Part shown: piece by piece, positions 1-49,169 of the stretch | Position numbering within the stretch: the first letter of the stretch is position 1 | How the letters are laid out: every line of letters starts with the position of its first letter | Translations under genes and position numbers: made by a program | Notes under the pieces: generated by a model | Told to the model about the DNA's origin: nothing | What the model saw: only the letters and a program-made list of their open reading frames with translations | Database searches by the model: none | Source of the DNA: Bacteroidia bacterium | GTDB taxonomy: Bacteria; Bacteroidota; Bacteroidia; JAIBAJ01 | DNA length: 49,169 nucleotides | Reading direction: 5' to 3' | NCBI GenBank assembly: GCA_019695265.1 | Contig: JAIBAJ010000013.1 | Location: forward strand, 1-49,169

Positions 1-355
1 TCCCAGACCAGGTTCCAGTACTACGGTAAATACCTGTTGCGAGGGCCCCGTTTAGTGTATTAAGGTAAGTAGGGTTACCTGTATAATGAGTTCCATTTAC
101 GCAAAATCCATTTGATTGGGCATTGTTTGTGAATGAAAATTGATAAAAAACACCACTGGTGTAAGCAACGTTATAGGATTGTCCGGCTGCAAGACTCAAT
201 GATTGTGAACTACAGGTGGGGGCCGCAGCAGTTCCGGAGTTTACCACATTACACTGAGCCCAAGTTAATTTCGGAAATAGGGAAGCCAAAATCAGCGTAA
301 ACACAAGGAATGCCTTTGCCGGAAGTAAATTTGTAGAACTTTTTCTCATATACAT
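1..355 (-). CDS. Secreted protein, N-terminal part only (cut by window edge)
   Basis: An open frame on the minus strand runs off the left edge of the window. It begins with Met at 355 (or the in-frame Met at 349) and reads a short basic N-terminus (MRKSSTN) followed by a hydrophobic stretch ending ...PKLTWAQ. This looks like a signal peptide with cleavage after Ala-Gln or just before it. The exported part starts CNVVNSGTAAAPTC and is rich in Ser, Thr, Asn and Gly, as in beta-rich surface proteins of Bacteroidota. About 117 residues are visible, so neither the function nor a C-terminal sorting tail can be judged. The gene is preceded by a long AT-rich gap and is therefore the first gene of its transcript. 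I am fairly sure it is coding because of the signal peptide and the uninterrupted frame. Confidence 0.7.
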   Translation of the reverse strand, partial: MYMRKSSTNLLPAKAFLVFTLILASLFPKLTWAQCNVVNSGTAAAPTCSSQSLSLAAGQSYNVAYTSGVFYQFSFTNNAQSNGFCVNGTHYTGNPTYLNTLNGALATGIYRSTGTWSG

Positions 356-1072
356 AAAGATAAGTTTGTTAATTAATACATCGTTAAATAGTGCAACAAT
401 GATTTGTTAGGGTAAACGCTAATTTTAAAGAACCATTAAACCAAATAAACAAATCCAAAAAGCATTAAGTAAAGCTGACCAAAATCATACCAATACAAAA
501 AATAATTTAAGAAATTGCCTTTGGATTTATGCTAGCCAATGTTATGAAAGTAATCTGACAATTCCAAAAAAAAATTGAATTGCGTTAGAAACATTCAACT
601 TTTCAACTTGTAAGACAAATTCTTAAAGAAATACTTCGTTATGAAAATTTCATTTTAAATATTTTTATATCAACTACTTACTAATCCATAGCCAGAAACT
701 TACTTTAAAAAATTTTCACAAAAAAGTCTTATCTATAATCCTAAAAGAAGAAATTAATAAAAAATTACCACACTCGGGCTGCATTCAAAGTAAAACATTA
801 ATTATCAATGAATTAAATCAAAAAATTAGAATTAATTCAAAAAATACAGAAAGTGACAACCAAGTCAAAAAATGCAGTTCAGTCCGACTGAATATGTCTT
901 TAAATGGATAAAATCAAAAAGGACTCGCAAAAATTTACCTTTTTATGACAATAACTGAAATCCCCGGTTTTTGGTATTTAACTAGTAGCAAAGATTTAAT
1001 ATTTCAATCAATTAGTTATGAATTTTAGATACTTTAAAACAAATACAATCAAATTAGATTTTGATTATAATT
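356..1072. other. Long AT-rich intergenic region, no gene seen
   Basis: About 717 bases separate the partial secreted protein from the end of the aminotransferase gene. The stretch is very AT-rich, with stops in all frames, and I see no tRNA, no copy of the GC-rich repeat found elsewhere in the window and no clear hairpin terminator. It must hold the promoter of the leftward secreted-protein gene, but no good -33/-7 pair could be picked out. Confidence 0.5.
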
Positions 1073-2221
1073 TCATTTAAGTACCTTTTTTATCAAAATA
1101 ATCATATCTTCCAATTCCGGCTCACTTAATCCAACAAAAAGTGGCAAACGGATTAGATTCTCCGAAAAATGTTGGGCATTGGGATATTTGAAATCCTGCT
1201 TTTTAGATTTAATGTAAGGACTATCTCCGAGGTTTTGGTAATGTCGGGCTAACTGAATTCCGTTGCGTTTCATTTCTTGAATCAAATAATCTGAAATCGC
1301 TTTATCCGCGCCAATTAAATAAAAAGAATGCCAATTAATGGAGGCAAAAGATGGAATACAAGGCAAAATAAAATCGCGAAGATTTGCCAAATTGTTAAAT
1401 GCATTCCAATAGTATTCCCAGATCAATTTTCTTTTGGTTTGAATAAAATCTAATTCAAGACATTGAGCCCATAAAAAGGCTGAAATTAATTCGGAAGGAG
1501 CAAAAGAACCTCCAGATCCAATCCAATTATAAGAAGATACATCACCTTTCAAAAAGGCATTCCTATTGGTACCTCTGTCCCAAATCAAATCAGCACTGGA
1601 TATTAAGTCAGGGTCATTTACAACCAGCATTCCACCTTCACCTGAAGTAATATTCTTTGTGTGATGAAATGAAAACGTTGAAACATGTCCGAAGGAACCA
1701 AGAGCCCTTTTTAAATTATTCACTCCAATGTAAAATGCATCCACACAAGTTGCAGCATCTTCAATCAACCAAAGCTTTCTGCTTTGACATAATTCAAGCA
1801 AATTAAACATGTCACATGCAATACCAGAATAATGCATTACTACAATAGCCTTTGTTCGAGGGGTAATTGCGGCTTCCAAAAGGGACAAATCCATGTTAGG
1901 GGAAGAACCTGAATCTATTAAAACCACTTTTAATCCTTTGCTTTCAAATACATTAGCCGTTGAAACATAGGTAAAAGCAGGAACTAAAATTTCATCTCCA
2001 GGTTCTAATTCCAATACCATGGCAGCCATTTCCAAGGCATTGGTACAAGAATTAGTTAAATAACATTTCCTGAAACCATACCTTTCTTCAAAGAAGCTTT
2101 GACAACGGTCGGTAAATTTGCCTTTTGAGCCTATTTGTCCCGAAGCCAGAACCTCAGAAATAAAGCCATGCTCCTTACCTGTAAAATATGGTTTATTGAA
2201 TGGTATGGATTTAGTTAACAT
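1073..2221 (-). CDS. wecE: DegT/DnrJ/EryC1/StrS aminotransferase, WecE (RffA) type
   Basis: A PLP-dependent sugar aminotransferase of 382 residues, close in length to E. coli WecE. WecE converts dTDP-4-keto-6-deoxyglucose to dTDP-4-amino-4,6-dideoxygalactose for surface polysaccharide synthesis. Visible WecE-like features are the N-terminal PFNKPYFTGKE, the PLP-phosphate region LTNSCTNALEMAA (55-67), GDEILVPAFTYVSTAN (75-90), the cofactor aspartate D155 in IEDAA, and the Schiff-base lysine K189 in SFHHTKNITSGEGG. The RGTNRNAF stretch also matches the WecE subgroup. In WecE the EDAA motif is followed by Gln; here it is Thr. No other polysaccharide genes lie next to it in this window, so the sugar product is inferred. 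Assignment to the aminotransferase family is secure; the exact substrate is less so. Confidence 0.85.
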   Translation of the reverse strand: MLTKSIPFNKPYFTGKEHGFISEVLASGQIGSKGKFTDRCQSFFEERYGFRKCYLTNSCTNALEMAAMVLELEPGDEILVPAFTYVSTANVFESKGLKVVLIDSGSSPNMDLSLLEAAITPRTKAIVVMHYSGIACDMFNLLELCQSRKLWLIEDAATCVDAFYIGVNNLKRALGSFGHVSTFSFHHTKNITSGEGGMLVVNDPDLISSADLIWDRGTNRNAFLKGDVSSYNWIGSGGSFAPSELISAFLWAQCLELDFIQTKRKLIWEYYWNAFNNLANLRDFILPCIPSFASINWHSFYLIGADKAISDYLIQEMKRNGIQLARHYQNLGDSPYIKSKKQDFKYPNAQHFSENLIRLPLFVGLSEPELEDMIILIKKVLK

Positions 2222-2534
2222 TGGATGCTAAAATAATCATAAATCAAGCCCAGACTAGAATAATCCCAGATTGCGCATTAACAAGGCACAAACGAATTAA
2301 GAATTTGTATTTCAATTTCTTATGAAAACTGAAAACAACCTCTTCCCGAAATGCTTCTGGAGGGGTAACCCCAACTAAATCAAGTAGTTCGGATTGGGAA
2401 TCCTCCTATTGCTTAATTTCGGGTATAAAAATAACATTAGCCGTTATAAAAAAACTAAAACAAAGCCTGAAAGGGCACTTGTATCTGTTTTGTTAGTTAA
2501 TTTTAGAAAAAAGAAATTGGTTCTTAGTCACCCA
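2222..2534. other. Intergenic region upstream of the aminotransferase
   Basis: About 313 bases lie between the beta-lactamase-like gene and the aminotransferase start, both read leftward. I see no RNA gene, repeat or strong terminator. A rightward open frame that enters the beta-lactamase-like gene antisense has no homology I recognise, and I treat it as chance. Confidence 0.5.
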
Positions 2535-3524
2535 TTATCTTCCTACCCTATCAAAAACCAACTTAGAAATTTGGGCGATTACTTTAGCCAATTGGTCAAA
2601 ATCTTTTCCCTTGGTCATTACGGAAAGCAAATAGGTATGTCCGTTGCAATAAACAATACCACAATCATGAAGTTGCATTTGGTTTATTTCGGGCAAGCCG
2701 CGTTCGCCAAATTTATGAGCAACCAAAGCCAATGGATCGTCAATTCCGGCTTTAATCCCTTTATTGAAGGTAGTCTTAGACAATATTTCGAGAGCCAGTT
2801 CAGAATGCTCATGGGTGAGGTAGGTACCATTGTATAAAATCCGGAAAAAGGTGGAATAATCCCGAACTGTCATAAAATCAGAAACTCCCCGGACACCCGG
2901 TACAACGATACCTAACTCTTTATGAACCTGAACCAAATTGGCTTCCGGGATATTTTCAACAATAAGTCCTTTTGCCTCGTTGTCGGAATGAATAATCATT
3001 CTTTCAACCAAATCCAACATGGAATAACTATTTCCCAACTTCATTGAAACCGAATCTACGATATTCGCTTGCATGGTGGGATCGGTAACATGATCGTACT
3101 TGAATTTCTTTTGCAGAAACCCCGGGTTAGTTTCATCCTCCTTAAAAACAGCAATCAAAATTGGCACTTTCAACAGACTTGCCGGAGCATATGCTGCCTC
3201 TTGATCAATTCCGATAATTGGTCCGTTGTTTAGATCGCGGAAATAAACCGAGATTTGAGTTGCTTTTCCATCTTTCTTCACTTGATCAACAAGGGCATTT
3301 AAATCGGCTTTTAATTTAATAATGGTAGGAGGCTCCACATTTTGAAGAGACTGACATTCCAAAATAGGATTAATAAACTTAAAACCCGATTGACGTTTTT
3401 CAACTTTAACGGGGCCAACTGCATTATGATTAGACCTTTTAGTTCTAACTAATTCATTTAACCCAAACCCCAAACCAAAGGAAACCAGAGCAACCAAGGC
3501 TAATACCAGATAACGCTTCGACAT
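2535..3524 (-). CDS. Membrane-anchored class A beta-lactamase-like serine hydrolase
   Basis: A protein of 329 residues with an N-terminal hydrophobic segment (about 4-24) that acts as a membrane anchor or uncleaved signal, so the domain is periplasmic. The class A serine acylase core is visible: SxxK at S116-K119 (APASLLKVP), SDN at S180-N182 (HSDNEA), and a KTG-equivalent HKFGERG at 270-276. Between the SDN motif and the TVRDYSTFFRILYNG helix there are too few residues to hold a normal omega loop, and the ExxLN motif carrying Glu166 is absent. In true class A enzymes that glutamate drives deacylation. The protein may therefore be acylated by penicillin without efficient hydrolysis, or act on peptidoglycan or another ester or amide. 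It stands alone with its own promoter. Confidence 0.75.
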   Translation of the reverse strand: MSKRYLVLALVALVSFGLGFGLNELVRTKRSNHNAVGPVKVEKRQSGFKFINPILECQSLQNVEPPTIIKLKADLNALVDQVKKDGKATQISVYFRDLNNGPIIGIDQEAAYAPASLLKVPILIAVFKEDETNPGFLQKKFKYDHVTDPTMQANIVDSVSMKLGNSYSMLDLVERMIIHSDNEAKGLIVENIPEANLVQVHKELGIVVPGVRGVSDFMTVRDYSTFFRILYNGTYLTHEHSELALEILSKTTFNKGIKAGIDDPLALVAHKFGERGLPEINQMQLHDCGIVYCNGHTYLLSVMTKGKDFDQLAKVIAQISKLVFDRVGR

Positions 3525-3578
3525 TCTTTACCTTATTACCAAATTTAATACAATTCATTTTGTTTGGGGAAACGATTG

Positions 3579-3586
3579 CAAAAGTA
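3579..3586 (-). promoter_or_regulatory. Bacteroidota -7 box, beta-lactamase-like gene
   Basis: TACTTTTG on the minus strand matches the Bacteroidota -7 consensus TAnnTTTG exactly, about 55 bases before the start codon at 3524. A TTG at a usual -33 distance is not clear. Confidence 0.45.
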
Positions 3587-3862
3587 TACTTATCACTTAA
3601 CAATCAGCACAATAGACATTAATTTACTGTCAATAGTTTAAACAGAGGCATGAACTAAAATAATTAGGCGATAATTTCCGGATTAAACAAGAATAATGAG
3701 GTTTGTTGGCAGTGAAAATCACCCCTTTAATTCATCCCAAACTAAAGAACAATACCGATAGCTAAAGCTGTTTATTTTAATTAAACTTGGCCTTATTTTG
3801 ACAAATCAGCTTTTGCATTCTTACAGGCCTATGTAATTCTCAGGATCAAGGAGAGGCCAATT

Positions 3863-4020
3863 GGACTTGCACCCCGGGCAACGATTGAGGCAAGTAGCCC
3901 ACAGGACCACTATGGCGTTAGCCTAGGGGGACGAGGACTACAGCCGAAAGCGTGACCCGAACGCCCAAGAGTTTTAATATAAAAATTTGCACTTCCTGTA
4001 TTGGGCGGAAGGGGGCCCGC
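3863..4020 (-). repeat. GC-rich structured dispersed repeat, copy A
   Basis: One of seven copies of an element of about 155 bp. Strand is given so that the element reads from its GGGCCC end to its TTGCCCG end. This copy has the invariant blocks GCGGGCCCCC, CGGGTCACGC, CGGCTGTAGTCC and TTGCC...ATCGTTGCCCG. Its own base-paired arms are CGCCCAA/TTGGGCG in the first hairpin and GTAG/CTAC plus GGC/GCC in the neck of the second. It also has a left-arm/right-arm pair, ATTG/GAAA, that differs from ATAG/GATA in copies D, E and G but still pairs. The GGGCCC end lies 3 bases from the aceA terminator. Confidence 0.85.
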
Positions 4021-4022
4021 AT

Positions 4023-4061
4023 AAAAAAAACGCCCTACCAACCTAAGTCGATAAGGCGTTT
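4023..4061 (-). terminator. Rho-independent terminator of aceBA
   Basis: On the minus strand, downstream of the aceA stop, AACGCC (4055-4060) pairs with GGCGTT (4029-4034) and is followed by a run of eight T (4023-4030). Confidence 0.8.
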
Positions 4062-4079
4062 GAAAATTTAGTTAAAGAA

Positions 4080-5357
4080 TTAGTGGAATTGTTCCTCTTC
4101 GGTACTTCCTTTAAGAGCACCTGTAGAAGCGAGACCGCGGCTAACCACGTTTTGAACGGCATCGAAATAACCTGTTCCAACGAATGATTGGTGTTTAACT
4201 GCTTTAAAACCTTCGGCCTGAAGTGCGAATTCTTTTTGTTGAAGCTCGCTATATCCGGCCATACCACGCTTACGGTAAGCGCTCGCCAATTCGAACATAC
4301 TGGTATTTAGCGCATGGAAACCGGCCAAGGTAATAAACTGGAATTTGAAACCAAGTTCGGCCAAACGCTCGCGGAAAGTTTCCATTTCAGCCACGCTTAA
4401 TTTAGAAGCCCAGTTAAATGAAGGCGAGCAGTTGTAGGCCAACATTTTGCCAGGGTAACGAGCATGGATACCTTGTGCAAATGCTTTTGCCTCTTCGATA
4501 TCAGGTTTACCGGTTTCCATCCAGATAAGGTCTGCATAAGGTGCATAACTTAAACCACGATCGATGGATTGCTCCAAACCGCAATTTACATAGAAGAAAC
4601 CTTCGGAGCTACGTTCGCCGGTGATGAAGCGTTTATCGCGGTCATCGATATCGGAAGTAATTAAATTAGCGGCATCGGCATCGGTACGGGCAACCAACAA
4701 GGTAGGAACACCCATTACATCGGCAGCCAAACGAGCAGCGATTAATTTGTTGATGGCTTCTTGAGTAGGAACCAACACTTTTCCACCCAAGTGTCCACAT
4801 TTTTTAGCGGATGACAATTGGTCTTCGAAATGAACACCTGCGGCACCTGCTTCGATCATTTGTTTCATCAATTCGAAAGCGTTCAGATTTCCACCAAAAC
4901 CGGCTTCCGCATCGGCAACGATAGGCACTAACCAATGTTTATCGCCATCGCCGGAAACGGATTGAATTTGATCGGCTCTTAACAAGGATTTATTAATTCG
5001 ACGAACCACGGCAGGAACGCTGTCGGCAGGATACAAACTTTGGTCGGGATACATTTCACCGGCAAGGTTGGCATCGGCAGCTACTTGCCATCCGCTCAAG
5101 TAAATTGCTTCCAGTCCGGCAGCAACTTCTTGCACGGCTTGGTTACCTGTAAGAGCACCTAACCCGGCTACGAAGGGTTGAGAATTTAGTTTATTCCACA
5201 AACGATCTGCACCTTGACGCGCGATGGTATACTCGATATCGTAGCTTCCGCGAAGGGTAATTACCTCTTCGGCAGTGTAAGGGCGTTCGATACCTTTCCA
5301 GCGAGGGTTGGTTGCCCAATCTTTAATAAGGGCTTCGATTTTTTCTTGTTTAGTCAT
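4080..5357 (-). CDS. aceA: Isocitrate lyase
   Basis: Isocitrate lyase splits isocitrate into glyoxylate and succinate, the first step of the glyoxylate shunt that permits growth on acetate and fatty acids. At 425 residues it is close to the E. coli enzyme (434). Diagnostic features are WxGIxRPYTxEEV near the N-terminus, [17 protein letters not shown] (81-97), the metal-binding region [10 protein letters not shown] (147-156), HFEDQ (176-180), and the catalytic signature KKCGHLGGK with the active-site Cys at 187. It is the second gene of an operon with aceB, which ends 166 bases upstream, and it is followed by a clear terminator. The assignment is very secure. Confidence 0.97.
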
Positions 5358-5523
5358 TTGAATTGTTGTTAAGGAATTAATGGATGATTTGGAGTTGATT
5401 ATTGTTGAGGATTGGTTTAAATGATACGGTTTGAGTGGGGTTACTGATGCTGCATGCCAAGGAGGCTTAAGCCGGATTAAAGAAAAGTAAAGGAGAACAC
5501 GGGCATTTCATCAGTGTAAAAAC

Positions 5524-7119
5524 TTAATCTATTAAATCGTAAGCGCCCAGGGTTAGGAATTCGGAAAAATCATCGGAAACCACCAGTTGATCGAACAGTT
5601 GAATGGCTTGTTTGAATTTTCCCTGGTTGAATTTTTCTTCACCGACAAGGGCTTTGATTTTCTCTATTTGATTAGGAAGAATAGCTTGGTAAAGCTCTTT
5701 GGTTATGGTTCTGCCATCGGCTAGTTTAGCTTGGTGGCGAACCCATTGCCACACTTGGGCACGACTAATTTCGGCGGTTGCGGCATCTTCCATGAGGTTA
5801 TACAATGGCACGCAGCCACTGCCACGCAGCCAAGCTTCGAGGTATTGAATAGCCACATCGATATTAGCGCGGAAACCTTCTTCGGTGATGGTTCCATCGG
5901 GAATTTGAAGCAAATCGGCTTGAGTAATGGAAATGTTTTCGAGTTTTTTATCCTTTTGATTGGCCTGAGGCATTATACGGTTAAAGATTTCCATGGCTAC
6001 AGGCACCAATCCGGGGTGAGCTACCCAGGTTCCATCATGTCCATTGTTGGCTTCTCTTTCTTTATCCTGGCGAACCTTGGCAAAAGCATTGGCATTGGCA
6101 ACTTCATCATTTTTTACCGGAATAAAGGCCGACATACCACCAATGGCATGCGCATTTCGTTTATGACAGGTTTTAATGGCCAACAGGGAATAACTATTCA
6201 TAAAGTGGGTAGCCATGGTAACTTGAATTCGATCGGGCAGGATAAAATCGGGGCGACGGCTAAACTTTTTAATGAAGGAAAAGATGTAATCCCAGCGACC
6301 GCAGTTTAGTCCGGCCATGTGGTTGCGCAATTCATAGAGAATTTCATCCATTTCGAAGGCTGCCAGGATGGTTTCGATAAGCACGGTAGCACGGATGGAA
6401 CCTTGCGGAACCTGGCAATAATCCTGGGAGAAAACAAACACATCGTTCCACAGGCGAGCCTCGAGATGACTTTCCATTTTAGGCAAGTAGAAATAAGGTC
6501 CGCTGCCTCTTGAAAGTAACTCTTTAGCATTGTGGAAGAAGTACAAACCGAAGTCGAAAAGCGAACCTGAACAAACTTCGCCATCAATTAGCACATGTTT
6601 TTCAACCAAGTGCCATCCCCGTGGACGAACCACGAGGGTGGCAATGGAATCCTGGAGTTGGTATTTCTTTCCATCAGGGTTTGAGAAGGAAATGGTTTTA
6701 CGAACGGCATCGCGGAGGTTGATTTGTCCGTCGATGTTATTTGAAAATGTTGGAGAATTGCTATCTTCAAAATCGGCCATAAACACTTTAGCACCGCTGT
6801 TTAAGGCATTGATAATCATTTTACGATCCACCGGTCCGGTAATTTCCACTCTGCGGTCGAGGAGATCGGCCGGTGTTGGAGCCACTGTCCATTCTGAATT
6901 TCGAATTGCTGCGGTTTCTTCGAGGAAATTAGGCAATTCACCGGCATTTAATTTGGCTTGTCTGAGTTCTCTGGAATGGAGTAACTCTTTTCTACGGCCA
7001 TTAAACTTACGGTGAAGTTCGGCCACAAATTGAAGGGCTTCCGGAGTTAAAATTTCAAGGTAATCAGGGGAAAGAGCCGCTTTGATGTCGACTCCTTGAA
7101 CGGTGGTAGATGTGGACAT
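5524..7119 (-). CDS. aceB: Malate synthase A
   Basis: Malate synthase condenses glyoxylate with acetyl-CoA to malate, the second step of the glyoxylate shunt. At 531 residues it is the same size as E. coli malate synthase A. It contains the family signature [16 protein letters not shown] at 265-280, the catalytic arginine region VVRPRGWH at 163-170 (R167 is the likely catalytic residue), and [11 protein letters not shown] (114-124). It is the promoter-proximal gene of the aceB-aceA operon. Its promoter (TATATTTG at 7137-7144) carries a palindrome at the -33 position, which may be the site of acetate or carbon-source control. The 166-base gap to aceA is long for an operon but I see no terminator in it. 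Confidence 0.97.
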
Positions 7120-7136
7120 GGTTAAATTTGGGTGTA

Positions 7137-7177
7137 CAAATATATAGAGAATTTTATTTGTTCAGCGAATTTTCGCT
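7137..7177 (-). promoter_or_regulatory. aceB promoter with palindrome over the -33 region
   Basis: On the minus strand the -7 box TATATTTG (7137-7144) is an exact TAnnTTTG match. The -33 position (TTCG, 7166-7169) is 21 bases upstream and lies inside the inverted repeat AGCGAA-TT-TTCGCT (7164-7177), a possible operator. Transcription would start near 7130, giving a leader of about ten bases before the aceB start at 7119. Confidence 0.55.
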
Positions 7178-7499
7178 AGATTTGTAATTTTCTTTTGCAT
7201 CAATTTTCTATCTTAACCACAAGTTGAAAAGAAAAGTTTCAAATTGAATTGGAAAACCAACCCGGGCAGAGTATAAGTAGCGGATTGAGATTCAAATTAT
7301 TCCAAGCAAAACCAGCACCGGAAGCCGGAGGAGAAAGAGCAAAATTGGAAGCAGTTCGAGTGAATTTCAAAAACCATGTTTTGCTGCTTGGAATTACTTG
7401 GCAGATAAATAAGGAGAAATCAATCATTCGATTCGCCCGTCCAGTGTGTTAGAAAAAGTCAAATTAGATGACTGGAATTTATGTTTTTATTTCTAGTAT
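7178..7499. other. Intergenic region between aceB and repeat copy B
   Basis: About 320 bases without a convincing gene. Two short overlapping open frames of just over 60 codons run in opposite directions (7239-7427 minus, 7249-7452 plus). Neither has a signal peptide, ribosome-binding site or composition that supports coding, so I leave them out. Confidence 0.45.
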
Positions 7500-7651
7500 G
7501 CGGGCCCCCTCCGCCAAACTAAAATCCTGCAAATCCAAAAACCTTGCAGGGGCGTTCGGGTCACGCTTTCGGCTGTAGTCCAAGCCCACTCCGCTAAACG
7601 CTGCGTTGGCTTGGAGCTACTTGCCTCTATCGTTGCCCGAGACGCAACCTC
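7500..7651 (+). repeat. GC-rich structured dispersed repeat, copy B
   Basis: Same family as copy A, read from the GGGCCC end on the plus strand. First hairpin arms are CGCC/GGCG and CCTGCAA/TTGCAGG. Second hairpin apex arms are TCCAAGCC/GGCTTGGA, a different sequence from copies A, C and E but still paired. This copy lies between the 5' end of aceB and the 3' end of the symporter gene, so it is not downstream of a same-strand gene. Confidence 0.85.
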
Positions 7652-7821
7652 AACCAACGGTTATCACCCCACCTGTAGCTGTATTTATTCCTTAAGCCGA
7701 TTTCAAATCTGTTATAGTCCAAATTTGCATCATACTAATTTGCCTAAACAGCTTTTGCATCGGCAATTACTAATGTAATTTAAGAAACAGAAAATAGGTG
7801 AAAACCGGAGATTACCCGGAA

Positions 7822-9018
7822 TTATTCCTTTTCAAATTCACCTTCCAAACGAGCTACAACAGCCGAAGCAAGACAATTACCCAAAACATTTACCGCAGTT
7901 CGGGCCATATCCATAAAGGTATCGATACCTAAAATGATAAGAATGGGTTCAGGTGGAAGGTTAAAGGAAGCAACAGTACCGGATAAGATTACCAGGGAAG
8001 CCCGGGGTACTCCGGCTACTCCTTTACTAGTTAGCATTAAGGTAAAAACCATTACCATTTGCTGGCTAAAACTTAGCTCAACGCCGGCGGCTTGTGCCAC
8101 AAAAACCGATGCCAGAGAAAGGTACAAGGTAGTACCATCTAAATTAAAGCTATAACCGGTAGGCAGCACAAAGGCAACTACTTTTCGAGGAACACCGATT
8201 TTTTCCATAGCGTGCATAGCCTTAGGCAAAGCACTTTCGCTGCTGGCGGTGGCAAAAGCCAATGAAACCGGTTCGGCAACTGCTTTTGCAAACTTTTTAA
8301 TTGGAATTTTAAAATACAAAGCAATTGGCAATAAAACCAATATTACAAAGGCTACCAAGGCCCCATACAAGGTTAGCAACAACTTAATCAGGTTACCAAA
8401 AATATCAAAACCAAACTTAGAAACCGTATACGAAATGGCGCCCATTACGGCTAGAGGAGCCAAATACATGACCAGCTCAGTAAACCGAAACATTACTTCG
8501 GTGAGGCTTTCGGCAAAATGCAACATGGGTGCCGCCAATTCCTTCTTCACCATGGCTAATGCTATTCCAAATAAAATGGAAAAAACCACCACCTGCAATA
8601 CTTGTCCTTCGGCAATGGCTTTAGCAATATTATCAGGGAAGGTATGGAGTAGGATTTCTTGCCAGGTTTGACTTTTCACTTCGGGCAGTGCTTCAGCACC
8701 TTGGGGCACTATGGCACCATCACCGGCGCGAGTAATATTGATAGCGGCCAAACCGATAAATAAGGCCAGGGTAGTAACTACTTCAAAATACACCAATGCT
8801 TTCAGCCCCATCCTTCCTACTTGTTTAATGTCGGAATGTCCGGCTATGCCCACCACCAAGGTGCCAAATAGCAATGGGGAAATAATGGTTTTTATCAGTT
8901 TCAGAAAAATGTCTGACAAAATCTTCAATTCCAATCCAACGCTAGGCGACATCCAACCAATACCAATTCCCAAAGCCAGTCCAATGAGAATGTAGGTGGT
9001 AAAGGATAAACGTTTCAA
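7822..9018 (-). CDS. Dicarboxylate/amino acid:cation symporter (DAACS family)
   Basis: An inner-membrane carrier of 398 residues in the GltP/DctA family (PF00375) that takes up C4-dicarboxylates or acidic amino acids with Na+ or H+. Several hydrophobic helices are visible. The family motifs are the serine-rich hairpin ATASSESALP (256-265), the unwound helix motif NLDGT (292-296, usually NMDGT), the second hairpin KGVAGVPRAS (332-341), and GIDTFMDMARTAVNVLGN (364-381). D370 and R373 in the last motif correspond to residues that contact substrate in GltPh; the arginine favours substrates with a second carboxylate. The gene begins 37 bases after the end of the upstream DUF2723 gene and may share its transcript. 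With the glyoxylate shunt nearby, dicarboxylate uptake is an attractive but unproven role. Confidence 0.88.
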   Translation of the reverse strand: MKRLSFTTYILIGLALGIGIGWMSPSVGLELKILSDIFLKLIKTIISPLLFGTLVVGIAGHSDIKQVGRMGLKALVYFEVVTTLALFIGLAAINITRAGDGAIVPQGAEALPEVKSQTWQEILLHTFPDNIAKAIAEGQVLQVVVFSILFGIALAMVKKELAAPMLHFAESLTEVMFRFTELVMYLAPLAVMGAISYTVSKFGFDIFGNLIKLLLTLYGALVAFVILVLLPIALYFKIPIKKFAKAVAEPVSLAFATASSESALPKAMHAMEKIGVPRKVVAFVLPTGYSFNLDGTTLYLSLASVFVAQAAGVELSFSQQMVMVFTLMLTSKGVAGVPRASLVILSGTVASFNLPPEPILIILGIDTFMDMARTAVNVLGNCLASAVVARLEGEFEKE

Positions 9019-9055
9019 GAGACTGAAATCTTAATTTTAAATTAGTCTACATGAA

Positions 9056-12000
9056 TTATTGCATACCGTTTCCAAATTTAGAACGATACAATCCTTCAAC
9101 TGCGTTAAAACTTTGGTTCAACTCTTTAGCCAGTTTTTCCTGATTATTTTCTTGGGCAAGAGAAACGGTACGAGCCAAGATAGACATACTTTGTTGGGCA
9201 TCTGTTTCCAGGTTTACAAAGTATTTGTTACTTAGGCTGAGGTAGTACTTCAAATCCTGTTCATTGATAGTGGCTAAGCGTTTCAAAATGGCATTTGCTT
9301 TTTCCGGCTGACCCAATTTATAGTAATTTTCAGCTACCCCAATGGAAATAAAATTGTAAGGAATGGTTTCATCGGGCATTTCCTCCATAGATTTATCCAA
9401 CACTTTCAAGGCTTTATCCTTTTCACCAATTGCCATTAATTGTTCGGCCAATCTGTTTAAATTGAGGCGCAAGCCGGTAGTCATACGCATGGTTTCCGGG
9501 TCGATGTTCAAATTAGGATTTTTCATATCTCCCCATTTGAATTTATTCATCACGTTTTCGTACATAATGGAAGCAGCTACTCTGCCCGGCATACCATCTT
9601 TGCGTTTTGCGACTGCAGGAACCAAGCGATAAGCCAAACCTTCCAATTGAAAATAATCCTCCAGGTTCATAAAGCCGTCGCCTCCAACTGTGATAGCAAA
9701 GTAGATTGGTCTTTTCCAATTATTATGGGCAATGATATCCATAACTGCCAGATCATTCTTGAGCAGGTAATTTCCTTTTAAAACCCACTTCAATTCAGTA
9801 ACCAGGCTATCTCCATTGAGTTCAGTAATAGTTCCATTTTTTCTAACCAACGCTGTATCAACCGGAACAGAAATGTAGCGGGTTGGACAATATGGCAATT
9901 GCTTTTTACCCATGGTCACTTTGGATTCGGGGGCATTGCTAAGTATAAATTCCATTACATCGGTAATTTTATACCAACTTGAATCCTGTGGGTTTATTTG
10001 TACAAAATCCCTGTTACCGTTGTGGTAATCTTCCTCCTTCATAGTTAAGGGTAAAGGCTCTGACTCATAAACCTTACGCTTCATTTGGTCAATATACCAT
10101 TCGGTACCCAGGAGGCTCAAGTTAACCACCCGGATATCGGTGCGGACTCCTTCCACTTCCTGTGCATACCAGAGTGGGAAGGTATCATTGTCTCCGTTGG
10201 TAAACAAAATGGAATTAGGAGCACAACTATTGAGGTAATTGGCAGCAAAATCTCTGGCCGTATATTTTCCGGAACGATCGTGATCATTCCATTCTTCTTT
10301 TGCCATCAACACGGGTCCACCCAGGAAGGTAATAGCGAATGCCGCCAAAGCAGCCGTATTTTTAGAAATTGTTGAACCCAACATTTCGTATAGTGCATAC
10401 ATACCCAAACCTACCCAAATGCAAAAGGCATAAAACGAAGCGGCATAGGCATAATCCCTTTCACGTGGTTGATACGGATATTGGTTCAAATAAACAACAA
10501 TAGCCAAACCGGTAAATAAGAAAAGAAGCAAAACCACCCAACCATCACGGGCATCTTTAGTAAATTGGAAATACAAACCCAATAAACCAATAATCAGCGG
10601 AAGCATAAACAAGGTATTACGGGCTCTGGAATTTTTCAAATTGGGAGATAAATTATTCTGAGGTCCTGCGCTGATATTATCAATAAAATCAATACCTGAA
10701 ATCCATCCACCTTCCAAAATAGATCCATTTCCTTGAATATCATTTTGGCGTCCGGCAAAATTCCACATAAAATATCGCAAATACATATGAGTTATTTGGT
10801 AGGAAAAAAAGAAAGTCAGATTTTCACCAAAGGTTGGCAAAACCAGAGGGTCTTCCACATCGGGGCGATTGGTAAATACTTTACGTCCTTTAATATGACC
10901 ATAACTTTTATAGGCGGAAATATGGCTTTTCTGGTTAGAGTACATCCTGGGAAAGAAGGTACAATATTTAGGGTCATAAACCGGAATAGTTCCTTTTCTA
11001 TCATCACCAATTACATACTTTTCCTTTCCATTTTCTACCACTTGAACATAGGTTGGAGTACCGTCTTCATAGCGGTATTCTTGGGCTTCATAATCGATAT
11101 CCAACGGAGTATTGTAATACTGTCCGTAAAGCAAAGGGCGGTCGCCATATTGTTCCCGATTGAGGTAACTTAACAAAGCAAAGGCATTGTTCGGTGCATT
11201 CTCATTCATTGGAGGATTGGCATTGGAACGAACCACAATCAAGGCATAACTTGAATAACCAATTAAAATAACAGTTAAGCAAAGAATAGCGGTATTAGCC
11301 AATTGCAGTTCTTTCGTTTGGGTATAATATAAGCCATAGGACAAAGAAGCAATAACTACCAAAATAAAGGCCCATAAACCACTATTAAAGCCCATACCCA
11401 AGGTATTAGCAAAAAACAACTCAAACTTCGATGCCAGCACTACAGTACCCGGAATAACCCCATATTGTATAAACACCAACAATCCGAGGGCTGCCAGGGT
11501 AGCGTAAATAAATCCGGTGCGGGTAGGTTGGAATTTTTTGTAGTAAAAAACAAAGGTAATAGCCGGAATACAAAGCAAATTTAAAAGGTGAACACCAACA
11601 GATAATCCCATTAAATAGGCTATCAGAATTAACCAACGGTTGGAGTGAGGCTCATCGGCCACACTTTCCCATTTCATAATAGCCCAAAATACTACTGCGG
11701 TAAAGAAAGAAGACATGGCATAAACTTCCCCTTCCACTGCTGAAAACCAAAAACTATCCGAAAAAGTATAGGCGAGGGAGCCTACTAAGCCGCTACCGAA
11801 AATGGCAACTTTTTGAGCCAAGGAAAATTCCTGACCATCTTCCATTTCGCGTTGGGCAATTTTTTTTGCAAAAGCTGTGATAGTCCAAAAAAGGAATAGT
11901 ATGGTGAAAGAACTACACAAAGCTGAGCAAAAGTTAATCCACAATGCCACCTTATCCGGGCCTGATGCAAAGAGAGAAAACACCCTTCCTATCATCATAA

Positions 12001-12166
12001 ATAAGGGGGCTCCGGGAGGGTGACCCACCTGAAGTTTATAGGAAGAGGCGATAAACTCTCCACAATCCCAAAAGCTAACGGAAGGTTCAACAGTGAGGCC
12101 ATAAACAGCAGTTGCAATGGCAAAAACAATCCAACCCAAGAGGGTGTTAATACGAGAATAGGACAT
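9056..12166 (-). CDS. DUF2723 multi-pass membrane protein, GT-C/TMEM260-like
   Basis: A protein of 1036 residues typical of the Bacteroidota DUF2723 family. The N-terminal half holds many membrane helices in the GT-C fold style. The conserved first outer loop reads VEPSVSFWDCGEFIASS, with acidic residues D34 and E37, followed by LQVGHPPGAPLFMMIGR. A second helix cluster near 510-640 includes the motif NQYPYQPRERDYAYAASF. The rest is a soluble region with ...NGDNDTFPLWYAQEVEGVRTDIRVVNLSLL and TPR-like helices near the C-terminus (about 905-1000). The eukaryotic relative TMEM260 is a protein O-mannosyltransferase, so a lipid-linked sugar transferase acting on exported proteins is a reasonable guess. 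Its promoter has a TATCTTCG -7 box. Confidence 0.85.
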   Translation of the reverse strand: MSYSRINTLLGWIVFAIATAVYGLTVEPSVSFWDCGEFIASSYKLQVGHPPGAPLFMMIGRVFSLFASGPDKVALWINFCSALCSSFTILFLFWTITAFAKKIAQREMEDGQEFSLAQKVAIFGSGLVGSLAYTFSDSFWFSAVEGEVYAMSSFFTAVVFWAIMKWESVADEPHSNRWLILIAYLMGLSVGVHLLNLLCIPAITFVFYYKKFQPTRTGFIYATLAALGLLVFIQYGVIPGTVVLASKFELFFANTLGMGFNSGLWAFILVVIASLSYGLYYTQTKELQLANTAILCLTVILIGYSSYALIVVRSNANPPMNENAPNNAFALLSYLNREQYGDRPLLYGQYYNTPLDIDYEAQEYRYEDGTPTYVQVVENGKEKYVIGDDRKGTIPVYDPKYCTFFPRMYSNQKSHISAYKSYGHIKGRKVFTNRPDVEDPLVLPTFGENLTFFFSYQITHMYLRYFMWNFAGRQNDIQGNGSILEGGWISGIDFIDNISAGPQNNLSPNLKNSRARNTLFMLPLIIGLLGLYFQFTKDARDGWVVLLLFLFTGLAIVVYLNQYPYQPRERDYAYAASFYAFCIWVGLGMYALYEMLGSTISKNTAALAAFAITFLGGPVLMAKEEWNDHDRSGKYTARDFAANYLNSCAPNSILFTNGDNDTFPLWYAQEVEGVRTDIRVVNLSLLGTEWYIDQMKRKVYESEPLPLTMKEEDYHNGNRDFVQINPQDSSWYKITDVMEFILSNAPESKVTMGKKQLPYCPTRYISVPVDTALVRKNGTITELNGDSLVTELKWVLKGNYLLKNDLAVMDIIAHNNWKRPIYFAITVGGDGFMNLEDYFQLEGLAYRLVPAVAKRKDGMPGRVAASIMYENVMNKFKWGDMKNPNLNIDPETMRMTTGLRLNLNRLAEQLMAIGEKDKALKVLDKSMEEMPDETIPYNFISIGVAENYYKLGQPEKANAILKRLATINEQDLKYYLSLSNKYFVNLETDAQQSMSILARTVSLAQENNQEKLAKELNQSFNAVEGLYRSKFGNGMQ

Positions 12167-12190
12167 GTATTGGTCTACAAATTAAGCCTG

Positions 12191-12198
12191 CGAAGATA
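12191..12198 (-). promoter_or_regulatory. -7 box (TTCG type) of the DUF2723 gene
   Basis: TATCTTCG on the minus strand fits TAnnTTYG and lies 24 bases before the start codon at 12166. No TTG is visible at the -33 position. Confidence 0.4.
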
Positions 12199-12314
12199 AG
12201 CCAGAATGGACTTCGTGCTGCTTTCTTCTGTTTTCGTCTTAATTTTTATAAATAATAAAGATATTTTTTGAACTTTGAGGCCGGAATAATTCCCTTTATC
12301 CCACCACTATAACC

Positions 12315-15300
12315 ATGTATACCAAAGTCTTGTTTTATACCGGAATGGCAACGGTAATAGCAAGCCTGCTAGTATTAGCCGGTTGGGTTTGGGATATTAA
12401 TTTACTTAAATGCGGAATACTTGGAATAAGCACCATGAAAGTCAATTCCGCCTTTGGCTTTCTGTTTTGTGGAATAGGCTTGATGCTATACCTGGCCCGA
12501 TTCCCTTACAAAAACCATTGGGTAGTAGCTTGTTCAATCGTTCCAATAGCCATTGGAATTTTATCGTTGATTGAGGATTATTATGGTTTCAATTTTGGGA
12601 TTGATGAATTTCTGATTCCAGACAACAATTCCAGACTGCTAGGCAGTAATACTCCAGGCCGTATGGCCACTACAACTTCTTTTTGCATGCTATTGATGGG
12701 CGCTTTCATTTATGGCCTGCCATGTCAGAATAAATTTATTCGAATAGGATTGCAATGGGGTTTGCATTTGGCAACCCTAATTTCACTAGTTGCCTTGTTG
12801 GGGCATTTTTTTAAAGTTCCTTGGCTTTATGGCATTTCGGCCTATAATTCCATGGCCTTTCATACGGCTGCTGTGGTTTTCCTATTCTCCGGGGCCGGCT
12901 CTTTGGCTTTTCCAAACTTGGGTATCAATTCCATTTTTGAAGGAGAAGGGCTTGGAAACCAGATGGCTATCCGCCTATTTGTTTTAAGTTTTATCTGCTC
13001 ACTGGTATTAGGTTTCATTTGGTTAGGCTTTTTCAGATTAAACATCATTTCGGCAAGCTTTGCTATTGAACTCTTTACTATTTCCATCATCCTAACAAAT
13101 TTCCTTTTCATTGCTTATGTCACCTACCAAACCAATCGAATAGACTCGCAGCGAATTGTGGCCGAAAGTTCCCTTGAAAAAATTAATCAGAACCTAGAAA
13201 AACTAGTTAAAGAACGAACTGCTGAATTACAGGAATTAAGCGAAACCCTCGAAATTGCCACCAATGGTGCCAACGTTGGGGTGTGGACCATAGATTTAGA
13301 AAAAAGAGAAGTGAAAGGCAATCGGGTTTTTGCTGAAATTCTAGGTTTAAAACCAAGCGATTTACCCATTTCTTCCGAACGATTAAAATCCTTTATTCAT
13401 CCCGAAGACTTAGAAACTGTTCTTAGCAAACTGAGTAATTACGAGCAATTGATTCAAGGGGTAGATTTAGACCACCGCATTGTGACTGTTCAAGGTGAAA
13501 CCAAATTCTTAAAAATAAAAGGAACCAGCGCACTAAACGAAAACGGAAAACCCATCCGAATTTTTGGCGTTTATTTAGACATAACCGATGCAAAACATAA
13601 AGAAGAAATTATTTCTACAGGGAAAGACAACCTGAGAGCCATTGTTGATTCTACATCCGATATTATTTGGTCATTGGATTTAAACTTCTGTTATATCACC
13701 GCTAATAAAGCATTTTCCGAAACCATTGAACGTATAACAGGAAAAGCACCCGAACGTGGCGATATGATTTTCAATTTGTATTATACCAATGAGGAAAATC
13801 AAAAATGGAGAAAGCTATACGAAAGAGCCCTGAGAGGAGAAACCTTTCAAGAAACCTTTTATAACTCCTACACAAATTCCCATATTCAATACACCTTTAA
13901 CCCGATTATAAATGCCAAATCAGAAATAACAGGGGTTACCATTCGAGGACAAGACATCACCTTGCAACTCAATTATGAAAAGGAATTGCAAGAATCAGCG
14001 AATTTTATCGAAACCTTAAAAGAGGCTATTCCATGTCTTATTTACCAATTCAACCGGAATACAGGTAAACTAACCTATATGAATTCCTTCTTCGAGGAGT
14101 TAATCGGTTACAAAAAGGAAGAAATCAATCAATTTCCTAAGCAAATATTCACCCTCATTCACCCCGAAGATCTCCATTTAATTGATTACCTGGATGTTCA
14201 ACGTACCATAGGAAATGCATCTAAAATAGTAACCGAAATGCGCTTGAAGGGCCGAAGCGGCTCTTATCATTGGATTAATCTGCATGAGGTGGGATTAGAA
14301 AAACCCGGTGAAAAAATTAGCGAAACCATAGGTATCGGACTAGATATTACCGGTAGAATTCAAGCCGAAATCAAACTGAAACAGGAAAAGGAAAGTGCTG
14401 AAAAACTTGCCAGGGCAAAATCAGAATTCCTATCGGTGATGAGCCATGAAATCAGAACCCCTATGAACGCCGTTATTGGCTTCACTGATTTATTGGCCAA
14501 AGAACATCCAAGGCCCGACCAAAAAGAATACCTCGATATTATCCAATTTTCAACCCGACACCTACTTGGTTTGATAAACGATGTTTTGGACTACTCCAAA
14601 ATCGAATCCGGAAAAATCACCTTCGAACTTAGACCATTTAACCTTCAAAAACAGGTTTCCAATATGGTTAACCTATTTTCATCCAAAGCATCTGAAAAAG
14701 GAATAGTTACTCGCTTACATGAACCTGAAACTCCTATTCGCTTTATATCAGGTGATGAAATACGATTCAACCAAATTATCAGCAACCTGTTAGGCAATGC
14801 CGTTAAATTTACTCACAAAGGTCAAATAGATATTGGCTACAAGCAAATTCGTGAGGATGCTAAAGAATTGGAAGTAGAGTTTTATGTACAAGATTCCGGT
14901 ATTGGAATTCCTCCAAATAAACAAGCCGGTATTTTCGAATCTTTTAGTCAGGCCGATGAAGGTACTAGCCGTAAATATGGTGGAACCGGACTAGGGCTCT
15001 CCATTTCGAAAAAATTAGTCGAATTGCAAGGCGGCAAAATTTGGCTGGAAAGTATTCCGGGCGAAGGAAGTACCTTCTATTTTACCATTTCCTTCCAAAA
15101 GGTTGAACAACCCCAGACCGAAGTAGATAAAACAGAATTTGCACCCAACATCAAAGATTTAATCGGTATGAGGGTTTTGTTGGCCGAAGACAATACCATC
15201 AATGTTATCCTGGCTAAACGGGTATTGGAAGGTTGGAAATGCAAAGTTCAGGTTGCCAAAAATGGTCGAGAAGCTTTTGAAAAAGTAGGATCTGGTAATT

Positions 15301-15542
15301 ACGATATTGTACTCATGGATTTGCACATGCCTGTGATGGATGGTTACGAAGCCTTAAAAGCCATTCGACAACTCAACGACCCCATCAAAAAGAACATCCC
15401 TATCATTGCCCTTTCAGCCAATGCAGAAAGTGAATTGGAAGCCGAAATAGCCCAAGAATTTACCGATTACATGAGCAAACCCTTTCATTCAGACCGTCTG
15501 TTCGAATTGCTTTCCAAATTCTATAACCCCTCCGCCTTATAA
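12315..15542 (+). CDS. Hybrid sensor histidine kinase (membrane sensor, PAS x3, HisKA, HATPase, REC)
   Basis: A 1075-residue hybrid two-component kinase. An N-terminal sensor of about eight hydrophobic segments (roughly 8-270) is followed by a short coiled coil (280-312). Three PAS-like domains follow (about 310-425, 437-552 and 562-682); the first and third contain the IHPEDL motif. The HisKA domain carries the phosphoacceptor H711 in MSHEIRTPMN. The ATPase domain has the N box NQIISNLLGNAVKFT, DSGIGIP (860-866) and GGTGLGL (889-895). The C-terminal receiver domain has acidic residues E958-D959 and the phosphoacceptor D1002 in VLMDLHMPVMDG. No response regulator lies beside it and there is no HPt domain, so its output partner is elsewhere. 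It is transcribed divergently from the DUF2723 gene. Confidence 0.92.
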   Translation: MYTKVLFYTGMATVIASLLVLAGWVWDINLLKCGILGISTMKVNSAFGFLFCGIGLMLYLARFPYKNHWVVACSIVPIAIGILSLIEDYYGFNFGIDEFLIPDNNSRLLGSNTPGRMATTTSFCMLLMGAFIYGLPCQNKFIRIGLQWGLHLATLISLVALLGHFFKVPWLYGISAYNSMAFHTAAVVFLFSGAGSLAFPNLGINSIFEGEGLGNQMAIRLFVLSFICSLVLGFIWLGFFRLNIISASFAIELFTISIILTNFLFIAYVTYQTNRIDSQRIVAESSLEKINQNLEKLVKERTAELQELSETLEIATNGANVGVWTIDLEKREVKGNRVFAEILGLKPSDLPISSERLKSFIHPEDLETVLSKLSNYEQLIQGVDLDHRIVTVQGETKFLKIKGTSALNENGKPIRIFGVYLDITDAKHKEEIISTGKDNLRAIVDSTSDIIWSLDLNFCYITANKAFSETIERITGKAPERGDMIFNLYYTNEENQKWRKLYERALRGETFQETFYNSYTNSHIQYTFNPIINAKSEITGVTIRGQDITLQLNYEKELQESANFIETLKEAIPCLIYQFNRNTGKLTYMNSFFEELIGYKKEEINQFPKQIFTLIHPEDLHLIDYLDVQRTIGNASKIVTEMRLKGRSGSYHWINLHEVGLEKPGEKISETIGIGLDITGRIQAEIKLKQEKESAEKLARAKSEFLSVMSHEIRTPMNAVIGFTDLLAKEHPRPDQKEYLDIIQFSTRHLLGLINDVLDYSKIESGKITFELRPFNLQKQVSNMVNLFSSKASEKGIVTRLHEPETPIRFISGDEIRFNQIISNLLGNAVKFTHKGQIDIGYKQIREDAKELEVEFYVQDSGIGIPPNKQAGIFESFSQADEGTSRKYGGTGLGLSISKKLVELQGGKIWLESIPGEGSTFYFTISFQKVEQPQTEVDKTEFAPNIKDLIGMRVLLAEDNTINVILAKRVLEGWKCKVQVAKNGREAFEKVGSGNYDIVLMDLHMPVMDGYEALKAIRQLNDPIKKNIPIIALSANAESELEAEIAQEFTDYMSKPFHSDRLFELLSKFYNPSAL

Positions 15543-15712
15543 GCCCCTCCCTTTCCATTTCAACCACTTTTTCTATTAAACCCTAAACAGGCCTTGTCAA
15601 TTTTAAACCCCCTGGCGAATCAAATCCCGGTTTAATACTTACAATTATCTTCCAACTTTCCCCTGATCTTTCCGGAGAAACCTTGGTTTCAATTGAAAGG
15701 AAAAGGATAATT

Positions 15713-15754
15713 TTTCAAGCTTCCAATGCTTGAAATCCTTTATTTTGCTTGAAA
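15713..15754 (+). promoter_or_regulatory. Possible operator: three GCTTGAAA sites before methylmalonyl-CoA mutase
   Basis: TTTCAAGC (15713-15720) and GCTTGAAA (15728-15735) form a perfect inverted repeat with a 7-base spacer. A third GCTTGAAA at 15747-15754 repeats the second with a 19-base period, about two helical turns. All lie just before the GTG start at 15765, where a repressor would block transcription or translation. No regulator gene is adjacent. Confidence 0.4.
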
Positions 15755-15764
15755 TTACCCCATC

Positions 15765-17819
15765 GTGAAGTTAAGCGAACTGAAACTACAAACCTCCTTT
15801 CCGAAAAACCCCGGTCAGAACACTACGGCAAAACCTAACAGTATGCCTGCCGGACTACCGCCTTACCTCCGTGGACCTTATGCTTCCATGTATTTGGTAA
15901 AGCCCTGGACTGTTCGTCAATATGCCGGTTTTAGTACTGCCGAAGAAAGCAACGCCTTTTACCGCCGTAATTTGGCTGCCGGACAAATGGGACTTTCCGT
16001 TGCATTCGATTTGGCTACTCACCGCGGATACGATAGCGACCATCCCAGAGTAACCGGCGATGTTGGTAAAGCAGGTGTAGCCATTGATTCAGTAGAAGAT
16101 ATGAAAATACTCTTCGACCAAATCCCGCTCGATAAAATGTCAGTTTCCATGACCATGAATGGAGCCGTTTTGCCCATCATGGCTTTTTATATTGTGGCGG
16201 CAGAAGAACAAGGCATTAGCCCTAACCTACTTTCAGGAACCATTCAAAACGATATTCTGAAAGAATTCATGGTTCGGAATACCTATATCTACCCGCCTAA
16301 ACCCAGCATGAAAATTATTGGTGATATTTTTGAGTACACCTCCAAACACATGCCCAAGTTTAACAGCATCAGTATTTCCGGTTATCACATCCATGAAGCC
16401 GGCGGAACAGCAGAAATTGAATTAGCCTATACCCTGGCCGATGGATTAGAATACATCCGTACAGGTTTGGCAGCCGGATTAAAAATCGATGAATTTGCAC
16501 CCCGACTTTCCTTCTTTTGGGCAATCGGAATGGATCATTTCCTCGAAATTGCCAAACTACGAGCCGGACGTGTTTTATGGGCTGAATTGGTTCAACAGTT
16601 TAATCCACAAAGCGAAAAATCATTACCCCTCCGAACCCATTGCCAAACATCCGGATGGAGCCTTACCGAACAAGACCCCTACAACAACGTAGCTCGCACC
16701 TGCATTGAAGCTATGGCTGCCGCATTAGGTGGAACCCAATCCTTGCACACCAACGCCCTCGATGAAGCCATCGCTCTACCAACCGATTACTCTGCCCGAA
16801 TTGCCCGAAATACCCAATTATACCTTCAAGAAGAAACTTATATCACCAAGGCTATCGACCCCTGGGGCGGTTCGCTCTATGTGGAAAACCTTACCAACGA
16901 ACTGATGAACAAAGCCCGATTGCTCATGGAAGAAGTTGAAACCCTCGGTGGGATGGCTAAAGCGATTGAAGCCGGAGTGCCTAAAATGAGAATTGAAGAA
17001 GCCGCTGCTAAACGTCAAGCCCGAATCGATAGCGGTAAAGACATTATTGTTGGAGTTAATCGATACAAGGTCGAAGAACAAACCCAACTCGATGTGTTAG
17101 AAGTGGATAACCAAGCCGTCCGCGAAAACCAACTTGCACGTCTTCAACAAACCAAATCCAAACGAAACACGGCCGAAGTTGAAAAAGCCCTGGAAGCAAT
17201 TACTCAAGCTTGCCGGTCAGGTCAAGGTAACCTGCTGGAATTGGCCGTTGACGCTGCACGCAAACGCGCCACACTCGGCGAAATTAGCATGGCCTGCGAA
17301 AAGGTCTTTACCCGTTATTCCGCTACAATCCGCTCCATTTCAGGTGTATATTCCATGGAAATGCCTCAAAATACCGACTTCCAAAACGCCCGCACCCTTG
17401 CCAATACTTTTGCAGAAAAAGAAGGTCGCCGCCCCCGTATTTTGGTGGCAAAAATGGGACAAGACGGCCACGACCGCGGTGCAAAAGTTATCTCTACTTC
17501 CTTTGCTGATATTGGATTTGATGTGGACATCGGACCCTTGTTTCAAACCCCGGAAGAAGTGGCGTTGCAAGCAGCCGAAAACGATGTGCACGTGCTAGGT
17601 GTATCCAGCTTGGCAGGTGGCCATAAAACCCTTGTTCCCGAAGTTATTGAAGAATTAAAAAAGTTGGGCCGCCCCGATATTCTGGTGGTGGCAGGAGGCG
17701 TAATTCCTAAGCAAGACTATACCTATTTGGAACAACGTGGTGTTGCCGGAATTTTCGGTCCGGGAACCAATATCCCCTTAGCAGCAATTGAAATTCTGCA
17801 AAAATTAATGCAAGCCTAA
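15765..17819 (+). CDS. mutB: Methylmalonyl-CoA mutase, large (catalytic) subunit
   Basis: An adenosylcobalamin-dependent mutase interconverting methylmalonyl-CoA and succinyl-CoA, used to feed propionyl-CoA into the TCA cycle or to make propionate. The TIM-barrel domain is marked by [29 protein letters not shown] (35-63) and by the segment [20 protein letters not shown] (73-92). The C-terminal B12 domain (about 555-684) has the ligand motif DGHDRG at 567-572, with H569 as the lower axial ligand. At 684 residues it is somewhat shorter than typical large subunits (about 710-730), the difference being at the N-terminus. The start is GTG: an in-frame TGA lies 15 bases upstream and the next Met is residue 27. 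No small subunit (mutA) or epimerase lies in the window. Confidence 0.95.
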
Positions 17820-17848
17820 ACTTCTCTTTCAACTGTTTTTTTAGGCTT
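17812..17848 (+). terminator. Hairpin at the end of the mutase gene
   Basis: AAGCCTAAA (17812-17820, including the stop codon) pairs perfectly with TTTAGGCTT (17840-17848). The following T-run is short and interrupted, so termination would be weak. Repeat copy C begins 22 bases further on. Confidence 0.5.
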
Positions 17849-17869
17849 TTAGGAATTTCATTAAGGTTT

Positions 17870-18028
17870 GGCGGGCCCCCTCAACCCTACTCTGGCAACT
17901 GCCCTATCTTCTATTTTCTGCACCGGGTTTCGGGTCACGCTTTCGGCTGTAGTCCTCGTCCCCCTAGGCTAAAGCCGTAGGGGTCCTGTGGGCTACTTGC
18001 CTCTATCGTTGCCCGAGGGTGCAAACCC
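17870..18028 (+). repeat. GC-rich structured dispersed repeat, copy C
   Basis: Full-length copy downstream of, and in the same direction as, the methylmalonyl-CoA mutase gene. The first hairpin base is AACCC/GGGTT where most copies have CGCC/GGCG. The second hairpin apex is CCCCTA/TAGGGG closing over GGC/GCC. The third hairpin is GGGT-GCAA-ACCC (18017-18028). It forms an inverted pair with copy D, 350 bases further on. Confidence 0.88.
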
Positions 18029-18144
18029 ATACTGACTCAATAAGAATAAACCTTGGTAAATTACCGTGGCAGTTAAGCCGAGGTTGGAAAATACTCCCAA
18101 TTGCAGAAAAGGATTAGATACCATAGCAAGTTGGATCAAAAATT

Positions 18145-18314
18145 ATACCGAATGTACATTATGTTTAGTCCAATTTTAGGTATTAATTTTTATTGAGAAA
18201 ATTGGCCTAACATTCTGTATACTCGGCATTTATACCGAATGGACAAAATGTATAGTCCAATTTTATGCTTAAATTTTCTTGAAAAAATCGGACTAACATT
18301 TTGTATCCTCGGTA
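18145..18314. repeat. AT-rich tandem-hairpin repeat, copy 1
   Basis: Two adjacent imperfect palindromes of about 81 bases each (18147-18227 and 18233-18314). Each starts with ACCGA and ends with CTCGG, and has CAATTTT/AAAATTGG-type inner arms around an AT loop. The arms of the two units differ (GTACATTATG versus GGACAAAATG) but each pairs within itself. The first 138 bases recur at 49032-49169 with one mismatch. Confidence 0.85.
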
Positions 18315-18325
18315 CTTACCAATCT

Positions 18326-18360
18326 AAATTTATAAAAGCCTTCGGACTATTTATAAATTA
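18326..18360. repeat. Hairpin with a C(TTCG)G loop
   Basis: AATTTATAAA and TTTATAAATT arms enclose GCC-TTCG-GAC, giving a long stem capped by the extra-stable TTCG tetraloop sequence. It lies between the AT-rich repeat and copy D in a gap between convergent genes, so it could end transcription, but no T-run follows. Confidence 0.5.
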
Positions 18361-18378
18361 AAATTGGCATTACTATTC

Positions 18379-18533
18379 GAGGTGGCACCTCGGGCAACGA
18401 TAGAGGCAAGTAGCTCCAAGCCAACACAGCGATTTAGCGGAGTTGGCTTGGACTACAGCCGATAGCGTGACCCGAACGCCTTTGCAAGCTTTTTGGGTTT
18501 TGCAAAAAGGTTGTTAGGCGGAGGGGGCCCGCC
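18379..18533 (-). repeat. GC-rich structured dispersed repeat, copy D
   Basis: Full-length copy downstream of, and in the same direction as, the CotH-protein gene. First hairpin arms are CGCC/GGCG and TTTGCAA/TTGCAAA. Second hairpin apex is a perfect 10-bp stem CCAAGCCAAC/GTTGGCTTGG. Third hairpin is GAGGT-GGC-ACCTC. The arm pair GATAG/GATAGC keeps the extra A-T and T-A pairs that copies B and C lack. Confidence 0.88.
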
Positions 18534-18616
18534 TAGTAAAATAAAAAATTATAATCGATCAGCTATACCTGTAAAACCTAATTTCCCAATTGAAAACACC
18601 AATCCCTACTTGGGAA

Positions 18617-21070
18617 CTAGGGCGAAACTTTACAAAATTTACCCGAAACACCGCCGCATCGTATTGTATAAATTCCTGACGGCCAATTGGATACATTAAA
18701 AGAAACCTCGTTAAAACCAATTTCCGCTTGGTAAATATGAGCTGACTGCCTTTGTCCAACGCTGTTATAAACTTCCACCCATTCCGAATCTTCCGGCTCA
18801 TGCTCCCAAACCGCATGAATGTAACCATTTGCTATCGGATTGGGATAGATAAAAAGCTTCACCTTTTCATCCAAAGGCCTAAAAATGGCCTGAACCTTAA
18901 GTTGGGTATTGGATTGAAGTTGAATGCTATCTGTATAAAAAGTGCCGGAACTATCATTTTGTACACGAAAAGAAAGAAATTGAAAGCCTGGTTTTGCAAC
19001 TGCTTTAATTGTAATTGGGACTTCCTGAAAGTACAATCCATTCCAACCATGTTCAAGACCTTGAAGACTGTTCAGATCGAAAGTTCCCCCTAGTTCGGGC
19101 ACACAATCCAATTGCAAAGGATAGGGCTGTTGAAGCTGAAAATAATCCCGAAGATGCTCGCGGGCAAAATCGGTTCTTTGCTGAATATAAGGAAAAGCCA
19201 TCGTATCAAACTCAGCTTGCCAGCTTTGCATAGAGCCTCCCCAGGTTTGAAACTGCAGAGGCATTTCGGTTCGAATAGTATTCAAACAGGCTTGGGTATG
19301 ACTTAGCAAATTCTCCACCTTAAACCATGCGTTCATGGCATCGGCATACCGGTTTATAAAACGGTTACGAAAGCCCTGATTTTTGAGCAATTCATTTAAA
19401 ATAAAAATTTGCTTGTTAGATAAGCCTATATATTCAAACATTCGCTTAAACATATTGTAGTTAGCCGGGGCCCAGCCAATATTACCAAGGGATATGTCAA
19501 AATCGATGGGAAGATAACGCCATTTTGCACCGGGCTTTCGCTCCCGCCAATACTTCATGTTGTTGTTAGGCCAATCAATATTTGAAAAAAAAGTCTCGGC
19601 AATGAAGTAATCAATAAAATTACTAATATCTAACTGTTTACTTACCGAATCGAACACCCATGATTGAGCAAGATCTTGGTTTTGAATAAAGGCAAACAAT
19701 TGATTCCAATTTTCAAAATCACCTTCCCAGGCTAATTGGTCTTCTTCCAGTAGATCCAGGTTTTCTTTATCAATTTCCGGATAGTGTTCGTTTAAGAAAT
19801 GTTTGTCAATTTTCTCTCGTAAATTGTACAAACCCAAAAATTGTCCATTGAAATATACTTTAGTTGCCCGATAGGGGTTAAGATCCAAATCCATTTTAGC
19901 CTTGATAAGCAGGGAATGTACTGCTTCATCCCGGCAATGCAGTTTATTGAAGTCTCCACTTCCATTTCGAAGCACCAGGCTTTTAAAACGAACTGCAGAT
20001 AAATCAGGAAAGAAACGACAAACCATGCGGTTGTTTCCATAAGCTGTTTTAGCCTCCAGGTGAAGGCTTTTCATTGGTTTGGTTCGGTTTTGTGAACCTC
20101 CATGAATTTCGGCATCTACCCATTGATCCAACCTTTTTCTTCCATTGCTTTCAAAAAACTCCAAATGCAATGGCACTTTCCAATCTTGCCAAAAATTAGC
20201 ACCGTAGTATGGATAATCCGGTGAAGCGTTGGGACCTGTAATAAAAATGCCCGAATCAGGGCTAAAAAAATAGGCTGAATCGGTAGTAAGAGAAATGACT
20301 GTCAAAGGAGGGTGAGTTTCAACCCAATAGGTTTCAACCCATTCTTCAGAAGGCAGCAAACTATCAGTCTCAGACATGGGAAAATTACGAATTCTAAAAC
20401 TGGTATTGGTATTAACTTCCAATTCATCCGGGAAAATGGTACCGTTTAGCAAGGGCTTCGAGCCATTTCTGGTATAAACACTGCGGTATGGGCGGGAAGT
20501 AGGCAAAAGATGAAGCTTGACCCCATTTGGATAAAACCCACCCATGCGACTGGTTCTTACTGCTTCACAATAAGCCTTAAAATAGCGGGTATTATGGTTA
20601 GCTTGGTTAGGACTTGGTGTTTCAACTATTCGAAATGGTCCAAATTCACCAGGTATTCTGGCTATGCTGTGGTTTGGTTGTAAACTCTTACCGCTAACCT
20701 GATCCAGTATGCCCTCACCGGCGTGAAAAAGATAAATTGTTTCATCCCTCGATTCAACTTCAAAAGCGGAATGCAGCTCATTGGGTGAATTGGTTTTACC
20801 CGACAAAAACACTAAAAAGACCGCATGAGCAGGAACCTGAAAAGAAGGCAACTCCCAGGCAGATTGAAAATCCGGATGATTGGAAAGAAAATAACCCGAA
20901 GTACTTATCGCTGTTTCAGCAGAATTAACGAGTTCAAGCCAAGGTTCATTATCACCCGATTCGTCTTCAAGTTCGGAATTGATGGGACAATATTCATTAA
21001 TTCTAAGCTGAGAATAACTCTTAGCACAAAACAATACCAATATGCAACAAAAAAAGACGAAACGACACAT
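18617..21070 (-). CDS. Secreted CotH-domain protein with lamin-tail domain and T9SS sorting tail
   Basis: An exported protein of 817 residues. Signal peptide 1-20 (ends SYSQ). A lamin-tail domain follows (about 21-155, with INEYCP and EPWLELVNSA). A chitobiase C-terminal-like segment (about 165-250) has the VYTRNGSKPLLNGT motif. A CotH kinase-like domain (about 298-600) has HCRDEAVHSLL, GLYNLREKIDKHF and WRYLPIDFDISLGN; related CotH proteins are atypical protein kinases. The last 80 residues form a Por sorting tail (VKLFIYPNPIANGY ... GIYTIRCGG). The domain order is common among Bacteroidota surface proteins. It converges on the mutase gene, and the two are separated by the 17870-18533 repeat island. 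The function on the cell surface is unknown. Confidence 0.88.
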   Translation of the reverse strand: MCRFVFFCCILVLFCAKSYSQLRINEYCPINSELEDESGDNEPWLELVNSAETAISTSGYFLSNHPDFQSAWELPSFQVPAHAVFLVFLSGKTNSPNELHSAFEVESRDETIYLFHAGEGILDQVSGKSLQPNHSIARIPGEFGPFRIVETPSPNQANHNTRYFKAYCEAVRTSRMGGFYPNGVKLHLLPTSRPYRSVYTRNGSKPLLNGTIFPDELEVNTNTSFRIRNFPMSETDSLLPSEEWVETYWVETHPPLTVISLTTDSAYFFSPDSGIFITGPNASPDYPYYGANFWQDWKVPLHLEFFESNGRKRLDQWVDAEIHGGSQNRTKPMKSLHLEAKTAYGNNRMVCRFFPDLSAVRFKSLVLRNGSGDFNKLHCRDEAVHSLLIKAKMDLDLNPYRATKVYFNGQFLGLYNLREKIDKHFLNEHYPEIDKENLDLLEEDQLAWEGDFENWNQLFAFIQNQDLAQSWVFDSVSKQLDISNFIDYFIAETFFSNIDWPNNNMKYWRERKPGAKWRYLPIDFDISLGNIGWAPANYNMFKRMFEYIGLSNKQIFILNELLKNQGFRNRFINRYADAMNAWFKVENLLSHTQACLNTIRTEMPLQFQTWGGSMQSWQAEFDTMAFPYIQQRTDFAREHLRDYFQLQQPYPLQLDCVPELGGTFDLNSLQGLEHGWNGLYFQEVPITIKAVAKPGFQFLSFRVQNDSSGTFYTDSIQLQSNTQLKVQAIFRPLDEKVKLFIYPNPIANGYIHAVWEHEPEDSEWVEVYNSVGQRQSAHIYQAEIGFNEVSFNVSNWPSGIYTIRCGGVSGKFCKVSP

Positions 21071-21118
21071 TTACATGCGAAAGATAATTCAAAATAACAT
21101 GCAAATAAAAAATCTATA

Positions 21119-21192
21119 TTAACCCAAAATTGTCATTTGAAACGAAGTGAACAAATGACAAGCGCGATGGGATGTGGGATGATTTGGGTTAA
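21119..21192. repeat. Nested palindrome (REP-like)
   Basis: Outer arms TTAACCCAAA (21119-21128) and TTTGGGTTAA (21183-21192) enclose inner arms TTGTCATTTG (21130-21139) and CAAATGACAA (21152-21161), both perfect. The inner loop has the GAA..CGAAGTGAA pattern of short dispersed palindromes seen in many bacterial genomes. It lies just upstream of the CotH-protein gene. Confidence 0.6.
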
Positions 21193-21238
21193 TCCCGAGC
21201 TAGTGTTAGTTAGGTTTTCTTTCAAACTTAGGAATATG

Positions 21239-21316
21239 CCGAGGATACATTATGTTATAACAATTTTACATAAGAAAACTAATATATAAATTGATATTAC
21301 ATAATGTTCTCTCGGT
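21239..21316. repeat. AT-rich hairpin, diverged relative of the 18145 repeat
   Basis: The left arm begins CCGAGGATACATTATGTTA and the right arm ends with TAACATAATG-type sequence closing in CTCGG (complement of CCGAG), around a 25-base AT loop. The left arm matches the complement of the right arm of the 18147-18227 unit at most positions, so it belongs to the same family as a single unit. Confidence 0.6.
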
Positions 21317-21495
21317 AAAAATTACTTGAAAGCCTTACTAACACTTGTCTCGAAACGTAGTTTAAAATTTTTATTGACAATTTTGGGATTAATCCAATAA
21401 TTCTATCAATTAGCTTAAGAAAATGCTTTCACTGCAAGTTAATTCCAAGAAAAAGGATGCTGACACCTACACTACAACACTTACAGGAATGCAGT

Positions 21496-22143
21496 TTATC
21501 CCTTTTGTAAAATCAAAACCAAATCATTATCCGACTTACCTTCCGGATGCACAATTGGAATGCGCAAGGTATGTCTGGTTTCAAAACTTAATTCCCTAAA
21601 AAGATTCAGGAGTTCCTGTTCGGAATAAAAATACTGAATCGTTTGTTCACCCATACTATTGCTAACTACAGCAGATTTCTCCTGTTTGGCTTCCATAGTG
21701 CTGAGGTAAATCAAGGATCCGTCTTTTAGAATTCCGGCAAGTTCAACTAGCAGGGCACGAAGTTCGGAAGGCGATAAATAGGGTGCTATAAAACCTAACA
21801 AAACCAAATCAAAGGAGGTTGTAAAAGGTGGCAGGGAACGGATATCGCCTACCCAAAATGAACCATTGGGTAATTGCATTTTAGCTAAGTCCACCATAGA
21901 TGGGGCTGCGTCTATTCCAACAATATGGAACTTGGGATTAGCCCGGTAGAGGTATCCGGAAAGATTAGCCGGACCGCAGCCCAAGTCCAAAACATGTATT
22001 TGGTTAGGATGTAGCAATTGAAGCAGAAAATGAAGGCTAGCTTCATAGGCCGATACATCCATGTACAAATCGGCATACCGGTTGGCATGGCGATTAAATA
22101 GGATTATAGGATCTAAGATGGGTTTTGACCGGCTTCCTTCCAT
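21496..22143 (-). CDS. Class I SAM-dependent methyltransferase
   Basis: A 215-residue cytoplasmic methyltransferase. Motif I is VLDLGCGPANLSG, motif II is the acidic end of strand 2 in IVGIDAAPSMVDLAK, and later motifs are GDIRSLP and FDLVLLGFIAPYLS. The N-terminal FNRHANRYADLYMDVSAYEASL is typical of a small-molecule methyltransferase subgroup. The substrate cannot be told. Its start overlaps the end of the upstream PH-like gene by 31 bases, so the two are translationally coupled in an operon that begins with a glycosyltransferase. Confidence 0.85.
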   Translation of the reverse strand: MEGSRSKPILDPIILFNRHANRYADLYMDVSAYEASLHFLLQLLHPNQIHVLDLGCGPANLSGYLYRANPKFHIVGIDAAPSMVDLAKMQLPNGSFWVGDIRSLPPFTTSFDLVLLGFIAPYLSPSELRALLVELAGILKDGSLIYLSTMEAKQEKSAVVSNSMGEQTIQYFYSEQELLNLFRELSFETRHTLRIPIVHPEGKSDNDLVLILQKG

Positions 22144-22637
22144 TGGTGAATGGATTCAAGGTAGTTTTTCAATTGGTCACTTTCCTTGGTACCAATTAAG
22201 AGTTGTGTTTGGTCTTTCAATACCAGTTGCAAACCCTGATTACCGGAAACGGTGTATGCCATTCCACTTTTACCGCCCCAGCGAATACCCCAACCACCAT
22301 ATTCACGAAGTGGACTGAAGGTACGAACAGAACAAAATTTCACTTCACTCCAACTTTGAAACTTAAATTTCCTTTGAAAAATGCTAAACCTGTAATAAAT
22401 ACCGGTTTCATCGATTTTAGTCATGAGCTTAACGGACCACAAAAGGAAAAGTAGAAAAGTAAAAAGGAATAAAAAACCAAGTAAGGTTCCATTAGAAACC
22501 GGATGGTCACCAATGGGTTGATTCAACACCAACTGGGAATAATTGGCGTACAACAGAAGCCCTTCTAAACCAATTAATGCAAGCCACAACAATGGTTGGC
22601 GAAATCCTTGCATTTCAACAAATCCCGTGTTTTTCAT
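22113..22637 (-). CDS. Two-helix membrane protein with a PH-like C-terminal domain
   Basis: A 174-residue protein with two hydrophobic helices (about 13-33 and 49-70) followed by a soluble beta-rich region resembling bacterial PH-like domains. The most conserved-looking segment is LREYGGWGIRWGGKSGMAYTVSGNQGLQLVL, which I have seen in a family of uncharacterised membrane proteins. No enzymatic motif is visible. It starts 3 bases after the glycosyltransferase stop and overlaps the methyltransferase gene by 31 bases, so it is the middle gene of a three-gene operon. Confidence 0.75.
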   Translation of the reverse strand: MKNTGFVEMQGFRQPLLWLALIGLEGLLLYANYSQLVLNQPIGDHPVSNGTLLGFLFLFTFLLFLLWSVKLMTKIDETGIYYRFSIFQRKFKFQSWSEVKFCSVRTFSPLREYGGWGIRWGGKSGMAYTVSGNQGLQLVLKDQTQLLIGTKESDQLKNYLESIHQWKEAGQNPS

Positions 22638-22640
22638 GTT

Positions 22641-23567
22641 TTAATAATCAATGAATGATTGAACAAAATAAGCTGGTCTCTTCCGGTTCAATTCGATGGC
22701 TCGCCAGAGGTATTCGCCTACAATAGCCAACATTGCACCCAGAACAAAGGCAAAGGTAGAAACTATCCAAATTATAACCCGGCTGATAGACAAACTTCCT
22801 GATTGGAACCAATAAATGAAATTACTAATAGTTAGAACAAAAAATACCAAACCCAACAACATAGCCAAGAAACTAAGGAGTTGGATTGGAAAATAGGAGA
22901 AGCCCACCAAAGAATCCATAAACAGTTTAGCCTTTTTCTGAAAGGTCCAGGTTGATTTTCCCAATTTGTTTTCAAGTCGAGAAATGGGAATTATTTGGTA
23001 AGGAAATTTGAATGAAGCAATCAGGTATACCTGACTAACATTGGTTTCTTGCAATTCAACCAATTTATCTCGAATCTGCTTATCGAATAAAATCAGGTCG
23101 TAACTACCCGGAGGACTTTGAGGAAGTGCAATGGTATGAATCAGGCTGTGGTAAACTGAAGCGAAAAAGCGGTCCAATACCTTATCCTTGCGTTGGGCTC
23201 GTTGACCAATGACCCAGGCATTTCCTTGCTGCCACAAGGGAATCATTTTTAATAAGTGTTGCGGGGGATCCTGAAGATCCGGATGCAAAATGGCAAAGCA
23301 ATCACCTTCTGCATGGGTAAGTCCGGCTAAAAAAGCATTGTGTGCTCCATAATTTGCACGCAACTGAATGGCTTTTGTTTTGGGAAAGATGGACTTAAAG
23401 CGCAATATTTCCTGAAAAGTATGGTCGGTAGAGCCATCATCTACCAAAACAAACTCCACCTGAATGAGCTTTTCAAGGGCAGGAAGCAAGTCCGTCATTT
23501 CCTGAATGAGGGTATCGAAATAGCCTGCACTTTGGTAGCAAGGCATAATAATCGATAATTGCTTCAT
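22641..23567 (-). CDS. Family 2 glycosyltransferase, polyprenyl-phosphate sugar transferase type
   Basis: A 308-residue GT2 enzyme of the GtrB/ArnC/DPM1-like group, which moves a sugar from a nucleotide donor to undecaprenyl phosphate at the inner membrane. Visible motifs are the N-terminal SIIMPCYQSAGYF, VDDGSTDHTF for nucleotide binding, HPDLQDPP (the DxD-equivalent typical of this group), and two C-terminal membrane helices (about 235-260 and 268-295). I chose the Met at 23567 because it directly precedes the conserved KQLSIIMP strand; the frame is open 78 bases further upstream but that part looks non-coding and overlaps a terminator. It heads an operon with the PH-like and methyltransferase genes. 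Confidence 0.87.
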   Translation of the reverse strand: MKQLSIIMPCYQSAGYFDTLIQEMTDLLPALEKLIQVEFVLVDDGSTDHTFQEILRFKSIFPKTKAIQLRANYGAHNAFLAGLTHAEGDCFAILHPDLQDPPQHLLKMIPLWQQGNAWVIGQRAQRKDKVLDRFFASVYHSLIHTIALPQSPPGSYDLILFDKQIRDKLVELQETNVSQVYLIASFKFPYQIIPISRLENKLGKSTWTFQKKAKLFMDSLVGFSYFPIQLLSFLAMLLGLVFFVLTISNFIYWFQSGSLSISRVIIWIVSTFAFVLGAMLAIVGEYLWRAIELNRKRPAYFVQSFIDY

Positions 23568-23580
23568 GATGCAAAGGTGG

Positions 23581-23630
23581 AAAAAAGAATCCGAAAATGG
23601 TTGGTTTTGATTCCATCCATTTTCGGATTC
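23581..23630 (-). terminator. Second terminator after the nuclease gene
   Basis: A perfect 14-bp stem, GAATCCGAAAATGG (23587-23600) with CCATTTTCGGATTC (23617-23630), followed on the minus strand by six T (23581-23586). It separates the nuclease operon from the glycosyltransferase operon. Confidence 0.85.
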
Positions 23631-23633
23631 GCG

Positions 23634-23658
23634 AAAAAGGAACACCCATTAGTGTTCC
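23634..23658 (-). terminator. First terminator after the nuclease gene
   Basis: GGAACAC (23652-23658 on the minus strand) pairs with GTGTTCC (23639-23645), followed by five T, 17 bases after the nuclease stop. Together with the next hairpin it makes a tandem terminator. Confidence 0.75.
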
Positions 23659-23674
23659 AAAAGTCTTGTAAAAA

Positions 23675-25903
23675 TTATTCCTTAATCCAGTTTTTCACAA
23701 TAGCTGAATCACCCGAAGTGATTTTTACCAAGTATTGTCCAGGAGTTAGGTTTTCGGTATTAAAGGAGTATTGGTTATTTCCTTTAGAGGCTTTGTAATT
23801 TCCTTGCAGAACTACTTTACCAAGCAAGTCGCACAACTGAATTTGAACAGGTTGGTATTGATCTACATTTAGGGAAATGTTTAAAAAGGCTTTACTTGGG
23901 TTAGGGAAAACTGCCAATTGATTATCCAATAAACTTGGGGTTTCTACATCGGTAAATTCGCAAGGTGCGGTACCTGGGTTTGCGATATAATTCATGGTAA
24001 AGAAGTCGATGTGACAAACCCAATCAGGATTATCAATAAAAGGATTCCGGTTTCCTTGTAAAGAATCAAGGAATTCATTGCGGGCAATTTCCCAGGCATC
24101 CGGTGGATCTTGGAAATGCCATTGACGCAATACATTTTGGTTTTCATATATAGCGGCATGAGGCAAAGTCCAGGAGTTTCCACTTTCGCCATTGTAAGCG
24201 GCACACATATAAAACAAGGCTCTAGCAGCATCACCTTTATGGCTATCGCGAGGTTCAAAAACATTTTTCCCGGAAGAATTTTTACCATAGGTGGCATCTT
24301 GGAAGGTACTTACCACGGTAGCTACATTATCCAATGGCAAATTGCTTCTGGTTTCGTTTACATCAGTGAACTTAGCCGGAAAGATGTGGTGTTGATCATT
24401 GTATTCCGGTAGTTCAGGATTGTCGGCCGGGTTAGTTGGCATCCAATCATGGCAATAGGTATGCTCCCGACTGAAGTCTGCTGTTGTCCAATCAAATGGT
24501 TCAGAATAAACTTGGTTTAAACCGGAATATACACAGGTTACCACTTTTTGTCCGTTGGTAGTATCGCGGGAGGAAAACAAACGAACCATGGTTTCGTCGT
24601 AATTTCCATAGAAAATAGAAGTATGTGGGTTAATTACAGCTTGCAGGTCATTCACGAAGGTGGAGGCAGAAGGATCAACACCATTGTAATAGCTGCCCGG
24701 GTTAGCACCTGTTGTGGTTACAGAACCGGTTAAAGGGTTGGATTGCAGGTAATTTACAACCGCTCCGGTGCCGTTGTAGGCATAAACAGCAAAGTAATAA
24801 TCGGTATTGGCAACGTTGTAGGTAGGAACAACGGAAGTTGCCGAACCAACACTTACAACTTTAGCACCACCAATGGCATCACCACGTGTATAAAAAGTAC
24901 CATCCACAGGGGTTTCAGTTACTGCAGAACCAATTTTACGCAACACCAAATAACCGGTTGGAGCAGAAGAGGCTGCAGTAAAGTTGGCTGTGTAACGATA
25001 CGCTTTCACATTTGAAAAACTTAAACCGGTAGCTTGAGCCGCTGGTTCGGTAGCATATTCTCCACCCACCCCAAAAAGGTTAATCACATAAGAACCTTCA
25101 TCGGCATCGTTATTTGCAATGGTCATCACAGCCGAACGAGTTCCGGCAGCAGATGGAGTAAAGGTTACGGCTAAAGTAGTATTGCCGGAAGGAGAAACCG
25201 TAGCAGGAAAACTTGGTGAGCTAACAGAAAAATCAGAAGCTGCCGGACCTGAAAAGTTAACTCCGCTAAGAGATAAACTTTGTTGAGTTCCTTGGTTTTC
25301 AACAGTAAAATTCACTGTTAGAGGCGTTGAAACATTGGAAGAGAAAGGAGCAGAAGTTCCACCGGAGAAGATAGTAGATCCGTTTTGTTTCACGTTAATC
25401 TCTTGTGAAGTAACAACTGCCTGAGCGATGCTAATTTCATCAATGGCCACATTGCTTCCGGATGATTTTGCGGTAAAGAACCAACGGATGTAACGACTGG
25501 CGGCATTAGGATTAGCGGTGTATTGAACAAAGTTGTTCGCATTCAGGTTGTTGGAAAATGTGGTAAGTGCTGTCCAGTTGCTACCATTTGTAGACTCTTC
25601 CAAAGTAAAAGTTCCTTGCCAGGCTGCACCATTGGAGGTAGATCCTTTCAGGTAGTAAGTAACTACGCCCATTGGGTCGTTTGTTTGAACCCCAATGTAT
25701 TCGCCTTGAAGGTCAATTTTACCGGAAACCCCCGACTGACCAGTGGTATAGGTATAAGTACCGGTTATGTTGGTAGTCCAACCGGCAGAAAGGCTGGATT
25801 GCCCTGCAAAGCCTTCGAAATTATACGAAGTTGGCAGAGGAGCCTGGGCAAAAGCACCTGCGGAAAAACTTAGGATTGCCGCAGTAAATAAACGTTTTAG
25901 CAT
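23675..25903 (-). CDS. Secreted endonuclease I family nuclease with T9SS sorting tail
   Basis: A 742-residue extracellular nuclease. Signal peptide 1-19 (ends GAFA). Residues 20-160 form a beta-sandwich resembling a carbohydrate-binding or adhesion module, 168-280 a choice-of-anchor D-type Ig-like domain, and 285-398 a fibronectin III-like domain. The endonuclease I domain (PF04231) is at 401-632, with REHTYCHDWMP (E480, H481), DQHHIFPA (503-510), NETRSNLPL, DSHKGDAARALFYM and QGNRNPFIDNPDWV. The Por sorting tail is 659-742 (LAVFPNPSKAF ... GQYLVKI). It starts 17 bases after the TonB-dependent receptor stop and is followed by two terminators, so it is co-transcribed with the receptor. It probably digests DNA or RNA outside the cell. 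Confidence 0.93.
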   Translation of the reverse strand: MLKRLFTAAILSFSAGAFAQAPLPTSYNFEGFAGQSSLSAGWTTNITGTYTYTTGQSGVSGKIDLQGEYIGVQTNDPMGVVTYYLKGSTSNGAAWQGTFTLEESTNGSNWTALTTFSNNLNANNFVQYTANPNAASRYIRWFFTAKSSGSNVAIDEISIAQAVVTSQEINVKQNGSTIFSGGTSAPFSSNVSTPLTVNFTVENQGTQQSLSLSGVNFSGPAASDFSVSSPSFPATVSPSGNTTLAVTFTPSAAGTRSAVMTIANNDADEGSYVINLFGVGGEYATEPAAQATGLSFSNVKAYRYTANFTAASSAPTGYLVLRKIGSAVTETPVDGTFYTRGDAIGGAKVVSVGSATSVVPTYNVANTDYYFAVYAYNGTGAVVNYLQSNPLTGSVTTTGANPGSYYNGVDPSASTFVNDLQAVINPHTSIFYGNYDETMVRLFSSRDTTNGQKVVTCVYSGLNQVYSEPFDWTTADFSREHTYCHDWMPTNPADNPELPEYNDQHHIFPAKFTDVNETRSNLPLDNVATVVSTFQDATYGKNSSGKNVFEPRDSHKGDAARALFYMCAAYNGESGNSWTLPHAAIYENQNVLRQWHFQDPPDAWEIARNEFLDSLQGNRNPFIDNPDWVCHIDFFTMNYIANPGTAPCEFTDVETPSLLDNQLAVFPNPSKAFLNISLNVDQYQPVQIQLCDLLGKVVLQGNYKASKGNNQYSFNTENLTPGQYLVKITSGDSAIVKNWIKE

Positions 25904-25920
25904 ATGTATTGATTAAAAAG

Positions 25921-28728
25921 TTAGAATTCGATTTTGAGTCCAATGGTATATCTGCGTCCTTGAGCAACAAAAACTGTAGCAGAAGCAGCGTCAAAATTAC
26001 CGCCATTTACCGCATCAGTTATATAACTTTGGTTTAATAGGTTGATAACGCTTGCATTGGCATTTAAGACTAGTTTCCAGAGTTTGAATTTATATCCTGC
26101 ATGCAATTCCAAATAGTAATAATCCGGAATTTTCCAGGAATCTCGGCCTTCATTGTTGATGATATTACCCGTACCATCATCATACTTGATTAAAGTAAGC
26201 GGGTCAAAGGTTGAGTAATTGTTTCCAAAGTAATTAAATCGGAATTTTAAATATCCCCCTTTAATTGGTTCATACCTCAATGAAAATGCGGCTTGTAATT
26301 GAGCGGCATCCCCGGTATGTATTCCATTGGTAACGGGACGCAGGGTGTCAACAATAACTTCAGTACCTGAACTATACAAATAAGCTAAGCCATTTCCCCG
26401 GTAAGTCCAGTCTGCAATAGAAGCCATAACTTCATATTGCAATTTCTTTACAATGTAACCGGTGGCATCTATTTCCAATCCAATACTTTGAGTATTTATA
26501 CCTTGCAACACATAAGAATAGCTGTCTCCAGCTATGTTGATGGTTGGAATGCTGGCAGGTGGTTTATTGGTCCAGTAAGTATAGTATAGGTTGGCATTTA
26601 AGGCATGTTTCTTTAATTTAAGCCCGTACCCCAATTCCACTGCTTTGATCATTTGTTGCTTAACATCCGGGAATGACAAATTGGAAGTGTTCGAATAAAA
26701 CTGAGAGTATCTAGGAGCAATGCTCAATAGTCCGGCATTCATAAAAATGCTGTTATTCTCATCCAGGTTATAGTTAGCTCCCATTTTTACGGTAAAGCCC
26801 GGAAACCAGCGCCAATCCTGAGTGTTGTATCTGGCTTCTTTCGATTCAATGGTGTAATTATTGCCATTATAGGCTAGGGTATCGCCCCAACCTACCGCCT
26901 CCTCCAAGGTAGTATCGGATAAAACCAGATCCTTTTTACGGAAGTAATCTACCCGTTTATAGCCGGTCATAGAAAAAGAACCATTAAGAAATACCGTAAA
27001 ATTGCTTCCTTTATATTCTCCTTGTGCAAAAGCACCAAACCAACGTATAATTCCATCATTGTAATAATTGATTTTGTCACCAACTGTTTTTTTGCGGTAG
27101 GAGATGTTGGGGTCTCCGGGCCCCAAAGGTCTTGGCTCCAGATTGTTTTTATCTCCAATATAATAATCCCCGCCAAACAAATTGGCAATCTCCTGATAAT
27201 GGGTTCCTTTATAGCTTCGTATGTCTAATCCTCCCATAATACTTAAACGCTTGATAGGATTATAATTCAAAGTTGATAGCAAACCATACCAAAAATGGTT
27301 GTTTACAGAGCGGCGTATAATACCATTCTTATTACTCATGGTCAAGGTGGTATCATAACCGGTATTGATGTAAGTTGAATTTTGTTCATACATCGGAGTT
27401 AAGTTAAATGCTCCGGTAGCAGAATCCCTTGGATAACCGCTGGTACTTACAAAAGCTTCTCCTCCTCCACGACCAATGGATAAATAAGCCACATTGCTCC
27501 AGGTGAATTTCTCATTGGGTGTCCAAAAATGACTCAGGTTAAATTGAGGTTTATGGTAAATATTCTGACTGGGATTTAATTCATGTCGAACACCATTTTC
27601 ATCGGTATAAATTCCCCATCCTGCATTGTACCGAAGTCCACGATCGCCAATAAATGAACTGCTATAATTATCAGAACTGTTCAGTGTGCTATCTATCTGA
27701 TGACTACTTATTCCAAGTTTTTCGGCTAGTTGGGTGCTATAAACGGCAACCGGCAACCGGAACGAACGTTGACCATGGGTTTGTGGGGCTCCACTTACCG
27801 AAAAGGTCAACATTTGATTTTTGAATTCCTTTTGAATCTTTAGAAAATACCCCCATGCCTGAAAATCGGTTTTGTCCGTCCAGCCTTGTCCTTGCTTGTA
27901 ACTACCTGCCAAGGTAATTCCCCAACCGCCTTTCAAACGACCGGAGTTAAAACCAAAGCTAGTACGAAACATGGCATTGTTTCCCACTTCCTGTTTAACG
28001 TATCCGCCTTTTTTGCTATCAATACCTTTGGTCATAATATTGATAGTTCCACCAACGCTGGGAATAGCCAATTTGGAGGCTCCTAAACCACGCTGTACCT
28101 GCATGGTACGGGTAATATCCCCCAGGTTATCCCAATTGCTCCAAAAAACTTGTCCGTTTTCCATATCGTTTACCGGAACACCGTCTACCATAACAGCCAC
28201 GTTTCGTTGGTCAAATCCGCGAATATTGATGCGGCTGTCACCCATACCACCACCTTGTTCTGTAGCATAAACACCCGGGGTGGAATTCAACACCATAGGC
28301 AAATCCCTGGAGGCTGATTCTTCCTGAATTCGGGCTCCGCTTAAGTTTGTAAAAGCAATAGGGGTTTCACGGCTGCGAGCAACATCTGCCACTACCTCCA
28401 CCTCTTGCAGTTGGGTAGGCTCTAAGGAGGCATCTAACAAATAAGGTTTTCCGCTTATTTTAACCTTTTGAACTTTGGGCGTAAATCCTACATAGGAAAT
28501 ACTAATTTCGTATTCGCCATCGGGCAAATCGATGGAATAATTCCCATCCAAATCCGTGGTAGTTCCTTTGCCTGGACCATAAGATACGGTTGCACCAATG
28601 AGAGTTTCCCCGGTGGTGAGGTTTTTTACCGTCCCTTTTAATACTCCTTGTGCAAAAACATAAACTCCTGAAGCCAGGAATAAAATGGTTGCTAAAACAA
28701 ACTTTTTGAAATCCATAAGATGAGACAT
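25921..28728 (-). CDS. TonB-dependent outer-membrane receptor
   Basis: A 935-residue TonB-dependent transporter. Signal peptide about 5-26 (ends VYVFAQ). A CarboxypepD_reg-like domain follows (28-110, GTVKNLTTGETLIGATV ... TTTDLDGNYSI), then the plug (about 118-235, NSTPGVYATEQGGGMGDSRINIRGFDQRNVAVMVDGVPVN ... GGTINIMTKG) and a beta-barrel ending in a terminal aromatic (IGLKIEF). It is not of the SusC type and no SusD gene is present. Met1 at 28728 or Met5 could be the start. The gene is immediately followed by the secreted nuclease, so the likely cargo is a product of nucleic acid breakdown or phosphate; this is inference from context. A terminator for the preceding gene ends just before its start. 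Confidence 0.93.
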   Translation of the reverse strand: MSHLMDFKKFVLATILFLASGVYVFAQGVLKGTVKNLTTGETLIGATVSYGPGKGTTTDLDGNYSIDLPDGEYEISISYVGFTPKVQKVKISGKPYLLDASLEPTQLQEVEVVADVARSRETPIAFTNLSGARIQEESASRDLPMVLNSTPGVYATEQGGGMGDSRINIRGFDQRNVAVMVDGVPVNDMENGQVFWSNWDNLGDITRTMQVQRGLGASKLAIPSVGGTINIMTKGIDSKKGGYVKQEVGNNAMFRTSFGFNSGRLKGGWGITLAGSYKQGQGWTDKTDFQAWGYFLKIQKEFKNQMLTFSVSGAPQTHGQRSFRLPVAVYSTQLAEKLGISSHQIDSTLNSSDNYSSSFIGDRGLRYNAGWGIYTDENGVRHELNPSQNIYHKPQFNLSHFWTPNEKFTWSNVAYLSIGRGGGEAFVSTSGYPRDSATGAFNLTPMYEQNSTYINTGYDTTLTMSNKNGIIRRSVNNHFWYGLLSTLNYNPIKRLSIMGGLDIRSYKGTHYQEIANLFGGDYYIGDKNNLEPRPLGPGDPNISYRKKTVGDKINYYNDGIIRWFGAFAQGEYKGSNFTVFLNGSFSMTGYKRVDYFRKKDLVLSDTTLEEAVGWGDTLAYNGNNYTIESKEARYNTQDWRWFPGFTVKMGANYNLDENNSIFMNAGLLSIAPRYSQFYSNTSNLSFPDVKQQMIKAVELGYGLKLKKHALNANLYYTYWTNKPPASIPTINIAGDSYSYVLQGINTQSIGLEIDATGYIVKKLQYEVMASIADWTYRGNGLAYLYSSGTEVIVDTLRPVTNGIHTGDAAQLQAAFSLRYEPIKGGYLKFRFNYFGNNYSTFDPLTLIKYDDGTGNIINNEGRDSWKIPDYYYLELHAGYKFKLWKLVLNANASVINLLNQSYITDAVNGGNFDAASATVFVAQGRRYTIGLKIEF

Positions 28729-28730
28729 AG

Positions 28731-28769
28731 AAAAACAAAAAAGGCACCGGATTTAGGTTCCAGTGCCTT
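28731..28769 (-). terminator. Terminator between the lamin-tail protein and the TonB receptor
   Basis: AAGGCAC (28763-28769 on the minus strand) pairs with GTGCCTT (28741-28747), with further GGA/TCC pairing inside, followed by TTTTTTGTTTTTC. It ends 3 bases before the receptor start, so receptor expression needs read-through or a promoter inside the upstream gene. Confidence 0.82.
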
Positions 28770-28783
28770 CAAATGGGGCTAGA

Positions 28784-29686
28784 TTAGTTAATGGATAACT
28801 TGCTGTATCCAATCGTATTTTGGTCGAAATAGGCTTTTACAATGTATAAACCTTTGTCAATTCCTACGGTAGAAAATTGCATTCCGCTTAGGTAGGCTTC
28901 GTTGTTCATGAAACTAGCAACTACTTTACCTGAGCGATCAACAAGCTCAACACGGGTAACTTTATTTTTAGTGGAAAGGGTAACTTCTGTGTTATTAGAC
29001 GGATTTGGGAACACAGAAACAAAATGTTTGCTACTTTCTTTAATTCCGGTAGCACAAACACAGTCATGAGTTCCTAAACCATCCCAGGTGTTTACTACCA
29101 AGGTATCATATTCAGCCAATGGATCAAAAAAATCAGGGTTGGTGGCAACACCACGATCAACACCGGCCTTACGACGCATGGTATGATCCTTGGTAATCCA
29201 AGCACCTTGAGCATCGGTATATGGGTATTCATTGGTCCAAGCAGTACCGGGATCTTCACCAATTTTACCGAAGATATCCACTTTTTCAGTACCAAATTCC
29301 AAAACCACGGCATCGTCACCATTCATATAAGTTGGTGCAGGATAAGCTCCATCCAACTGGTCTGCCAAAGCTTGTAACGCCGGACTACAAGCAGGAGAGC
29401 TTGCTGTTCCGGTGGTTTGTCCGTTTACAATAACCCAAACATCATTTGGAGCAATTGTTCCTGATAGTGCAAGTTCGCCACCGGCAGTATAAGCCGTGCT
29501 ACCATTGCTATAACGTCTAATAAAGTATCCGGTAAGGCTAATTGGTTGATTAGTTGGATTATAAATCTCCAAAGCCTTGTCATTTCCATCACCATCAATG
29601 TATTCAGAAATGAACAATTGGGTGCATTGTGCTGAAGCTAAGGAAGCCAAAGATACAGCGAATAAGGTAGTAAAAATTTTCTTCAT
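28784..29686 (-). CDS. Secreted lamin-tail domain protein with T9SS sorting tail
   Basis: A 300-residue exported protein. Signal peptide 1-19 (SLASLASAQ). One lamin-tail domain covers about 20-205 (FISEYIDGDGNDKALEIYNPT, with GYFIRRYSNGS, DVWVIVNG, DDAVVLEFG and VDIFGKIGEDPG). This is the subtype often linked to extracellular nucleases in Bacteroidota. A Por sorting tail covers about 222-300 (HFVSVFPNPSNNTE ... KGLYIVKAYF). It is the first gene of the receptor-nuclease cluster and has a good -7 box upstream, but a strong terminator lies between it and the receptor. The lamin-tail domain is thought to bind nucleic acid or act as an adhesion module; its role here is inferred. Confidence 0.88.
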   Translation of the reverse strand: MKKIFTTLFAVSLASLASAQCTQLFISEYIDGDGNDKALEIYNPTNQPISLTGYFIRRYSNGSTAYTAGGELALSGTIAPNDVWVIVNGQTTGTASSPACSPALQALADQLDGAYPAPTYMNGDDAVVLEFGTEKVDIFGKIGEDPGTAWTNEYPYTDAQGAWITKDHTMRRKAGVDRGVATNPDFFDPLAEYDTLVVNTWDGLGTHDCVCATGIKESSKHFVSVFPNPSNNTEVTLSTKNKVTRVELVDRSGKVVASFMNNEAYLSGMQFSTVGIDKGLYIVKAYFDQNTIGYSKLSIN

Positions 29687-29705
29687 TACAGATGTGTTGA
29701 GCCGA

Positions 29706-29713
29706 CAAAAATA
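29706..29713 (-). promoter_or_regulatory. -7 box of the lamin-tail protein gene
   Basis: TATTTTTG on the minus strand is an exact TAnnTTTG match, 19 bases before the start at 29686. No clear TTG at -33. Confidence 0.5.
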
Positions 29714-29929
29714 AGGTATAGATTTTAACGGAATTTAGGAATTTATCCACCGACGGCAGAATTTAACTCAAAGTTGTCATTTTGCTAAGGTTCTTTTTAC
29801 TTTAGAAAAATTTGAATTGTCCTAAAAATAAGGATTTCCCATGTTTTATCCCCATCCGGATTCATTCTAAAATAGTTGATAACCATTCTGTTTTTAGAAT
29901 TTCCATTTTGATAAACCAGGTTTTTATTT

Positions 29930-30085
29930 GGCGGGCCCCCTCCGCCTATTAATTGCCTGCATCACCTCTTCCTTTCTGCAATGGCGTTCGGGTCACGCTA
30001 TCGCCTGTAGTCCTCGTCACCCTAGGCTAACGCCGTCGGGCTCCTGTGGGCTACCTGGCTCTATCGTTGCCCGGGGTGCAAACCC
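29930..30085 (+). repeat. GC-rich structured dispersed repeat, copy E
   Basis: Full-length copy between the lamin-tail gene start and the tRNA-Cys terminator, not downstream of a same-strand gene. In the neck of the second hairpin it has GCC/GGC where all others have GGC/GCC: both sides changed and pairing is kept. First hairpin arms are CGCC/GGCG with ATTGC/GCAAT, and the third hairpin is GGGT/ACCC (30074-30085). The remainder of the 29714-30216 gap shows nothing else that I recognise. Confidence 0.87.
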
Positions 30086-30216
30086 AAACTGTTTACAATT
30101 TGAACTTGGGCTCGGGAGGTACAAGAGGGTTTCCATTGGTTCAGGTTTGCCTACCGAACTCGTGATAACCGAACCACTGTTGATTTGGTCAAAAAAATGA
30201 TGGAAAAGCAAAAAAC

Positions 30217-30246
30217 AAAAAACCCCGAATTACTTCAGGGTTTTTT
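30217..30246 (-). terminator. Terminator after tRNA-Cys (works on both strands)
   Basis: ACCC and GAA pair with TTC and GGGT around a TTAC loop, with one C/A mismatch, flanked by A6 on the left and T6 on the right. It directly follows the encoded CCA of the tRNA. Confidence 0.75.
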
Positions 30247-30319
30247 GGAGGTCGCGAGCGGATTTGAACCGCTGTACGAAGTTTTGCAGACTTCTGCCTA
30301 GCCGCTCGGCCACGCGACC
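30246..30319 (-). tRNA. tRNA-Cys (GCA)
   Basis: The cloverleaf reads on the minus strand from G at 30319. The acceptor stem is GGTCGCG/CGCGACC with U73, as usual for cysteine tRNA, and CCA is encoded (30246-30248). The D stem is GCC/GGC. The anticodon arm is GAAGT-CTGCAAA-ACTTC with anticodon GCA. The T arm is AGCGG-TTCAAAT-CCGCT. It has its own promoter just upstream and a terminator just downstream. Confidence 0.96.
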
Positions 30320-30336
30320 TTGCTTATTAGAGGCGG

Positions 30337-30344
30337 CAAAAGTA
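30337..30344 (-). promoter_or_regulatory. -7 box of tRNA-Cys
   Basis: TACTTTTG on the minus strand, an exact TAnnTTTG match 17 bases before the tRNA 5' end. A TTTC 18 bases further upstream sits at the -33 place. It lies right after the stop codon of the preceding gene. Confidence 0.6.
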
Positions 30345-30355
30345 AACGCTTTTTC

Positions 30356-31450
30356 TTATCTTGAAACAGAAATTTTACTGTTTAGTAAATTCTTACCATC
30401 TTCTGTTTGTACTTGAAGGAGGTAAAGTCCACTGTTTAAGCCACTTGTAGCAATTTCATTCTTACCTTCAGTCAAGGTAATTTCACTTAACAACTGACCA
30501 TTTAGGTTAGATATTTTAGCAATTGCGCGATTGGTTTGACCAAGTTCAACATACATAAAATCGGTGGCAGGGTTAGGATAAACTAACACAGAAACATAGG
30601 AATTTAAATCAGAAACACTTTCAGGATTTACTAAAAAACGGGCCGAAGTGCGCTCACCGGTACCTTTATCTGTAATCATTCTAACCATGGTGTAACCAAA
30701 TGATTTTTCAAGAAAATCATAGGTAATGGTAGAATCTACAATCGGGTTGGGGATGTTTTGACCAAATTGTTGAAAATTAGCCAATCCCCAGGTTTGTGGA
30801 CCAAATAAACCACCTTTAATGAAAACACTGTCGGTTGTCCAATCGGTTGTTTGATTTCTCAACACTTCGAATTGGCCCAATGGACCGGTTAGGGTACCAA
30901 AGGCATCAACAACAGAGCTGGAGTGTCCGGTATGAACTATCATGGCTGAGTCGACAAAGCTGGCATAAGTACCTGTTAATTTAAATGCTTTGCGAAAATG
31001 GTAAGTATCCATAAAGTTGGTTCCCAAGGTAGTTGGAAGTTTTACCAGAGTTTGAGGATCGTCGAAAGGAATTTGCAAAACGAAACCCAAGCCTTGGAAA
31101 TCGCCCGAAAAGCCCATAATTTCTACTTCGGATGAGCTAATGGTTGCGAAAGCATAACCACCCATTTGGGTCATGGCCATATCGGCTGTTGGGAATTGGT
31201 CGCCATTGGGAACTGCCGAAGGACTTAAAAAAGCCAAGGTATCTAAACGATGTTGAGATAGGGAGGTGAAGTTCCAGGATTGACTGCTGCTGCTGCCGGA
31301 ACCCAAATCAATGGAAGCAGAGGGCATAGTGTCGGTAGCTTCGAAATACAAATCACCAACGGCAGGAAAATCCGTTTGATCGATGGTAATTTGTGCCGAA
31401 ACCAATGCCGGTACACACAAAGCTAATAATGAGGGTAATAGTTTTTTCAT
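30356..31450 (-). CDS. Secreted protein of unknown function with T9SS sorting tail
   Basis: A 364-residue exported protein. The signal peptide is 1-19 (ends LVSA, next residue Q). The body (20-280) is beta-rich and low in charge, with a poly-Ser patch GSGSSSSQSWNF. This pattern is common in uncharacterised Bacteroidota T9SS cargo proteins and I recognise no enzyme domain. The C-terminal Por tail covers about 284-364 (VSVLVYPNPATDFMYVELG ... SGLYLLQVQTEDG). It has a well-formed promoter (31470-31499) and no terminator before tRNA-Cys, so its transcript may read into the tRNA. Confidence 0.82.
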   Translation of the reverse strand: MKKLLPSLLALCVPALVSAQITIDQTDFPAVGDLYFEATDTMPSASIDLGSGSSSSQSWNFTSLSQHRLDTLAFLSPSAVPNGDQFPTADMAMTQMGGYAFATISSSEVEIMGFSGDFQGLGFVLQIPFDDPQTLVKLPTTLGTNFMDTYHFRKAFKLTGTYASFVDSAMIVHTGHSSSVVDAFGTLTGPLGQFEVLRNQTTDWTTDSVFIKGGLFGPQTWGLANFQQFGQNIPNPIVDSTITYDFLEKSFGYTMVRMITDKGTGERTSARFLVNPESVSDLNSYVSVLVYPNPATDFMYVELGQTNRAIAKISNLNGQLLSEITLTEGKNEIATSGLNSGLYLLQVQTEDGKNLLNSKISVSR

Positions 31451-31469
31451 GTATTGGTTAAATTTGGGG

Positions 31470-31499
31470 CGAAGCTAAGGATTTTCAACCAATTTACAA
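31470..31499 (-). promoter_or_regulatory. Promoter TTG-N19-TAGCTTCG
   Basis: On the minus strand TTG (31497-31499), then 19 bases, then TAGCTTCG (31470-31477), 19 bases before the start at 31450. The spacing is canonical for Bacteroidota; the -7 box has TTCG instead of TTTG. Confidence 0.6.
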
Positions 31500-31571
31500 G
31501 TTGGAGCTTGGGATATTTTTCATACCTATTCGGCGCAGGATCTTATTCCTTGCAGGATTGGTGGGGTTCCG

Positions 31572-31713
31572 TCGGGTAGGGATTGAGGCAAGTAACCCAC
31601 AGGAGCCCGCAGCCTTTGGCGGAGGGCTACGAGGATTACAGCCGAAAGCCCGACCATGAGCCTAGCAAAAAGTCAGGATTCCAACAAAAGTTGGATGGCG
31701 AATGGGACCCGCC
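31572..31713 (-). repeat. GC-rich structured dispersed repeat, copy F (diverged)
   Basis: A degraded copy downstream of, and in the same direction as, the lipoprotein gene. The GGGCCC end has decayed to GGACCC-type sequence and the CGGGTCACGC block is lost. Pairing partly survives: GTCGGG/CCCGAC at the outer stem, GTAA/TTAC at the neck (shared with copy G), and GCCC.C.GCC/GGC.G.GGGC at the apex. A short CCAAC/GTTGG hairpin replaces the first hairpin. Confidence 0.7.
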
Positions 31714-31812
31714 AAAAAACAAAACTAAAATTGATTCAAACAAATTCTATCCCACCTTCCAAGTCGGTGGTTTTCCCCTTGTACCATTTGGAAACCAGTT
31801 TCGAATAGGCAC

Positions 31813-31845
31813 AAAAAAACCGGGAACTACTTACGCAGCCCCCGG
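31813..31845 (-). terminator. Terminator of the lipoprotein gene
   Basis: On the minus strand CCGGGGGCT pairs with AGTTCCCGG (nine pairs, two of them G-T) around an 8-base loop, followed by seven T (31813-31819). It lies 25 bases after the stop at 31871. Confidence 0.85.
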
Positions 31846-31870
31846 CGAGGTTATGGTGGAAAGAAAATCT

Positions 31871-32686
31871 TTAGTGTAACTGAATGGTATAATCGTTTCC
31901 GTTGATGGTTACTGTGGCTTCACCGTCGCAATCGCCGCTTCCGAAATTAATCAAACGCTCGGGCTTTCCTGAAGGAACCAGGCTTAATTCGCCACTTACA
32001 AACTCCTGGCAGGAAACTTTACGGGTTAGAGGAGTAACTGTTGTAGCAGTAAAGGCTGTGCCATTAGCTCGAACCCCTGATGCCGTTCCGGAAACTTCAT
32101 ACACATCGTCGGTTCTGGTATTGGTTTCATATCCGGCAACCCATTCACGGGTTTTATCACAAGTCCAGGTAATTACACTTCCATCGGCTTTGGTTACCGT
32201 TCCATCAACAACCACGTGAAAAACGATGTTGCTATCGGCATTAAAACCCTCGTTATCAACTACTCGGCTACCTTCAATATGGTTATCGTTTATATAATAA
32301 TCTTCGAAACCTATTTCAATGTGAGCGCCCGGTTCTCTGTATTTTCCGGTATAGGAAACCAAAATTTTGCCACGACGGGTTTTGCCATCGCTGCACAAGC
32401 AATTGCTAGAGCCGAAGTCGATTGTCATGGTTTTAGGTTCAGTAGTAGTATCACGGGTTACGGTAGCACAGGCAGAAAGAATGGAAGCCTCTTCTTCCAA
32501 CTTTAGTTCCACATTACCGGTTTTTGCAACTTGATCGGCCAGGTCGTTGGCTTCATCATAACTAGACTCGGCTAGTGTATTATCTTGAGAAGAGGTAGTG
32601 TCGTTATCGCGATCTCTTTTACAGGCAACAGCCGTAACTGAAAGAATTGCCGCAACTATCAAGGTGTTTTTAATCGTGGTTTTCAT
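31871..32686 (-). CDS. Lipoprotein of unknown function
   Basis: A 271-residue lipoprotein. The signal peptide ends SVTAVAC, with lipidated Cys at residue 22, followed by the charged stretch KRDRDND. Such charged residues right after the Cys resemble the surface-export signal of Bacteroidota lipoproteins, so surface display is possible. I chose Met at 32686 because it begins the lipoprotein signal; the frame is open further upstream but overlaps the divergent FAD gene. The body has four or more cysteines (for example SCATVTRD, SSNCLCSDGKTRRGKI) and repeated beta-strand patterns. No known domain is recognised. Divergent from the FAD oxidoreductase with a 78-base shared promoter region, and ended by a strong terminator. 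Confidence 0.8.
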   Translation of the reverse strand: MKTTIKNTLIVAAILSVTAVACKRDRDNDTTSSQDNTLAESSYDEANDLADQVAKTGNVELKLEEEASILSACATVTRDTTTEPKTMTIDFGSSNCLCSDGKTRRGKILVSYTGKYREPGAHIEIGFEDYYINDNHIEGSRVVDNEGFNADSNIVFHVVVDGTVTKADGSVITWTCDKTREWVAGYETNTRTDDVYEVSGTASGVRANGTAFTATTVTPLTRKVSCQEFVSGELSLVPSGKPERLINFGSGDCDGEATVTINGNDYTIQLH

Positions 32687-32764
32687 TGAATAAAGTTTTG
32701 CAAATTTGTGCTTTGAGCAAAGGTGAATAAAAAGGTTTAATCGGTTTGAAAAAAAAATTAAAAG

Positions 32765-33943
32765 GTGGAACATTTTGATGTGGTTGTCTTAGGATGTGGG
32801 GTAGCAGGTTTAGCAGCAGCCACTACTGCAGTGCGCCAGGGAGCCAGGGTTTTAGTGGTAGAAAAAACAGAAGCTATTGGCGGGAAAGCGACCCAATCGT
32901 ATGTTGGAACCTTGTGTGGTTTGTATTACCGTAGAAGAGATCAGGACTTTAATTTCTGTTCGGAAGGATTTATGGCTGAATTTGCCAAACGGGTACAAGG
33001 TCTTTCAGGGTATGAAGCGGTTAGCCAACCCGATGGATTGGCCTATTTACCTTACCGATTGGATGCTATGAGACAAGTAATGCAAAACTACTTAAGCGAG
33101 TGCCGGTTAGAAATTGCCTTGAACAGCACAGTTGTTCGATATGGAATAAGTGGTTCAAGAATTACCCAAATAGAGTTGGGAAATAGCAGAAAAATTGAAA
33201 CCAAAGCCGTGGTAGATGCGGGAGGAAATGCCCAAACTTCCTTCACACAGCATTTACCTATCCTTGAAGAACCTAATCCTCAGCAGGCCCATTTATCGGT
33301 TGCATTTTCGATGGAAACGGGAGACAGCAATCCACATTTAGAATGGATATATGCCTTGCGAAAAGCTGAAATGGAGGGCTTACTTTCACCTGCAATTGCT
33401 TTGGCATCGATTATACCAGGGGTAGTAGAAACGAATAGATTTTGGGTAAAGGTGCCGGTGCTAAGTAAGGTAATGATGCCAGGAAGTTCAGAAACTTCAT
33501 TAAAAGAGGAAGGCGTTCGCAATGCCATGCTTTTAGCCGAAGTGATGCGAAAATATGCTCCGGTATTTAAAAACACCCGGGTAGCAGAAATTGCGAGTAA
33601 GGTTGGAATAAGAACGGAGGCTAGAAATAAAGGAAAGAAGGTACTGACCGCGGAAGACGTAACAGGTGGGATAAAGAAAGAAGGGCCTTATTCCAGAGGG
33701 ACCTGGCCGGTTGAAATTTGGGAAAGCGGAAAAAGGGTACAATTGGAATATCCGGAATGGGGCGATTATTATACCATTGAGGATAAAGTGCTTGAGGCCG
33801 AAAGTTTGGACAATCTATTTTTTGCCGGACGATCTATTTCGGCCGACACTAAGGCCATTGCCAGTGCAAGGGTAATGGGCACTTGTTTACAAACAGGAGA
33901 ACAATCCGGCAACCTGGCTGTTAAGTCTGCCCAAACTTCCTAG
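32765..33943 (+). CDS. FAD-dependent oxidoreductase (FAD_oxidored family)
   Basis: A 392-residue flavoprotein. The N-terminal dinucleotide-binding motif is VVVLGCGVAGLAAA (7-20), with the acidic end of strand 2 in VVEKTEAIGGKAT, and the C-terminal FAD motif is LFFAGRSISADTKAIASARVMGTCLQTGEQSG. This layout matches the FAD_oxidored family (PF12831), whose substrates are mostly unknown. No iron-sulfur motifs are seen. The start is GTG, with AAAAGG just upstream; there is no better in-frame ATG. It stands alone, divergent from the lipoprotein gene. Confidence 0.85.
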   Translation: MEHFDVVVLGCGVAGLAAATTAVRQGARVLVVEKTEAIGGKATQSYVGTLCGLYYRRRDQDFNFCSEGFMAEFAKRVQGLSGYEAVSQPDGLAYLPYRLDAMRQVMQNYLSECRLEIALNSTVVRYGISGSRITQIELGNSRKIETKAVVDAGGNAQTSFTQHLPILEEPNPQQAHLSVAFSMETGDSNPHLEWIYALRKAEMEGLLSPAIALASIIPGVVETNRFWVKVPVLSKVMMPGSSETSLKEEGVRNAMLLAEVMRKYAPVFKNTRVAEIASKVGIRTEARNKGKKVLTAEDVTGGIKKEGPYSRGTWPVEIWESGKRVQLEYPEWGDYYTIEDKVLEAESLDNLFFAGRSISADTKAIASARVMGTCLQTGEQSGNLAVKSAQTS

Positions 33944-34101
33944 TGCAATTGCCATGTTGATGTTAGACCGGGATGAAGTCGGATATCAGGAAATGCGAAT
34001 AATATTGAAACGACCTCATTGACAAAGGCTTAGCAACTACTTTGCTTTGAGGATAAAAGTTAGATTTTCACCAAATTAAAACCAGATTAAAAATATCCTT
34101 C

Positions 34102-34109
34102 TAATTTCG
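34102..34109 (+). promoter_or_regulatory. -7 box (TTCG type) of fabD, nearly leaderless
   Basis: TAATTTCG ends 6 bases before the fabD ATG at 34116, so transcription would start at or within a few bases of the start codon. No TTG is visible at -33. Confidence 0.35.
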
Positions 34110-34115
34110 TCCCCC

Positions 34116-35012
34116 ATGAAAGCCTATCTTTTTCCAGGTCAAGGTTCCCAATTTCCGGGAATGGCCAAAAACCTGTATTTACAATACGATTTAGCCAAAC
34201 AATTGATGTTGCAGGCCGACGAAATTCTTGGTTTCAAACTAACCGAGCAGATGTTTGAAGGCAGTGAGGAGGATTTAAAACAAACCAAGGTAACCCAACC
34301 GGCCATTTTTTTACATTCGGTGGTTGTGGCCAAGCTGTTGGGCGATTCGTTCAAACCCGACATGGTTGCCGGGCATTCGTTGGGAGAGTTTTCGGCATTG
34401 GTAGCAAATGGGGTATTGCAATTTGAAGATGCCTTGGCCTTGGTTTCCAAGCGGGCAATTGCCATGCAAAAAGCTTGTGAAATAAATCCATCCACTATGG
34501 CAGCCATTATTGGAATGGAGGATGAAGTGGTAGAAAAAATATGTGCTGGAATCACTTCCGAAATAGTTGTACCTGCCAATTACAACACACCCGGACAATT
34601 AGTAATTAGTGGAAGTAAGGCTGGTATAGATCTGGCGATAGAGCAGTTAAAACTGGCTGGTGCCAAATTAACCATTGTATTAAATGTAGGGGGAGCCTTT
34701 CATTCACCATTGATGGAACCTGCAAGAATGGAGTTGGAAAAGGCCATTCAAGCCACCCGTTTCCGGTCGCCCAGTTGTCCGATTTATCAAAATGTAAATG
34801 CCAGTGCAGAGACTGACCCGATCAGAATTCAGCAAAATTTGGTGGACCAGCTAACCGCGCCGGTGAGGTGGACCCAAACCATTCAGGCTATGGTAAAGGA
34901 TGGAGCAACGAGTTTTGTAGAATGTGGTCCGGGAACTGTTCTTCAAAAAATGGTAAAGAAAATAGAGCGTTCAGCCGAAGCCTTATCGGCAGAAGCGGGT
35001 TTAAGTCTTTAA
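34116..35012 (+). CDS. fabD: Malonyl-CoA:acyl carrier protein transacylase
   Basis: FabD loads malonyl groups from CoA onto acyl carrier protein to start fatty acid elongation in the cytoplasm. At 298 residues it is close to E. coli FabD (309). Motifs are the N-terminal [11 protein letters not shown] (6-16), the nucleophile elbow GHSLGE with S88, the catalytic H196 in GGAFHSPLM, and the C-terminal [17 protein letters not shown]. It is not beside other fatty acid genes here. Its stop codon overlaps the stop of the convergent pyrF gene by four bases. Confidence 0.96.
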
Positions 35013-35830
35013 ATCAGCTTATTTTCTATCAGCAAAGTTTCCATTTCAGATTGAAGGAGTTGGGCTTCGGTCCGAGCTTTTTCCGCAAAGTCGTTGTGAG
35101 GCGATGCGTAAAGAATGGAGCGTGAGGCATTAATCAGCAAACCCACCTCCGGGCTTAGTCCGTACTTACATACTTCTTGCAGGCTACCGCCTTGTGCACC
35201 TACCCCGGGTACGAGAAGAAAATGGTCAGGCACCATTTTCCTAACCTGTTTAAATTGTTCCGGACGGGTAGCACCAACAACATACATCAAATTAGATGAT
35301 GTTCCCCAGGATTGGCTGGTTTCTAAAACCTGCTCATAGATTTTTTTACCTTGGGAAGTTTCGAGCAATTCAAAATCTTCGGCACCGCGGTTTGAAGTTA
35401 AAGCCAGCAAAATGGCCCATTTACCCGGAAAGTTTAGGAAAGGTTTGATGCTATCGCTTCCCATGTAGGGAGAGAGGGTGATAGCATCGCAGGAAAGGGA
35501 TTCGAAAAATGCTTTGGCGTAACGTTCGGAGGTATTACCGATATCGCCTCGTTTGGCATCGGCAATAATGAAATGGCTTTTACCTATATAATCAACCGTT
35601 TTGGCAAAGCTTTCCCAGCCTTTAGCACCATAGGTTTCAAAAAAGGCCAGGTTTGGTTTATAGGCAACACAGAGGTCGCGGGTTGCATCCACGATGGCTT
35701 TGTTGAATTCAAAAATGGGATCTTGGCAAGAGAGAAAGTGTGCAGGAATTTTCTCTAAATCGGTATCAAGTCCTATGCAAAGGAAGGACCGTTTTTGTTT
35801 AATTTGCGTAATTAATTCTTGGCGGGTCAT
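35009..35830 (-). CDS. pyrF: Orotidine 5'-phosphate decarboxylase, type 2
   Basis: The last step of UMP synthesis. A 273-residue protein of the longer, type 2 (UMP synthase-like) subfamily. Motifs are [14 protein letters not shown] (16-29), YKPNLAFFE (57-65), the catalytic DAKRGDIG at 91-98 (D91, K93, D96), and the phosphate-binding ends VPGVGAQGG and [11 protein letters not shown]. Its 3' end shares four bases with fabD, and its start codon is 3 bases from the divergent metallophosphoesterase ATG, so its promoter lies inside that gene. Confidence 0.95.
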
Positions 35831-35833
35831 CGA

Positions 35834-36337
35834 ATGACGAAGGTAGGTTTAATTTCAGATACACATGGGTTTGTTGACCCGGCAGTTTACAAACATTTTG
35901 CAAACTGTGATGAACTATGGCATGCGGGCGACATTGGTACGGTTTCGGTGGTAGAAGAGCTACAGAATTTCAAGCCTTTGCGAATAATTACCGGAAATAT
36001 TGATGGACAGGAGCTTCGATCTTTCGTACCTTCCAATCTTGTTTTTGAGGTTGAAGGGGTAAAAGTTGCTATGACCCATATTGGTGGTTATCCGGGAAAA
36101 TACAATTCAGCGGCATTAGCTTTTATCAGGCAACACAAGCCTCAACTGTTTATTTGCGGACACTCCCATATTTTAAAGGTGATGTACGACCATGACAACC
36201 AAATGCTGCATCTAAATCCCGGAGCAGCCGGAAACCATGGCTGGCACCAGGTAAAAACCCTTTTAAGGTTTTCAATATCGATGGGAAAAATAGCTGATTT
36301 AGAAATTATTGAATTGAAAAGAAAGGAGTTAAGTTGA
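35834..36337 (+). CDS. YfcE/MJ0936-type metallophosphoesterase
   Basis: A 167-residue calcineurin-like phosphodiesterase with two metals. Motifs in order are [27 protein letters not shown] and ICGHSHI. Small proteins of this type cleave phosphodiesters such as bis-p-nitrophenyl phosphate in vitro, and their natural substrate is generally unknown. I chose the ATG at 35834, just before [10 protein letters not shown]; the frame is open from a TTG 15 bases upstream, inside pyrF. The pyrF -7 box covers codons 2-4 of this gene. Confidence 0.9.
35838..35845 (-). promoter_or_regulatory. -7 box (TTCG type) of pyrF inside the metallophosphoesterase gene
   Basis: TACCTTCG on the minus strand, 7 bases before the pyrF ATG at 35830. 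It overlaps the first codons of the divergent gene and would give a nearly leaderless pyrF mRNA. Confidence 0.4.
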
Positions 36338-36398
36338 AAATAATTTCTGAAATTTTCGGTTAATAGTCGAAAATATACAGATTAATCGCTTTTTTCCC

Positions 36399-36406
36399 TA
36401 CCTTCG
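36399..36406 (+). promoter_or_regulatory. -7 box (TTCG type) of the outer-membrane protein gene
   Basis: TACCTTCG, 20 bases before the ATG at 36427. It is identical to the pyrF box. No TTG at -33. Confidence 0.4.
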
Positions 36407-36426
36407 TTGCCCTTTTTTGACGACTG

Positions 36427-38274
36427 ATGCAAATGAAGCGACTGTCCACTATTGTACTATTCATACTATTCACCTTTTATGCTATTGCCCAGCAAGCCAC
36501 CCCTGCTGCTGAGCCGGTAAAAACCGAGCAAAAGGTTAAAGATAAACCTTTTAAAGAGAAAAAGGTTAGAACTAAAAACGGCAACCTGGTTACCAAATAT
36601 GAGTTCCGCCCCCGGGTATTTTTGGGTGGAGGGCTTATGAAATCATTTGGTGAAGTAGTTGATTTACAAGAACCCGGTGTTCACTGGTTAGGAAATCGTT
36701 ATGCTTTCGATGCCGGCATTTCACTCAACCTTTCCAATAGTTTTGATTTGAACTTGGGTTATATGCGAGGTCAATTAAGTGGTAATGAGAACAAAGGAGG
36801 CTTGCACCGTAATTTTCAATCCAAATTTCAAAACATACAACTTTCTTTTACTTATAATTTCCGTGGACTTTTTGGAAAGCCTACTGCATTCTATCCATAC
36901 TTGTTGGTTGGAGGTTCCTTTATGCAATACGATGTATACCAAGATTTAAAAGGTGCGGATGGATTTCGGTATTATTACTGGTCGAATGGTGAAATTTACA
37001 ATACTCCTGAAGGACAAGCTGCGGCGCGTAATCCGTATGTAAGAGATTTTGTTTATGAAACCAAGGCTTACGGAAAAACTCAAGCTACATTTGCTATTCC
37101 TTTAGGAATGGGAATTGGCTTTAATATTTCCAAAAAAATCACCCTTAAAGTAGGCTCTCAGTACTACTTAACATTTACAGACAATTTGGATGGAGACAAT
37201 GTGAATGTAGATCAAACCTATGTAACCAATTCCGGACTTAGTGAAAGGAAAAAAGGAAAAGATGGTTATCTTTATACCTATGCCAATATTTCTTACAATT
37301 TCTTTCCATTGCGCGACAAGCCCAAAATTGGAGAAGCTCCGGCAGTTTATTTTGCTGATTTTGGCTTCATGAATTCTGAAGATGCCGACCAGGATGGGGT
37401 AATTGACTTATACGACAAATGCCTTGGAACACCCAAGCTAATTGCAGTAGATGCTTATGGCTGTCCGTTGGATGACGACCAAGATGGAATTCCAAACTAC
37501 CTTGACAAAGAAACCAATACCGGGAAAAATCAGGTTACCGATATAAGTGGTAAGGCTATAGATCAATCCAAAATTTCCCTATCAGCTAAAGATACCACTT
37601 CTTACTTAAGACGGGATGTAACAGAAGAATTGATTATGCGTCCAATTGGAGCCCCTGACAATTCCAAATTCACCGTACATGTTGGAACCTATGGCAAAAA
37701 CATGACCAATCGTTTAATGATCAAATTAAATTCGATTGAAGGTTTGGTTGAAACCAAAATCAATGATAGTTTAACGGTTTACACTATTGGATCCTACAGT
37801 GATTTTAAACAGGCCGAAGCACGTCAGAATCAATTATTAGAGGCAGGTTACGATCAGGCCTTCAGTGTTAATTCCACCAAGTTAACCAAGGTGTCAACCG
37901 ATTTGAATAAGTTAGCCGGAGACCCATCTGAATTTACGAACCGCCGCAAAGAAATTAACGATTCTTTGGAACGGGAGCGTAATAAACCCAAGGAAGATGT
38001 ATTGTTATTTAAGGTAGAATTAACCGAATATCGTTTACGAATTGGTTTGGAAAAAATTGCTCCTTTAATTGCAACTTACGGGGTTGAAATGCATACTACA
38101 ACAGGTGGATTGAAAAAATATACCATAGGTGGTTTCAAAACACCGGAAGAGGCTGAAAAACTTAGGGAAGAAGTAATTAAGCTAGGTTTAAAAGATGCCA
38201 AAGTTGCCGCTTACCTCAACGATTTGTTCATCGAAATGAACGAAGCGATGGAGAAATACAAAGGCAAAAAATAG
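36427..38274 (+). CDS. Outer-membrane beta-barrel protein with TSP3 calcium repeats and SPOR-like C-terminus
   Basis: A 615-residue exported protein. Signal peptide about 1-22 (ends YAIAQ). A basic linker (about 30-60) is followed by a beta-barrel (about 60-305, alternating strands such as VFLGGGLMKSF, FDLNLGYMRGQ, ITLKVGSQYYLTF). Two thrombospondin type 3-like Ca-binding repeats follow at about 318-362 (DADQDGVIDLYDKC, DDDQDGIPNYLDK). Two SPOR-like repeats come next (about 420-480, VHVGTYGKNM ... VYTIGSYSDFKQAEARQNQL; and about 525-600, FKVELTEYRLR ... KYTIGGFKTPEEAEKLREEV). SPOR domains bind septal peptidoglycan lacking stem peptides. Barrel-plus-TSP3 proteins usually end in an OmpA domain, so this ending is unusual. 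It is co-transcribed with the next small gene, 2 bases downstream. Confidence 0.82.
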   Translation: MQMKRLSTIVLFILFTFYAIAQQATPAAEPVKTEQKVKDKPFKEKKVRTKNGNLVTKYEFRPRVFLGGGLMKSFGEVVDLQEPGVHWLGNRYAFDAGISLNLSNSFDLNLGYMRGQLSGNENKGGLHRNFQSKFQNIQLSFTYNFRGLFGKPTAFYPYLLVGGSFMQYDVYQDLKGADGFRYYYWSNGEIYNTPEGQAAARNPYVRDFVYETKAYGKTQATFAIPLGMGIGFNISKKITLKVGSQYYLTFTDNLDGDNVNVDQTYVTNSGLSERKKGKDGYLYTYANISYNFFPLRDKPKIGEAPAVYFADFGFMNSEDADQDGVIDLYDKCLGTPKLIAVDAYGCPLDDDQDGIPNYLDKETNTGKNQVTDISGKAIDQSKISLSAKDTTSYLRRDVTEELIMRPIGAPDNSKFTVHVGTYGKNMTNRLMIKLNSIEGLVETKINDSLTVYTIGSYSDFKQAEARQNQLLEAGYDQAFSVNSTKLTKVSTDLNKLAGDPSEFTNRRKEINDSLERERNKPKEDVLLFKVELTEYRLRIGLEKIAPLIATYGVEMHTTTGGLKKYTIGGFKTPEEAEKLREEVIKLGLKDAKVAAYLNDLFIEMNEAMEKYKGKK

Positions 38275-38276
38275 AC

Positions 38277-38570
38277 ATGAAACCAATGTGGTTACCCTTG
38301 ATTTTGTGGGCTACCTTTTTGATCCGGCAAACGGAGAATAAAAAAGTAACCGGGCAAAAACAGGAACCAAGTAAAGAACAAGGCAAGCAGGAGTTAAAAC
38401 CTAAAACCAATTCAACCAAACCGGATAGTACTTCCGGAAAGAAAGAAGAATCCGTTCCGGCTGCTAAACCAACGAATCCAAGACAAGACCCTTCCGTTAC
38501 CAAACTTAAAAACACCAGAAGGGTTGATTTGGACAAGATTAGAACTACCAAGCCCGGCAACGGACGATAA
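38277..38570 (+). CDS. Small Lys/Thr/Pro-rich protein with N-terminal hydrophobic segment
   Basis: A 97-residue protein starting 2 bases after the stop of the outer-membrane protein gene, so almost certainly co-transcribed. Residues 1-16 (MKPMWLPLILWATFLI) are hydrophobic and may anchor or export it. The rest is low-complexity and basic, rich in Lys, Thr, Ser, Pro and Gln, and likely disordered. No family is recognised. Its position suggests it works with the outer-membrane protein, possibly as a periplasmic, peptidoglycan-contacting tail. Coding status rests on the tight spacing and the hydrophobic N-terminus. Confidence 0.6.
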   Translation: MKPMWLPLILWATFLIRQTENKKVTGQKQEPSKEQGKQELKPKTNSTKPDSTSGKKEESVPAAKPTNPRQDPSVTKLKNTRRVDLDKIRTTKPGNGR

Positions 38571-38666
38571 CCAACTATTTCTGTAAAAAAATCTTAAGGA
38601 AATAGGTTAAGGTAGTGCTCAAAACCGGGCATAGTATTAAATTGTTAGGAACATGCAATAGACTTT

Positions 38667-38823
38667 GGGCTTGCACCTCGGGCAACGATAGAGGCAAGTA
38701 ACCCACAGGCAACCGCAGCCTTTTGGCGGAGGGTGACGAGGATTACAGCCGATAGCGTGACCCGAAGCCCGATGCAGGTTTTTGGCGTTCAACTGCATTT
38801 GTTTAGGGCGAAGGGGGCCCGCC
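38667..38823 (-). repeat. GC-rich structured dispersed repeat, copy G
   Basis: Full-length copy whose GGGCCC end is 14 bases after the cytochrome gene stop, in the same direction as that gene. First hairpin arms are GCCC/GGGC and ATGCAG/CTGCAT, unlike other copies but paired. The neck of the second hairpin is GTAA/TTAC, where copies A-E have GTAG/CTAC. The apex is CC.C.GCC/GGC.G.GG with two mismatches. It may form the 3' end of the cytochrome transcript. Confidence 0.87.
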
Positions 38824-38837
38824 TAGTAAAAATAAAC

Positions 38838-39281
38838 CTAATTTCTGGTATTGGCAGTAGCCTTAATACTCAATACATACCGGTAAACAGCGTCCTTTTG
38901 GGCCTGATTAAACTCGGCCTTTTGGGCCATATCGTCCATAATTTGCTTCCACTCCGTAACCGAATGCCTGGAAATATTTTTTGCTTTATGACAATTGATG
39001 CAGGCGCCAGCAGTGTATAACTGAAAACCCTGATTTAACTGGTCCATGGTGGCATCTTGAAAATGAGGCAAAATAGCACTTAACTCAGCCATAGTCGGGC
39101 TATAAACGCCTTTGGGCAACTCAACGGAGGTTTCACTACCCATCCAGGGATTAGAAACAGAGCCTTCCTGAACCGGAGGCGGAGAAGCAGGCGTATCGAC
39201 GGTTGTCTTACTTGGAGTTTTACAAGCTGAAAAGCCAATTATAAACCCTCCAACCAAGGAAATACAGGCAAATTTTTTCAT
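38838..39281 (-). CDS. Lipoprotein c-type cytochrome (single haem)
   Basis: A 147-residue lipoprotein. The signal peptide ends GFSAC with lipidated Cys20, followed by a Pro/Thr-rich linker (about 21-60). One haem-binding CxxCH motif lies at 94-98 (GACINCHKAKN). M118 in the following helix (EWKQIMDDM) is a possible axial ligand. The single-haem domain resembles small cytochromes that shuttle electrons outside the inner membrane. It is isolated, with its own TACATTTG -7 box, so its redox partner is not in the window. Repeat copy G immediately follows the stop. Confidence 0.85.
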   Translation of the reverse strand: MKKFACISLVGGFIIGFSACKTPSKTTVDTPASPPPVQEGSVSNPWMGSETSVELPKGVYSPTMAELSAILPHFQDATMDQLNQGFQLYTAGACINCHKAKNISRHSVTEWKQIMDDMAQKAEFNQAQKDAVYRYVLSIKATANTRN

Positions 39282-39299
39282 TTACTGTTAATCAGAATC

Positions 39300-39307
39300 C
39301 AAATGTA
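39300..39307 (-). promoter_or_regulatory. -7 box of the cytochrome gene
   Basis: TACATTTG on the minus strand, an exact TAnnTTTG match 18 bases before the start at 39281. Confidence 0.5.
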
Positions 39308-39576
39308 AACGAGGAAGGCAAGGTAAACTTAAAAACCAGGTAATATTAACCACTTTTAACCCTTATAAGCAGATGGAGTGATAAATCGAATGAGTAAAGT
39401 TGTTCTTTCATTGCTTTCCAAATTAAGATTGATTTCATGGAGGAACGAAAGAGGAATGGCAAGTTTGAAAAAACCTATTAAAATGATATCAAGGAATTAT
39501 CCCCTGTTCGAAATTAACTTTTGTTAATCTCCATGGATTTTGGTTGTTACACTTTTGCGTCATCAAAAATCCCATT
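39308..39576. other. Divergent intergenic region before the S74 surface protein
   Basis: About 270 bases between the divergent cytochrome and surface-protein genes. A weak promoter-like CACTTTTG lies at 39550-39557, 19 bases before the surface-protein ATG, but without a well-spaced TTG. Nothing else is recognised. Confidence 0.35.
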
Positions 39577-42500
39577 ATGATAAGAAAAACACTTGCCTTC
39601 TTTATTCTAAGCATTTCTTCTATTTCGTACCTGCACTCTCAAAATGTAGGCGTTGATGTAGCCAATCCACAGCAAAAACTTGATGTAGCCGGCGGACTAA
39701 GAATTGGTATGACCTCTGTGGGTTTAGCCGGAAGTATTCGCTGGACCGGTTCGGCCTTTGAAGGACACAACGGAACAGCTTGGTTGCCATTGGGCTCAGG
39801 TTCAGGTGGAGCTACCGGACCTACAGGACCTACCGGGGCGACTGGTTCACAAGGAGCAACCGGAGCAACCGGAGCTACAGGGGCTACCGGATATCTTACG
39901 AATGGGTCTGCGGCAGGAAATACACCCTATTGGAACGGCTCGGCCTGGGTAACCAATACCAGCAATATTTTTAACAACGGAGGGAATGTTGGAATTGGAA
40001 CTACCAGTCCAACCAATGCTAAATTACATGTGGAAAATCCCGGACGATCTACTATAGCTCGCTTTGGAGGAAGCAATCCTACCTATTTAATGGCTAATTA
40101 TCCGGTTCTGGGGTTTAATGCCTATTATGGAGGTTCATCCTGGAATTTTGGAACAACCGGATATGGAGGATTAATTGGTATGAGTCCGAACAATGGTCGT
40201 ATTTTTATAAGTACCAGTTCAGTTTCCGGAGCTGCAGACGGAACGGCAACTATGACCGATGTTATCAATATTTTGAACAATGGAAAAGTAGGAATAGGGG
40301 AAACTTCTCCCAATGCATTGCTAACAGTTGGGGCGGCCATGTCCAATAATGTTAACCCTCAACTAAGTGTAAACACAACAGGCAATATACCAGTCCTAAT
40401 TGGAGAAACAACCAACAATAAAGGAGTGATGTTGGGCTATGCCGGTAATGATGTTCAAGGAAGAAGCGGTAATAGTCTGATTCAAAATTCCGATTTGGTT
40501 TTAAACGGATATGGAGGAAATGTGGGAGTTGGAAATTTTACCCCGGGTGCAAAATTGGATGTAGCGGGTAAAACTAAAACAACGACTCTGCAAATGACCT
40601 CCGGAGCGGCGGCCAACTATGTATTGCAAAGCGATGCCTCCGGAAATGCAAGCTGGGTTGCACCAACTGCACTGACTGTTACTGAAAATGATCCACAAGT
40701 TTCATCAGCCACTTCCAATGCTGTGCCTAAATGGAACGGAACTAGCCTGACAGATGGAACCATTACCGACAATGGCAATGTGGGAATAGGTTCCACTACC
40801 CCATCTGAGAAGTTGGATGTGGTTGGTAAGACCAAAACCACCACTTTGCAAATGACCAATGGAGCAGCCGCAAACTATGTTTTGCAAAGTGATGCCTCCG
40901 GAAATGCAAGCTGGGTTGCTCCAACTGCACTAACAGTTACCGAAAATGATCCACAAGTATCTTCTTCCACCTCCAATACCGTTCCTAAATGGAATGGAAC
41001 AACCTTGACAGATGGAACCATTACCGACAATGGCAATGTGGGAATAGGTTCCACTACCCCATCTGAGAAATTGGATGTGGTAGGTAAAACCAAAACCACC
41101 ACCTTGCAAATGACCTCCGGAGCCGCAGCCAACTATGTATTGCAAAGCGATGCCTCCGGAAATGCAAGCTGGGTTGCACCAACTGCACTTTCTGTTACCG
41201 AAAATGATCCACAAGTATCTTCTTCCACCTCCAATACCGTTCCTAAATGGAATGGAACAACCTTGACAGATGGAACCATAACCGACAATGGCAATGTGGG
41301 TATAGGTACTGTAACTCCATCTGAAAAACTAGAGGTAGCAGGCGCAATAAAGGCAACCGGAGGCGCCACTTTTGGAAATAATATACAAGTTAATGGGAAT
41401 TTTTATTTAGAAAACACCAACGGTACAGGAAGTGTTCTTCCTTTTAGACTGGATGGGTTTTCAGATAAATTATATGTAATTGCGGAAAGCCAGGCCGGTG
41501 GACCAAGTGGAACAGAGATTCGTTTCCGTACCGCATCTTCCTCTGCTTCTGCTTCAGATAAGATGGTAATTAACAAAGATGGAAATGTGGGTGTTGGAAA
41601 CATGTCGCCTACGGAGAAATTAGATGTTTCAGGAAAAACCAAAACCACCACCTTGCAAATGACTTCCGGCGCAGCAGCTAACTATGTATTGCAATCCGAT
41701 GCATCCGGAAATGCTACCTGGGTTGCACCAACTGCATTAACAGTTACCGAAACCGATCCACAGGTTTCCTCAACCACTTCCAATGCTGTGCCCAAATGGA
41801 ACGGAACCACCCTCACCGATGGAACTATAACCGACAATGGCAATGTGGGAATTGGCTCTGCTACTCCTTCCGAGAAATTGGATGTAGCTGGCAAAACCAA
41901 AACCACCACCTTGCAAATGACCTCCGGTGCTGCGGCAAACTATATATTGCAATCCGATGCATCCGGAAATGCGACCTGGGTTGCACCAACCGCATTGACC
42001 GTAACCGAAACCGATCCACAGGTTTCCTCAGTAACTTCCAATGCCGTACCCAAATGGAACGGAACCACCCTCACCGATGGAACTATAACCGACAATGGTA
42101 ATGTGGGAATTGGCACTACGGCACCTGCAGCCCAATTGCATGTGAATGGAACTTCTCAAACCGACGGCAATGCTTATTTTGCATCAAGCCTTGGGGTTGG
42201 AACTTCGACACCAACCAATGCTCAGATTCAATTAGGTAACAGTTCAGGAACCCAAGCCCGATTTGGAGGGAATAATCCGTTGTATATCATGTCAAACTAT
42301 CCAGTTGTTGGATTCAATACGTATTACAACAATTCGGCCTGGCGCTACAGTAATACCAATTTTGGTGGTTTAATAGGGATGGAAACTGGAACAGGACGAA
42401 TTTTTATCAGTTCAAGCACCACTTCCGGAACTTCCGGATCTGCGGCAAATATGACCGATGTTATAAATATAATGCCATCTGGAAACATTGGAATTGGAAC

Positions 42501-45342
42501 TACTGCTCCGACTGCAACACTAGATGTAACAGGCAAAACAAAAACCACCAATTTACAAATCACTTCCGGCGCAGCAGCTAACTATGTATTGCAATCCGAT
42601 GCATCCGGAAATGCGACCTGGGTTGCACCAACTGCATTAACAATTACCGAAAGCGATCCACAGGTTTCCTCAACCACTTCCAATGCTGTACCCAAATGGA
42701 ATGGTACCACCCTCACCGATGGAACCATAACCGACAATGGCAATGTGGGAATTGGTTCAGCTACACCTTCCGAGAAATTGGATGTGGCAGGAAAAACCAA
42801 AACCACCACCTTGCAAATAACCTCCGGTGCTGCGGCAAACTATGTATTGCAATCCGATGCGTCCGGAAATGCTACCTGGGTTGCACCAACTACATTGACT
42901 GTAACGGAAAGCGATCCACAGGTTTCATCAACCACTTCCAATTCAGTACCTAAATGGAACGGAACCACCCTCACCGATGGAACCATTACCGATAACGGAA
43001 ATGTGGGAATAGGAACGGTAAGTCCATCTGAAAAATTGGAAGTTGCCGGTTCATTAAAAACCAGTGGAGGAGCTACATTTGGAAATAATGTTCAGGTAAA
43101 CGGGAATATTTACCTAGAAAACAACAGTGGTACAGGAAGTGCACCTCCTTTTAGGTTGGATGGCTTTTCAGATAAATTATATGTCGTAGCAGAAAGCCAG
43201 CCCGGTGGTCCAAATGGAACCGAAATCCGTTTCAGAACTGCAAGTTCCTCTACTACTGCCTCAGATAAAATGGTCATTAATAAAGATGGGAATGTTGGGA
43301 TTGGCTCGGTTTCCCCTTCTGAGAAATTAGAAATTAATGGTAAGACAAAAACAACTGACTTGCAATTGACTTCCGGCGCGGCAGCTAATTATATCCTGCA
43401 AAGCGACGCATCGGGAAATGCTTCCTGGGTTAATCCCAATACGGCCATTGCACCTAATAAATTACAAGATGCTGATGCCAATACCAAAATTGAAGTAGAA
43501 AAAAACTCCAATGAAGATAAAATTCGTTTTTCAATGGCCGGAATTGAATATTTAGTGATGGACAAAGGTCATTTTTATACTTCCAACACAGCAGGTAATA
43601 CCTGGTTTGGAGAGCAATCCGGTCAGAACTTCAGTGTAGGTTCTACTACATACAACTCCTATTTTGGTTTCAAATCCGGATTTACAGCCACTACCGGAGC
43701 TGAAAACGTAGCTATGGGTGCCCAATCCTTAGCTTTTAACAATACCGGAAGTTACAATACGGCATTAGGCACTTATGCTATGCGTTCAACTACAGGATCG
43801 GGTTCTACTGCAGTTGGTCATAATGCATTATTTAATAATCAGGGAGGATCAGACAATGTGGCATTGGGTAGAAATGCAGGTTATGCAACCACTACAGGAA
43901 CCGGAAACATTTTTCTGGGAACCAATGCCGGTTATTATGAAAATGGAAGCAATAAATTGCATATAGACAATGCTCAAACTACTACTCCATTAATTTACGG
44001 AGATTTTAGCAGTGATTTTATTACTGTTTTCGGAAAACTGGCAGTAGGTACTTCTTCACCAAGTTCCGATTTTTCTTTTGGTGGAGATGGAACAACGGAT
44101 CGTAAAATTGCCATGGAACGTAATACAACAGTAGCGGATGGAAACGACTTAACTATTCAGTCGGGAGGAGCGGCAGTTGGAGTTACCAATGCCAGCGGTG
44201 GTAATTTAATTTTAAACAGTGGTATTTCAACCGGCAATGGCAGTGCTGCCAGCTCCATTGTATTTGGAACCGCCAGTCCTGGTGCATCAGGTACTGCCAA
44301 CCGCAACCCATCAGAAAAAATGCGGATTACCGCAGCAGGAAATATTGGAATTGGAACTTCGGCTCCTTCCAAAACCCTGGATGTACTGGGTAAAGTTGGT
44401 ATTTTCTCCGGAAGAAACAACGACCCAACCATCCGAGGCTTATCAAACGGAGCTTGGTTTCGTATTGGTGGTTCAGATGCAGGTTTGGCACTTTGGGGTA
44501 ACAGTGCAGCAGAAACAGATGAATCGCCCGGTTTGTTTGTTAGCAGCAGTAATAATGTGGGCATTGGAACTACCAATGTCACCAAAGCAAAATTAGAAGT
44601 TAATGGTTCCCAAACTACCACCCTTAGCTATGGCTACCTCAATAGCAGTGCCAATACAGGTACCGCTTCCAACCAATCTACCTTTTATTCCATTTATGCT
44701 TCTGCCCGAATTGCTGCAACCGAATTCAATGCCTATTCCGATGCCCGAATCAAAAAGATAAAAGGGCTATCCAACAATGAAGAAGATCTTCAACGACTAT
44801 TAGGTATCCAAATTACCGATTATACCTTAATAGATACCATTGAAAAAGGAAACAACTCCTATAAAAAGGTAATCGCCCAACAAGTAGAACAAGTATTCCC
44901 ACAGGCGGTAAGTACCATGACCGATGTTATTCCCAACATCTATCAATTGGCTGATATTCAAAACGGTAAAATCAACTTAAACAATACCCTTAAAGCCGGT
45001 GATAAAGTGAAACTTATCTTCGAAAGCGGTACTGAACTACTTCAGGTAACCGAGGCTACCCCGGGTTCTTTCCGTGTAGAAAGTCCTAAATGCGGAAAAG
45101 TGTTTGTTTATGGGGTTGAAGTAAATGACTTCCACACCGTTGATTACGAAGCACTTTCAACCTTAAACATTTCAGCCACACAGGAGCTCTTTAAAATGAT
45201 TACCCGCTTAAGCAGTGAGAACGAACTTCTGAAAGACCAAATGGCAACATTCTCCAGCGATATAGAACAAATTAAGGCTCAAATTGGCTTACAACAGGGA
45301 GTGAAATCAGGCAATGAATCTGCTTCCATGACTACCAATTAA
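39577..45342 (+). CDS. Giant repeat-built surface protein with collagen-like segment and C-terminal S74 self-cleaving chaperone
   Basis: A 1921-residue exported protein. Signal peptide about 1-20 (ISYLHSQ). A collagen-like Gly-x-Thr run of about 30 residues (GPTGPTGATGSQGATG, near 78-106) is followed by a long array of tail-fibre-like modules ending in VGIGTTxPxxKLDV turns, including eight copies of an 86-residue unit. After about residue 1300 come FGFKSG and GTYAMRS head-repeat motifs. The C-terminus is an intramolecular chaperone of the endosialidase S74 type with the Ser-Lys dyad S1721-K1726 (YSDARIKK) and IAQQVEQVFPQAV. It would trimerise the fibre and then cut before S1721, releasing 201 residues. 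The C-terminal helix suggests a coiled coil. There is no T9SS tail. Start chosen at the Met opening the signal peptide. Confidence 0.88.
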   Translation: MIRKTLAFFILSISSISYLHSQNVGVDVANPQQKLDVAGGLRIGMTSVGLAGSIRWTGSAFEGHNGTAWLPLGSGSGGATGPTGPTGATGSQGATGATGATGATGYLTNGSAAGNTPYWNGSAWVTNTSNIFNNGGNVGIGTTSPTNAKLHVENPGRSTIARFGGSNPTYLMANYPVLGFNAYYGGSSWNFGTTGYGGLIGMSPNNGRIFISTSSVSGAADGTATMTDVINILNNGKVGIGETSPNALLTVGAAMSNNVNPQLSVNTTGNIPVLIGETTNNKGVMLGYAGNDVQGRSGNSLIQNSDLVLNGYGGNVGVGNFTPGAKLDVAGKTKTTTLQMTSGAAANYVLQSDASGNASWVAPTALTVTENDPQVSSATSNAVPKWNGTSLTDGTITDNGNVGIGSTTPSEKLDVVGKTKTTTLQMTNGAAANYVLQSDASGNASWVAPTALTVTENDPQVSSSTSNTVPKWNGTTLTDGTITDNGNVGIGSTTPSEKLDVVGKTKTTTLQMTSGAAANYVLQSDASGNASWVAPTALSVTENDPQVSSSTSNTVPKWNGTTLTDGTITDNGNVGIGTVTPSEKLEVAGAIKATGGATFGNNIQVNGNFYLENTNGTGSVLPFRLDGFSDKLYVIAESQAGGPSGTEIRFRTASSSASASDKMVINKDGNVGVGNMSPTEKLDVSGKTKTTTLQMTSGAAANYVLQSDASGNATWVAPTALTVTETDPQVSSTTSNAVPKWNGTTLTDGTITDNGNVGIGSATPSEKLDVAGKTKTTTLQMTSGAAANYILQSDASGNATWVAPTALTVTETDPQVSSVTSNAVPKWNGTTLTDGTITDNGNVGIGTTAPAAQLHVNGTSQTDGNAYFASSLGVGTSTPTNAQIQLGNSSGTQARFGGNNPLYIMSNYPVVGFNTYYNNSAWRYSNTNFGGLIGMETGTGRIFISSSTTSGTSGSAANMTDVINIMPSGNIGIGTTAPTATLDVTGKTKTTNLQITSGAAANYVLQSDASGNATWVAPTALTITESDPQVSSTTSNAVPKWNGTTLTDGTITDNGNVGIGSATPSEKLDVAGKTKTTTLQITSGAAANYVLQSDASGNATWVAPTTLTVTESDPQVSSTTSNSVPKWNGTTLTDGTITDNGNVGIGTVSPSEKLEVAGSLKTSGGATFGNNVQVNGNIYLENNSGTGSAPPFRLDGFSDKLYVVAESQPGGPNGTEIRFRTASSSTTASDKMVINKDGNVGIGSVSPSEKLEINGKTKTTDLQLTSGAAANYILQSDASGNASWVNPNTAIAPNKLQDADANTKIEVEKNSNEDKIRFSMAGIEYLVMDKGHFYTSNTAGNTWFGEQSGQNFSVGSTTYNSYFGFKSGFTATTGAENVAMGAQSLAFNNTGSYNTALGTYAMRSTTGSGSTAVGHNALFNNQGGSDNVALGRNAGYATTTGTGNIFLGTNAGYYENGSNKLHIDNAQTTTPLIYGDFSSDFITVFGKLAVGTSSPSSDFSFGGDGTTDRKIAMERNTTVADGNDLTIQSGGAAVGVTNASGGNLILNSGISTGNGSAASSIVFGTASPGASGTANRNPSEKMRITAAGNIGIGTSAPSKTLDVLGKVGIFSGRNNDPTIRGLSNGAWFRIGGSDAGLALWGNSAAETDESPGLFVSSSNNVGIGTTNVTKAKLEVNGSQTTTLSYGYLNSSANTGTASNQSTFYSIYASARIAATEFNAYSDARIKKIKGLSNNEEDLQRLLGIQITDYTLIDTIEKGNNSYKKVIAQQVEQVFPQAVSTMTDVIPNIYQLADIQNGKINLNNTLKAGDKVKLIFESGTELLQVTEATPGSFRVESPKCGKVFVYGVEVNDFHTVDYEALSTLNISATQELFKMITRLSSENELLKDQMATFSSDIEQIKAQIGLQQGVKSGNESASMTTN
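40570..43600 (+). repeat. Coding tandem and modular repeats, 258-bp unit x8
   Basis: Eight copies of a unit beginning Lys-Thr-Lys-Thr (then TSGAAANYVLQSDASGN) start at 40570, 40828, 41086, 41635, 41893, 42535, 42793 and 43342; neighbouring copies are exactly 258 bases apart. Two other modules also occur twice: one with RFGG.NP.Y.M.NYPV.GFN.YY (about 40060 and 42260) and one with FRLDGFSDKLYV.AESQ (about 41440 and 43150). The order is A-B-B-B-C-B-B-A-B-B-C-B. Confidence 0.9.
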
Positions 45343-45374
45343 TTCAGTTGTTCATTCATCACTGTAAAACAAAC

Positions 45375-47201
45375 ATGAAAGCAGGAATTTTAATCTTTTT
45401 AACCTCTGCTACCCTGGTATTAACAGGCAAGGCTCAATTGGTTAATCAAACAACCCTGACCATTCAATCGGGTGTGAATTTGTATGTGGAAGGAAACGGA
45501 CAAAACCAAAACGGGGCAACCATTCAAAATGCCGGAACCCTGCATTTAAAAGCCAACTTTTCCAATTCAGGCACCTCCTTGGTTGCAGGTAAAGTTATTG
45601 CTGATGGCACTTCCGGCTCCCAAACTTTGACCGGAAATTCCAACTTCCATACTTTGGAAATTGACAATTCCAATGGAGTTTCGGTAAATTCAGGAGCCAC
45701 CGTTGGAATTGTACCCACAAACGCTGTTGGTTCACTTAACTTGAAATCTGGCACCTTTACTGCGCCAGCCGGAGCCGTAACTCTACAATCAAACAGCAAT
45801 GGCACTGCTTACCTCGACAACTTTTCATCGGGTATGAACGGAGTATATAACCCCAGCTCCTTGCTTACCGTGCAGCGCTATGTACCCGGTTCTACAACCT
45901 ATCATTATTTAAGCACTCCGGTTAGCGGAACGTTTATTAGCGACTGGTCCGACGACTTTACCATACAGGGACAAGATGGGTTTGTAAATGACGGTGTTAC
46001 CAATACCATTCCATGGCCAACCCTTTGGCGCTATGAAGAATCTAATCCGAATGCCAACATGATGGTAGGTTGGATAGCCACCACCGGTGCCTCCAATCCC
46101 ATCGATCGGGTAAGGGGTTATGCCTGTATGTTTAGTGGTACAACCGTTGATGTTTTAGGCACGGTAAGTCAAACCACTCCAACCCGACCTATCACACATA
46201 CCACCTCCACCCAGCCATTATCTGACGGATGGAATTTAGTTGGCAACCCTCATCCATCTATGCTGGATTGGGATTTGGTTTACTCCCAAAACTCGTCGCT
46301 TGTCTCGGCAATTATTTACCAATGGAAGGTAAATCAATATGTTTCCTACAATGCTCTCACCGGCGTTTCCATCAATGGAGGAAGCGACAAAATTGCATCT
46401 TCACAGGGCTTTTTTATCCGATGCAATAGTTCAGGCAGCTTTTCCATTCCCGGTTCTACCCGAATCACCGGTACCAATGCCCCTTTCTTCAAACAGGAAC
46501 AGCCTGAATGGCCTTTCCTTCGTTTGGGCATAGGAAGAAACCAGGCTCTATCGCATGAAGATGGCGATTGGGACGAAACGGTGGTTTACCAGGATTTACA
46601 TTCCTCCGACGAATTAGACGAATACGGTGATGCACCAAAGTTCCTTTCTGAACAATCTCCGGCAATTTCCATTTATACACTCGAAGAAGAAACACCTTTA
46701 ACCATGAATGCCTTGAAGCATTTTCAAACGGAAAAAACAATCCCCATAGGTGTTAAAGTAACAGCCAGCGGAGCTTACAACTTTTTACCTACCGAATTGT
46801 TGAATACAGGAGGAATGAAAATAATTTGGGAAGATCGTCTTCAAAAGAATTCCGTGGTATTGGAACCAGGAAAGCCTATCCAGGTTTTGATAGGAAAAGA
46901 TGAGGCAGAAACCGGACGTTTTTTTCTTCGTCTTTCCAATGCCGAAAATCCGGAAAACAATTCTACTCAGCCCGATTTGTTAATGTTCTTAAGTCAAAAC
47001 CAACTTCACCTAATTCGAAGCCAAGGGCTAGAACCTGCAACCATAGATTTGGTTAATTTATCCGGACAAGTGGTGACTTCCTATCGGGTAGGTTCCGAAC
47101 CTGATTATACCATTTCATGCGAGAATTTGTCCCAGGGAATATATCTGGCCAGGTATCAGCAAGGCGAAAAGGTGGTAATCAGAAAAGTGGTATTGGAATA
47201 G
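45375..47201 (+). CDS. Secreted T9SS cargo protein following the S74 protein
   Basis: A 608-residue exported protein. The signal peptide is MKAGILIFLTSATLVLTGKA (1-20). The first 150 residues are a beta-helix-like repeat of short G/N/S/T-rich strands (GATIQNAGTLHLKANFSNSG). The middle has the pattern LTVQRYVPGSTTYHYLSTPVSG ... GWNLVGNPHPSMLDW, common in Bacteroidota T9SS proteins. The C-terminus is a Por-type sorting tail (about 540-608, LVNLSGQVV ... LSQGIYLARYQQGEKVV). It starts 32 bases after the S74 gene stop, so the two are probably co-transcribed and may form one surface structure. The Met at 45375 is chosen because it begins the signal peptide. Confidence 0.85.
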   Translation: MKAGILIFLTSATLVLTGKAQLVNQTTLTIQSGVNLYVEGNGQNQNGATIQNAGTLHLKANFSNSGTSLVAGKVIADGTSGSQTLTGNSNFHTLEIDNSNGVSVNSGATVGIVPTNAVGSLNLKSGTFTAPAGAVTLQSNSNGTAYLDNFSSGMNGVYNPSSLLTVQRYVPGSTTYHYLSTPVSGTFISDWSDDFTIQGQDGFVNDGVTNTIPWPTLWRYEESNPNANMMVGWIATTGASNPIDRVRGYACMFSGTTVDVLGTVSQTTPTRPITHTTSTQPLSDGWNLVGNPHPSMLDWDLVYSQNSSLVSAIIYQWKVNQYVSYNALTGVSINGGSDKIASSQGFFIRCNSSGSFSIPGSTRITGTNAPFFKQEQPEWPFLRLGIGRNQALSHEDGDWDETVVYQDLHSSDELDEYGDAPKFLSEQSPAISIYTLEEETPLTMNALKHFQTEKTIPIGVKVTASGAYNFLPTELLNTGGMKIIWEDRLQKNSVVLEPGKPIQVLIGKDEAETGRFFLRLSNAENPENNSTQPDLLMFLSQNQLHLIRSQGLEPATIDLVNLSGQVVTSYRVGSEPDYTISCENLSQGIYLARYQQGEKVVIRKVVLE

Positions 47202-47249
47202 GACTAAACTTTTTAACAAAAGGCATTTAGCGAAATTATTTTCAGAATG

Positions 47250-47279
47250 TTTGGCAAGGGCTGTAGTCGATTAGCTTTG
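47250..47279 (+). promoter_or_regulatory. Promoter TTTG-N18-TAGCTTTG of DUF4271-hemD
   Basis: TTTG (47250-47253), 18 bases, then TAGCTTTG (47272-47279): both boxes match the Bacteroidota consensus. The -7 box ends 4 bases before the GTG start at 47284, so transcription would begin at about the first codon. Confidence 0.65.
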
Positions 47280-47283
47280 CTAC

Positions 47284-48138
47284 GTGGTTCAAGATACCGG
47301 TAAAGTTTTTTCGGTCGATTCGCTTCATCAGGCAGGTGATACCGCTTTGGTTCAAGTTAAGCCGGCCTTGCCTGTAACAAAGCCTGTTCCTGCTCCCAAA
47401 AAAATCGAATACACGACTTCCATTTTTAAAAATCATGCATTAGAGCGCTTGCACCCAAGTGGACTCATACGCAACACGGCCCGTGAAGAATGGTTGATTG
47501 CCTTATTGGTTCTTATTTTGTCCATTATTGCCTATTTGCGAGTTAGTTACTACCGCCGCTTTACCCAATTAATTTCGGCCTCCTTCGATTTTCAATTGAG
47601 TAATCAAATTGTTCGCGAAGAATCGGCACTTACACAACGTGTATCCATTTTTCTGACAGCCATTTTTTGGGTTGCGTTGCCAATTTATCTGTTACAAATA
47701 ATCAAATATTTCAGAGTACCGGTCTATTTTTCCGGGCCCTATGCCGGTCTGATTGTTTTTTTACTACTGTTAATTCTTGTTGGAATCATGTATGGGATGA
47801 AAGTATCATCCATTCGTTTATTAGGTAGTATTTTTAAGGTAGAGAAAGAAACTGAAGCCTATATCTTTAATGTTTTTCTTTATAACAAGCTTTCCGGACT
47901 CCTTTTATTACCCATTGTAATTTTAATTCGCTTTATGCCCGAAGATTTTTCCAGGTTTTTTTTTCTTACAGGCCTTGCTATACTTGGTGTTTCATTTTTA
48001 GCAAGAGTTGTTAGAGGATTTTTAATCGGATTATCTAAAAAGGGTGTTTCTATCGTTCATTTAGTTTTATACTTTTGCACCCTCGAAATTCTGCCTCTCG
48101 TGTTAGTGGCAAAATTTCTGAGCAATCAATTGGGCTAA
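47284..48138 (+). CDS. DUF4271 multi-pass membrane protein
   Basis: A 284-residue inner-membrane protein. An Ala/Pro/Val-rich N-terminus (1-60) precedes six or so hydrophobic helices (from about 70). In Bacteroidota this family is regularly found directly upstream of hemD, as here (17 bases apart). I know no function, but the linkage suggests a role tied to haem synthesis or to cell-envelope export of porphyrins; that is inference. The start is GTG at 47284: an in-frame TAG lies 12 bases upstream and no ATG follows until well inside the membrane region. The promoter position suggests a leaderless or nearly leaderless mRNA. Confidence 0.8.
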   Translation: MVQDTGKVFSVDSLHQAGDTALVQVKPALPVTKPVPAPKKIEYTTSIFKNHALERLHPSGLIRNTAREEWLIALLVLILSIIAYLRVSYYRRFTQLISASFDFQLSNQIVREESALTQRVSIFLTAIFWVALPIYLLQIIKYFRVPVYFSGPYAGLIVFLLLLILVGIMYGMKVSSIRLLGSIFKVEKETEAYIFNVFLYNKLSGLLLLPIVILIRFMPEDFSRFFFLTGLAILGVSFLARVVRGFLIGLSKKGVSIVHLVLYFCTLEILPLVLVAKFLSNQLG

Positions 48139-48155
48139 GTACATTTTAAACAAGG

Positions 48156-48920
48156 ATGGAGAAAGAAATCAAACAAAAAGTAAAAACCATACTGGTTTCT
48201 CAGCCAAAACCTGAAACGGATAAAAGTCCGTATTTCGACATGGTAAAAAAGTTCAATGTAAAAATTGACTTCCGACCCTTTATTAAAGTAGAGGGAATAC
48301 CTGGTTCCGATTTCAGAAAAGACAAGATCAACATCCTGGATCATACTGCAATTATTTTCACCAGCCGCAATGCTGTTGACCATTTTTTTCGTGTATGCAA
48401 TGAGCTTCGCATCACAGTTCCGGAATCCATGAAGTACTTTTGCATCTCTGAAAGCACTGCCTTTTACTTGCAGAAATACGTAGTTTACCGTAAACGCAAA
48501 ATATTCTATGGCAAATCCACCTTAAAAGATTTGTCAGAGGTTATTAAAAAACATAAAGAAGAGAAATTCTTACTTCCAAGTACCGACATTTACAAAGAGG
48601 AAACTCCTCAAACATTGGAAGAATTTGGAATTTCTTATAATCAAGCTATCATTTATCGCACCGTTGCCAGCGATTTTAGTGATTTGCCCGAACTAAATTA
48701 CGACATGATTCTGTTTTTTAGTCCGTCAGGCATTCGTTCCTTGTTCAAAAATTACCCCGATTTTAAGCAAGGTGATATTCGCATCGGATGTTTTGGTCAT
48801 ACCACCGCTAAAGCTATTCAGGAACATGGACTTCGATTAGACATTATGGCTCCAAGTCCACAAGCACCTTCCATGACCATGGCATTAGAGAACTACCTAA
48901 AAGAGTCAAATAAGAAATAA
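48156..48920 (+). CDS. hemD: Uroporphyrinogen-III synthase
   Basis: HemD closes hydroxymethylbilane into uroporphyrinogen III for haem and corrin synthesis. The 254-residue protein has the two-domain alpha/beta layout: KTILVSQPKPE at the N-terminus, IIFTSRNAVDHFF (66-78), LLPSTDIYKEETPQTLEEFG, IIYRTV, and ILFFSPSGIRSLFKN with GCFGHTTAKAIQEHGL in the second half. HemD is poorly conserved; the motif order and the DUF4271 neighbour support the call. It ends with a strong terminator. Methylmalonyl-CoA mutase in this window needs a corrin cofactor derived from this pathway. Confidence 0.9.
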   Translation: MEKEIKQKVKTILVSQPKPETDKSPYFDMVKKFNVKIDFRPFIKVEGIPGSDFRKDKINILDHTAIIFTSRNAVDHFFRVCNELRITVPESMKYFCISESTAFYLQKYVVYRKRKIFYGKSTLKDLSEVIKKHKEEKFLLPSTDIYKEETPQTLEEFGISYNQAIIYRTVASDFSDLPELNYDMILFFSPSGIRSLFKNYPDFKQGDIRIGCFGHTTAKAIQEHGLRLDIMAPSPQAPSMTMALENYLKESNKK

Positions 48921-48940
48921 CTCGACCAACTTTTAACTCC

Positions 48941-48978
48941 AAAGCCTTTAGCACCTAGCGTTCTGAAGGCTTTTTTTT
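48941..48978 (+). terminator. Terminator of hemD
   Basis: AAAGCCTT (48941-48948) pairs with AAGGCTTT (48966-48973), followed by a run of T to 48978. Confidence 0.85.
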
Positions 48979-49031
48979 ACCTGTTTTTGATTGATCCAAA
49001 CATCTGCAATACAATTCTAATACGGCTTCTA

Positions 49032-49169
49032 ATACCGAATGTACATTATGTTTAGTCCAATTTTAGGTATTAATTTTTATTGAGAAAATTGGCCTAACAT
49101 TCTGTATACTCGGCATTTATACCGAATGGACAAAATGTATAGTCCAATTTTATACTTAAATTTTCTTGA
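49032..49169. repeat. AT-rich tandem-hairpin repeat, copy 2 (runs off window)
   Basis: Matches 18145-18282 over 138 bases with one mismatch (A at 49154 for G at 18267). It contains the first palindrome and most of the second before the window ends. It lies 54 bases after the hemD terminator, in a non-coding gap, as copy 1 does. Confidence 0.88.

Follow-up and report, generated by a model that had tools for sequence, protein, structure and literature searches.

A lamin-tail protein, a TonB-dependent receptor and a secreted nuclease form a conserved operon in Bacteroidota with a proposed role in feeding on extracellular nucleic acids

INTRODUCTION

We found that the genes for a secreted lamin tail domain (LTD) protein, a TonB-dependent receptor (TBDR) and a secreted nuclease form a conserved unit across many families of Bacteroidota, an arrangement that is not due to chance. 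We think it reasonably likely that this operon serves to acquire nutrients from extracellular nucleic acids, with the nuclease and the LTD protein delivered to the cell surface by the type IX secretion system (T9SS) and the receptor acting as the importer. In the open-access collection searched, we found no published description of an LTD-receptor-nuclease operon. Bacteroidota are regarded as major agents in the recycling of extracellular DNA (PMC8289736). A defined receptor family, conserved widely and accompanied by a nuclease, now allows the outer-membrane passage of nucleic-acid fragments to be tested in cultured members, and it places DNA feeding alongside a receptor type that has already been genetically implicated in transformation.

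RESULTS AND DISCUSSION

The operon and its proteins

Within the window, by which we mean the whole stretch of 49,169 nucleotides that was analysed, the three genes follow each other on the minus strand in the order LTD, receptor, nuclease (Table 1), with 55 bases between the first two and 17 between the last two. The original prediction of a TBDR 17 bases from a secreted endonuclease I with a T9SS tail, preceded by a secreted lamin-tail protein, was confirmed by open reading frames and Pfam matches, and all three proteins start with what reads as a signal-peptide-like N terminus. The LTD protein consists of a lamin tail domain (residues 19-139, E = 6.6e-16) and a T9SS type A tail (residues 225-298), while the receptor carries a CarbopepD_reg_2 domain (30-112, 1.6e-15) and a TonB plug (120-227, 2e-14) ahead of its beta-barrel. 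The nuclease has N-terminal beta domains, a choice-of-anchor D domain, an Endonuclease_1 domain (PF04231; 1.2e-28, 101 bits against a cut-off of 25) and a T9SS tail (665-738, 1.6e-13). The tails on the nuclease and the LTD protein (Por_Secre_tail), together with a gene for the T9SS translocon SprA in the same genome, point to placement of both proteins at the surface. The genome holds 11 matches to the receptor and one to endonuclease I, the latter adjoining the window receptor.

Table 1. Positions of the operon genes, hairpins and RNA leader elements (window coordinates unless a locus is named)
Feature	Position	Strand	Basis or remark
Secreted LTD protein, 300 aa	28784..29686	-	ORF + Pfam
TonB-dependent receptor, 935 aa	25921..28728	-	ORF + Pfam
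Secreted nuclease, 742 aa	23675..25903	-	ORF + Pfam + NCBIfam
Endonuclease_1 catalytic region	24026..24601	-	Only endonuclease I match in own genome
Terminator-/attenuator-like hairpin, LTD-receptor gap	28740..28770	-	Terminator scan, folding
Terminator-like hairpin after nuclease	23639..23658	-	Terminator scan
RNA leader examples	L073:6930-6987; L187:2827-2888; L189:5849-5898		
RNA leader tandem copies	L076, 17031-17164	-	

The active site of the nuclease is well preserved, including the Glu-His pair and Asn of the family: among 101 aligned rows, H481, D503 and N516 were present in all 101, E480 in 100 and N521 in 95. From Vvn/EndA, we take E480, H481, N516 and N521 to be the catalytic residues. 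We made no use of a structure model of the nuclease, as its catalytic region was largely below a pLDDT of 50 and its structural matches were to beta domains only. The AlphaFold2 model of the receptor (pLDDT 86) gave a plugged barrel, in agreement with the plug domain, and its closest solved structures were ~14% identical. Since this model resembles many TBDRs equally well, the substrate of the receptor can be inferred from its gene company only.

Conservation across Bacteroidota

Searches at the family and order levels matched the window's own genome alone, so a class-level sample was used, in which the receptor matched 137 of 395 genomes (E<=1e-60) and endonuclease I 224 of 395 (E<=1e-8). Working down from the strongest receptor match, we took 120 neighbourhoods. 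The tree built from them has 119 receptors, of which 118 come from the sample and one from the window; two short receptors were omitted. The window receptor fell into a clade of 95 members (SH-aLRT 99), outside which lay 23 others and a long-branch row, L139. With the two short receptors included, 96 sampled clade loci were tallied. A scan of genome contigs added 80 named loci, of which 61 remained after removal of 18 duplicates of sampled loci and a near-duplicate, L231; the window locus was counted together with these.

The LTD gene and a nuclease gene proved to be regular companions of the receptor. In this non-random sample, picked by receptor similarity and with many loci from few lineages, an LTD gene was the immediate upstream neighbour in 144 of the 154 clade loci where an upstream ORF was available (85/93 sampled; 59/61 named plus window), and a nuclease was adjacent in 122 of 142 testable loci (73/90 and 49/52, respectively), where a testable locus had a minimum of two ORFs downstream, or else a nuclease. 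Of the 23 family labels, 21 included one or more loci with an adjacent nuclease. For receptors outside the clade, the corresponding counts were 0/23 for an upstream LTD gene and 2/24 for a downstream endonuclease I; one more distant receptor (L153) had a nuclease and a 5'-nucleotidase upstream. The original prediction had asked whether the three families co-occur across Bacteroidota and had named receptor orthologues consistently free of nuclease neighbours as the outcome that would speak against it; these counts show the opposite. One complete Bacteroidota operon (L176, CP034120.1) came from a record named Glaciecola amylolytica, a name that may be wrong. An apparent LTD-receptor fusion (L192) was rejected: the signal peptide of the receptor is preserved where the two proteins meet, which suggests a lost stop or a frameshift.

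A nuclease was missing next to the receptor in 20 of the 142 testable loci (17/90 sampled; 3/52 named plus window). Several of these lie at contig ends; real absences are found in f14, in part of f29 and in L057, L058 and L063. In the f14 loci L126, L127 and L129, the LTD-receptor pair is followed by RecD-like helicase and EPSP-synthase-like genes, and each of these genomes has one endonuclease I match, located away from the receptor. The lineages that keep the LTD protein and receptor with no nuclease alongside also bear on whether the receptor, rather than importing a nutrient, helps to deliver its two T9SS-tailed neighbours to the surface. We hold such a role to be highly improbable, even though both neighbours do carry T9SS tails and TonB-dependent secretion in Myxococcus is cited in the accessible text of PMC8383284. 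Those nuclease-less pairs argue against it; moreover, T9SS cargo elsewhere is not known to need a dedicated TBDR.

Two nuclease types in one slot

The nuclease slot is not tied to a single enzyme family. Among the 122 clade loci with an adjacent nuclease, 85 had endonuclease I (59 sampled and 26 named, the window included), and in 37 (14 sampled, 23 named) the protein in the slot beside the receptor or LTD gene combined a DUF5689 domain, a PLD-like domain and a T9SS tail, mostly at lengths of 700-960 aa. Both HKD motifs were present in 37 of 40 such DUF5689-PLD proteins, a list that contains duplicates and in which the other three are short or cut at contig ends. These proteins resemble the nuclease NucT and the endonuclease Nuc, and also mitochondrial cardiolipin hydrolase; that the PLD family takes in lipid enzymes as well counts against the nucleic-acid reading. 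With a custom profile, DUF5689 was also found N-terminal to some versions of endonuclease I, two of which missed the Pfam cut-off when scanned.

Further enzymes join the unit in places. A split 5'-nucleotidase, encoded as a 5'-nucleotidase C-terminal domain and a metallophosphatase, occurs in 13 clade loci (8 sampled, 5 named), where it forms the two genes downstream of the nuclease in one lineage, and in L130 a T9SS-tailed metallophosphatase sits between the receptor and the PLD nuclease. The window operon has no nucleotidase, and the 5_nucleotid_C match of its genome is on a different contig. The sharing of one slot by two nuclease types and the addition of nucleotidases point to nucleic acid as the theme common to these loci. 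Together with the conservation of the unit, this supports the predicted view of the locus as a nucleic-acid counterpart of a polysaccharide utilisation locus.

The exchange of nucleases and the added nucleotidases also weigh against a receptor that imports something else, such as a metal, a phosphate complex or another nutrient, with a nuclease that is merely co-regulated, for example for the breakdown of biofilm or necromass. This we consider quite unlikely, while acknowledging that siderophores, PQQ, copper and cobalamin are the cargoes of solved TBDRs with a similar fold, that the receptor's substrate was assigned from gene company, and that 20 clade loci have no adjacent nuclease.

In the feeding scheme that we favour, the nuclease and the LTD protein would be exported by the T9SS to the cell surface, where the nuclease, judging from its sequence, would cut DNA and/or RNA. 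The LTD protein would probably keep nucleic acid or its fragments close to the receptor, which in turn would probably move oligonucleotides or nucleotides over the outer membrane with TonB energy, and periplasmic nucleotidases could then free phosphate and nucleosides. The nutritional purpose of the operon is our inference.

A distant relation to transformation receptors

A receptor beside a DUF5689 protein is known from natural transformation. In Riemerella anatipestifer, the TBDR-like RA0C_RS04915 and its DUF5689 neighbour RS04920 are described as essential for transformation (accessible text of PMC8459023), and tonB mutants transform less, an effect that the authors link partly to iron (accessible text of PMC8383284). 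The window receptor may by analogy be an outer-membrane DNA uptake channel for transformation, with the LTD protein capturing DNA and the nuclease trimming or nicking it. In our class sample, 20 DUF5689 loci were examined, and 13 of them had a receptor beside the DUF5689 gene or one gene away, the other seven having no DUF profile call. These receptors fit the description of RS04915 and form a separate group. Aligned to the window receptor, they showed ~22% identity, in many cases almost from end to end. Scored on matched N-terminal stretches against a profile of the DUF5689-type receptors, window-type receptors reached 116-155 bits and paralogues from the window's own genome 23-52 bits; in the reverse profile comparison, the groups overlapped (60-168 versus 57-164 bits). 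Sequence comparison thus indicates that the relation between the two receptor types is real but distant.

We regard a transformation channel as unlikely. The receptor identity is just ~22%, the reverse profile does not separate the groups, and the DUF5689 pairs were matched to RS04915/RS04920 by description, not by sequence. Furthermore, the window's own genome contains no PF18942 match at E<=1e-10, and so no DUF5689 partner by this measure. Because a surface nuclease and 5'-nucleotidases suit feeding better than gene uptake, we take feeding to be the better reading. A broader idea, which we put forward tentatively and regard as doubtful, is that a whole branch of Bacteroidota TBDRs carries nucleic acid over the outer membrane, with the operon described here used for food and its distant DUF5689-paired sister for transformation. 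If true, the receptor would replace the secretin and pilus used elsewhere.

Comparison with known systems

Like SusCD-type polysaccharide utilisation loci, the unit joins a surface enzyme, a surface accessory protein and a TBDR in one operon. It differs in that its enzyme is a nuclease and its accessory a T9SS-delivered LTD protein, and, as predicted, SusCD is absent: neither SusD nor a SusC-type receptor family was found in the eight neighbouring window proteins scanned. In L074 (10726-11175) and 19 other loci, a small lipocalin-like lipoprotein with a weak Pfam match follows the receptor and is often encoded immediately ahead of the nuclease; it is a possible stand-in for SusD.

A parallel is also found in the DNA-degradation loci of Ca. 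Izemoplasmatales (Wasmund 2021; accessible text of PMC8289736), in which extracellular nucleases, phosphohydrolases, an LTD-containing protein and transporters are co-located. These loci share with the window unit the co-location of nucleases and an LTD-containing protein, and differ in having ABC and phosphate transporters and neither a TBDR nor a T9SS. To their knowledge, the authors state there, such multipartite organisations had not been described in other microorganisms.

The Riemerella pair likewise places a TBDR-like receptor beside a surface protein and has DUF5689 in common with the unit's PLD nucleases. It differs in its transformation function, in having no nuclease or LTD in the accessible text of PMC8459023, and in receptor identity, the ~22% being to the family matched by description.

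The LTD protein of the window has its own similarity to the exonuclease ExeM, to the N-terminal part of which it matched in NCBIfam. It scored 67 bits where the cut-off is 1300, which shows that it is no full-length ExeM. In ExeM, LTD and nuclease are both parts of one protein; in the window they are separate proteins, and the nuclease is of a different family.

Hairpins and regulation

The LTD-receptor gap of the window contains a hairpin (28770-28740) with a folding energy of -18.8 kcal/mol (z -3.6), whose U tract extends into the receptor start. Similar hairpins were found in 55 of 139 LTD-receptor gaps of the clade versus 26 of 695 shuffles, and in only 1 of 99 receptor-nuclease gaps. This contrast suggests that more LTD protein is made than receptor and nuclease, which would be expressed by read-through past the hairpin. 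Terminator-like sites 3' of the nuclease occurred in 47 of 95 clade loci versus 24 of 475 shuffles, and the hairpin at 23658-23639 likely marks the operon end. A Pho box, which the original prediction had suggested looking for upstream, was not found in the window leader. A TGTTA direct repeat with an 11-bp period was rejected as a Pho box candidate, with exact repeats in 4 of 127 leaders and none in the window.

In relatives, many clade loci have a conserved structured RNA element of ~45-80 nt upstream of the LTD gene, made up of a closing stem, then CCUACA or CCUUGA, then a variable hairpin and GAAACC. About 45 loci carry it, ahead of LTD genes, DUF5689-type receptors or other T9SS surface genes. 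The closing stem covaries at 0.699 versus 0.246 for shuffled and at most 0.224 for slid alignments, values that come from an alignment fitted to the model and in which the inner four pairs are biased, because seeds were picked with at least four paired bases; the three outer pairs, unselected in the seeds, covary too. No Rfam family reached gathering scores in seven loci with the leader, and weak Rfam matches in two short leader stretches were implausible. This candidate leader is apparently undescribed so far.

The element (E<=0.001) occurred in 26 of 390 genomes and 7 of 195 genera. Among 30 of its loci examined, 11 precede the operon's LTD gene and four a DUF5689-type receptor (397-534 bits), and most of the rest precede secreted, T9SS-like surface proteins, indicating that its association with surface genes extends beyond those for nucleic acids. 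In six f42 genomes, a DUF5689 gene follows it on the same strand at a distance of ~2.7-2.8 kb, and in L296, L305, L307 and L308 of f42, whose genomes are not among the window-receptor matches listed, it precedes DUF5689-type (competence-like) receptors. The window lacks the element; the best match, located elsewhere, reached 16.7 bits (E = 0.088).

Some neighbours of the window operon deserve mention. Between the LTD gene and a tRNA-Cys gene (30246-30319), the stretch 29700-30230 is non-coding with a G+C-rich core and has no Rfam match. Near the operon, at 18617-21070 (-), lies a gene for a CotH-kinase protein, which has a T9SS tail and a lamin tail domain match below threshold. At 39544-45342 (+), adjoining a T9SS-tailed gene, the window encodes a protein of 1932 aa with a Peptidase_S74 chaperone domain at its C terminus.

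Follow-up and report, generated by a model that had tools for sequence, protein, structure and literature searches.

A duplication-grown modular gene for a predicted secreted S74 surface fibre in a Bacteroidia bacterium

Introduction

A Bacteroidia genome carries, on contig JAIBAJ010000013.1, a single open reading frame (39577-45342, plus strand, from the ATG at 39577 to the stop ending at 45342) for a 1,921-residue protein with a long array of repeated modules, which raises the questions of what such a protein is, how its array arose, and how it might reach the cell surface. An earlier note on this DNA had described a surface protein assembled from repeated modules and grown by segmental duplication, and that observation proved largely right, being confirmed in part. 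We analyzed the gene within its window, that is, the whole stretch of 49,169 nucleotides, and compared it with related genes elsewhere. The gene probably encodes a secreted homotrimeric Bacteroidia surface fibre, with a modular shaft grown by duplication and finished by a Peptidase_S74 domain.

Results

Architecture of the fibre gene

The encoded protein runs from a signal peptide through a collagen-like stretch, the module array, a β-solenoid and further capping-loop segments to a C-terminal S74 domain (Table 1). The array has the order A-(D)-B-B-B-C-B-B-A-B-B-C-B. The order first proposed, A-B-B-B-C-B-B-A-B-B-C-B, is therefore correct apart from module D; the three types A, B, and C stand, but a fourth had been overlooked. 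Similarly, the eight B units of exactly 258 bases turned out to be seven full copies with that exact period, which TRF reported as period-258 arrays scoring 1225, 848, and 759, whereas the eighth is truncated. Every module is opened by a GNVGIGxxxPxxKLxV-type motif, with GNVGIG occurring in A, B, and C alike, and this motif is the natural module boundary. The protein contains 15 such capping motifs, compared with a mean of 0.065 in the shuffled protein.

Table 1. Features of the fibre gene and its downstream neighbour (positions in the window)
Feature	Position	Strand	Remarks
Sec-type signal peptide	39577-39639	+	aa ~1-21, by inspection; without lipobox cysteine
Collagen-like GPTG/GATG stretch	39799-39891	+	aa 75-105; under the Pfam cut-off; TRF
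Module A1	39982-40278	+	
Module D	40279-40515	+	between A1 and B1; opened by a GKVGIG variant
Modules B1, B2, B3	40516-41289	+	258 bp each; starts 40516, 40774, 41032
Module C1	41290-41580	+	
Modules B4, B5	41581-42096	+	
Module A2	42097-42480	+	54% aa identity to A1
Modules B6, B7	42481-42996	+	block copy related to B4-B5
Module C2	42997-43287	+	83.5% aa and 79.7% nt identity to C1
B8, truncated B	43288-43446	+	53 aa
β-Solenoid "roll" domain	43432-44076	+	NxALGxxA...NxTG rungs, ~17 residues each; YadA-head-like
Peptidase_S74 intramolecular chaperone/autoprotease and C-terminal helical tail	44737-45339	+	SDARIK; predicted catalytic Ser at aa 1721
Partner gene, T9SS C-terminal sorting domain	45375-47201	+	~608 aa; 32 bp downstream, same strand

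The assembly is a draft of 213 contigs, and an array of this kind might owe its order or copy number to misassembled paralogous fibre genes. We regard this as extremely unlikely: the reading frame is intact over 5.8 kb, the other fibre genes of the same genome lack close B copies, and the longest exact repeat within the gene, an 86-bp run in the B2/B3 tandem, is shorter than ordinary short reads. Identical extra module copies could nevertheless have been collapsed in the assembly.

Age and constraint of the B units

Compared in the module register, pairs of full B units (seven in all) share 75.6 to 93.4% identity. The adjacent pairs B1/B2, B2/B3, B4/B5, and B6/B7 are 81.8, 93.4, 86.4, and 81.4% identical, respectively, whereas the non-adjacent pairs B5/B7 (89.9%) and B4/B6 (87.6%) exceed most of them, so that the closest pair is B2/B3, followed by B5/B7 and then B4/B6. 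The view that neighbouring copies are nearly identical thus does not hold for the array and roughly fits B2/B3 alone. By contrast, the claim that the differences are mostly silent was borne out: third codon positions hold 647 of the 947 pairwise differences, and dN/dS among the copies is 0.05 to 0.22. Since dS is large (approximately 0.25-1.3), most B copies are old, and they are strongly constrained at the protein level.

Growth of the array

Self-comparison at fixed lags revealed two duplicated blocks, one of approximately 430 bp at 81 to 100% identity (B4-B5 versus B6-B7) and one of approximately 0.9 kb at approximately 80% (B2-B3-C1-B4' versus B6-B7-C2-B8'). Because B6-B7 takes part in both relations, the duplication events overlapped in time. 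These results support growth of the array by stepwise in-register duplication of single modules or module blocks, and agree with the earlier proposal of segmental duplication under purifying selection. In a tree with B-like units from other genomes, the B units of the fibre gene clustered together in 84% of bootstraps; the three units of the related locus L024 did so in 100%, and those of L023 were mixed. That duplication is continuing, as had been suggested, is not established because of the large dS.

Gene conversion was assessed by run tests. These were significant when the B units were cut at KTKTT, but at the GNVGIG boundary most of the signal disappeared and only B3/B5 was left (p = 0.0017 before correction, 21 pairs). 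The significance was mostly an artefact of the cut point, and we keep conversion among the B units only as a suggestion from these tests.

The gene might also be read as encoding an adhesin with phase or antigen variation, in which slippage or conversion would rapidly alter the repeat number, as the tandem 258-bp arrays, with exact identity up to 86 bp, and a between-species module indel in another genus (see below) would allow. This reading is unlikely. The B units are mostly 76 to 93% identical, with dS values that give no hint of recent turnover, the signal of conversion varies with the register of the cut, no simple-sequence tracts with units of 1 to 7 bp occur inside or ahead of the gene, and no inverted repeats of at least 60 bp were found within 39000-46500. 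The fibre gene is thus probably not a phase-variable locus, and neither conversion nor ongoing change nor phase variation is established for it.

Module gain and exchange in related genes

Length variation, which the note had predicted between strains, was found in the form of whole modules in the genus g4, a different genus from the source. There, a single complete module of 80 residues separates the orthologues of genomes G003 and G180: G003 carries an additional in-frame insertion of 240 bp, exactly one module. Across the greater part of the two genes there are approximately 9 mismatches, and nearly all other mismatches lie within approximately 250 aligned bases flanking the insertion, a pattern suggestive of recombination-like module exchange. 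Two further g4 loci, L077 and L090, have both the N- and C-terminal ends in common and a middle that differs throughout. These sequences show that relatives in g4 acquire, drop, or exchange entire modules, apparently through recombination. At L074 and L023, the S74 domain is shared at approximately 60% but the modules follow other orders, and the D-B order of the fibre gene also occurs in Flavobacterium lotistagni (L023).

S74 fibres were present in 195 of the 295 sampled Bacteroidia genomes, with a maximum of 17 copies. The source genome itself has three S74 genes besides this one, as well as a collagen-like/GIG-motif gene (C76, C185, C21, and C131, corresponding to L001, L002, L003, and L018). 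In three genomes, the proteins encoded immediately upstream of fibre genes (L074:1574-3424, L076:3665-5446, and L028:4332-6089) have, by inspection, a LuxR-like helix-turn-helix at the C terminus. B-like units were also seen on contigs labelled as Nanoarchaeota and Ignavibacteriae MAGs (L034 and L041), possibly through transfer or binning error.

The S74 and roll domains and their structural relatives

Peptidase_S74 (PF13884) matched residues 1721 to 1778 with 27 bits (curated cut-off, 22) and with 32.2 bits in the genome search. The SDxxxK motif is present as SDARIK at residue 1721 and is kept in all six aligned homologues (6/6). In the PDB, a profile of this domain matched 7dc3, the autoprocessing domain of MyRF (E 8e-8), as well as Bd2133, a mosaic adhesive trimer (MAT) protein, and 6f45, the long tail fibre of a phage. 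For the whole protein, the best PDB matches were the Bdellovibrio MAT fibres 8ond, 8oml, and 8on4 (E 3e-5 to 6e-5), with the GNVGIG motifs carrying the alignment; these matches are weak and limited to the shaft, and the composition of the protein is repetitive. Among solved structures, the only credible relatives are the Bdellovibrio MATs for the repeats, and the MyRF and phage-fibre chaperones for S74. A match to TrbF (NCBIfam; 40.6 bits, far under the cut-off of 152) was rejected as spurious.

The AlphaFold2 monomer model of the S74 region was too poor for use (pLDDT 46.5). The roll domain was modelled with a pLDDT of 86.5, and Foldseek matched the model to phage S74/YadA-like proteins with probability 1.0; no PDB match was obtained at E <= 0.001 with the model or against PDB sequences with the roll profile. 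Trimerization and self-cleavage of the fibre would follow from homology.

Genomic neighbourhood and the T9SS

The fibre protein (P0001) has no T9SS sorting domain of its own in domain scans, and the gene is followed by a partner gene that encodes one (Table 1). Standalone homologues of the partner, or other sorting-domain proteins, also adjoin S74- or module-bearing fibre genes at L023, L027, L039, L072, L073, L074, L077, L086, L087, L088, and L090. Using an eight-sequence profile built in this analysis, we found a sorting-domain gene as a same-strand neighbour at 15 of 40 S74 loci, which were the best-scoring places (L100-L139 among the loci concerned) and included L119, a cluster of sorting-domain genes. 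Sorting domains occurred in 17 of 57 same-strand neighbours of S74 genes, as against 9 of the 198 remaining ORFs (Fisher p = 6.8e-7). Such genes are common, with 150 matches scored in the source genome. SprA is present in this genome; it is also found in 286 of the 295 sampled genomes, so its co-occurrence with S74 is uninformative. We put forward the T9SS link of S74 fibres as a hypothesis drawn from gene order.

The window contains four other T9SS sorting-domain genes (18617-21070, 23675-25903, 28784-29686, and 30356-31450), one of them with a CotH kinase domain. At another locus, a single 360-residue protein (L107:5571-6650, minus strand) has both a Peptidase_S74 and a T9SS sorting domain. 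One SprA match (G085:C31:2804-9811) has three in-frame TGA codons, which may reflect a TGA-recoding genome or sequencing errors.

The neighbourhood also bears on whether the gene belongs to a chromosomally resident prophage or phage-derived particle and specifies its tail fibre. In PHROGs, the best-matching families are those of tail fibre proteins (1.7e-46), making a phage-derived origin possible, and tblastn gave distant phage matches. These matches, however, reach at most approximately 35% identity and none spans 80% of the query, and a viral_contigs scan found no confirmed relative of module B. Moreover, the gene lies between housekeeping genes (malate synthase, HemD, and an acyltransferase), no phage structural genes were found among the neighbours scanned, the protein carries a Sec signal peptide, and its orthologues adjoin T9SS-sorted proteins. 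We therefore consider a phage tail fibre very unlikely and favour a chromosomally encoded surface fibre.

Discussion

The product of this gene would be a secreted, homotrimeric cell-surface fibre encoded in the chromosome, in which each GNVGIG...KLDV motif forms a capping loop opening one intertwined β-helix module. Because each module is opened by its own capping loop, an added module would lengthen the shaft with the trimer unbroken. The array grew by duplication under strong selection conserving the protein sequence. The shaft would be followed by a YadA-like β-solenoid and the C-terminal S74 domain, which is predicted to nucleate trimerization and to cut itself off at Ser1721. The mature fibre may then bind a surface or glycan, a putative adhesive role, and may be delivered together with the adjacent T9SS-sorted protein.

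The closest known counterparts are the MATs of Bdellovibrio bacteriovorus, which have been described as surface-displayed fibres with trimeric β-helix shafts, a capping loop of the form VG..PxxxL, and self-cleavage through SDxxxK (PMC10769870). With the S74 subgroup of MATs (PMC10769870), the fibre shares a signal peptide, capping-loop shaft modules, a C-terminal S74 domain with SDxxxK, and a mosaic architecture. The β-helix shaft is indicated by the 15 motifs and the matches to sequences of MAT crystal structures, and the mosaic of conserved ends and variable modules was seen in relatives (L077/L090) from a different genus. On the other hand, MATs come from Bdellovibrionota and this fibre from Bacteroidia, its array is far longer with closely similar repeats, and it has a YadA-like roll, a collagen-like stretch, and a T9SS-sorted neighbour. 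The MAT superfamily has a conserved β-rich N-terminal domain of approximately 130 residues after the signal peptide, whereas the PDB matches of the fibre span the shaft only. The fibre thus probably works like a MAT fibre; we do not claim membership of the superfamily, which is defined by that N-terminal domain. The label "adhesin" is a reasonable analogy to the Bdellovibrio MATs.

Phage S74 tail spikes and fibres, such as endosialidase and the S16 long tail fibre (6f45), have the S74 intramolecular chaperone and β-helix shaft in common with the fibre, but the gene is chromosomal, with a Sec signal peptide and no phage genes found around it. The MyRF autoprocessing (ICA) domain (7dc3) has a homologous S74 domain with the same VGINTDRPDEAL-type capping motif, although MyRF is a eukaryotic membrane transcription factor. 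With the YadA-type trimeric autotransporter adhesins, the fibre would share the logic of a trimeric adhesin, and its roll resembles YadA-like heads; no YadA C-terminal membrane anchor was detected in the Pfam scan, the C terminus being S74 and a helix.

The fibre protein is an ordinary representative of a class that is widespread yet has received little study. Targeted literature searches on S74 fibres in Bacteroidetes returned no account of their role, the Bdellovibrio MAT paper alone being on point, although such fibres are widespread in the sampled Bacteroidia. We tentatively suggest, as a possibility that the present data leave doubtful, that Bacteroidota S74 fibres make up a widespread repertoire for surface recognition that swaps modules and is equivalent to MATs, delivered with or through the T9SS via an adjacent or fused sorting-domain partner. 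Given the exact module boundaries, the natural indel of a single module, and the link to T9SS partners, both the evolution and the export of these fibres can be tested directly.
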